IMG/VR virus record: IMGVR_UViG_3300031669_000146
Location: 1 to 32,417 of that record
Length of the DNA stretch: 32,417 nucleotides
Direction: 5' to 3' (one strand)
Source: a virus
Below, piece by piece: positions 1 through 32,417 of this stretch. Positions within the stretch are counted from its first letter, which is position 1, and the number at the start of each line of letters is the position of its first letter. The position numbers and the translations under genes were made by a program. The notes below the pieces were generated by a model. The model did not search any database, was not told where the DNA came from, and worked only from the letters and a program-made list of their open reading frames with translations.

Positions 1-84
1 CGCCACTTTCTCGGCTGGCTTCATGGCCGCAAGGTCTTTCTTGGGTTGTTTGGTTACTGCTGTTTTCAGTGATTCGACACTCAT
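1..84 (-). CDS. Probable RecT/Bet-like single-strand annealing protein, N-terminus only (cut by window edge)
   Basis: Only the first 28 codons are present, read leftward from an ATG at 84 with an AAGGGG ribosome binding site a few bases upstream. The peptide begins MSVESLKTAVTKQPKKDL and is lysine-rich, like the flexible N-termini of many phage RecT-type annealing proteins. The main argument is position: it starts 10 bases after the stop of a YqaJ-type exonuclease, and such exonucleases are usually encoded beside their annealing partner. No catalytic or fold-defining part is visible, so the name is an inference from context. It is the last visible gene of the leftward early operon. Confidence 0.45.
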   Translation of the reverse strand, partial: MSVESLKTAVTKQPKKDLAAMKPAEKVA

Positions 85-94
85 AATAATCCCC

Positions 95-997
95 TTATTT
101 AAGGCGCAAAACGCGCGTTGATGTGGTTTTTTTGAACTGTTCAACAAGGTCCGGATAAGCATCCCCAATGGCTTTTTGGTCTAAACGTCGTGCGTCCTGA
201 GCTTTCCATGTTGCCAGAAGGTGGCCGCCGCATTCCATGCGCTCGGCTTCCCCGAAATGTGGCAGAATGAAGCCCTTCAAAGCCTCTTCCCGCTTCTCAA
301 GGTCCTTGATCGCCGCCTTAACTGCTTTCAAGTTTGCTACTTGGGCGGCAACCTCGTCGCTGACGGCAACAGCCACCCCTTGAGACTGCGGCCACGCCAA
401 CAGCGCATCTTCCGCCGTCTCGATCTCCGGCGGCGTCTGGTTCTGGACCATACCCCAGAATTCAATCTCCTTTTCGCGCATGAATGAGATCAGATCGTCG
501 TCCCGCTGGACCTTGAAGATGCGGAAGTCGTCCAGGCCGATCATCGCGGCGACGTGGCAAACATCGCGCCCCGTAACCATCAGCCCGTGCATGAACTGAG
601 CGGCGTAGTAGATCGGGATTTCGTCGCTCCCAGCCTCCCCCCATAGGCCCCTTGCGAAGGGCTGGGCACTCTTGGCGTCGATGTTTTCGTTGCCCGTTTC
701 CCCATCGATCTCAGCGGCAAGGAAGGGGTATTCCGAGTCGGAAAAGCGGCGGTTGCGGTGCTCTACATGCAGCCCAGATTCATCCTCGAACATTTGGAGG
801 ATTACGGGCTCAAGACGTTTGCCGCGAGCAAAAATCTTCTCCTTGTCAGTATCAACCTGATCTGCAATCAGCCCGGTCTTTTTGGCCCAGAGCTGATATC
901 GCGTCTGCCATGGGGACACTCCGAGGATCGCTGCCGCATCACTACCGCCGATATATGTCAGCCGGTCAGGCTGTTCTGTTTGGATTGTTGCATTCAC
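95..997 (-). CDS. YqaJ-family (lambda-exonuclease-like) recombination exonuclease
   Basis: This 300-residue protein belongs to the YqaJ viral recombinase family, PD-(D/E)XK nucleases that resect double-strand ends for single-strand annealing recombination. Visible hallmarks are the GGSDAAAILG block (residues 17-26) followed by SPW and a KTG motif, RLEP with a family glutamate near 63, an acidic EIDGE at 97-100, the NIDAKS segment at 105-110 where the family has its E-x-K pair, and the glutamine helix beginning QFMHG at 134. The C-terminal third is charged and probably coiled coil. I chose the GTG at 997 because AGGAAGG lies just upstream; an ATG 14 codons earlier (1039) has no comparable site. 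Family assignment is firm; activity is inferred. Confidence 0.88.
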   Translation of the reverse strand: MNATIQTEQPDRLTYIGGSDAAAILGVSPWQTRYQLWAKKTGLIADQVDTDKEKIFARGKRLEPVILQMFEDESGLHVEHRNRRFSDSEYPFLAAEIDGETGNENIDAKSAQPFARGLWGEAGSDEIPIYYAAQFMHGLMVTGRDVCHVAAMIGLDDFRIFKVQRDDDLISFMREKEIEFWGMVQNQTPPEIETAEDALLAWPQSQGVAVAVSDEVAAQVANLKAVKAAIKDLEKREEALKGFILPHFGEAERMECGGHLLATWKAQDARRLDQKAIGDAYPDLVEQFKKTTSTRVLRLK

Positions 998-1059
998 TGA
1001 TATCCCCTTCCTGTCATGTTGAACAAACGATAACACCATATTTAAGACACGTCAACTGT

Positions 1060-1323
1060 TTAGTTTCCCTGATCCCATTCCATCTTCTTGACGCGCTTGT
1101 CGATGGCGGTAAAGGCACCATCAAGAATCTCCACTATCACGTAGCTTTTAAGGGCTGCTTTGGCGCGGATTGCATCCTCAAGAATGGCGACGGATAGCTG
1201 GCGCTCATGAGCGGCATCCTCTTCGAGCCGCGCTATCCGCTCCAGGGCGCTTGATAAGGCCTTCACGATATGGCCTTGAGCAGTATGAAAATCTACCAAT
1301 GCATGGGGGTCTATGTAGATCAT
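1060..1323 (-). CDS. Hypothetical small early protein, helical
   Basis: An 87-residue protein of unknown function. The middle (about residues 15-60) is rich in Ala, Glu, Leu and Arg and should form a long helix or short coiled coil; there are no cysteines or membrane segments. Its ATG at 1323 overlaps the stop of the upstream gene (ATGA), so translation is probably coupled. It lies directly upstream of the exonuclease in the leftward early operon, which suggests an early, possibly recombination-related or host-takeover role, but nothing in the sequence specifies one. Confidence 0.65.
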   Translation of the reverse strand: MIYIDPHALVDFHTAQGHIVKALSSALERIARLEEDAAHERQLSVAILEDAIRAKAALKSYVIVEILDGAFTAIDKRVKKMEWDQGN

Positions 1324-1538
1324 GCGGCCACCTCTTTCTTGTCACGCAACGACGCCATATAAAGCTCAGTATCAGCATCTTGCAGAGCACGGATAAAGGC
1401 TTTGCGCTCAGCGGCGTTGAATATTCCGAGCGACATCGGGCCAACGCCGACCAATAAGTAATCTACGGCTGCCGAGTAATTCGTATCGATTTTTGCTTGA
1501 ATGGTTATAGGGTGACCCTGTATTGTTATTGTGCTCAT
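1320..1538 (-). CDS. Hypothetical small early protein
   Basis: A 72-residue protein of unknown family. I start it at the ATG at 1538 (MSTITIQGHPI) because that codon forms an ATGA overlap with the stop of the preceding gene and is preceded by AAGGGGG. An in-frame ATG ten codons earlier lacks such a site. The N-terminus looks beta-rich and the C-terminal half helical (FNAAERKAFIRAL...), ending in a charged tail. It sits in the overlapping chain of small leftward genes. Confidence 0.62.
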   Translation of the reverse strand: MSTITIQGHPITIQAKIDTNYSAAVDYLLVGVGPMSLGIFNAAERKAFIRALQDADTELYMASLRDKKEVAA

Positions 1539-1768
1539 GCCGACACCCCCTTCTTTATCTGGTCCCATGCGACAGAGTTTCTTTCTGCCAAGATATCTCT
1601 CGCTTCAGAAAGGCTGAGTGCTACATCGTCTCCCACTAAATCGACGAGGCTCTCCAGTAACGACTGGTAAACTCCAAGCATAAAATGCGGGTTTTCGACC
1701 ATGTAATGCTGGTTATAAAATGCTTCCTTGTTGTGGTTTTGCAGGTATTCTGTAAGTTTTGATTTCAT
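1535..1768 (-). CDS. Hypothetical small early protein
   Basis: A 77-residue, mostly acidic and helical protein starting MKSKLTEYLQNHNKEAF. It has an excellent AGGAGAACATC ribosome binding site before the ATG at 1768, and that site overlaps the stop of the upstream gene. No motif is recognised. The hydrophobic pattern around residues 30-50 (LGVYQSLLESLVDLVG) suggests an amphipathic helix rather than a membrane span. It is part of the coupled leftward operon. Confidence 0.65.
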   Translation of the reverse strand: MKSKLTEYLQNHNKEAFYNQHYMVENPHFMLGVYQSLLESLVDLVGDDVALSLSEARDILAERNSVAWDQIKKGVSA

Positions 1769-1777
1769 GATGTTCTC

Positions 1778-2053
1778 CTAAAAGTCGTTTTCTTCGGCGA
1801 TGCAAAGCCAGTATTCAACTAATTCGTTGCGCCGTTTACAGTCTGATGGCGAAATATTCCAAGTTGACTGGATACGAAAAAGCGGTCGCTCAGATTTTTT
1901 GAAGCAATACTCCGTCATCATTTTTCCTGTCTCTCTCGTGCCATCGAGCCACGTTCCGTCGGGGTCAGAAAATGAGCTAAAAATGGTCAATTCGTCTTCA
2001 TGCCTTATGCGGATACAGGCTATGACTTCTGGCGATGTCGGGATAAGTATCAC
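1778..2053 (-). CDS. Hypothetical small early protein
   Basis: A 91-residue protein of unknown function that starts at a GTG (2053) with AAAGGGG upstream. The sequence has mixed charge, three cysteines spread without a metal-binding spacing, and several aromatic residues in the C-terminal half. The gap to each neighbour is about ten bases, in keeping with one transcript. No family recognised. Confidence 0.58.
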   Translation of the reverse strand: MILIPTSPEVIACIRIRHEDELTIFSSFSDPDGTWLDGTRETGKMMTEYCFKKSERPLFRIQSTWNISPSDCKRRNELVEYWLCIAEENDF

Positions 2054-2065
2054 CGGGATACCCCT

Positions 2066-2374
2066 TTACGCTACTGGTTGTGGTGGCACCGGCCAGGACT
2101 GCACGATTGGAAGCGCTTTGATTTCTTCCAAAATAGCAGTCGCCTTCTCAGTGGTAAGATAACCTACCACATCGTCAGTTACCGGGGTGTCGTAGCAAAT
2201 AGAATCACCTTTCAAGACTGCCAACTCTAGCAATCCTTCGTTACCGCCATAGGAATGTTGGTGGCAAACAATTGATGCACCATACCCATTTTTAAATTTA
2301 TATATTTTAGCTTCTCCGCTGATGAACATGGGCAGCGGACGGCATTCTCCACCTTGCGGGAATTGCTCTTTCAT
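2066..2374 (-). CDS. Hypothetical early protein
   Basis: A 102-residue protein with no recognised domain. It begins [20 protein letters not shown], continues with a beta-rich part ([18 protein letters not shown]) and ends with a helical segment and a proline-rich tail. The ATG at 2374 overlaps the stop of the upstream gene as ATGA and has AAGGAGATACAGAA before it. The segment [15 protein letters not shown] is the most distinctive part and would be the best search seed. Confidence 0.62.
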
Positions 2375-2733
2375 TTCTGTATCTCCTTAGTAATGGCCGC
2401 GAGTGCTGGGCTCTCGGCGGTCGGTTTCATGTAATGCTGACCGGCACAGGGTTCGTATCGTGGCGAAACAAAAACGTGATGGTAAAATGGTGGCAGCGTG
2501 GCAGGATAGGGCGTGCAATAGCCGTCCCGGAAAATGGCAACCGGCATTTTACCGGGGTAAGTGAGGTACACCGTGGGGTAGTCTGCCGATGAGATGGCCT
2601 TCTGTACTGCTATTTGGGCATCCTGCCAGCCGCGCTTGTAGCCGAGCCGGTTGGATAGCTGGGCCAGTCCTACGGCACCGATGATTGCGGCTGCTGCGGT
2701 GCACGTAATGAGCACTGTTTTTATGCGTGTCAT
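2371..2733 (-). CDS. Hypothetical membrane-anchored or exported small protein
   Basis: A 120-residue protein with a basic start (MTRIK) followed by a hydrophobic stretch from about residue 6 to 26, which fits a signal anchor or an uncleaved signal peptide. The rest is polar, proline- and tyrosine-rich, and contains two cysteines about 24 residues apart that could form a disulfide outside the cytoplasm. An AAGGAG site precedes the ATG, and the ATG overlaps the upstream stop. Function unknown; an envelope-facing early protein is the simplest reading. Confidence 0.6.
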
Positions 2734-3062
2734 TTCAACTCCTTTATGATCTTGTCCGCAGATTCCTGTGACACCGTGAGATGAACGGGAGGGGCAGGCA
2801 TCAGCGATAGTGCTTTTCCGACAGTTTCATTCATGAACGCAGCCATATTTTCGCGTAAAGCGTTTCTTTCTCTGGTCACAAAATGAAGCTCTTGGTCGAT
2901 CCACTCTATATAGTGTTTTGCGCGTTCCAGCTGTATTCTGAGATTGGCAACGCAATCAGCGCGCACATATTCAACGTCTGACTCAGGGTCTCCTTCATGT
3001 GAGCAATTACCGTCAAGGTGCCCCTTATTCGTGGGCACCCAGATTCTTTCAGGATATGTCAT
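2730..3062 (-). CDS. Hypothetical coiled-coil early protein
   Basis: A 110-residue protein. I take the ATG at 3062 (MTYPERIWVPTNKGHLDG) because it overlaps the stop of a small membrane-protein gene as ATGA; an earlier in-frame ATG at 3113 would read through that gene. The N-terminus with ERIWV and a later VEYVRAD is typical of small phage proteins of unknown role. Residues about 40-80 (ANLRIQLERAKHYIEW and on) form a probable coiled coil. No catalytic motif. Confidence 0.6.
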   Translation of the reverse strand: MTYPERIWVPTNKGHLDGNCSHEGDPESDVEYVRADCVANLRIQLERAKHYIEWIDQELHFVTRERNALRENMAAFMNETVGKALSLMPAPPVHLTVSQESADKIIKELK

Positions 3063-3139
3063 TTTCTCGGCCCCCAAGCAATAAGAAGAACAACCGCTGC
3101 CCATGCGATACAAACGAGGAGGAAGATGGTTGTGGTCAT
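3059..3139 (-). CDS. 26-residue single-span membrane microprotein
   Basis: A very short gene that is easily missed. It encodes 26 residues starting MTTTIFLLVCIAWAAVVLLI and ending AWGPRK, so almost the whole protein is one transmembrane helix with a basic C-terminus. It is supported by perfect operon fit: its ATG overlaps the upstream stop as ATGA, and its own stop overlaps the next ATG in the same way. Function unknown; comparable phage microproteins can modulate envelope proteins, but that is speculation here. Confidence 0.6.
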   Translation of the reverse strand: MTTTIFLLVCIAWAAVVLLIAWGPRK

Positions 3140-3339
3140 TTCGTGCGATCTAGTTCAGCTAGGAGGGCATCGGCGTGCTCAACGGCCTCCATTGCCGCTA
3201 AAGAGGGCGTCCACCAGCCGCCATCTTCGGACCCAGTTGAGATGAGCGCCGCCATGCAATCCTTCGCGATCTCATACCGCCGCTGCTCCCGGCGTTCACA
3301 GAGCGCCTGAGTTTTCGCATCTGTCAGAGGGTAGGTCAT
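3136..3339 (-). CDS. Hypothetical small early protein
   Basis: A 67-residue protein starting [20 protein letters not shown]. The start at 3339 overlaps the stop of the pentapeptide-repeat gene as ATGA, which I prefer over an in-frame ATG 19 codons earlier inside that gene. The protein appears wholly helical and ends in LAELDRTK. The segment KDCMAALISTG...WWTPSLAAMEAVEHADALL resembles small phage proteins of unknown role. Confidence 0.6.
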   Translation of the reverse strand: MTYPLTDAKTQALCERREQRRYEIAKDCMAALISTGSEDGGWWTPSLAAMEAVEHADALLAELDRTK

Positions 3340-4010
3340 ATCGATTGCTCCATGTCGTCGGCGGTGATTTCGATGCGCACTTCCCGGTCTTTGCACAGCA
3401 GGTCAATGATGCCGATCAGTGTGGGGTAAAAATCGGTGGCTCTCTTGCCGTCCATCTCTGCGATTTCTTCGTCGCTCATCGCCCGCCACTCGCCAAAGGT
3501 ATGGTTTTGGCACCCGGCGCGCAGATGTGTGTCGGTGACTAAAATCGGATACGCCATTCCATTGATTTGAATCACAGAATGCCCGTTTATTTTTGCGTTG
3601 GCCCCGAACAGGTTGGCCCCGCGCAGGTCGGCCTCGCGCAGGTCGGCCCCGCGCAGGTCGGCCCCGCGCAGGTCGGCCCCGAACAGGTTGGCCCCGCGCA
3701 GGTCGGCCCCGCTCAGGTCGGCCTCGCGCAGGTCGGCCCCGCTCAGGTTGGCCCCGTACAGGTTGGCCCCGAACAGGTTGGCCCCGAACAGGTTGGCCCC
3801 GCGCAGGTCGGCCTCGCGCAGGTCGGCCTCGCGCAGGTCGGCCTCGCGCAGGTCGGCCCCGAACAGGTTGGCCCCGCGCAGGTCGGCCTCGCGCAGGTCG
3901 GCCTCGCGCAGGTCGGCCTCTCCGCGTATTGCGGCAAGCACTAATTCTTTAACGGTTTCGACTTCTGCCGAGAAAATGACAGCGTTCGTAAAGCGGTTTA
4001 GTAGGTCCAT
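3336..4010 (-). CDS. Pentapeptide-repeat protein
   Basis: A 224-residue protein. After a 25-residue start ([19 protein letters not shown]) it has about 21 consecutive pentapeptides of the A(D/N)LXX type ([15 protein letters not shown]), which fold into a right-handed quadrilateral beta helix. The C-terminal part (about 140-224, [16 protein letters not shown]... and [12 protein letters not shown]) is a non-repeat domain often attached to phage pentapeptide proteins. Some members of the fold mimic DNA and protect or inhibit gyrase; whether this one does cannot be told. The start at 4010 has GAGGGA upstream and follows the previous stop directly; an ATG at 4052 would overlap the upstream gene. 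The repeat DNA is unusually uniform. Confidence 0.85.
3600..3920 (-). repeat. 15-bp tandem minisatellite inside the pentapeptide-repeat gene
   Basis: The pentapeptide domain is encoded by about 21 head-to-tail 15-bp units, nearly all one of two versions on the + strand: GCGCAGGTCGGCCCC or GAACAGGTTGGCCCC, with a few single-base variants. Each unit is five codons, so gain or loss of units keeps the reading frame. The near identity at silent positions shows recent expansion or homogenisation, not an old repeat held by protein selection alone. Confidence 0.9.
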
Positions 4011-4011
4011 T

Positions 4012-4338
4012 TTAATTCCCTCGTGAGTTGAGATTGATAACAGCCTGTTCATGTATCACGCGCCCGCACAGGTCCAGAATCTCCTGGCTGACATCTTGCA
4101 GGCCCTGGGCGCGTTCTTCGCCCTGATAGCGATATTGTGATATGAGCTTGCGGATGAGTCTCTGCATCTTGTCCTTCTCGTATCCGCTGAGAGAGTCCAA
4201 AAGTTCCGGGGACTCTCCTGGGAAGTCGCATATGGATTGCTCTTCCTTTTCAATTGCTTCCTGCAACGCTGCTGCCGCGTCTTCGTCGTCCTCGGCGTCG
4301 GCCTGGCGCTGGTCGTTGTATGAGTCGTATCTGGTCAC
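4012..4338 (-). CDS. Hypothetical acidic early protein, first gene of the leftward operon
   Basis: A 108-residue protein read from a GTG at 4338 ([20 protein letters not shown]), which has a perfect AAGGAG seven bases upstream. An ATG at 4386 is excluded because it lies inside the predicted -10 box of the leftward promoter (4383-4388), upstream of the transcript start. The first third is strongly acidic with an alanine/glutamate helix; the second half (about 55-100) is a regular helical region with [19 protein letters not shown]. Function unknown. Being promoter-proximal it is probably among the earliest and most abundant leftward products. Confidence 0.62.
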
Positions 4339-4382
4339 GATGTTCTCCTTATGTTTGCTGGTTGCGTGTTGCTGATGAGTGG

Positions 4383-4411
4383 ACATTACGCTTGTTGTGT
4401 GGACGTGTCAA
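4383..4411 (-). promoter_or_regulatory. Leftward early promoter (PL-like)
   Basis: On the minus strand TTGACA (4411-4406) is followed after exactly 17 bases by TAATGT (4388-4383), close to the sigma70 consensus. It would start transcription near 4376 and drive the leftward operon. It overlaps face to face with the rightward promoter, and an inverted repeat TGTTG-N11-CAACA (4393-4413) spans both -35 regions and may be an operator for a Cro-like protein. Confidence 0.7.
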
Positions 4412-4423
4412 CAGGATTATTGT
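4395..4423 (+). promoter_or_regulatory. Rightward early promoter (PR-like)
   Basis: TTGTGT (4395-4400), 17 bases, TATTGT (4418-4423). It is weaker than the divergent leftward promoter but well spaced, and lies about 50 bases before the first Cro-like gene. Its -35 box falls inside the same TGTTG-N11-CAACA palindrome, so one bound repressor dimer could block both directions. Confidence 0.5.
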
Positions 4424-4474
4424 CCGTAACATCAAAATAGTTTACCATTCGTCATCATCATCTGGAGAAACACT

Positions 4475-4699
4475 ATGGGCACGATCACCGAATATCTGAA
4501 AACGCACACCCACAAACATCTCGCGGACCTCTTGGGCGTCAGCGAGCAGGCGGTGTCTTACTGGAGCCGCAACCCCGGCAAGATCGGGGCGGTGGCATGT
4601 TGCAGCCTGGAGATCGCCACGCATGGCGCTATCACGCGCATGGATCAGCGGCCAGACTTGTTCGGAGACCTGGGATATGACGACGACGATACCGAGTAA
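4475..4699 (+). CDS. Cro/YdaS-like helix-turn-helix regulator 1
   Basis: A 74-residue DNA-binding protein. It has a helix-turn-helix of the Cro type (HKHLADLLGVSEQAVSYW, about residues 13-30) and a C-terminal DQRPDLFGDL, the end motif typical of the YdaS/Cro-like family. GGAGAAACACT gives a good ribosome binding site. Position, first gene to the right of divergent early promoters, fits a Cro-type lytic regulator. It is clearly paralogous to the product of 4915-5121. The turn has the usual glycine, but the region after the recognition helix (SRNPGKIGAVACCS) is unusual. Either paralogue could be the repressor; no larger CI-like protein with a protease domain is present. Confidence 0.75.
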   Translation: MGTITEYLKTHTHKHLADLLGVSEQAVSYWSRNPGKIGAVACCSLEIATHGAITRMDQRPDLFGDLGYDDDDTE

Positions 4700-4865
4700 G
4701 AAGCAGCCCTATGCAGACGACCGGACGAAGGATGTGCTGAACAAGTCCGGTGCTCAGACGATAGAGGCGTTCCTGAAGCAGAAGCAGGAGGAGTTTCTGC
4801 GGAAGGGGCGCGTGGCAGGCACTGTGCCGAGGTCCACCGCTGCGGATTGGCGGCGGGGGGATTGA
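4677..4865 (+). CDS. Hypothetical small protein
   Basis: A 62-residue basic protein starting MTTTIPSKKQPYADDRTKD. The ATG at 4677 has GGAGACCTGGGAT upstream and lies inside the end of the first regulator gene, overlapping it by 23 bases. An amphipathic helix (TIEAFLKQKQEEFLRKG) fills the middle. Its stop codon overlaps a TTGACA that could serve the next gene. Placed between two Cro-like genes it may be a regulator partner, but no domain is recognised. Confidence 0.55.
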   Translation: MTTTIPSKKQPYADDRTKDVLNKSGAQTIEAFLKQKQEEFLRKGRVAGTVPRSTAADWRRGD

Positions 4866-4891
4866 CATGACAAGCGATGCTTGCGATTTAT
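4862..4891 (+). promoter_or_regulatory. Possible promoter with internal operator before regulator 2
   Basis: TTGACA (4862-4867) followed after 18 bases by ATTTAT (4886-4891), a weak -10. Between them lies a perfect short inverted repeat, CAAGC-GAT-GCTTG (4871-4883), well placed to be a repressor site. The spacing and the weak -10 make this tentative. Confidence 0.35.
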
Positions 4892-4914
4892 CATTATAGG
4901 AGTAGTATTGAGCT

Positions 4915-5121
4915 ATGCAAACACTGAAAGATTATCTTAAAACCAGCACACAGCAAGAATTTGCCGACAAGATCGGCGTCTCTCGGCAGATGGTGTCCCA
5001 CTGGGTGAAAGGGACCAACCGCATTACTGCGGAGCGTGCGGTCCAGATCGAAGCTGCCACGGGAGGACAAGTCCTGGCATCCGACTTGCGCCCTGATTTG
5101 TGGAACCCAATTACGGGATAA
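4915..5121 (+). CDS. Cro/YdaS-like helix-turn-helix regulator 2
   Basis: A 68-residue protein paralogous to the one at 4475: both share the DYLKT/EYLKT start, a helix-turn-helix (here FADKIGVSRQMVSHWVKGTNR without the long spacer) and a terminal RPDLW or RPDLF. This copy looks canonical for the YdaS/Cro-like family, with the glutamine of the recognition helix and the ERAVQIEAATGG helix that follows. AGGAG lies about 12 bases before the ATG, a little far. It may be the actual Cro or repressor while the first copy has diverged. Confidence 0.78.
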   Translation: MQTLKDYLKTSTQQEFADKIGVSRQMVSHWVKGTNRITAERAVQIEAATGGQVLASDLRPDLWNPITG

Positions 5122-5220
5122 CGACTTCTATGCCGACAAGGGGGGCACCCCTAGATTGCGTTTCCCTGTCCGCGCAATCGTCGTCGGCACCTATTTCTGG
5201 ACAGGAAAGGACGGGGTATT

Positions 5221-5535
5221 ATGTTTTTTGTGATTAGAACACCATTGCTTGGAAGGGTAAGCGATATCATTTGCACGCACTATGCAAGCGACCCACGGTC
5301 TCTTGCCGATAGAATTGCTATTTACCCAAGGGCTCGACATGTTCCTGACTTCTCCATGAGTCACCTTGGAGACCTCCCCAACGATCCGCCCGTGACCTAT
5401 TCAAAGACTCAGGCGCTGGCCATAGCTCACGCTTTAACCAATCTCGCCAACACGCTGCCCGACAGCAATGGAATGGACAGGATTAATATTTCGTTTAACG
5501 ACGAATTCATCCCAATATTGGAAACGACGCCATGA
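5221..5535 (+). CDS. Hypothetical protein preceding the replication gene
   Basis: A 104-residue protein of unknown function starting MFFVIRTPLLGRVSDII, with AGGACGGGG upstream. Its last codons overlap the start of the replication gene (ATGA), so the two are co-translated. The only notable segment is a helix around TQALAIAHALTNLANTLP (about residues 64-82). The roughly 100 bases before it, 5122-5220, contain no convincing gene. Confidence 0.62.
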   Translation: MFFVIRTPLLGRVSDIICTHYASDPRSLADRIAIYPRARHVPDFSMSHLGDLPNDPPVTYSKTQALAIAHALTNLANTLPDSNGMDRINISFNDEFIPILETTP

Positions 5536-6611
5536 CGGATGACGCTCGACTTAAAACTGACATTCTTCAACACCCAAAGATAAAAAAACTTTATCGCAGG
5601 TTTAAAGCGGAAGGTCCATTGCGATTTATAGCCCTAATTTTGTGGTGCGCATCAAATCGTCCCGATGGTGATTTATCTGGTATGACCGATGATGATATTG
5701 AGTTATGCGTGGACTGGCCGATGGAGGAAGGCGCGTTCGTCGCCACACTCTCTGAAGTAGGACTGATTGATGGCGAGTCTGGGAATTTTTCCATCCACGA
5801 TTGGGCCGATCATAACCCGTGGGTGTGCGGGAAGAACGCAAGATCAGAAAAATCAAAGTTTGCCGCGATAGTGCGGCATCATGGGACAGCATATGCCGAG
5901 GCTGCCATGTCTGATCGTGCCAAAAAAAGGACATCTAAAAAGCACAGTGAAAGATGCAAAACGGAACCCAGAAACAACCCAGCAGGTTTTGTAGCAATGT
6001 CAGACGATGCCCGTAGCATGCCCGTAGCAATGTCAGACGATGCCCGTAGCATGCCCGTAGCAATGTCAGACGATGCCCGTAGCATGCCCGTAGCAGGTTT
6101 TAGCAATGCCCCTTCTCCTTCTCCTTCTCCTTCTCCTTCTCCTTCTCCTTCTCCTTCTCCTTCTCCTTCTCCTTCTCCTTCTCCTGTTCCGGTTGAGTCC
6201 CAAAAATCTGTGGCGCCCCAACTATTGGTCGAAAAGAAGCCTTCGACCGCTCTCAAAACAACGAATCGGTTCGATGAATTTTGGAAGGCATACCCGAAGA
6301 AGGCAGCAAAAGCGGATTGCATGAAGGTCTGGGCAAGCAAGAGGCTCGATGCTATCGCTGACCAGATCCTTGACGACTTGGCTATCAGGACCGCGAACCA
6401 TAGACCCTGGCTGGATGGCTTTGTGCTGAACCCGGCAACCTACCTTCGGGGCGAACGGTGGAATGATGCGGTTGAGACAACCAAATCAGAAACCGCTATC
6501 TCTGACGCAAACCCGTTAGGATTGTCCAAAGCGGGGGCAGAAACGGCCCGCAATGCCCAATCATGGATGAACAAAATGCTCGCAAAAAATAAGGAGAATC
6601 AACATGATTGA
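5532..6611 (+). CDS. Phage replication initiation protein (O-like) with an expanded Ser-Pro linker
   Basis: A 359-residue protein. Residues 1-100 look like the winged-helix N-domain of phage replication proteins (ILQHPKIKKLYRRF, LIDGESGNFSIHDWADHNPW). The C-terminal domain (about 245-310) has the FDEFWKAYPKKAAKADCMKVW signature of lambda-O-type and related replication proteins, with NPATYLRGERWND after it. Between them lie three copies of AMSDDARSMPV (about residues 155-187) and a P(SP)12 run (194-218), both from DNA repeats. It overlaps both neighbours and is followed by a probable helicase loader, as O and P are arranged in lambdoid phages. The domain assignment is by motif recognition; origin binding is inferred. 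Confidence 0.75.
   Translation: MTDDARLKTDILQHPKIKKLYRRFKAEGPLRFIALILWCASNRPDGDLSGMTDDDIELCVDWPMEEGAFVATLSEVGLIDGESGNFSIHDWADHNPWVCGKNARSEKSKFAAIVRHHGTAYAEAAMSDRAKKRTSKKHSERCKTEPRNNPAGFVAMSDDARSMPVAMSDDARSMPVAMSDDARSMPVAGFSNAPSPSPSPSPSPSPSPSPSPSPSPSPVPVESQKSVAPQLLVEKKPSTALKTTNRFDEFWKAYPKKAAKADCMKVWASKRLDAIADQILDDLAIRTANHRPWLDGFVLNPATYLRGERWNDAVETTKSETAISDANPLGLSKAGAETARNAQSWMNKMLAKNKENQHD
5994..6092 (+). repeat. 33-bp in-frame direct repeat, three perfect copies
   Basis: Three contiguous identical 33-bp units (5994-6026, 6027-6059, 6060-6092) encode AMSDDARSMPV three times. Each unit itself contains two copies of GCCCGTAGCA. The flanks are also related: GCAGGTTTT occurs both just before and just after the array. 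The units have no spacers between them. Copy number can change without a frameshift. Confidence 0.95.
6111..6185 (+). repeat. Hexanucleotide microsatellite (CCTTCT)12
   Basis: Twelve perfect CCTTCT units plus a final CCT, encoding Pro-(Ser-Pro)12 in the linker of the replication protein. One strand is pure pyrimidine, so the tract can also adopt triplex-type (H-DNA) structure. Every change by one unit is in frame and changes the linker by one Ser-Pro. Confidence 0.95.
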
Positions 6612-7323
6612 CCATGATTTAGCCAGATTTTCAGCACTGATAACCGGAATGGGCGAGTATTACCGAAAACCCCTATCAGAATCGGCCATGGGTATCTATT
6701 GGGATTTGCTCAAGAGCTATGATTTTACAGCCATTAATGCCGCAGCAGGAAAACATGCTCAGGACCCGGAAGCTGGCCGATTCATGCCAATGGCTGCGGA
6801 CCTTATCAAGCTCCTTCCTGCGCAAAAGTCCACTGATTATCTGCCTCATCCTGGCCCCGAAGAAGCGTGGGCAATTGCTTTCAAGGCAGCCCAAGGCGAG
6901 CATGTTCCGATCGTCTGGACGCAGCAGATTCAGGACGCATGGGGAGACGTTGCCGAACTTTACGCGCAAGAGGGGGCACTCCCGGCTCGCATGGCGTTCA
7001 AGGAAATCTATGCTGGTATCGTTGATGTCGCAAAACGAGACGGCATCCCAGCGGTGTACCATCTCACCGAAGGATACGGGCCCGGGGCGAAGCAGTCGGC
7101 GATTGACGCGATGAGCGATGCGCTTAGAAAAGGCCTGCTGACCGCGGACGCATTGCCGGACGGGATCAAATATCTTGCTGCACCACAGACGAGCGCTACC
7201 CCAGCCCTTGAGAAGCTTGCTGAACGCCTGGCGCTGGAAGGCCCCGCTGTTGAAAAGGCCGACGACTCGGTGATCGACGAGAATATGACAAAGATTCGCG
7301 CATTGTTGGGCGGTTTTTCGTGA
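6604..7323 (+). CDS. Probable phage helicase loader (P-like replication protein)
   Basis: A 239-residue, mostly helical protein. The first 70 residues (FSALITGMGEYYRKPLSESAMGIYWDLLKSYDF ... GRFMPMAADLIKLL, read as separate segments) follow the pattern seen in lambda-P-like and related loader proteins: a YY, a tryptophan-containing helix, then a G-x-F-x-P segment. The C-terminal half is acidic and helical and ends MTKIRALLGGFS. It overlaps the upstream replication gene by 8 bases and the next gene by GTGA. Loading of the host DnaB helicase is inferred from gene order and pattern; no helicase gene is present in the window, which fits use of the host enzyme. Confidence 0.6.
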   Translation: MIDHDLARFSALITGMGEYYRKPLSESAMGIYWDLLKSYDFTAINAAAGKHAQDPEAGRFMPMAADLIKLLPAQKSTDYLPHPGPEEAWAIAFKAAQGEHVPIVWTQQIQDAWGDVAELYAQEGALPARMAFKEIYAGIVDVAKRDGIPAVYHLTEGYGPGAKQSAIDAMSDALRKGLLTADALPDGIKYLAAPQTSATPALEKLAERLALEGPAVEKADDSVIDENMTKIRALLGGFS

Positions 7324-7505
7324 CAGCATCCCGCTATCTCGACGAATCGCTCCCTGCTGGCGTCCTCGACGATCTGGCTTCAGAGCTGGAATGGGTCGAG
7401 TGCTGTACGATGTTCGACGACCCCTGGAAAGAATGGGAACGGCGTAGAAGCCCTACAATCAACGCAAACAACACGAGTGACCCAACTAGACCAGAGGGAA
7501 ATTAA
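7320..7505 (+). CDS. Hypothetical small protein
   Basis: A 61-residue protein starting at a GTG that overlaps the upstream stop (GTGA). The N-terminal part MTASRYLDESLPAGVLDDLA is acidic; a WVECC and a DPWKEWERR segment give it several tryptophans. No domain recognised. Its end contains the ribosome binding site GAGGGAAATT for the following gene. Confidence 0.55.
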   Translation: MTASRYLDESLPAGVLDDLASELEWVECCTMFDDPWKEWERRRSPTINANNTSDPTRPEGN

Positions 7506-7506
7506 A

Positions 7507-7731
7507 ATGCAGCAGGAGCAAAGGAAGGCGGCAGGAATTGGGCATGGCGACGGTATTGTGCGGTGTGGTCAGTGCGACAGGTTTATTCCCGGTAGCCCCA
7601 TCCCGGCCATGTCCCTCGGGTCGTGCGGTGCTACGAAAACGGGGGAGCCACCAGCGGGACAGGCCGGCGACTACCGAGCGGCATTCCCGACAGCCCCGCG
7701 TCACTGCGAGAAGTTCAGGGTGCGGTCGTGA
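7507..7731 (+). CDS. Small cysteine-rich, probably zinc-binding protein
   Basis: A 74-residue protein. It has CGQC (about residues 19-22), a GSCGA (about 39-43) and a final HCEKF (about 66-70), a four-cysteine pattern common in small phage proteins just upstream of rusA and suggestive of one zinc site. I start it at the ATG at 7507, which has GAGGGA seven bases upstream; an upstream in-frame ATG at 7477 overlaps the previous gene and has no clear site. Its stop overlaps the GTG of rusA. Function unknown. Confidence 0.65.
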   Translation: MQQEQRKAAGIGHGDGIVRCGQCDRFIPGSPIPAMSLGSCGATKTGEPPAGQAGDYRAAFPTAPRHCEKFRVRS

Positions 7732-8120
7732 ATGAGTTGATGTTGCCGTACCCGATATCTACCAACCGGTACTGGCGCAACTTCCGGGGGCACACGACGG
7801 TCAGCGCTGAGGCTAAGGCGTACAAGGCCGCTGTGTGGGCTCTGGCGCGGTCCCAGGGCGTCAGCGATCCAACTACGGGGCCTGTATCCATAGCGATAAC
7901 TTTGCATCCCATGGCTCCAAAAGATTGGCACAAACGGCAGCTAAAAGACCCGTTCGGAGATACCGTTAGAAGTATCGACTTGGATAATTCCTCTAAAGTA
8001 ATTTTTGATATTTTACAAGGCATTGCATACGAAAATGATCGACAGATCAGGCGGATTTCGATGGAGCGCGGAGTGCCGATGCCGGGCGGAGGGTTATGGG
8101 TGGCTTGGGACGTGCTATAA
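7728..8120 (+). CDS. rusA: RusA-family Holliday junction resolvase
   Basis: A 130-residue endodeoxyribonuclease, close to the usual RusA length of about 120. The active-site region DLDNSSKVIFDIL (84-96) gives the first two aspartates and the lysine, and ENDRQI (102-107) supplies the third aspartate. The N-terminus PYPISTNRYWRN matches the family start P-x-S-x-N-x-x-W. Translation begins at a GTG overlapping the previous stop (GTGA). It resolves Holliday junctions made during recombination or replication and pairs logically with the exonuclease of the leftward operon. Its stop codon lies inside the TATAAT box of the following cassette. Confidence 0.9.
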   Translation: MNELMLPYPISTNRYWRNFRGHTTVSAEAKAYKAAVWALARSQGVSDPTTGPVSIAITLHPMAPKDWHKRQLKDPFGDTVRSIDLDNSSKVIFDILQGIAYENDRQIRRISMERGVPMPGGGLWVAWDVL

Positions 8121-8121
8121 T
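8094..8121 (+). promoter_or_regulatory. Promoter of HNH cassette copy A
   Basis: A perfect TATAAT (8116-8121) with a poor -35 TTATGG (8094-8099, spacing 16). The same TATAAT occurs at the same distance from the leader RNA in cassette copy B, where the -35 is better. The predicted start, about 8128, coincides with the first base pairs of the leader structure. The box overlaps the rusA stop codon. Confidence 0.55.
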
Positions 8122-8126
8122 ACCAA

Positions 8127-8210
8127 TGTGGCTAGGTTGCGCGACCGAACTCCAGCTCCTTCACTGGCTGCCACACCCTCAACTTGAAGGCAGTTTGAAG
8201 GAGCTATTCA
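8127..8210 (+). ncRNA. Structured leader RNA of HNH cassette copy A (three-way junction, anti-Shine-Dalgarno loop)
   Basis: The 5' leader can fold as P1 TGTGGC/GCCACA (8127-8132 with 8170-8175), P2 GGTT/AACT (8135-8138 with 8148-8151; GACC at 8143-8146 is an alternative) and P3 CCAG/CTGG (8152-8155 with 8164-8167). The P3 loop region AGCTCCTTCA (8154-8163) is perfectly complementary over ten bases to TGAAGGAGCT (8196-8205), which contains the Shine-Dalgarno of the HNH gene. The Shine-Dalgarno also sits in the loop of TGAA-GGAGCTA-TTCA at the start codon. Copy B at 18920 has the same layout with compensating changes. Structure is seen by hand; function is inferred. Confidence 0.6.
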
Positions 8211-8737
8211 TGATCGAGATCCCCTTAACACAAAACCAGATTGCGCTGATTGATGATGAAGATTTTGAGATTGTGTCGAAGTACAAGTGGTCTGCGCTGT
8301 GGAACCCATGCACGAAATCTTTTTATGCGAAAACCGACATCGCCAAGCCAGACGGGAAACGGACAAGAGTGCAAATGCACCGCCTCGTTATGAATGCCCA
8401 GCCGGGCGAACAAGTGGATCACATCCATCACCTGACACTTGATAATCGGAAATCGGAATTGAGACTTTGCACCCGAAGCCAGAACCAATGCAACACCGGG
8501 AAACACGCCGACAACACAAGTGGGTACAAAGGTGTTGGATGGCATAAGCACAATCAAAAATGGGAGGCACAGATCGCGCTTGACGGCAAGAAAAAGCATC
8601 TCGGCTACTTCGGCACTCCCGAACTCGCGCACGCTGCCTACTGCAAAGCCGCCCATGAGTTACACGGCGACTTTGCTAACTTCGGATGTCTCAATGTCCC
8701 GCACAACCCTGAACAAACATCACGAACAGGATCGTAG
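8210..8737 (+). CDS. HNH homing endonuclease with AP2 domain, copy A
   Basis: A 175-residue free-standing endonuclease. After a start domain (MIEIPLTQNQIALIDDEDFE) it has the HNH core (MHRLVMN at 56-62, VDHIHHLTLDNR at 69-80, SQNQCN at 90-95) and a C-terminal AP2 DNA-binding domain (SGYKGVGWHKHNQKWEAQI ... LGYFGTPELAHAAYCKAAHEL, about 104-151). Such proteins cut or nick DNA to promote their own spread. AAGGAG lies six bases before the ATG at 8210. It is about 70 percent identical by eye to copy B at 18999. The last 19 residues are absent from copy B and are read through the antisense of the convergent gene at 8691-8828. Confidence 0.9.
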   Translation: MIEIPLTQNQIALIDDEDFEIVSKYKWSALWNPCTKSFYAKTDIAKPDGKRTRVQMHRLVMNAQPGEQVDHIHHLTLDNRKSELRLCTRSQNQCNTGKHADNTSGYKGVGWHKHNQKWEAQIALDGKKKHLGYFGTPELAHAAYCKAAHELHGDFANFGCLNVPHNPEQTSRTGS

Positions 8738-8828
8738 GAACCCCGATAAATAAGGCCCATATCAGAATGAACGGTAACGCCAGACAAAGAGCGCCCATAA
8801 ACATCAATAACTTTTCGATTGTTTTCAT
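8691..8828 (-). CDS. 45-residue hydrophobic membrane protein
   Basis: A short gene read leftward from an ATG at 8828, with a strong CAAGGAG site and an ATGA overlap with the stop of the upstream gene. The product starts MKTIEKLLMFMGALCLALPF and continues with ILIWALFIGVPTILFVMF, so most of it is membrane-embedded, as one long or two short helices. It overlaps the 3' end of the HNH gene tail to tail by 47 bases. Function unknown. Confidence 0.62.
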   Translation of the reverse strand: MKTIEKLLMFMGALCLALPFILIWALFIGVPTILFVMFVQGCAGH

Positions 8829-9034
8829 GCAGTTGCTCCTTGGTTAGATAAAGTTTCAGCCATTCTCTGTGCTTCGATGTAGTACTGGTACGTGCCAATG
8901 ATTTGCATATCGTGGTGATCGTAGAGTTCCCACTTCTGCGCGTACAGTTCCGTGACGATCCAGCGTCCGTCTTCCGATGTGCAAACGTGTCCGGCGCGGT
9001 GGTTCCAGGTCCAGGTGATCGTGGTGGTGCTCAT
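8825..9034 (-). CDS. Hypothetical small accessory protein
   Basis: A 69-residue protein from the ATG at 9034 (MSTTTITWTWNHRAGHVCTS), preceded by AGGAGTAAGACAC. An ATG 20 codons earlier has no binding site. It looks like a small beta-sheet protein with a C-terminal helix (EAQRMAETLSNQG). The order of elements, T-x-W, EDGRWIVTELYAQKWELYDH, then a helix, is compact and regular but not a family I can name. It is coupled to the following membrane protein gene. Confidence 0.62.
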   Translation of the reverse strand: MSTTTITWTWNHRAGHVCTSEDGRWIVTELYAQKWELYDHHDMQIIGTYQYYIEAQRMAETLSNQGATA

Positions 9035-9076
9035 GTGTCTTACTCCTGTATGGGGGGTGGACTTTCTTCTGTAACC

Positions 9077-9160
9077 TTTTGAATTCAAAACCAAAACGTA
9101 TTTACAAATTGGCGGGGTGGATCAGATTCAAAACGGTCCAGAAATGAAAAGCATGCTTTT
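9077..9160. promoter_or_regulatory. Two perfect 14-bp palindromes upstream of a leftward gene
   Basis: TTTTGAATTCAAAA (9077-9090) and AAAAGCATGCTTTT (9147-9160) are perfect palindromes about 57 bases apart, in the short gap between two leftward genes. Both pair a six-base core with four-base A/T arms of opposite polarity. They could be operator sites for a dimeric regulator. No strong promoter was found between them. Confidence 0.35.
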
Positions 9161-9165
9161 GCGAA

Positions 9166-9372
9166 TTACGTTTTTGGCTCTGCGAGCTCGTAATATCCGG
9201 TAGCTGCCAGGTAGTGTATGAGCTTGCTGCGCTCAAGCTGGGCCATCGTGTCGTCTATGTCGTCCGCGGTGGAGTTGAGCGATTGGAAGCAGTTGCGCGC
9301 TATCTCGGTGAAGGTGTGCTTTCCGGTGGAAAGGTACTTGGTGATATTTTCGCTAATGTCCGAGTTGTTCAT
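9166..9372 (-). CDS. Hypothetical small accessory protein
   Basis: A 68-residue protein. I start it at the ATG at 9372 (MNNSDISENITKYLSTGKHT), which has GGAGAAAACC before it. The open frame continues much further upstream, but that part is a low-complexity His/Thr/Arg/Ala translation of the GT-rich tract and not a plausible protein. The product looks like a compact helical domain with the order of a winged helix (KHTFTEIARNCFQ ... DIDDTMAQLERSKLIHY ... GYYELAEP), so a small DNA-binding role is possible but unproven. Confidence 0.6.
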   Translation of the reverse strand: MNNSDISENITKYLSTGKHTFTEIARNCFQSLNSTADDIDDTMAQLERSKLIHYLAATGYYELAEPKT

Positions 9373-9454
9373 GGTTTTCTCCGTGATTTGCGTGGGCGTA
9401 TGGGATTTTTTCCCAGGAATTTTTTCGGGAAAATTTTTCAGGTTGCGTGGCGCG

Positions 9455-9605
9455 TCCCTGGTGCGCGGGTGTATGTGTGAGTATATGCGTGGTGTGTGGG
9501 TTGCGTGTGTTCGTGCGCGGGTGCATGACGTATGCGCGGGTGCGTGGTGCGCATGACGCGCGGGGGTGTATGCGCTGGCGTATGACGTGCGCACCCGCAC
9601 CCGGT
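9455..9605. repeat. GT/GC-rich alternating tract
   Basis: About 150 bases of alternating purine-pyrimidine DNA on the + strand (GTGTGT, GCGCG, GTATATGCG), with repeats such as GCATGACG (twice) and GTATGACG, and GCGCGGGTG. No credible gene reads through it. Such DNA favours left-handed or otherwise unusual structure under supercoiling. Just left of it (9403-9440) are three T-tracts about 14 bases apart. The stretch 9640-9780 to its right shows nothing recognisable. Confidence 0.7.
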
Positions 9606-9781
9606 ACTTTAATGCGAAAAGCTGGAACATTAGCGGATTTGGATATAGTGCCTAGCGTTCCATGTAATGCGTTCGGAGCGCGTAGTGGTAGGTATGCCGC
9701 ACCAGCGTCGTTTGCGCGCCTCCTATGGCGTCCTGAGCGCCTGCAATCGGTATCCATGCCTGTAGTCCTCCCTGTACCAAT

Positions 9782-9818
9782 AAAAAACGCCAGCGCATCG
9801 ATTAGGATGTCTGGCGTC
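9782..9818 (-). terminator. Rho-independent terminator, leftward
   Basis: Read on the minus strand, ACGCCAG (9817-9811) pairs with CTGGCGT (9793-9787), with an inner CATC/GATG pair in the loop, followed directly by six T (9787-9782). This is a good intrinsic terminator for the leftward gene group that ends with the gene at 9985. An open frame starting inside it is therefore unlikely to be a gene. Confidence 0.7.
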
Positions 9819-9822
9819 ATGG

Positions 9823-9951
9823 CGCGGGCTGCCCCGCGTTATAGTGCCCGGTGATGCTTTTGCGTCTAGTCCCTGAGCTGCCAAGGTCCAGACGCAAAAT
9901 GCCCGCTACTCGTGAGAGTGCGGGCGGTGTGGTGGCGCTAGGTCATAGCGC
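9823..9951. other. Block of four further hairpins in the intergenic region
   Basis: Next to the terminator are CGCGGG-CTGC-CCCGCG (9823-9838), the 10-bp perfect inverted repeat TTTTGCGTCT/AGACGCAAAA (9858-9867 with 9890-9899), GCCCGC-T-ACTC-GTGA-GAGT-GCGGGC (9901-9925) and GCGCTA-GGTCA-TAGCGC (9935-9951). Only weak T-runs follow them. They may be back-up terminators or one structured RNA. The gap has no credible gene. Confidence 0.55.
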
Positions 9952-9984
9952 GTTTACTTTGCCTGTGGTGTGGGTCTTGCTTGG

Positions 9985-10257
9985 TTAGTCCTCCCCATCG
10001 TTTATATTGCTACACGCTAGCCATAAGGTGCGGATTTTATTCTGTTCATGGTCCTGCAATTCTTCGTCTGTCCACGCGCCATATTCTGCCAAGTTATCAC
10101 GTAATTTTTTAGGGTCAAATTTTGCAAACTGGCGCCGTATCTTTGGGACTTGTAACAGTTCCTTTACTTCCGGTTCACAATCTCTGCCGGGGAAGTCGAT
10201 ACTTGCTGCTTGCGCCTTGGTTATCTCTATTTCCGTAAAGCCGATATATGCCCACAT
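9985..10257 (-). CDS. Hypothetical accessory protein
   Basis: A 90-residue protein of unknown function starting MWAYIGFTEIEITKAQAASI. The first part suggests a small alpha/beta domain, followed by a basic helical part (KIRRQFAKFDPKKLRDNL) and an acidic helix DEELQDHEQNKIRTLWLA. GGGGAGGG precedes the ATG. It overlaps the upstream gene by 31 bases, which supports co-translation. It is the last gene before the terminator at 9782. Confidence 0.6.
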   Translation of the reverse strand: MWAYIGFTEIEITKAQAASIDFPGRDCEPEVKELLQVPKIRRQFAKFDPKKLRDNLAEYGAWTDEELQDHEQNKIRTLWLACSNINDGED

Positions 10258-10514
10258 GTCTGGCCCTCCCCTTCAACCTCTAAATAAAACATTTTCGCGC
10301 AATCAATTATAGCATCAGGCACGAACGTATCCCTACCGATTACAGAATAATCTTCAGCTGCCATCTTCACGCATGGCGCGTAGAGATTACCGTTCGGTTC
10401 CCGCCTTCCCCATTCGCTACGCCGTGATATTGTTATATCGGTTTTCCCTGTGCGGCTTACGAACGGGCTAGGTTCAACGTAAATTATATAATCGCCAACC
10501 ATCTGTTTATTCAT
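10227..10514 (-). CDS. Hypothetical accessory protein
   Basis: A 95-residue protein of unknown function starting MNKQMVGDYIIYVEPSPFVS, beta-rich in the first half and with a small helical segment PDAIIDCAKMFYLE near residue 70. TTGGGGGTGAAAT before the ATG is an adequate ribosome binding site. It overlaps its neighbours on both sides. No motif recognised. Confidence 0.58.
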   Translation of the reverse strand: MNKQMVGDYIIYVEPSPFVSRTGKTDITISRRSEWGRREPNGNLYAPCVKMAAEDYSVIGRDTFVPDAIIDCAKMFYLEVEGEGQTCGHISALRK

Positions 10515-10623
10515 ATTTCACCCCCAAAATGCGCGCAATCTCTAACAATTGCGCCAATGTACAATATTTCCGCAGGTAGTCCTCTACTTTGCGCCTTAAG
10601 TGCTTTTGCTCTTCTGGCGTCAT
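10507..10623 (-). CDS. 38-residue helical microprotein
   Basis: A short gene easily missed: MTPEEQKHLRRKVEDYLRKY followed by CTLAQLLEIARILGVKYE. The ATG at 10623 overlaps the upstream stop (ATGA), and its end overlaps the next start by 8 bases. The last part has the outline of a helix-turn-helix (LAQLLEIARILGV), but the protein is too short to be sure. The lack of a strong ribosome binding site is explained if translation is coupled. Confidence 0.5.
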   Translation of the reverse strand: MTPEEQKHLRRKVEDYLRKYCTLAQLLEIARILGVKYE

Positions 10624-10871
10624 GACTGTACGTCCATCATGCCTATGTGGCGCGTCAAAAAAGGTCCTGCGGGCATACAAGAGAAGTGAAGGAAGATATC
10701 AACATGATCCGCCTGCAATGCACGGGCTGCCCTCTTTGCTTGCCGTGTGACAGCCCCTTGCAAGGAAGGGATATGCTTCCCGTCCGTATCGTAATCACGG
10801 GTAAGGATGCCCCTGCTAATCCTTATGCCATATCTGTATATATCGTAATGCCATCTCATGGTGTTTTTCAT
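10620..10871 (-). CDS. Hypothetical accessory protein
   Basis: An 83-residue basic protein starting MKNTMRWHYDIYRYGIRISR. AAAGGGG lies before the ATG, which overlaps the upstream stop as ATGA. The first half has the look of a small beta domain; residues about 35-60 form an Ala/Arg-rich helix (AVTRQAKRAARALQADHVD). Function unknown. Confidence 0.58.
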   Translation of the reverse strand: MKNTMRWHYDIYRYGIRISRGILTRDYDTDGKHIPSLQGAVTRQAKRAARALQADHVDIFLHFSCMPAGPFLTRHIGMMDVQS

Positions 10872-11263
10872 GATTGCACCCCTTTGCGCTGAATAAATAC
10901 CACTCCGCTGGCGTCCTTGACCTTTATGTCATGCTCCCGCGCGGTATCCATTAGCTTGTATACTTCCGGCATTGTCTGGACCGTCTGCCCTTTACGATTG
11001 AAAATGACGCGGTACGGGCCTTTAATCTCATGTCCCCATGATTTGACAGAAGCTTGGGAGTGCTCCGAATAAAATGCACGCAAGTCTTGTAAGTCACACC
11101 CAAGTTCTTTTGCGGCCACATGCTCAGCGTGTGACCCATAGCCGTATTGAAAAGGCAGGTAGAGCACTGTATTGCCATACAAATCATCGGCACGCGCTGC
11201 AAAGTATGTATTGCCGTTTACCTTGTCGTGATACTGGCGAACGTCCAAAGTGTACTTAATCAT
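10868..11263 (-). CDS. Hypothetical accessory protein
   Basis: A 131-residue protein, the largest of this leftward group, starting MIKYTLDVRQYHDKVNGNTY. It has a beta-rich N-terminus (HDKVNGNTYFAAR, NTVLYLPFQYGYG), a helix with a cysteine (HVAAKELGCDLQDLRAFYSE) and a basic C-terminal part ending FIQRKGVQS. AGGAGATAAGCTA precedes the ATG. No enzyme motif is visible. Confidence 0.62.
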   Translation of the reverse strand: MIKYTLDVRQYHDKVNGNTYFAARADDLYGNTVLYLPFQYGYGSHAEHVAAKELGCDLQDLRAFYSEHSQASVKSWGHEIKGPYRVIFNRKGQTVQTMPEVYKLMDTAREHDIKVKDASGVVFIQRKGVQS

Positions 11264-11356
11264 TAGCTTATCTCCTGTAAGGTGCGCAAATCGCGCTGTT
11301 TATCGGGTTCTGCCCGTGTATGCACCCTATCCAAAGGCGCATAGGCTGGCTGGCGT

Positions 11357-11599
11357 TTAATGCCAATTGTGAAAAGCGGATTGGCTCCGGTCTCTGTTAG
11401 AGCCATGCAAATCGTCGGCAATACGGTTCAGTTCATTGTATCTGTCCAGAGTGTCCACTATGTCGCCAGTGCGGTAGTTCACCATCTCACCGCGTTTGAT
11501 TTGCTGGCGTACCTCCAACCGGTAGACAAGCCAGAATGAGACGAACAGGGCAGCGAGTAACGCAAGGCAGAACAACTGCCAAAAATGCACGGCGCTCAT
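11357..11599 (-). CDS. Small membrane protein with cytoplasmic tail
   Basis: An 80-residue protein with one hydrophobic segment near the N-terminus (HFWQLFCLALLAALFVSFWL, residues 5-24) and a polar, charged C-terminal tail (NELNRIADDLHGSNRDRSQ). The ATG overlaps the stop of the upstream gene as ATGA. It may modify the host envelope, but no family is recognised. The gap 11264-11356 between this gene and the next contains no convincing gene. Confidence 0.6.
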   Translation of the reverse strand: MSAVHFWQLFCLALLAALFVSFWLVYRLEVRQQIKRGEMVNYRTGDIVDTLDRYNELNRIADDLHGSNRDRSQSAFHNWH

Positions 11600-11826
11600 A
11601 ACAGCACCCCACGGATCACATCAAGCTTGCTGACCGCTTCAGCCTGGCTCAGGAATCCCCAATCGTAAGAATTGCGCACCTTGCCTATCTCCCGATTGAT
11701 GACCTTGCGAACAGCCTTGGCACTCTTGCATTGATGCAAAATGTGGCGAAGCGTGCATGCGTTCAGCGGATCCCGTAAATCCGGCAATGATGTAAAGAGC
11801 CTGCCGCTGTCTGTAAATTCACCCAT
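11596..11826 (-). CDS. Hypothetical protein, first gene of the second leftward operon
   Basis: A 76-residue basic helical protein starting MGEFTDSGRLFTSLPDLRDP, with AAAAGGAGATACGGAC as a strong ribosome binding site. Helices around LRHILHQCKSAKAVRKVINR and GFLSQAEAVSKLDVI fill most of it. It is the first gene after a predicted leftward promoter at 11868-11896. Function unknown. Confidence 0.6.
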   Translation of the reverse strand: MGEFTDSGRLFTSLPDLRDPLNACTLRHILHQCKSAKAVRKVINREIGKVRNSYDWGFLSQAEAVSKLDVIRGVLL

Positions 11827-11867
11827 GTCCGTATCTCCTTTTGTGTTGCGTTGTGTTGATGTTGCTA

Positions 11868-11896
11868 AGACTAGACCATCACATATCAGGACGCAA
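11868..11896 (-). promoter_or_regulatory. Leftward promoter of the second accessory operon
   Basis: On the minus strand TTGCGT (11896-11891), 17 bases, then TAGTCT (11873-11868), about 40 bases before the first gene. Both boxes are moderate matches and the spacing is ideal. Confidence 0.5.
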
Positions 11897-11980
11897 GCAG
11901 TTTGTTGTGTATCTCAGCACTAAACTTTTAAATGGCACACAAAAGATACTTATCACAACAAGCAAGTTTATGTTATCCCT

Positions 11981-12006
11981 AAAAAAAGCCCGCCACGGTG
12001 GCAGCT
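11981..12006 (-). terminator. Leftward intrinsic terminator
   Basis: On the minus strand a GCCA-CCG-TGGC hairpin, extended by an AGC/GCT pair with a small bulge, is followed by seven T (11987-11981). It would stop leftward transcription coming from the 12.0-12.5 kb region, where no convincing gene exists. Confidence 0.55.
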
Positions 12007-12297
12007 AGGCCTAGACCTATGCCGGGCGTATCTACCGCTTGTCAGTCTATGGTGAGCATGGCAGCAGCACTACAGGCACCACAGATGCACGCCACCGGCC
12101 AAGGGCAGCGGCAAGCACCAGGCAGTATGCAAGGGGCAGCATGCAAGAGGCGCGATGACTCGGCGATGGCTCGCGCTGGCGGATCAGCGGATTAGTATCA
12201 GCATCAGCATGGCTGAAAAGCGGGTGACTAAAATGAGCCCCAAACTTCAGGGCGACAATCATCGTCCTGTTGTCTTCTGATTTTGAGCTTGTACGGC

Positions 12298-12324
12298 TTG
12301 ACAAACAGTGCAGAAGCCTAAAAT
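12298..12324 (+). promoter_or_regulatory. Possible rightward promoter upstream of the RepL-like gene
   Basis: TTGACA (12298-12303), 15 bases, TAAAAT (12319-12324). Both boxes are good but the spacing is short, so activity is uncertain. It would give a leader of about 225 bases before the RepL-like gene. A TTGATT-N17-TAATAT closer in (ending 12557) overlaps the start codon and so cannot serve that start. Confidence 0.3.
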
Positions 12325-12555
12325 CTGGTGCGGACGACGGGCAGGCAAAGCAAGGTGCATAAGGGACAGGCCTGAAAGGGTATAGAAAGGAGTTCCGATC
12401 TTGAGGATAGATATCATAATAGGGCAGATTTGCTAGTTTGTTGATTTTGTTGACTGGAAAATGCAACCGGTGTAACACTATAGGAAGTTACTCGCTTTAA
12501 TGTAAATCAGGCTACACGGCTGTTTTTATTGATTATTGTCCAAGGTTGACATAAT

Positions 12556-13224
12556 ATGACGGAAGACGTTGATAAATATAAGAAAAGTCGAGAGACGAAA
12601 GGAAAGCCCAATGTTTACGCTGAAGGCTGGCTCACGATCACACAAAAGCTATGCACTATGATGGCAGGCTTCACGGTCACCGTGGATATGCGCGTTGCAC
12701 TAGCAATTTGCGCCCATGCTGATTATCACAATGGCTTACTGGTCACCCAGGCCGATATAGCAGCAGAGCTTAAGGTGGCGCGTGCTACTGTAAACAGGTC
12801 ATTTTCACGCCTGAGAAAATTGCAGGTGATCGAGAGGGTCAGTCGGGCGTCTGAACCAACCGCATATAGGCTTAATCCTGATTACGCATGGCGTGGATCT
12901 GGCAAGGCGCACCAGAAGGCGTTATGGCAGAAAGAGGCAGACAAGGCGCGCGCTATCAAGGAAGCAAGAGAGGCGGATAACCTAGCCCGGCTGAGAGTGG
13001 CAAGGATGAAATTCCTAGCATCACACCCTGAAGCCAGCAAATCGAGAAGGCGCACGGCAAAATCAGGATACAAGGGCGTCACGGCGCACAATGGCGGTTG
13101 GCTTGCGCAGATACAGATACGATGCCAGCGCTACAATTTGGGCACGCATGCTACGCCAGAATTGGCGCACGCTGCCTATCTCAAGGCCAAAAAAGAGCTA
13201 TCGATACACAAGCCGAAAGACTAG
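12556..13224 (+). CDS. RepL-like winged-helix protein fused to an AP2 DNA-binding domain
   Basis: A 222-residue protein. Residues about 45-115 form a winged helix (VTQADIAAELKVARATVNRS, residues 63-82) ending in TAYRLNPDYAWRGSG (102-116). That end motif is characteristic of RepL-type plasmid and phage replication proteins. A basic helical linker (120-165) leads to an AP2 domain (SGYKGVTAHNGGWLAQI ... THATPELAHAAYLKAKKEL, 170-215) closely like those of the two HNH proteins in this window, but with no nuclease core. AAGG lies ten bases before the ATG. A candidate origin follows directly. Replication initiator and transcription regulator are both possible; the fusion itself is clear. Confidence 0.72.
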   Translation: MTEDVDKYKKSRETKGKPNVYAEGWLTITQKLCTMMAGFTVTVDMRVALAICAHADYHNGLLVTQADIAAELKVARATVNRSFSRLRKLQVIERVSRASEPTAYRLNPDYAWRGSGKAHQKALWQKEADKARAIKEAREADNLARLRVARMKFLASHPEASKSRRRTAKSGYKGVTAHNGGWLAQIQIRCQRYNLGTHATPELAHAAYLKAKKELSIHKPKD

Positions 13225-13269
13225 CAAGGTGCGTGCCAAGGGATCAGACAATAGGCGTATTTATTTTCA

Positions 13270-13290
13270 GGTTAGCCCAGGGTTAGCCCA
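13270..13290 (+). repeat. Short direct repeat after the RepL-like gene
   Basis: GGTTAGCCCA occurs twice (13270-13279 and 13281-13290), one base apart, so successive copies start 11 bases apart, one helical turn, as expected for binding sites of one protein. It lies 45 bases after the RepL-like stop codon and may belong to the origin. Confidence 0.5.
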
Positions 13291-13429
13291 AGTTTGATGC
13301 CGATCAATAAACGCTTGATTATGTTGTCGTTATACGGGTGGACCTTGTGACTATAAATCAGCAAGTCTCATGACGTGACCGCCCCTATACACCACATAAG
13401 CTAATCACCATACACAATAACGCGCTATC

Positions 13430-13745
13430 GTCATCATCATAGTGATAGTGTATATAATCATATAGTTATATATATGTGTGTATGTGTGTGTATGTCATGT
13501 ATGTGTATGATTACTATATGTATATCATGTGTGTGCACGTCATACTGTACGTGTGCGCTATCGTGTGCATGTATAACTCATGTATGTTATTGATTGTCCG
13601 TGTATGAATATGTGCATATCTTGTGTGTAAGATGTGTGTAACGTGTTGATATGCTGTGGATAACCATGTGGATAACCCCAGGGTACCTTCGTTGTTGGGC
13701 CTGTGCATAACTATATGTCTGACACCATCCCGAATTATCCCCAAA
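13430..13745. other. Candidate replication origin: AT-rich and GT-rich DNA with clustered DnaA boxes
   Basis: Two perfect DnaA boxes in the same orientation, TGTGGATAA (13655-13663 and 13667-13675, the complement of TTATCCACA), lie 12 bases apart. TGTGCATAA (13702-13710) fits TTATNCACA, and TTATCCCCA (13735-13743) differs by one base. To their left is an AT-rich stretch (13435-13475) and then about 170 bases of TG/TATG-rich alternating sequence, a plausible unwinding region. The whole gene-free stretch 13225-13831 lies between the RepL-like gene and the terminase genes. Origin function is inferred from these features. Confidence 0.55.
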
Positions 13746-13831
13746 ACCCAGACTCCAACACGGTCTTAACATAGGCAAGAAGAGATGGTCGTTCACCTGA
13801 AGCCTATCGCCGCAGAGAAGAGCAGCCCCAC

Positions 13832-13975
13832 ATGGAGTTCGCAACCAAAAAGGATAGTACGATAGAGAATCTCAAAAAAAATTTCCCACCAAAATCCGGT
13901 TCCAACATTGACGATTGGACAAATAGCCTACTGTTAATGGATACTTGTACATATCGACAAGGAGTGAATGGATGA
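13832..13975 (+). CDS. 47-residue hypothetical protein before the terminase small subunit
   Basis: A short gene beginning MEFATKKDSTIENLKKNFPP and ending QGVNG. Its stop overlaps the ATG of the terminase small subunit as ATGA, the main reason to call it. The site before the ATG (AGAGAAGAGC) is only moderate. The product has a basic N-terminal helix and a polar C-terminus. The end of this gene also carries the AAGGAG used by the next one. Function unknown. Confidence 0.45.
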   Translation: MEFATKKDSTIENLKKNFPPKSGSNIDDWTNSLLLMDTCTYRQGVNG

Positions 13976-14391
13976 GCCCAACTGACCGATTGATACTTGA
14001 GCTTTCGCTGCAAGCCTTTTCGGTATCGGAGATAGCGGAGCAATCTGGGGAGACGCAGGCATATGTTCGTCGGTTCATCGGGTCAGCAGAGGCTCAGGCG
14101 GAGTTTGAGCAGGTTGCAGCGGAACAGACGCTACGCATGCGCAACCTGTACGAGAAGTCGGTGGATGCCATCAGAGATGCATTGGACAGCAAGAACGACA
14201 GTGTGAGGCTGAATGCTGCGAAGGAGTGGCACAAGATCACTGGGAGGTATGGGACTGAGGCGAGTACGGCGATGAGTGCTGAAGACTTGGCTCGTGCGCT
14301 TCTTGAGCAATGGAAGGTTCAGCAGGTTGAGAGCCAGGCTGTTGTGGTCAGTGTACCGGCGTTGATTGAAGTGAAGCAGAATGTCACCTGA
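13972..14391 (+). CDS. Terminase small subunit (probable)
   Basis: A 139-residue protein directly upstream of and overlapping the large terminase gene by 11 bases. The N-terminus holds a helix-turn-helix (FSVSEIAEQSGETQAYVRRF, about residues 14-33), followed by a helical oligomerisation region (EQTLRMRNLYEKSVDAIRDA, then DSVRLNAAKEWHKITGRYG) and a C-terminal tail, the usual layout of small terminases that bind the packaging site and regulate the motor. I start it at the ATG at 13972 with AAGGAG; an in-frame ATG nine codons earlier has no site. Assignment rests on layout and position more than on a named family. Confidence 0.78.
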   Translation: MSPTDRLILELSLQAFSVSEIAEQSGETQAYVRRFIGSAEAQAEFEQVAAEQTLRMRNLYEKSVDAIRDALDSKNDSVRLNAAKEWHKITGRYGTEASTAMSAEDLARALLEQWKVQQVESQAVVVSVPALIEVKQNVT

Positions 14392-15877
14392 AGCCTTTCT
14401 GATTGAGAGTATGTTCTACATTCCCAACAAAAACGGGGATAAGGTGAAGTTCAAGCTCAACCCACATCAGGTGGCGCTGGATGAGTCTTTGTCTGGTCGG
14501 GACATCATCCCAAAGGCGCGTCAGTTGGGTGTCTCAATGTACATTTTGGCGAGGTTTGCCATTGAGTGCCTGACGAAAGACAATCGGCGGTGCGTCATCG
14601 TATCGCACCAGTCTGAAGCGACCAGACGCCTGCTATCCCGCATCAAGTACATGCTCAACAACATTGATGGCCTGAAGCCTGACCTGTCAACGAATACGAG
14701 CAATGAGATTACTTTCCGCAAGACAAACAGTACCCTCTACATCGGAACGGCGGGCAATGCCGACTTTGCCGTGGGGGATACCATAACGAACCTGCATGCT
14801 TCTGAGTGCTCGCGGTGGAAGGATGCGGGACAGTTGCTGCTGGGTTTATTTCAGGCAGTGCCATCGACGGGGCAAATCTTTATAGAGTCAACCGGGCATG
14901 GTGTGGGCAACTGGTTCCACAAGGCCTGCATGCGGGCGTCTGAAGGGCAAGGATTCAAAATGCACTTCCTGCCGTGGAACAGAGAGCCTGAATATCGCAA
15001 GTTCCTGACGCCGCATGAGCAAATGAGATTCCTTTCCAGCCTGGATGAAGACCTTGGGGAACCGGAATTGCTACGGTCTGGCATGCTCGATGTTGAGCAG
15101 CTTGCATGGAGACGGGACAAGATCATCGAAATGGATTACTCGATGCAGGCGATGCTGGAGCAATACCCGCTGACGCTGGATGAATGCTTCCAGTCGGACG
15201 GTGCGTCATTCTTCACCCGAATCAAAAAGGGAAACCACCTGAAGACGATGGTTAAGGATCCGGATGATCGCCATCTGTTCGTGTTACCTGGTCACCCTGA
15301 CCCTGACCTCAGCTATGTGATCGGGGCCGACATCAGCGGCGGCGTGGGCCGGGACAACTCGGTGGCCGAGATCATCTGCTTGGAAACGCTGGAACAGGTT
15401 GGGGAGTGGTGCAATAATCGCACGCAACCGGACACTTTTACAGACGTTCTGATTAGGTTATCGAACCGATTCAACGGGGCCATGATGAATCCGGAGCGGA
15501 ATAATCACGGCCTTGTTGTGGTATCCGGGCTGGATCGTGCTATAAAGGCGAGAACGGTGCCACGAGAGCGGGTGTATCGGGAAAAGCATGAGATGGGAAC
15601 GATGACGACGCTGTCATCCAAGCCGCGCATGATCGCCATGCTGAGGAATGCGCTAGCAAACGATATCACGATCTACTCGGAATCGCTGATTGCTGAGTTA
15701 CAGACCTTCGTGGAAGATGACGGCAAGTTGGCGGCACAGAGCGGATGCTTTGATGACCGCGTCATGAGCCTCTCGATGGCCGTGCATGCGATCAGTCGGG
15801 CCGCGATGCTGAACAGTTTAGCGAACAAGCCTAAAGCGCGATTGCGTGATCCTATGGCCTCGTTGTATGCACGCTGA
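14381..15877 (+). CDS. terL: Terminase large subunit
   Basis: A 498-residue DNA-packaging motor protein. The ATPase domain has a deviant Walker A, PKARQLGVS (44-52), a Walker B-like LHASECSRW (138-146) and the coupling motif IESTGHG (168-174). The C-terminal nuclease domain has GADISGGVGRDN (315-326) with the first catalytic aspartate at 317, PERNNHG (371-377) with a glutamate, and FDDRVMSLSMA (457-467) with the last aspartates. Length and motif spacing are normal for the family. Working with the small subunit and portal, it cuts concatemers and pumps DNA into the prohead. The start overlaps the small subunit gene. Confidence 0.93.
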   Translation: MSPEAFLIESMFYIPNKNGDKVKFKLNPHQVALDESLSGRDIIPKARQLGVSMYILARFAIECLTKDNRRCVIVSHQSEATRRLLSRIKYMLNNIDGLKPDLSTNTSNEITFRKTNSTLYIGTAGNADFAVGDTITNLHASECSRWKDAGQLLLGLFQAVPSTGQIFIESTGHGVGNWFHKACMRASEGQGFKMHFLPWNREPEYRKFLTPHEQMRFLSSLDEDLGEPELLRSGMLDVEQLAWRRDKIIEMDYSMQAMLEQYPLTLDECFQSDGASFFTRIKKGNHLKTMVKDPDDRHLFVLPGHPDPDLSYVIGADISGGVGRDNSVAEIICLETLEQVGEWCNNRTQPDTFTDVLIRLSNRFNGAMMNPERNNHGLVVVSGLDRAIKARTVPRERVYREKHEMGTMTTLSSKPRMIAMLRNALANDITIYSESLIAELQTFVEDDGKLAAQSGCFDDRVMSLSMAVHAISRAAMLNSLANKPKARLRDPMASLYAR

Positions 15878-15892
15878 GAAAGGGAATCTGGA

Positions 15893-17593
15893 ATGCTGAA
15901 GAAACTTGCAGAGACGATGCCGTTTGAAGCATGGGTTAAGCAGTCGAGTCGCTTCTATCGCCTGGGAGTTCTGAACAGCATCCTTGACGGGAGTCTTTAC
16001 GATCACCTCTCAGCAGCGTTTTATGATGAAACCACGGGACCCGCTGCAACAGCACACATGATCCCGATCATTGAGCGCCGACCATCGGCACCCTATAATT
16101 TCATTCAGATGTTCTCAAAAGAGTCTGCCCGCAAGTTGTTTGCTGGGCGTCACTTTCCCATTATCCGCACGGATGACATCACGATCGACATGATTATTGA
16201 CAAGATCGTGTCGCGTGGCGGGATATCCAGCAAGATGATCCAGGCTACCTATTTGGGGTCGGTGGGATCGGTGGCCATCACATTCCGCGTATCGCCAGAG
16301 GGAGCGGTCGCCCTTGATGTCTGGCGCTCAGACTGGTGTACACCATACTTCGATGCCTATAACAATCTGGTGAAGCTGCGCGTGCATTACCCGGCGAAGG
16401 GCTGCGACATCATTCAGAACCTGAAAACAACCCTGGATATAGATGGGGCCCCACTGTTCGATCAGATAAAGTCCGAAGATGTTCACCCCGCCGAATTGTA
16501 CTGGGTTGTGCAGGACATCGAGGCGTCTGAATGCACGCATTATTTCCCCATCAGTACCAGAGACTGGAACCCTGTGTCGCCGCAGGAAGAACTCCGGCCC
16601 ATGTACAGTATTGAGAACCCCGGCGGCATCATCCCCGCGATATGGATTACGAATATGGGGTCCATGAATGGCCCTGATGGGGAGTGTGCGTGGGAGATCG
16701 CCGCGAACACCTCCATCGAGATCGACTATACCCTGTCCCAGATTGGCCGTGCCGTGCGGTACAATGCAGCGCCACAGCTTGTGATAATCGGGTCGGCTGA
16801 CGATGATGACAGCGAGGATATAGTCCGATCAGCCGTGCAAACCATCTACGTTTCAGCCGGGACCAAGAATGATGACGGAATCTCGACAGGTGCCGGTGAT
16901 GCAAAACTGCTTGAGATGACTGGTCGCGGTATTGATGCGGGCCTGGAATACGTCGATAAGCTTCGTAAGCTGGCATTGGAGCTGGTCAGCGCGTCGAGGA
17001 AGGACCTGGAACAGATGCACGGCCCGATGAGTGGCCGGGCGATGGAAATGCTCGATCAGGAAGCCCTGGATGCTGTTTATGAGCTTCGTACATCCTATGG
17101 CGATAATGGACTCATGAATTTGATTCGCTCGATTCTGCTGATCTATCGCCATTATGGGTTAGCGCAATTCGATGATGAGATTCTGGAATCGCTGGTCATC
17201 GACTGGCCAAAACCATATCTGGCGACGGCGGGCGAGGCCGCGCAGTTGGGGCAGGCTATCATGTCTTTCCAGCAGAGCATGGTCCTGGATGACGAAGAGC
17301 TGAAGAACTACCTTGCCGGGTACCTGGATCTGGCCGTGCTGAATCAGTCCGGTGGCCAAGGCGACATCCCCGGATCGGATGCGGTGATATCAGCAGCGAC
17401 CGCTGGTGGATCGGCGGACGGAGCGGCAGGGAATCGATCATCCATGCAGACGGGGCCAGACGAAGCCACTGCTGCACAGCAGATCGTGGATGACAGTCCG
17501 AACAGGGAACTGCGAAACAGAAGCAGTGCAAGGCAGCGCAGGGCTGCTGAACGTCAATACAAGGCCAAGCCGGACAAATGGCGTGGCCGATAA
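15893..17593 (+). CDS. Portal protein
   Basis: A 566-residue protein after terL, in the standard place and size for a portal. It has mixed alpha/beta structure with a long central helical region (about 345-385, EYVDKLRKLALELVSASRKD) like the stem helices of SPP1-type portals, and a polar, Ala/Gly/Arg-rich C-terminal tail that probably faces the capsid interior. The gene begins 15 bases after the terL stop. As the dodecameric ring at one capsid vertex it would be the DNA channel and the terminase dock. Assignment rests mainly on gene order and overall pattern. Confidence 0.82.
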   Translation: MLKKLAETMPFEAWVKQSSRFYRLGVLNSILDGSLYDHLSAAFYDETTGPAATAHMIPIIERRPSAPYNFIQMFSKESARKLFAGRHFPIIRTDDITIDMIIDKIVSRGGISSKMIQATYLGSVGSVAITFRVSPEGAVALDVWRSDWCTPYFDAYNNLVKLRVHYPAKGCDIIQNLKTTLDIDGAPLFDQIKSEDVHPAELYWVVQDIEASECTHYFPISTRDWNPVSPQEELRPMYSIENPGGIIPAIWITNMGSMNGPDGECAWEIAANTSIEIDYTLSQIGRAVRYNAAPQLVIIGSADDDDSEDIVRSAVQTIYVSAGTKNDDGISTGAGDAKLLEMTGRGIDAGLEYVDKLRKLALELVSASRKDLEQMHGPMSGRAMEMLDQEALDAVYELRTSYGDNGLMNLIRSILLIYRHYGLAQFDDEILESLVIDWPKPYLATAGEAAQLGQAIMSFQQSMVLDDEELKNYLAGYLDLAVLNQSGGQGDIPGSDAVISAATAGGSADGAAGNRSSMQTGPDEATAAQQIVDDSPNRELRNRSSARQRRAAERQYKAKPDKWRGR

Positions 17594-17612
17594 AACCAGG
17601 AGAATATAACTG

Positions 17613-18143
17613 ATGGAACGAAAATATCAGGATGGCGACCTGTTGATGTTGAACATGGCCATTTACAAAATCGTGTTTATGGATCGCGGTAAATTTGCTT
17701 CATGGAAGATGGGAACAAGGCCTGAGCGGGTGAAACTGGTGAACATCAAGCGTGGGGCCATCAATAGCATGATTGTCGATAACCTGGATAAGTTCATTTT
17801 CTACAAAAAACATCTGACGATCCATGCCGCGTGCATGCTGTTCAAGGAACACCGCCCAATCAAACGGTTTTCTGCAAGAAACCCTATAAACATAGTATTA
17901 CGTTTCTTTCATCGGGTGAATTATCAGTATTGGCCAGCACGAACCGATACTTGTTGGCGCAACCTGTTTCCCAACAAAAAGACGACGCAGGAACAGCGTG
18001 AGTCTCAGGTATTCGCGGACGCTGTTAACAAGGCTTCCACAGGTGTGCGCAAGGATCGGCTCGCAAAAATTGACGAGCAACACCGGGAGGCCCTGCAAAG
18101 GATACTCAAAGAGATTCAGCAAGAGGACGCCACAAATGGCTGA
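17613..18143 (+). CDS. Hypothetical basic protein in the head module
   Basis: A 176-residue basic protein of unknown function starting MERKYQDGDLLMLNMAIYKI, with AGGAG upstream. It is rich in Lys, Arg, Asn and aromatic residues in the first two thirds and ends in a helical, charged segment (RLAKIDEQHREALQRILKEI). No domain recognised. Position between portal and capsid genes suggests a virion or assembly role. Its stop overlaps the next gene. Confidence 0.65.
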   Translation: MERKYQDGDLLMLNMAIYKIVFMDRGKFASWKMGTRPERVKLVNIKRGAINSMIVDNLDKFIFYKKHLTIHAACMLFKEHRPIKRFSARNPINIVLRFFHRVNYQYWPARTDTCWRNLFPNKKTTQEQRESQVFADAVNKASTGVRKDRLAKIDEQHREALQRILKEIQQEDATNG

Positions 18144-18564
18144 AATATATCGTCAAGACAAGACGCTGACCATTTACAGGCCGGAAGTACCGAAACCCGA
18201 GATTGGTTCTAAAGGCTTTTTGGTGGACAAGAAGGGCATCTTTGAACTTGAAATCGGCCCTTGTGTATTACGGGGTATCGCTTGCACCCATAGTGGGAGT
18301 GGCGTTTTTGAGATTTACGATGGGTACGACGCATCTGTCGGGGTATTCTTTCCGAAGGTTGGTAGCGCACCAAAAGGAGCCCCTAATGGCCGCCGAGTAT
18401 TCTTCAGTGGTGCCTCACAACTTGGTATGTGGACCCTCTCAGTCGGTATGCACCACGGCCTCACCGTTGTCGCCCACGGCGGTACCGATGGTATCCCTAC
18501 AGTGGCCACTATCGTATGGGAAGCAAATCCTATGCGCAAAAAACCAGTATTGATTAACGACTGA
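18136..18564 (+). CDS. Beta-rich accessory virion protein, tandem paralogue 1
   Basis: A 142-residue protein starting at the ATG at 18136 (MAEIYRQDKTLTIYRPEVPK), which overlaps the upstream stop and has GAGG before it. It is almost entirely beta-strand-like, with glycine turns (SGVFEIYDGYDASVGVFFPK, GLTVVAHGGTDGIPTVATIV). The next gene encodes a related protein, with matching segments GSGVFEIYDG/SSGLFEVLSG and GLTVVAHGGT/GLVIVIHCGT. A capsid decoration or other surface protein is a reasonable guess from fold type and place, not shown. Confidence 0.65.
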   Translation: MAEIYRQDKTLTIYRPEVPKPEIGSKGFLVDKKGIFELEIGPCVLRGIACTHSGSGVFEIYDGYDASVGVFFPKVGSAPKGAPNGRRVFFSGASQLGMWTLSVGMHHGLTVVAHGGTDGIPTVATIVWEANPMRKKPVLIND

Positions 18565-18902
18565 TGGGCTGGGGAACATTTCCATATGACCTTGTTGATC
18601 TGTATAGCGCTACAGAACCTGGATCATGTATGCGCGGAACCCAGGTTGACGCAAATGGCGTATGGCGCATTGCTCGCCGTGGATGCGAGCTTCACAGCGT
18701 AAAAATCTTCTCTCAGGGCTCAAGTGGGCTTTTCGAGGTTTTGTCTGGTTCAGGGCGACCGCTATTCAGGCAACCATCGTGCTTTACGGGATCATGGCCG
18801 ATTGGATGTTATTCAGAAGAAGGATTGGTGATCGTTATCCATTGTGGGACGCCACCGAGCGTTCAGGTATCCTTTCGCGAGCCTGATTACAATGTCTTTT
18901 GA
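18564..18902 (+). CDS. Beta-rich accessory virion protein, tandem paralogue 2
   Basis: A 112-residue protein whose ATG shares its A with the stop of paralogue 1. It contains the conserved core of that protein (RGCELHSVKIFSQGSSGLFE ... EEGLVIVIHCGTPPSVQVSF) but lacks the longer N-terminus. It begins MGWGTFPYDLVDLYSATEPG. The -35 box of HNH cassette copy B lies in its last codons. Likely an ancient tandem duplication with divergence; function unknown. Confidence 0.62.
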   Translation: MGWGTFPYDLVDLYSATEPGSCMRGTQVDANGVWRIARRGCELHSVKIFSQGSSGLFEVLSGSGRPLFRQPSCFTGSWPIGCYSEEGLVIVIHCGTPPSVQVSFREPDYNVF

Positions 18903-18915
18903 TGTCGTATATAAT
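18887..18915 (+). promoter_or_regulatory. Promoter of HNH cassette copy B
   Basis: TTACAA (18887-18892), exactly 17 bases, TATAAT (18910-18915). The predicted start near 18922 falls at the base of helix P1 of the leader RNA, as in copy A. Confidence 0.65.
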
Positions 18916-18919
18916 CGAC

Positions 18920-18998
18920 TTGCGGCTAGGTTTGATCCCGAAAACCTGTACTCCACAGGCTGCCGCAACACCCTCCCGGAGCCAGATTGGAGAATCTG
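18920..18998 (+). ncRNA. Structured leader RNA of HNH cassette copy B (three-way junction, Shine-Dalgarno in a hairpin loop)
   Basis: P1 TTGCGGC/GCCGCAA (18920-18926 with 18962-18968), P2 AGGTTT/AAACCT (18928-18933 with 18942-18947) and P3 CCTGT/ACAGG (18945-18949 with 18955-18959; P2 and P3 share three bases, so their border is flexible). The P3 loop carries ACTCC. Downstream, CAGATT-GGAG-AATCTG (18983-18998) is a perfect 6-bp hairpin with the Shine-Dalgarno GGAG as its tetraloop, ending at the start codon. CTCCA (18951-18955) can pair with TGGAG (18988-18992). The layout matches copy A, with compensating base changes in P1. Confidence 0.65.
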
Positions 18999-19478
18999 AT
19001 GATTGAAATACCATTAACACAAGGCCAAGTTGCGCTGATTGACGATGAAGACTATAGCCTGGTTTCCCAGCATAAATGGCACGCGGCGTGGGCCCCAAAC
19101 ACGAAATCATTTTACGCCGCGACCGATATCCGCAAGCCGGATGGCAAACGGACAACGCTGCGAATGCACCGGCTTATCATGGGTGCCCAGCCCGGTGAAC
19201 AGGTAGACCACATCCAGCACTTGACGCTAGACAATCGCAAGTCGGAATTGAGGCTTTGTACGAATTCAGAAAACCTAATGAACAGAGGGGCACAAGAAAA
19301 CAATACCTCCGGTTTCAAGGGGGTTGGTTGGAATAAGCGAGACCAAAAATGGACGGCACAAATCGTGCTGAATGGCAAGAATAAGAGTCTCGGATACTAC
19401 GCCACACCAGAACTCGCCCACGAAGTCTATTGCCGTGCTGCCCATGAGTTGTATGGCGAATTTGCGAGAGTCGCGTAA
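18999..19478 (+). CDS. HNH homing endonuclease with AP2 domain, copy B
   Basis: A 159-residue paralogue of the endonuclease at 8210. The N-terminus MIEIPLTQGQVALIDDEDYS, HNH core (MHRLIMG, VDHIQHLTLDNR at 69-80, SENLMN) and AP2 domain (SGFKGVGWNKRDQKWTAQI ... LGYYATPELAHEVYCRAAHEL) align with no gaps. It ends ELYGEFARVA, where copy A runs on for 19 more residues. The ATG at 18999 directly follows the Shine-Dalgarno hairpin; an upstream TTG in frame is less likely. The stop overlaps the ATG of the biotinyl-domain gene, so the cassette sits seamlessly between two virion-region genes. Confidence 0.9.
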   Translation: MIEIPLTQGQVALIDDEDYSLVSQHKWHAAWAPNTKSFYAATDIRKPDGKRTTLRMHRLIMGAQPGEQVDHIQHLTLDNRKSELRLCTNSENLMNRGAQENNTSGFKGVGWNKRDQKWTAQIVLNGKNKSLGYYATPELAHEVYCRAAHELYGEFARVA

Positions 19479-19717
19479 TGGCGCACTACAAAATAGAAAG
19501 CCCCATGTTTGGATCAATCGCGCAGATTAACTGTGAGGCAGGAGATACGGTTGAAGAAGGTGATGTATTGTTCATGATGGAAGCGATGAAATTTCAATAT
19601 CATGTCGAAAGCCCCGCCGATGGGATATTCTATCCATTGGTACCGCTAGGCGCGGTAGTTTCAGAAGGCCAGATGATAGGAAAGGTTGAAGTGCCAAAAC
19701 AGGAAAACAAAAAATGA
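19478..19717 (+). CDS. Stand-alone biotinyl-carrier (BCCP-like) domain protein
   Basis: A 79-residue protein that is essentially one biotinyl/lipoyl-attachment domain: SPMFGSI at the start, GDTVEEGDVLFMMEAMKF (22-39), then VESPADGIFYPL and a final VVSEGQMIGKVE. The EAMK motif with Lys38 is the signature of biotin attachment, rather than the ETDKA type of lipoyl domains, and the two half-repeats of the barrel are visible. The host BirA ligase would be expected to biotinylate Lys38. No carboxylase, transcarboxylase or ligase is encoded nearby. The ATG overlaps the HNH stop, and its own stop overlaps the glycosyltransferase start. Its role in a phage head region is unknown. Confidence 0.85.
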   Translation: MAHYKIESPMFGSIAQINCEAGDTVEEGDVLFMMEAMKFQYHVESPADGIFYPLVPLGAVVSEGQMIGKVEVPKQENKK

Positions 19718-20808
19718 CCCAGGAATCAATCGCATTAAAGATGCTTCGACGCAAAGAATTGGCCGACAATTTCCGCCTTCTGCTGCACCCGGCTGATCAG
19801 TTCGCATGTGGGCATTACCGGATGCTTCAGCCAGCGCAGGCCCTGCACAAATCTGGTGGTGTGATACCCGTAGCGACATTCAACTACGTTCAGCCGCAAG
19901 AGTTGTTCAGCATGAAGCCGGACCGGATCATTGTGCAGAGACAGTATGAGGCGGCACAGATAAGAGACCTCAAGGGATACAAAAAGGCCCAGCCAGACGC
20001 ATCGCTCATCGTGGATATGGATGACCTGGTGTGGATGCCTTCAGGTTCTACCGTGGCGCGACTCTCAAAGGAACAGTTGAATGGGTTCAATGAGTTGGTA
20101 CACATGGCTGATCGCATCGTGTGCTCAACGCTGCCATTGGCGAAGCACCTCAGAAGCAGGTACAAGGTATCGTCAGCCGTACTTCCGAACTTCATATCCG
20201 GAAGGTTTTATCAGGCTCCGAAGCCGCGCATAAACGACCGGCTCCGGGTGTGCTGGGCCGGTGGCGGTTTCCACAAGGAAGATTTGGAAGTGCTCAAAAA
20301 GGTCGTCTTTGGAACGGCTGACCTTGTAGACTGGATATTCATCGGTGATGCACCGAAGGATGCTGAAAAGTGGGCCTACAGGGTTGTTCGTGACTGGGTA
20401 CCGACGCCAAAGTGGATGGACTTCTTATCATCGCTCTATGTGGACCTGGCCGTAGCACCATTGCGCGATAACGCATTCAACCGCTGCAAGAGCAATATCA
20501 AGCTGATCGAATGGAACTCTATCGGTGTTCCAGTTGTCGCGTCGGCGGTTGAGCCTTACACAGAAAATAAAGGTCCACTGATTCCAACCGGAAAGAATGA
20601 GGTGGACAAGTGGATCGAAAGCATCCGCGCGATAGCCGGTAATGAACAGCTTCGCATGGCCCTGGCGATGGATTCATTCGTCTGGGCGTCCAGATATAAC
20701 CTTGAAGGAAATATCGACAATATACGGCGGGCATGGTTGATGCCGCCAACCCCGAAGTTACAGCCAAAACTCGAACTCGTACCCACAGGAGAATCCAATG
20801 TCAACTGA
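19714..20808 (+). CDS. Glycosyltransferase, GT4-like (GT-B fold)
   Basis: A 364-residue enzyme with the layout of GT-B glycosyltransferases. The N-domain has GHYRMLQPAQAL (33-44), VDMDDLVW (100-107) and ADRIVCSTLPLAKHL (132-146), followed by LPNFISG. The C-domain has VCWAGGGFHKEDLEVL (179-194) and the donor-binding DLAVAPLRDNAFNRCKS (244-260) with NIKLIEWNSIG (261-271), equivalent to the E-x7-E type motif of family 4. It would transfer a sugar from a nucleotide donor; the acceptor is unknown and could be a virion protein or host surface glycan. It lies between the biotinyl-domain gene and the scaffold gene, overlapping both. Confidence 0.82.
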   Translation: MTQESIALKMLRRKELADNFRLLLHPADQFACGHYRMLQPAQALHKSGGVIPVATFNYVQPQELFSMKPDRIIVQRQYEAAQIRDLKGYKKAQPDASLIVDMDDLVWMPSGSTVARLSKEQLNGFNELVHMADRIVCSTLPLAKHLRSRYKVSSAVLPNFISGRFYQAPKPRINDRLRVCWAGGGFHKEDLEVLKKVVFGTADLVDWIFIGDAPKDAEKWAYRVVRDWVPTPKWMDFLSSLYVDLAVAPLRDNAFNRCKSNIKLIEWNSIGVPVVASAVEPYTENKGPLIPTGKNEVDKWIESIRAIAGNEQLRMALAMDSFVWASRYNLEGNIDNIRRAWLMPPTPKLQPKLELVPTGESNVN

Positions 20809-21451
20809 AGCAAGTGCCGGAACCCCAACCGCCCCCGTAGATGTTGCCCCGACGGCACCTGCCGCTCAGGCCCCCTCCGCGCCAGCAGCACCGACCGCTC
20901 CGGATATGGCCAAGACCTACACCGCCCAGGAAATGAGCGATGCAAATGGAGAAGCTGCCCGGTGGCGGAAGACCTTGCGCGAAGAGCAGGCGGCCAAGGC
21001 GGCCCTTGAAGAACAGCTCAAGGTCATAAACGATGGCAAGCTGGCTGAAGAAGGGCGATGGAAAGAGCTGGCGGAAGCTGCCCAGCAGGAAGCCGTGAAA
21101 ATCCGGGCTGAATATACGGAAAAGGTGACCCGATCAGAATTGAAAAGCATTGCGCTTTCCGAGGGCATCCTGGACGCCGACATTGCATCGCTTATCAAGA
21201 TCCCCGATGGGTATGATGGCGAGCTTGCCGATCTGGTTGCAGCGCATAAGGCGGCGAAACCTTCTCTGTACAAAGCAGCCGCCGCTGCCCCCGCCCCGGC
21301 TGCCCCTGCTGCTCCGGCAAAGCCAGGTGCGCCCGCCCCGATACCAGCCGCCGCGCCAGGCACACCAACAACCGATGTGAAGAGTATGCCGAAAAAGGAA
21401 TATGAAGCATATAAGAAGGCATTACTCACAAAGATGCGTTCGAGGTATTGA
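20798..21451 (+). CDS. Scaffolding protein (probable)
   Basis: A 217-residue protein with an Ala/Pro/Thr-rich N-terminus (1-35), a coiled-coil centre (about 40-115, AARWRKTLREEQAAKAALEE), a short ordered part (EGILDADIASLIKIPDGYDG) and an Ala/Pro-rich linker before a basic C-terminal helix (PKKEYEAYKKALLTKMRSRY). That order, with a basic helix at the end to bind the coat protein, is typical of phage scaffolds, and it immediately precedes the capsid gene. AGGAGAATCCA precedes the ATG inside the end of the glycosyltransferase gene. Scaffolds fill the prohead and leave or are digested; no separate protease was seen. Confidence 0.8.
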   Translation: MSTEASAGTPTAPVDVAPTAPAAQAPSAPAAPTAPDMAKTYTAQEMSDANGEAARWRKTLREEQAAKAALEEQLKVINDGKLAEEGRWKELAEAAQQEAVKIRAEYTEKVTRSELKSIALSEGILDADIASLIKIPDGYDGELADLVAAHKAAKPSLYKAAAAAPAPAAPAAPAKPGAPAPIPAAAPGTPTTDVKSMPKKEYEAYKKALLTKMRSRY

Positions 21452-21477
21452 CATTGCTTTGATATTGTTCATACTGT
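21448..21477 (+). promoter_or_regulatory. Candidate promoter for the major capsid gene
   Basis: TTGACA (21448-21453), 18 bases, TACTGT (21472-21477), in the only sizeable gap of the head module, about 120 bases before the capsid gene. The -35 overlaps the scaffold stop codon. A separate promoter for the most abundant virion protein is plausible. Confidence 0.5.
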
Positions 21478-21596
21478 TTTTCATGTAGTCTGTTTTATCG
21501 CTCGGCCAGGTGCCAACGGTGGTCAGGAACCATTCCATAAGTTCGTCTTGCTTGTATTAGACGTGGACTGAAACCAACCAAAGCCGGAGATATCTA

Positions 21597-22997
21597 ATGG
21601 CACTACAGCCGAGCAATTCCTTAGCCGCATTCCCCACCGCCTTGCAGGCCACCCTCCAGACGAACATGCTGGACCGGGAGTTTGAAGAAGGCCTTGATTC
21701 CATTCTGGCGTACCGTGTCTGTGCTGAACTCGAAATGGTCAATGCACGTATCGGCGACACCATTACCCGTACTCGTAAGGGCCGCGCAATTCCGGTGCCC
21801 TTCAGTCTTTCGCCCAGTTCCATCAACGTCAACATTGACAATTCGCTGACGCCCCAGGACTTTGCGATTGAGCAGTACACCCTGACCTTGGCGAACTATG
21901 CAGCGTCTGCTGACGTAAACCTGGTGCAGGAACTTGCAGGCATCGCTGATCAGATGATCGCCTACAGCCGCAATAACGGTGTTCAGGCTGCACAGACCCT
22001 GGAGCGTTTGGCTAAACTGTACCTGTTCGCGGCTTACACCGGCGGCAATACGGTTGTCACCACCGCTGGCGGCGCTTCCACCACCACCACCGCCCACGTC
22101 AATGATTTGCGCGGCTTCCAGACGGTTCTGGTCAATGGTGTGGTTACCCCGATCTCCAGCGCCAATCCTCTGATCGCTTATGAGTATGCCGACAGTCCTT
22201 CCGGCCTTGGCATCAACCAGATGCTGACTATTGTGGCTGCAACCCCTGATGCCACCAATACCTCCACCTTCCCCGGCGTGATCGCTGGTAAAAGTGATGG
22301 TATCAGCGGCACTTTGACCTTCACCGCTTCCGGTGCCCCAATCAACGGTGATTCCATCATCGCCGTGAATGCGCCGAGCATCTACCGTCCGGGTGGCAAG
22401 CAGAACACCAGCCTGCTGACTGCCGGTGATGTGCTGACCCTGTCCCTGATCCTGGATGCTGTAGCGGACATGCGCAACAACGCGGTTCCTCCTTTGGATG
22501 ACGGTGCTTATCGCTGCATCCTGGACAACAGCTCCATGCGTGCCCTGTTCTCCGATCAGGACTTCAAGGTGCTGTTTGCTGGCCGCGATATGTCCCAGGA
22601 ATACCAGTCTGCCGACATTGTTTCCTTGCTGGGTGTTAAGTTCATCCCCACCACTGAGGCTTATGTGCAGCGTCCGAACGTGGCTGCCGGTGTCAATGTC
22701 ACCGTTCGCCGTCCGATCATTGTTGGTGCTGAGGCTTTGATTCAGGGCAACTTTGAAGGTCTGGATATGTGGCTGAATCGGGAAGGCTTCGAGCCCATCG
22801 GCAAAGTCATGCTGGTGAATGACGTTGCCCAGATTGTCCGGCCCCCGCTGGATCGTTTGCAGCAGGTTGTTTCGATGTCCTGGACCTGGATCGGCGGCTT
22901 TGCGGTACCGACCGACATCACGGCCACCACTGACATCATCCCGACTGCATCGAACGCCCTGTACAAGCGTGCATCGGTCATCGAGCACGCTGGTTAA
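21597..22997 (+). CDS. Major capsid protein
   Basis: A 466-residue protein following the scaffold gene. It has a helical N-terminus (QPSNSLAAFPTALQATLQTN), a spine-helix region with TLERLAKLYLFAAYTGG (about residues 132-148), a central beta-rich insertion (about 195-255, GISGTLTFTASGAPINGDSI) and a C-terminal part with LLGVKFIPTTEAYVQ and PIIVGAEALIQG, as in HK97-fold coat proteins of the larger kind. CGGAG precedes the ATG. GCC- and CTG-type codons and very regular codon use fit high expression. The hairpin 15 bases after its stop may protect or end the message. Assignment by position, size and pattern. Confidence 0.87.
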   Translation: MALQPSNSLAAFPTALQATLQTNMLDREFEEGLDSILAYRVCAELEMVNARIGDTITRTRKGRAIPVPFSLSPSSINVNIDNSLTPQDFAIEQYTLTLANYAASADVNLVQELAGIADQMIAYSRNNGVQAAQTLERLAKLYLFAAYTGGNTVVTTAGGASTTTTAHVNDLRGFQTVLVNGVVTPISSANPLIAYEYADSPSGLGINQMLTIVAATPDATNTSTFPGVIAGKSDGISGTLTFTASGAPINGDSIIAVNAPSIYRPGGKQNTSLLTAGDVLTLSLILDAVADMRNNAVPPLDDGAYRCILDNSSMRALFSDQDFKVLFAGRDMSQEYQSADIVSLLGVKFIPTTEAYVQRPNVAAGVNVTVRRPIIVGAEALIQGNFEGLDMWLNREGFEPIGKVMLVNDVAQIVRPPLDRLQQVVSMSWTWIGGFAVPTDITATTDIIPTASNALYKRASVIEHAG

Positions 22998-23011
22998 GGC
23001 ACGAAGAACCG

Positions 23012-23028
23012 CCCGGCTCACTGCCGGG
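23012..23028 (+). terminator. GC hairpin after the capsid gene (attenuator or processing hairpin)
   Basis: CCCGGC-TCACT-GCCGGG, a perfect 6-bp stem with a 5-base loop and no T-run, so not a classical terminator. A nearly identical hairpin follows the tail tube gene at 29993-30011. It may stabilise the upstream mRNA or partly reduce downstream transcription. Confidence 0.5.
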
Positions 23029-23068
23029 ATGCACCCTGAAAGGGCTGATTGAAAACAGGAGAATCAAG

Positions 23069-23290
23069 ATGGCACGTTCTAATTCTGGTGAAACGATTAC
23101 TGTAAAGCGTCTGCGTCCCTGCAAGCCTTCCATGAAGGTGCCCGGTGATGGCGTAGTGGAAGCCCCCATGAAGCGTTTTGATGTTCTTGGAGGCGGTCGG
23201 TCGGCGGCGCATTATGCTGACGTGATGGCTGGCGGGAAGCCCAAAGACGTGAAGGCTCTCCAGTACGGCAAGAAAGCCAAGGGCGGCTAA
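23069..23290 (+). CDS. Hypothetical small basic virion-region protein
   Basis: A 73-residue protein starting MARSNSGETITVKRLRPCKP, with AGGAG before the ATG. It is rich in Gly, Lys and Arg, and the C-terminus (VKALQYGKKAKGG) is strongly basic. It lies directly after the capsid gene, where decoration or DNA-contacting head proteins are often found. No family recognised. Confidence 0.62.
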   Translation: MARSNSGETITVKRLRPCKPSMKVPGDGVVEAPMKRFDVLGGGRSAAHYADVMAGGKPKDVKALQYGKKAKGG

Positions 23291-23291
23291 G

Positions 23292-23492
23292 GTGAAGCAT
23301 CGCGGCATGAGTGGGAAGCTGGCTAAGGCCCCCACGGTCGGGAAGCTACACGAAGGATCATACAATGATATGTTTGTTCCTGATTGGGACAAGGTTCATG
23401 GTATGGGTCAGCAACTGGATCGCGTCAAAACGCGGTATGCGAATGAACGTCGCGTGCCGCGTGGTGGCAAGGGTATGACAAAGGGGCGTTAA
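23292..23492 (+). CDS. Hypothetical small basic protein
   Basis: A 66-residue protein starting at a GTG (23292) with AAGGGCGG upstream, one base after the previous stop. It begins MKHRGMSGKLAKAPTVGKLH and ends RGGKGMTKGR, basic at both ends and more acidic in the middle (DMFVPDWDKVHGMG). It resembles the other small basic proteins of this region in composition. Function unknown. Confidence 0.58.
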   Translation: MKHRGMSGKLAKAPTVGKLHEGSYNDMFVPDWDKVHGMGQQLDRVKTRYANERRVPRGGKGMTKGR

Positions 23493-23493
23493 G

Positions 23494-24105
23494 ATGGCAG
23501 ATTTTCCTTTACAGCGGCGCAGTCCTCGCGGCAACAAGCTTGAGCCTACGCTGCTTCCAAACTTCTCCCCGAACGTAGCGTCCGGGCATGGGCTGCATGC
23601 CGTGTCTCCCGTCGAACTGGTGGATGACTTTGCGCCTCGCGTGGCCTCTACGGGGTCACTTGTGCCTTCCGGGACGACAGCGACCGGGACCGGCACGCTG
23701 TCCATTCAGAACGGGGTTTTGGGCGGTCTTGCTATCGCTGTGACGGTCAACACGGTCAGCGGTGATACGCTTGCCCAGGTGGCGGCCATCATCGCCGACG
23801 CGGTGAACGCCAATGCCGAACTCGATTACTTCGGCTTTACCGCTGAAGTTCTTCCGAGTGGTGATGTTCAGATTTCCCAGCCTAGCAGTGTCGGCAATTT
23901 CAGCACGATTACTTGGAATGCTGGCACGACCGCTATTGCGTTGGCCATCACCCAGATGGCTGGCGGATCGGGTGCCATCATCCCATTGAACAACTTCAAC
24001 TTCATCCAGGGGAGCGCGAACTTCCCCCTGTGGTACGGTATCCCTAAAGACCTGAGTTATGCCACCGTGTTGGCGTTGGTAACTCAGGGTATGCCGGTGA
24101 TGTAA
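23494..24105 (+). CDS. Hypothetical virion protein with a tail/sheath-type beta domain
   Basis: A 203-residue protein. After a basic, proline-rich N-terminus (MADFPLQRRSPRGNKLEPTL) comes a beta-rich domain (about 55-165) with the pattern GTLSIQNGVLGGLAIAVTVN ... SGDTLAQVAAIIADAVNA ... FTAEVLPSGDVQISQPSS. Domains of this kind are inserted in tail sheaths and other surface proteins, and similar patterns occur at 26947 here. The C-terminus is a short alpha/beta tail. It may be a head-surface or head-tail joining protein. AAGGGGCGTTAAG precedes the ATG. Confidence 0.62.
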   Translation: MADFPLQRRSPRGNKLEPTLLPNFSPNVASGHGLHAVSPVELVDDFAPRVASTGSLVPSGTTATGTGTLSIQNGVLGGLAIAVTVNTVSGDTLAQVAAIIADAVNANAELDYFGFTAEVLPSGDVQISQPSSVGNFSTITWNAGTTAIALAITQMAGGSGAIIPLNNFNFIQGSANFPLWYGIPKDLSYATVLALVTQGMPVM

Positions 24106-24488
24106 TGGCGACCCGTCTTGAAACGAAGATGGCGCTTAAAGAGCGTGCGGCGAAGCGGCGGGAGGCACTAGTGGCCCCCCAGCCGGAAGTCGAATCGGCA
24201 ACCAATCGGGAGTCCCGACAGGTTCAGCATGAAGAGGTTGCGCCGTTACCTGTACCCGTTCCGGTCCGTCAGCGCATCAGCTATTTCGTAGCGAAGCGTG
24301 ATTTTAGCGCGGTGATCCACGGTCAATTTCTGAGCTTCTTCTATGGGCAGAGACTGGTGGACAAGTCGCTTGTATCCATCTTGCAGGCCCAGAAGTGTGA
24401 GGACATTGAAGAGATGGTGGACGACGATGATACCGCGGTCATAAATTGCCCTCATTGCGGGTCAGCGTTTATGGTTGACCGGGGCTGA
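24105..24488 (+). CDS. Hypothetical head/neck protein with C-terminal CxxC
   Basis: A 127-residue protein whose ATG overlaps the previous stop (TAATG). The N-terminus is a charged helix (LETKMALKERAAKRREALV), followed by a proline-rich linker and a compact domain (ISYFVAKRDFSAVIHGQFLS and on). The last residues contain CPHC (about 117-120), a half zinc-binding site that would need a partner or dimer. Function unknown. Confidence 0.58.
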   Translation: MATRLETKMALKERAAKRREALVAPQPEVESATNRESRQVQHEEVAPLPVPVPVRQRISYFVAKRDFSAVIHGQFLSFFYGQRLVDKSLVSILQAQKCEDIEEMVDDDDTAVINCPHCGSAFMVDRG

Positions 24489-24489
24489 G

Positions 24490-25347
24490 ATGGCCCTGAT
24501 CCTGTCGCAAAAGTCCAATATCAGGCGGCACTTGCGATACCCGTTGGGCGGATTGTTTCACTTCTCCACTACTGGCGGAACACTGGCGGCTGGCACTGCA
24601 AGTTATCGGTACTACCAGCCGTTTGCTTTCCTTGAGTGGCGCATGAACAACCTGGCCCCCGATGAAGAGGCCCGACTGACCGGACAGGCTTATGCGGCGC
24701 TGGCATTTGTCGGCCCGTCGCCCACTATCGGGTCTACTTACACGGTGACCTTCTCCGGCGGACTGCTGACAGCCCCCGTGTCCATTACGGCCACGATCAA
24801 TGCAGGAGACATTCCGCCGAACCCCGCACAGCTTGCCAATTCATATCTTGGATCGAACAACGGATTGGTAATCGCCGGGTTGTTGGCGCAGGCAGCAAAT
24901 CTGAGCGCCCCATTACGGGCGGCCCAGATTCAAGCCGTGGCCCCTTTCGGTACCGGTAGCTTTTCGTATGCGGTGGTTCCAATCCCCGAGATAGCGTTTA
25001 CCAGCCCGTTGCCGTTCACGATGGCGGTCGAGTGGACGGGAAACCTGGCACCATCCATCACGGCTGACGGCTCAGCGTTGCACCCGATGATGTTTGAGAC
25101 GGACGGGGTCACGAGTATATGGGGATACCTGAATATCCTGAACTATCTGGAAACGGAATATGCAACAGCGTCCCGCGATCTTTCCACCAGCAAGGCTGAT
25201 GTGTGGACAGCCCGGAAGACTGAGCTGCCAGAACGCTTCTCGTTGTACACGACCTGGCAGCTTCGTCTTGCAGAATTTATAGACGTTCCGATAAACCCGA
25301 ACGCAAGAACAAACCTCCGGTCTGCACGACCGACACGGTTTTACTGA
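24490..25347 (+). CDS. Hypothetical head-completion or neck protein
   Basis: A 285-residue protein. I start it at the ATG at 24490 (MALILSQKSNIRRHLRYPLG), two bases after the previous stop, rather than at an in-frame TTG upstream. A beta-rich central domain (GSTYTVTFSGGLLTAPVSIT, then INAGDIPPNPAQLANSYL) again looks like the inserted sheath-type module. The C-terminal part is helical (GYLNILNYLETEYATASRD) and ends in a basic tail. Position between capsid and sheath suggests a connector or decoration protein. Confidence 0.62.
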   Translation: MALILSQKSNIRRHLRYPLGGLFHFSTTGGTLAAGTASYRYYQPFAFLEWRMNNLAPDEEARLTGQAYAALAFVGPSPTIGSTYTVTFSGGLLTAPVSITATINAGDIPPNPAQLANSYLGSNNGLVIAGLLAQAANLSAPLRAAQIQAVAPFGTGSFSYAVVPIPEIAFTSPLPFTMAVEWTGNLAPSITADGSALHPMMFETDGVTSIWGYLNILNYLETEYATASRDLSTSKADVWTARKTELPERFSLYTTWQLRLAEFIDVPINPNARTNLRSARPTRFY

Positions 25348-25357
25348 GGATAAGCAC

Positions 25358-25729
25358 ATGGCTGAAGGCATCTTCTTTTACGGAAACAGTGGCTTTGTGG
25401 GGCCCGGATCTATCGGTGCGCGATTGCTTGAGAATGAATCAGGCACCTATCAAGGCCCGTGGATTCCTTCGCATGAATTCTCTCGGTTCAGCGTCATGGT
25501 GTCCGGGCTGAATAGTGCTGCCGGCCCTGTCACGATCTATGGGGCGAATACGGACGGTGCGCCGACCGCTATGACTGATCCCGGCATCGTAACGCTTGGG
25601 ACGATTACATTGAGTACGAGTGCGGAAAGCGGGATCTTCAGTTGGGAATACCCGGTGCGATTCATCTCGGCTGGTGCGGTATTAACGGCTGGGCAGGTAT
25701 GGGCCTTCTTGCAGGGGACGACACCATGA
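25358..25729 (+). CDS. Hypothetical beta-rich virion protein
   Basis: A 123-residue protein starting MAEGIFFYGNSGFVGPGSIG with GAGGA upstream. Nearly all of it is predicted beta by pattern, with GPVTIYGANTDGAPTAMTDP and FISAGAVLTAGQVWAFLQG, suggesting a jelly-roll-like surface protein. Its stop overlaps the next ATG (ATGA). No named family. Confidence 0.6.
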   Translation: MAEGIFFYGNSGFVGPGSIGARLLENESGTYQGPWIPSHEFSRFSVMVSGLNSAAGPVTIYGANTDGAPTAMTDPGIVTLGTITLSTSAESGIFSWEYPVRFISAGAVLTAGQVWAFLQGTTP

Positions 25730-25926
25730 GCAAGGGCAAGAACTGGATCAAGGCGGCGGTTGGTAAGCGCCCCGGCGCATTACACAAAGCCCTCGGTGTG
25801 AAGCCTGGGCAAAAGATTCCAGCGAAGAAGTTGGCGGCGGGAAAGAAAAGAGCCAAAAAGACCGGGAACACGCGATTGGCGAAAGAGATTGGTCTCGCCA
25901 AAACGTTGAAGAAGATGAAGAAGTAA
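25726..25926 (+). CDS. Very basic small protein
   Basis: A 66-residue protein with lysine or arginine at about every third position: MSKGKNWIKAAVGKRPGALH, then KIPAKKLAAGKKRAKKTGNT and LAKTLKKMKK. Such composition points to binding of DNA or RNA, possibly an internal head protein that neutralises packaged DNA. The ATG overlaps the upstream stop. No defined domain, so function is a guess. Confidence 0.6.
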   Translation: MSKGKNWIKAAVGKRPGALHKALGVKPGQKIPAKKLAAGKKRAKKTGNTRLAKEIGLAKTLKKMKK

Positions 25927-25936
25927 GGAGGCCGTG

Positions 25937-26137
25937 ATGGCAAAAGCAATCGCAGCACCACGTATGTCGGCAATGGAGCGCAGATGGCAGGCTGAGTCTG
26001 ATCTTCGCACGCTGAAGGAAGCACAGGAAATTCAGGCCAATCGTGCTCGACGGACGGCTGCGTCCAGTGAGGCGAAAAAGCAGATGAGCGCATTGCAGAA
26101 GATCGGCGGGAAACCCTCGCCGAAGAAAAAAGGATAA
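25937..26137 (+). CDS. Hypothetical small basic helical protein
   Basis: A 66-residue protein after a perfect AAGGAGG. I choose the ATG at 25937 over the adjacent GTG at 25934 because of spacing. The sequence MAKAIAAPRMSAMERRWQAE leads into a helical, charged centre (LRTLKEAQEIQANRARRTAA) and a lysine-rich end (KPSPKKKG). It is the fourth small basic protein of the head region. Function unknown. Confidence 0.58.
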   Translation: MAKAIAAPRMSAMERRWQAESDLRTLKEAQEIQANRARRTAASSEAKKQMSALQKIGGKPSPKKKG

Positions 26138-26140
26138 CCG

Positions 26141-26944
26141 ATGGCCGCTGCCGGTCCAGCCGTCCCGCGTTCATTCTATGCCTTTATTCAGGGCAGGATA
26201 GACTTCGGGCGCGGGCAGGCGGCGGGGGTGCTTGGTCAGCCTGGCTCCATCTACCGGCTGAACAAGGCGTCAAATGGTGTATGGCTCGATCCTGCCAATC
26301 AGATATTCCAAAATTATCCGGTGTACCGCAAGGTGCTGCGTAGTGACCCCGGATTGGAATCCACCACGATCATGAGCACCATGTTTTTTAATCTGGTGGC
26401 CGACTTGACGCCTTTAGAACTTGGGGACGTGTGGATTCAGACGGACCCATATTACGGCAAAGGTGCAACGCTGGTGGATTATTCCACGAGCCAATTCGAT
26501 GGGTTCTGTGTTGCGTCTCATGGTCCGGTTAAAAAGTCTTTTGGTGCGCGTCTTGACCGTATGCTTACGGCCTACCGACCGGCGGAAAGTACCGACACGA
26601 ACGGATATTACAATACGACGCTTCCAGCAGCGCAGCCCGTTGTTCTAAAAAATGGAGTATTTAGCCTTGGTGTTGCCGGTGATACCCCGGCGCAGATACC
26701 GGCTGGATTTATGGTTCGCGCACGGCCTTTCGGTGCCCCGCAGTTTGGTGGTGATATTCCGGGCATACCGAGATATGCGGAATGGTACGTTTATGTCCCA
26801 CCTCTTGAAGGGTTTACTTTCAGACAGGGTGACCGGCTCATGACGTATGAAGGAAGTCGCTTTGTGGTCATCAACCCTTGGCATCAGGAGGCTGGTTTCG
26901 TTGGTTCGCAAATGAGTCTTGAATTTGAGATCGACAGGGCATAA
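26141..26944 (+). CDS. Hypothetical neck/tail-joining protein
   Basis: A 267-residue protein of unknown family starting MAAAGPAVPRSFYAFIQGRI. It is beta-rich throughout, with many aromatic and glycine residues (LVDYSTSQFDGFCVASHGPV, EWYVYVPPLEGFTFRQGDRL) and no low-complexity parts. Its place just before a probable tail-completion gene and the sheath gene suggests a neck or head-tail connector role. It starts three bases after the previous stop. Confidence 0.6.
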   Translation: MAAAGPAVPRSFYAFIQGRIDFGRGQAAGVLGQPGSIYRLNKASNGVWLDPANQIFQNYPVYRKVLRSDPGLESTTIMSTMFFNLVADLTPLELGDVWIQTDPYYGKGATLVDYSTSQFDGFCVASHGPVKKSFGARLDRMLTAYRPAESTDTNGYYNTTLPAAQPVVLKNGVFSLGVAGDTPAQIPAGFMVRARPFGAPQFGGDIPGIPRYAEWYVYVPPLEGFTFRQGDRLMTYEGSRFVVINPWHQEAGFVGSQMSLEFEIDRA

Positions 26945-26946
26945 CG

Positions 26947-27831
26947 ATGGCCACATGGCGCGACGTTCAGAACCTGATCGTATCCATAACGCAGAATGCG
27001 CTGGTGACTTCCGGGATGAATGTGACAGTTGGGGTTGGTTATCCGCCAGTCCGGGCATTACAGAATGTGGCACGTAGCGGGCTTTTGATTTCTGTTTACG
27101 ATCATGGAATTGCACCAGACAAGACGCGATGGATGCCTTTTCCCGCATTGGATGCCGTGGCGATGGCAAGTGATATATCGGTTACGGCACCGGCTACCAT
27201 CGGGGCGGCATCCAGCGGAAGCATCCTGGTATCCGGATCACCGATATCTGGCGACACCCTGGGACTGAACATTTATGGTGGCGGACCCACGCAAGGAGCC
27301 ACATACACGGTGGCGCAAAGCGGCACGCTGGATGATCTTTGCAATGGTTTCGTGAACGCCATAAATACGGATGCTACGACAGTTTACAGTACGTCAGGCA
27401 CCGTTCAGAGTGGTGGGATGCAGGGCATTGTTGCGTCATATCTTGGGTCTGGTGACATCGAGATACAGAACAACAGAACGGCTGCGATCAGGCTCACGAT
27501 GGTTGCCGCGAACGGATTTAACAATATGACCGAAATTCGTCGAGTCATGAGACAGGTTCAAATAACTACATGGGCCAACAGTCCCGATCTTCGGGATCAG
27601 GTGTGTGACCCGGTAGAGATGGCATTTTCGAGTCAACAGGTAAATTTCGGCTCTCAATTTCCTGATGGAACATGGGGAAGAATTTTGCTGGAAGATGATA
27701 TTTCCATTGAGGAAGACACCATGCAGGACGTGTTCAGGCGTGATTTTGTAATAGGTTGCGAATATGGTATTGTTCAGCCAAGCGTAACTTACCCAGTCCT
27801 AGTTACCCAGCTTATTCAGCAGGAGCTTTAA
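26947..27831 (+). CDS. Probable tail terminator/completion protein with inserted beta domain
   Basis: A 294-residue protein directly before the sheath gene. The ends form one alpha/beta domain (WRDVQNLIVSITQNALVTSG at the start, LLISVYDHGIAP, and a final FRRDFVIGCEYG ... VTQLI), in the manner of tail-terminator proteins. In the middle (about 75-200) is an inserted beta module (ASSGSILVSGSPISGDTLGL, YTVAQSGTLDDLCNGFVNAI). The host-fold assignment is inferred from layout and position; the insertion is clear from the change in composition. AGGG precedes the ATG. Confidence 0.6.
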   Translation: MATWRDVQNLIVSITQNALVTSGMNVTVGVGYPPVRALQNVARSGLLISVYDHGIAPDKTRWMPFPALDAVAMASDISVTAPATIGAASSGSILVSGSPISGDTLGLNIYGGGPTQGATYTVAQSGTLDDLCNGFVNAINTDATTVYSTSGTVQSGGMQGIVASYLGSGDIEIQNNRTAAIRLTMVAANGFNNMTEIRRVMRQVQITTWANSPDLRDQVCDPVEMAFSSQQVNFGSQFPDGTWGRILLEDDISIEEDTMQDVFRRDFVIGCEYGIVQPSVTYPVLVTQLIQQEL

Positions 27832-27832
27832 G

Positions 27833-29446
27833 ATGCCAAATATCATCTCCCAGAACAATTTTAATCCGGCGAACCTCACTGCTGATGGGCTATATATCGA
27901 GCAGCTTAATCCGCCGACCTACATTCGTGGGGTACCGACCAGTATTGCGGGCATCGTTGGTACTGCTTCATGGGGTCGGGTAAATCAGCCCGCGCTCTGT
28001 GGCAACGCCCCCCAGGCGAGCGCCGCTTTCGGAACGATCACCCCCGCTGCGCTGGCCGATCCTTACGATCTACCTACCGACATGGCCGTGGCCTTTGAAC
28101 AGGGCAAGAACAGCTCTCTGGCAATCTGGGGCGTGCGGGTGTCTGATGGTACGGATACCGCCTCTTCTGTAGGCCTTGAGACGAGTGGAGCAGTTCTGGG
28201 TGCCACATTAACGGCGGTGAGCACCGGCACCCTCGGCAACCAGTTCGCGGTAACCCTTTCTCTGGGTGCCAGAAGCAGCACTACGACCGTTGCCATTGTC
28301 CCTTTCAGCGGATTGCAGCCTGAACTCTACCCGAACATACCAAACGCGACATTCTGGACAAGCCTGGTTACAGCGATCACCAGTGGCATCTCCAATGTGC
28401 GCGGTCCGAGTTCAATCGTTACGGCGACCATTGGTACAGCGGCTGCTGGCACGGTGCCTGTACTTGGATCGTTTGCCTTCACCGGTGGCACTGATGGGCG
28501 TACTGGCGTTACGGCGACCACTCTTCTGGGGCAGAACCTGACCTATCCATTCACCGGCATCCAAGCCTTCTCTGACGTGAACCCGCCTTTGAGTGTGGCC
28601 TGGATGTCTGGTGTCACCGATCAAACGGTAGCCCCTAATTTTCAGGCGTTTCTGGATGGTAACGGAACATGGGGCATGTTCGCATTCCCGACTGGAACAA
28701 CCACAGCAGAAGCCGTTACCCAGGCTCAGACGTTGGGCATCGAGGACGGCAATCTCAGCTACTGCAAAGACAGCATTTACTGGTTCGACCCCATCAACAA
28801 GACAGTTCGGTTGCTGTTGCCATACGCCTTTATCGGTGGCCGCACAGCCGCCCTTGGCCCACAGTTCAATCCCGGCAACAAGGCGGTATACGGGGTTCTC
28901 GGTACTGAGCGCAACAGTCCATACACAGGCACAGTTCCCTACTCCAATGCGGAGATCGGTGAACTGGCCAACGCGGGCGTCATGTTCATATCCAACCCAT
29001 GCCCAGGCGGCGCGTTCTTCGGCATCCGCGAGGCTACCACTACCGCGCTGATGAACCCTGCATTACAGGCTGAGGGTGTTGTCGAATATGCCCGCATGAC
29101 GAACTTCCTGTCGGACTCTTTCGGGGCGACGATGGGGCTGTATGTGGACAAGCTGCAAGGGCAGGGGCCGAACGATCCTTTGCGTCAGGCTATCCGGCAA
29201 TCGCTCAAACAGTTCCTGAGCCCGATGGAAGGGTCGATGATCGACGGGTATCTGATTACCTGTGAATTCAGCGCAAATGGAACCCCAGGTCTCGGGATCA
29301 ACACCCCACAGAGTATTGCACAGCACTACCTGTATGCGATGGTTCAGGTCCGGTATCTGTCCAGTGCCCGGTTCTTCGTTCTTGCCCTCCAAGGCGGCAC
29401 GACTGTTGTCACTAGCAGCACCAGTGCTGGCGCGACGCTGGCTTAA
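27833..29446 (+). CDS. Contractile tail sheath protein
   Basis: A 537-residue sheath protein, the main evidence for a contractile tail. The N-terminus (GLYIEQLNPPTYIRGVPTSI, then AGIVGTASWGRVNQP) and the C-terminal domain (GMMF-like VMFISNPCPGGAFFGI, then ARMTNFLSDSFGATMGLYVD and LRQAIRQSLKQFLSPMEGSM) carry the family pattern. The region between about 100 and 230 holds variable beta insertions (TLGNQFAVTLSLGARSSTTT). CAGGAGCTTTAAG precedes the ATG. It would polymerise around the tube and contract on infection. Length is within the family range. Confidence 0.9.
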   Translation: MPNIISQNNFNPANLTADGLYIEQLNPPTYIRGVPTSIAGIVGTASWGRVNQPALCGNAPQASAAFGTITPAALADPYDLPTDMAVAFEQGKNSSLAIWGVRVSDGTDTASSVGLETSGAVLGATLTAVSTGTLGNQFAVTLSLGARSSTTTVAIVPFSGLQPELYPNIPNATFWTSLVTAITSGISNVRGPSSIVTATIGTAAAGTVPVLGSFAFTGGTDGRTGVTATTLLGQNLTYPFTGIQAFSDVNPPLSVAWMSGVTDQTVAPNFQAFLDGNGTWGMFAFPTGTTTAEAVTQAQTLGIEDGNLSYCKDSIYWFDPINKTVRLLLPYAFIGGRTAALGPQFNPGNKAVYGVLGTERNSPYTGTVPYSNAEIGELANAGVMFISNPCPGGAFFGIREATTTALMNPALQAEGVVEYARMTNFLSDSFGATMGLYVDKLQGQGPNDPLRQAIRQSLKQFLSPMEGSMIDGYLITCEFSANGTPGLGINTPQSIAQHYLYAMVQVRYLSSARFFVLALQGGTTVVTSSTSAGATLA

Positions 29447-29459
29447 AGGAGACATTGAA

Positions 29460-29984
29460 ATGGCAACGATGAACATCAACGGCTACAACATTGGTACCGA
29501 CATTAGCCTGACCATATCGAATGATTTCGGTGACCAGTTCACCGCCGTCTCCCTTGGGCATCTTATGCGTGTCGAGGCGACGATGGACTTTGAACAGCTC
29601 AAGATCACCCCTATTACGGGTGGTGGCTTGCCGCTGTACGAGGCGGTCCCGAACGGTGCGAGCGGTACGATGGAATTCACCCGGTACAATGGGGCGATGA
29701 CTTCGGTGTTCGCCAACCTGATGAATGCCTTTTACAATCAGGGCATCCTTCCGCACTGGAACATCGAGGTCAACGTCATGAATCGTGATATGACCGTCGA
29801 TGCTTACAACTTCCAGGGTGCGGTATTCAGTCGGCCACAGTTCGGCAACTTCGACGGCATCCGGGAAACGACTCAGACGCTTGAGTTCGCATTCAATCGC
29901 ATTTCGATGCCATCCAATGTCACGTCGCTGATCCCATCCTTGCAGGGCTTGATTGGTACCTACAACGCCCTGTCTGGCTACTGA
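29460..29984 (+). CDS. Tail tube protein
   Basis: A 174-residue protein immediately after the sheath gene, starting at the ATG at 29460 with a strong AAAGGAGACATTGAA. Small beta-barrel pattern with TDISLTISNDFGDQFTAVSL, the loop region GLPLYEAVPNGASGTMEFTR and a C-terminal TQTLEFAFNRISM strand typical of myovirus tubes. It forms the inner tail tube through which DNA passes. A perfect GC hairpin follows its stop, as it does after the capsid gene. Confidence 0.85.
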   Translation: MATMNINGYNIGTDISLTISNDFGDQFTAVSLGHLMRVEATMDFEQLKITPITGGGLPLYEAVPNGASGTMEFTRYNGAMTSVFANLMNAFYNQGILPHWNIEVNVMNRDMTVDAYNFQGAVFSRPQFGNFDGIRETTQTLEFAFNRISMPSNVTSLIPSLQGLIGTYNALSGY

Positions 29985-29992
29985 GTTGTATC

Positions 29993-30011
29993 GCCCGGCA
30001 CGTCGCCGGGC
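29993..30011 (+). terminator. GC hairpin after the tail tube gene
   Basis: GCCCGGC-ACGTC-GCCGGGC, a perfect 7-bp stem with a 5-base loop, nine bases after the stop codon and without a T-run. It is very like the hairpin after the capsid gene (23012-23028), so a shared role in mRNA processing or attenuation is likely. Confidence 0.5.
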
Positions 30012-30044
30012 ATTGAATAAACCATAAGACACACCAGGAGAATA

Positions 30045-30482
30045 ATGATGGCTGAAATACGTCGTACCGTAAAAGCGAGCAATGGTGGGATTCATCTGGG
30101 TGAAGGTGCCCCACAGACTCCTCTTGAGGAAGCTGCCGGACGTGCCGGAGCGCCAGACTTACCCAATGGGCAGGTGGAGCTTTTGCTGCCGAACGGGAAG
30201 ATCGTGGTTATGGGGCCGCCAAATGTGGGCACCATGACGTTGATGGCACGGTTACTGGGAGACGGGATTCCCAGCGGTGTGATGATGGGCTTCCTCAAGG
30301 CGATATTCTATGTCCGGTCGATTGACGGGCAGACGGTTGCTTTGCCGCAGGACCAAATTGCAGTCCAGGCGATTGCCAACCAACTGGGTGATGCCGGTGA
30401 AGACATCATCATGGCCTCCTATTCGACCTATTGGCCGCCAGTAGGGGAGGCAGACCTGCCGGTCATACGAAAAAGTTTTTGA
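30045..30482 (+). CDS. Tail assembly chaperone, short (G-like) form
   Basis: A 145-residue protein starting at ATG 30045 or the adjacent 30048 after AGGAGAATA. It has a polar N-terminus, then VELLLPNGKIVVMGPPN and a helical region (NVGTMTLMARLLGDGIPSGV), and ends VIRKSF, as tail chaperones between tube and tape measure genes do. The last codons are AGT TTT TGA within a run of five T. A +1 shift there would extend the protein by 55 residues (see the next entry). Chaperones of this type coat the tape measure during tail assembly. Confidence 0.7.
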   Translation: MMAEIRRTVKASNGGIHLGEGAPQTPLEEAAGRAGAPDLPNGQVELLLPNGKIVVMGPPNVGTMTLMARLLGDGIPSGVMMGFLKAIFYVRSIDGQTVALPQDQIAVQAIANQLGDAGEDIIMASYSTYWPPVGEADLPVIRKSF

Positions 30483-30648
30483 GGACCAAGACTTTAGAGA
30501 AATGGCGATGTGCATCAAGTTTGGTTTATCACTTGATGACTATCGTGCTCTTGATCCTATTCAACGGAGAGCATTCATATTCTTCTCGGCGGAGTCTGAG
30601 GGCAACAGTATAGAATGGGAAACGGGCCGCATTTATAGGAAGGACTGA
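30481..30648 (+). CDS. Tail assembly chaperone extension (T-like), reached by probable +1 frameshift
   Basis: In the +1 frame relative to the short form, reading is open from before the stop to 30648 and encodes EDQDFREMAMCIKFGLSLDD, YRALDPIQRRAFIFFSAESE and a final WETGRIYRKD. This looks like the second half of the chaperone pair. It has no strong ribosome binding site of its own: an internal ATG (30502) is preceded only by AGAGAA. At the shift site the P-site codon TTT (30477-30479) can re-pair with TTT at 30478-30480 while TGA is in the A site, as in the bacterial prfB gene. The fusion would be 200 residues. Separate initiation at 30502 remains possible. Confidence 0.65.
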   Translation, partial: EDQDFREMAMCIKFGLSLDDYRALDPIQRRAFIFFSAESEGNSIEWETGRIYRKD

Positions 30649-30653
30649 ACCAG

Positions 30654-31802
30654 ATGGCACAGAGTTTTTCGATAGGGTCACTGGCGTCTTTTCAAAACAC
30701 AGCACTGTCCAATGCTGCAAGCCAGGTCATCAATCAGCCCTCCACCGTTCAGTCGCCGATAGGCTTTACCGGAAGCGCCCCGCTGACGATTGGTGGGATC
30801 GCTTTCGCGGATTTCTCGATACCGCAACTGCTTCAGTCATTGGGTGGTATCCAGGCTGTTGCAGTGCATCAATTCCCTGGTGGTATTCGTACCTCGCAAA
30901 GCTTCGGTGCGTTTCCCGCGCCCCTTAGCTGGAAAGGTACATTTTTAGGCACCAACGCATTCTATTATGCTTCCGCCATCGACCAGCTTCGGGTCAAGGG
31001 TGTCGAAGTGGATGTTGAGTATTCCACCTTCAAATTGAAGGGCGTCATCACGCAGTTCCTGATGCAACCCAAGAATCAATGGGTGGTGCCATATACCATC
31101 TCTCTCATCATCATTGAGGACAAGAGTGGGGTATCGGCCTATGTGAACGCAGCGCCTGCCGCTGAAGCACTTCTGGGCGGCCTTGCGCGGCAACTCAACC
31201 TGCTGAGTGCAGGAGCTGCCAACGGGTACATCTTCCCGAGTGCGATGGGCGGTCTGTTCTCGGCGTTGTCCGGCATGACGGGCACGCTGTTGGGGCAGTT
31301 CGGAGGATTGGTGGCGAACATCCCACAACCCTTGCAGCAGGCCATCTTCAACGGTGTGGGCTATGCCGTTACCGCAGGGCAGATGTTTGCTGGTGGTGCA
31401 TCCCCTGCTGCCATCCTGTCCTTCGGGGCGGCGGAGCTTCCAGCCATCAGCGCATTGTCTCAGGTGGCTGGTCTGGGCAACTACTCTGCCCCGGTGGTGG
31501 CCGCTGTAGGATCGGTATTCGGGTTGGTTTCGCCGTCTATCAGTGCCACCGCTGGACTCACTCCAAACGCCACAACGCAGTCGGCGGTCAGCGACGGCAT
31601 GAATACGGCTTATCAGGCAACAAGTCTTTTAAACCCTACCCCGCAGACCGCGCAGCAGGTCCAGACCGTGAACCCAAATCTGTTCTCGATGGCGTCTCAG
31701 TATTACCAAGACCCGTCATTGTGGGGCCGGATAGCTCGGGCGAACGGGCTGCTGAACCCGGCACCCACGGGGCAGTTCAACCTGACGGTGCCAGCGCCAT
31801 GA
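30654..31802 (+). CDS. Tail/baseplate protein with C-terminal LysM-like domain
   Basis: A 382-residue protein. The N-terminal half (about 50-170) is an ordered alpha/beta region (LQSLGGIQAVAVHQFPGGIR, then WKGTFLGTNAFYYASAIDQL). Next comes a long hydrophobic, Ala/Gly-rich region (about 180-300) of tail-measure-like character. The last 45 residues (NLFSMASQYYQDPSLWGRIA, then GLLNPAPTG) have the LysM-like pattern found in baseplate wedge and DNA-circulation proteins of myoviruses. It occupies the slot where a tape measure often starts but is short for one. Tail location is likely; the exact role is not certain. AAGGA precedes the ATG. Confidence 0.65.
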   Translation: MAQSFSIGSLASFQNTALSNAASQVINQPSTVQSPIGFTGSAPLTIGGIAFADFSIPQLLQSLGGIQAVAVHQFPGGIRTSQSFGAFPAPLSWKGTFLGTNAFYYASAIDQLRVKGVEVDVEYSTFKLKGVITQFLMQPKNQWVVPYTISLIIIEDKSGVSAYVNAAPAAEALLGGLARQLNLLSAGAANGYIFPSAMGGLFSALSGMTGTLLGQFGGLVANIPQPLQQAIFNGVGYAVTAGQMFAGGASPAAILSFGAAELPAISALSQVAGLGNYSAPVVAAVGSVFGLVSPSISATAGLTPNATTQSAVSDGMNTAYQATSLLNPTPQTAQQVQTVNPNLFSMASQYYQDPSLWGRIARANGLLNPAPTGQFNLTVPAP

Positions 31803-32299
31803 TAAATCCATTCTTGGGTCTTGAGGTGTTCATGAAGGGGGTCGAAACGGCCTTCCCTGCTGCCAGTCACGACATGATCGAGCAAATGGCGCACCGCATG
31901 TACAAAGAAATCTATATCAGCTTTGGGCGGTGGCCGGTGATGCAGTTCACATACCCGATATGGATGCGGCCATTGGCTGACAGTACACAGAAAGATCGGA
32001 AGAAGAAGGGGTACACAAAGAATAGGCCTTTGGACCGGGATGGGTTCTTGCGGGACACCGTTGAGAAGCGCGTCAATAAGTCTGCTGGCTGGGCGGTCAT
32101 TGGCTCTCCCTACAAGATGATGCTCTATAATGAGATGGGCACGGTCAGCGGCGGCCCCGGCAACAAGCGTGGCACCATTGCGGGGCGCTACTATATCCCG
32201 CCTCGCCCGATCTTCGGCAAGGCGGTTATGGAATCACAGCAGTGGCTACAGCGTAGCGGCGCTGAGGTCTTCGGTAATTTCTTGAGGACGAGAATCTAA
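31799..32299 (+). CDS. Probable tail completion / virion morphogenesis protein
   Basis: A 166-residue protein starting at the ATG at 31799 (MINPFLGLEVFMKGVETAFP), which overlaps the previous stop as ATGA. It has a long N-terminal helix, a basic middle (STQKDRKKKGYTKNRPLDRD) and the segment RYYIPPRPIFGKAVMESQQW near the end. That I-P-x-R-P-x-F/L-G pattern is typical of phage morphogenesis proteins that complete or join the tail. The exact family is not certain from this alone. Its stop overlaps the next ATG. Confidence 0.62.
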   Translation: MINPFLGLEVFMKGVETAFPAASHDMIEQMAHRMYKEIYISFGRWPVMQFTYPIWMRPLADSTQKDRKKKGYTKNRPLDRDGFLRDTVEKRVNKSAGWAVIGSPYKMMLYNEMGTVSGGPGNKRGTIAGRYYIPPRPIFGKAVMESQQWLQRSGAEVFGNFLRTRI

Positions 32300-32417
32300 T
32301 GGCCGTCGAACTTCGGTACCCGGTTTACATCGAACTCCTGACGAAGGATCGCGGATTCTTTGCGGGTTCGGCGAAGGCGTTGCAGATGATCCAGGCGCTG
32401 ACCGGGCAGTACGGAAA
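32299..32417 (+). CDS. Tail protein, N-terminus only (cut by window edge)
   Basis: Thirty-nine codons of a gene that runs past the window: MAVELRYPVYIELLTKDRGF, then FAGSAKALQMIQALTGQYG. The ATG overlaps the previous stop (TAATG). No tape measure has appeared up to this point, so this could be its beginning, but the visible part is too short to tell. Confidence 0.5.
   Translation, partial: MAVELRYPVYIELLTKDRGFFAGSAKALQMIQALTGQYG

Follow-up and report, generated by a model that had tools for sequence, protein, structure and literature searches.

Two leaders of HNH-AP2 endonuclease genes in a tailed-phage contig belong to the int-alpA RNA family and carry a variable loop complementary to two downstream sites

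The window analysed here, i.e. the whole 32,417-base stretch of DNA forming an IMG/VR virus record, contains terminase, portal, major head and tail-sheath genes and is therefore that of a tailed phage. Two of its genes, located at 8210..8737 (+) and 18999..19478 (+), encode HNH-AP2 endonucleases of 175 and 159 aa, respectively, which share 70% identity. The AP2 domain was detected above its cut-off in both proteins (36.0 bits in endonuclease 1 and 40.1 bits in endonuclease 2), while the HNH_3 domain scored below its cut-off (21.8 and 21.9 bits, respectively). Both domains are assigned nonetheless, as HNH_3 reaches an E value of 1.5e-4 despite the cut-off and phrog_99, matched by endonucleases 1 and 2 with E values of 7e-45 and 1.3e-41, respectively, represents HNH endonucleases; additionally, residues D70, H71 and N79 are invariant across four homologues. 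The stop codon of endonuclease 2 coincides with the start of a 79-aa protein with a biotin/lipoyl carrier domain (19478-19717; PF00364, 49.5 bits) and an MEAMK motif, which lies in the head-gene region and represents an unusual cargo for a phage. A pentapeptide-repeat protein (PF00805, 128.7 bits) is encoded at 3336-4052 (-).

Both endonuclease genes are preceded by a common leader, as proposed in the first-pass annotation of this DNA, and the TATAAT boxes and the blocks GGCTAGGTT, GGCTGCC and ACACCCTC listed there are all present. In leader 1, the -10 box recognised in the sequence (TATAAT, 8116..8121, +) is of the extended type, with TGC before the box, and shares positions 8118-8120 with the stop codon that ends the RusA gene upstream; among 51 leaders of the wider collection described below, 29 have TGn before TATAAT. 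The three-way junction of leader 1 (8127..8175, +) is composed of P1 (TGTGGC 8127-8132/GCCACA 8170-8175, +), P2 in the pairing of the family (GGTT 8136-8139/GACC 8143-8146, +) and P3 (CCAG 8152-8155/CTGG 8164-8167, +). The P3 loop, termed L3 (CTCCTTCA, 8156..8163, +), is antisense to two downstream sites, namely T1 (TGAAGG, 8185..8190, +), which complements L3 just 3' of P1 as its putative pseudoknot partner, and T2 (TGAAGGAG, 8196..8203, +), which is the exact reverse complement of L3 and constitutes the Shine-Dalgarno (SD) region ahead of the ATG at 8210, where the leader ends. Leader 2 is organised likewise, with a -10 box (TATAAT, 18910..18915, +), a three-way junction (18920..18968, +) made of P1 (TTGCGGC 18920-18926/GCCGCAA 18962-18968, +), P2 in the family pairing (GG 18929-18930/CC 18938-18939, +) and P3 (CCTGT 18945-18949/ACAGG 18955-18959, +), and the L3 loop ACTCC (18950..18954, +). 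Its matches are short (4-5 bp): T1 (GGAG, 18978..18981, +) complements L3 over 4 bp, which is weaker than in most members of the family, while T2 (TGGAG, 18988-18992, +) overlaps the loop of a hairpin, P4 (CAGATT(GGAG)AATCTG, 18983..18998, +), that displays the SD GGAG immediately before the ATG at 18999.

Comparison with Rfam 15 by cmscan identified leader 1 (8125-8190) as int-alpA (RF02996) at 39.2 bits, above the gathering cut-off of 35.8 bits, while leader 2 (18919-18982) matched the model over its full length at 33.7 bits (E 2.4e-5 in 401 bases), just below that cut-off. Both leaders display the int-alpA layout of P1, P2 and P3 around CUAG and CGAA and are members of this family, the only one in Rfam that was matched in the window; the fold itself was thus already known, whereas the first-pass annotation had not recognised it as any known riboswitch or ribozyme class. 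We take the name int-alpA to refer to a location between the int (integrase) and alpA genes. The window leaders precede HNH-AP2 genes of a tailed-phage contig and thus lie outside this naming context, which is not a structural criterion. The Rfam model ends at T1 and the family is typed as 'Gene; sRNA', whereas the window copies are 5' leaders that are followed by a start codon at a distance of approximately 30 nt and whose loop fits the SD. The family was reportedly described in a paper of 2017; in the literature searched, which did not extend to this original description, int-alpA appears only as a genome-scan entry, RF02996 is not named anywhere and an assigned mechanism for int-alpA was not found. 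The anatomy and use of int-alpA as described here appear to be new.

Relatives of the leaders were collected from viral contigs with the pattern TATAATN{5,10}GCTAGGN{5,10}CCGAA, which matched at least 119 stretches, of which at least about 80 (counted among the matches listed) carry the complete structure with an open reading frame immediately behind it; this census, like the scan of genome contigs presented below, is a lower bound and biased to the sequence type containing TATAAT, GCTAGG and CCGAA. A dozen pattern matches were excluded by eye, some of them (e.g. L112, L122 and L203) being chance matches that lack the structure and others being mis-parsed. A covariance model, R1, was built from 70 leaders (alignment A2), including both of those in the window, and returned only these two matches over the window (52.3 and 48.3 bits, respectively). 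The window also encodes a third AP2-like protein (12556-13224), which possesses an HTH domain where the HNH would be and matches phrog_99 weakly in its C-terminal part; the R1 scan did not find a leader at this gene. Across P1, P2 and P3 of the 70 leaders, 217 double-sided compensating cells were counted versus 61 in shuffled alignments and at most 60 in slid controls, the covariation score was 0.606 (0.151 shuffled, at most 0.112 slid), and the 13 consensus pairs were paired in 92% of cases (67% shuffled, at most 54% slid), which bears out the earlier suggestion of selection on RNA structure. Nearly all double-sided changes fall in P1 and P3, the two helices that had been drawn correctly in the first-pass annotation. 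The P2 given there (GGTT/AACT and AGGTTT/AAACCT) is not the conserved helix: although a single-sequence fold of leader 2 also yields this alternative, the family pairs GG with the CC immediately 5' of GAA, i.e. GGTT/GACC in leader 1 and GG/CC in leader 2, and its two core pairs are almost invariant, hence providing little information for or against P2. The junction letters GCTAGG and CCGAA and the G after P3 are likewise invariant. The folding energy of the three-way junction alone was no outlier against shuffled sequences (z -0.05 and -0.65 for the two leaders), so that support for the junction is comparative and does not derive from folding energy.

Complementarity of L3 to the two downstream sites was found in more than 50 distinct phage and prophage leaders, with T1 just 3' of P1 and T2 at the SD, often within the loop of a P4 hairpin; L3 varies between leaders, and both sites change along with it. 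In 51 leaders with distinct L3 loops, L3 scored 13.1 against its own T1 versus 6.7 against swapped partners, and 13.3 against its own T2 versus 9.2 against swapped partners, a control that accounts for any general tendency of the loops to match SD sequences. In 20,000 permutations, neither observed score was attained once. None of L3, T1 and T2 was used in the pattern search (TATAAT/GCTAGG/CCGAA) or in helix parsing. The signal persisted upon dereplication at 80% (n=40; z 13 for T1 and 11 for T2) and at 70% (n=12; z 6.0 and 5.6, respectively), while a set of five leaders was too small for power. Mean duplex energies were -7.2 kcal/mol for T1 and -7.3 kcal/mol for T2, compared with -2.6 and -4.2 kcal/mol for swapped partners. 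These concerted changes weigh against the proposal that the leader is a plain structured 5' end, acting as an mRNA stabiliser or as a recognition site on the DNA for the endonuclease, the L3 matches being incidental. Such a role would agree with a predicted transcription start at the base of P1, and the operator bound by I-TevI likewise lies at the promoter of its own gene (PMC2988022), but many of the genes preceded by a leader do not encode endonucleases, and we regard this proposal as very improbable.

The start codon follows P1 at a narrow distance, approximately 27-41 nt in most leaders, and is in most cases immediately preceded by a P4 hairpin containing the SD (stem score 12.1 versus 8.6 in shuffled sequences); P4 is clear in leader 2, and weak or absent in leader 1 and a few others. 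In its predicted full-length fold (-29.5 kcal/mol), leader 1 gives up the junction, and L3 together with the 3' strands of P3 and P1 pairs with the SD region. A nested fold of this type was predicted in just four of 63 leaders; outside of these, L3-T2 pairing would constitute a loop-loop contact, which is beyond the models of these programs. Leader 1, being folded so strongly onto its SD in this prediction, may simply be off. The L3 of leader 2 fits T2 of leader 1 as well as its own T2, and judged by these motifs the two window leaders could cross-react through CUCC/GGAG. Where a phage or genome carries two or three leaders, their L3 loops differ and score better, on average, against their own targets (13.9 versus 6.3 and 13.5 versus 8.6), consistent with a private control for each mobile gene.

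An independent set of matches to Rfam's own RF02996 model, obtained from Enterobacteriaceae, displayed by eye the same order of junction, T1, SD hairpin and start codon, as exemplified by L360 (L3 AAGCCTTA, T1 TAAGGC and P4 GCGT(GAAAGGTG)ACGC). In the ten distinct L3 loops of this set, T1 scored above all permutations, while T2 was indistinguishable from swapped partners (1128 of 20,000 permutations), because many of the L3s in this set are alike. Groups of leaders with a common loop also occur: AACCT(GA) is common to L115, L118, L123, L127, L132, L133, L151, L159, L184, L193, L196, L201 and L224, which precede differing genes and whose known carriers are Acinetobacter and Psychrobacter phages, and TCGTC to L125, L134, L153, L168, L182, L191 and L237. 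These two sets may mark groups within which action in trans would be possible.

The arrangement resembles several characterised systems. C4 of phages P1 and P7 (RF01695) is a three-way-junction antisense RNA that is co-transcribed with its target; it hides a ribosome binding site, with specificity provided by variable loops (PMC5320573), and in phage P1 its targets occupy the places of T1 and T2, a2 following C4 at a distance of 4 nt and b2 lying immediately 5' of the start codon of icd. C4 employs separate segments, a' and b', for the two sites, whereas int-alpA possesses one loop, L3, for both, and the T1 and T2 pairings would therefore be exclusive. C4 is also processed at its 5' end by RNase P; the predicted transcription start of the window leaders lies at P1 already. 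The C4 covariance model did not find a match in four leader records (68.8 bits for the phage P1 control), nor did R1 find one in phage P1; membership of C4 was consequently rejected, since the models do not cross-match, and int-alpA would be like C4 in operation while forming another Rfam family. The CI RNA of satellite phage P4 is similarly a single leader antisense RNA with two complementary sites, seqA and seqC, in its own transcript (PMC4825925), but it works by transcription termination and its sites flank CI on both sides. Control of transcription, in which the operon is attenuated along the lines of P4 immunity, either through pairing of L3 with nascent RNA or through a terminator at P1, would find a precedent in this termination through seqA and seqC (PMC4825925) and in the U-run directly after P1 in some leaders, e.g. 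L096 and L113. This alternative is improbable, given that a U-run of five is present there in only five of 51 leaders (for which reason it was dismissed as a general terminator feature), that R1 did not match in the P4 immunity region and that the position of T2 on the SD points to translation. Homing endonuclease genes of the T4 type (I-TevI, mobE and segB) have their ribosome binding site hidden in RNA structure (PMC2988022), and leader 1 is predicted to fold in this manner; the T4 hairpin forms on read-through from upstream promoters, whereas the predicted window promoter precedes the whole leader, in which the conserved junction would compete with the masking fold.

We therefore favour, with a probability of roughly 0.7, the reading that int-alpA leaders are co-transcribed, C4-like antisense leaders in which L3 pairs with either T1 or the SD, this competition governing translation of the following gene. 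Transcription would start at the base of P1 from the TATAAT promoter, and the three-way junction would display L3. Pairing of L3 with T1 would form a pseudoknot that leaves the SD free, while pairing with T2 would cover the SD and be expected to stop ribosome binding. As these pairings would be mutually exclusive and their mean strengths are about equal across the family, the leader could thereby set the amount or timing of downstream translation, presumably in response to some trigger. RNA freed from its own transcript may, moreover, act in trans by binding T2 on a second one, in the manner of C4 of phage P1, which would result in a dosage-dependent shut-off of the mobile endonuclease; a plausible logic would be a burst of endonuclease in a naive cell, followed by shut-off as the RNA builds up. 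The cis-regulatory role already suggested in the first-pass annotation gains support from the complementarity of L3 to the gene's own SD region. If, instead, the junction were released as a small RNA with its main target in another transcript, the gene behind it would be incidental. The Rfam type 'Gene; sRNA' is in keeping with this possibility, as is the release of C4 (PMC5320573) and of the P4 CI RNA (PMC4825925) from the leaders of their own targets, but L3 fits its own T1 and T2 far better than those of others (which would still allow the RNA to act in trans on mRNAs of the same type) and the start codon lies at a narrow distance; we consider it unlikely. The L3-T1-T2 pattern provides a specific and readily testable mechanism for the orphan int-alpA family and hints at a second way of achieving antisense control of the C4 kind.

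The genes that follow the leaders are diverse. Among 75 downstream proteins, 21 matched HNH phrog_374 and 16 HNH_3, while others matched GIY-YIG (2), IS605 OrfB, resolvase, Rha, KilA-N, lambda P and DUF1376/primosomal proteins (4); near-identical leaders were observed before different genes (L127, L132, L133 and L159; also L168 and L191). This lack of a metabolic theme, encompassing HNH, GIY-YIG, TnpB-like, resolvase, Rha, KilA-N and primosomal functions, argues against a ligand riboswitch, in which a small molecule would stabilise the junction and the L3-T1 pseudoknot and thus decide access to the SD. Invariant junction letters, a partner for a pseudoknot and an alternative pairing with the SD that excludes it are typical of such elements, but L3 is free to vary as in antisense systems, and a riboswitch, while perhaps the least unlikely of the alternatives considered, remains doubtful. 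In the scan of genome contigs, the matches listed included Acinetobacter, Enterobacter, Buttiauxella, Pantoea, Vreelandella and Janthinobacterium, in addition to members of the Bacillota (Enterococcus dispar, Eubacterium sp. and a Bacillus MAG). The family is sporadic, being detected with the Rfam model in 14 of 149 genomes of one enterobacterial family and with R1 in 6 of 99 and 1 of 150 genomes of two other families, each draw of genomes being centred on a known carrier genome. Bare-leader blast against phages did not produce a useful match, and searching E. coli genomes by blast with one type of leader was likewise negative.

The leader is not bound to HNH-AP2 genes. The Rfam model gave three matches on 50 records with HNH-AP2 homologues, and among the HNH-AP2 loci retrieved, R1 detected a leader at no more than two pairs, namely that of the window and L003/L004 (L093 being the L003 site again); its two other matches among the fetched records, L091 and L092, precede different genes. 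Most HNH-AP2 relatives consequently have no leader, and an obligate link was rejected, as R1 added nothing at the fetched HNH-AP2 genes beyond L003/L004. Since it stands before varied genes, the leader is a module rather than a private part of HNH-AP2. We lean, by a modest degree, towards the broader view that int-alpA is a widespread modular phage control, in which one variable loop picks either a decoy (T1) or the gene's own ribosome binding site (T2), thus providing a private, self-matching antisense that moves with each mobile gene. If true, this one-loop choice would explain an orphan RNA family, and the L3-T1-T2 pattern links int-alpA to mobile genes, homing endonucleases among them, in phages of proteobacteria and Bacillota. 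With L3 varying on a constant scaffold, the family would therefore constitute a naturally occurring set of RNA translation switches that are largely separate from one another.

The earlier suggestion that the leader travels with the endonuclease holds in part. In phage Bas81, a promoter, leader and HNH gene lie between terL and the preceding gene, while in phage seszw the latter continues straight into terL, corresponding to an empty site. Similarly, leader 2 and endonuclease 2 of the window display nucleotide homology to L004, which belongs to another phage, from the -10 box (18909) to 19468, while the other fetched DNA of the L004 contig is unaligned except for the HNH genes and a 38-base stretch. 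Judged by these comparisons, leader and endonuclease move together in places, Bas81 carrying a related cassette and not the window copy; many unrelated genes with a leader, and few HNH-AP2 loci with one, speak against a general association. Mutant genomes of Salmonella phage seszw (the series MZ375295-MZ375349) vary in size; the leader-HNH cassette is retained in some and may be missing from others, and this series could reveal whether the cassette is dispensable. In L195 (9131-9660, +), a Bas81-type leader directly precedes a protein that starts like Bas81 terL (MARKRLSA...), without an HNH gene in between; one of the 75 downstream proteins matched Hom_end_hint and may be this L195 protein. 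In pIS4-A, the open reading frame that follows from a Bas81-type leader is annotated as an 839-aa terminase.
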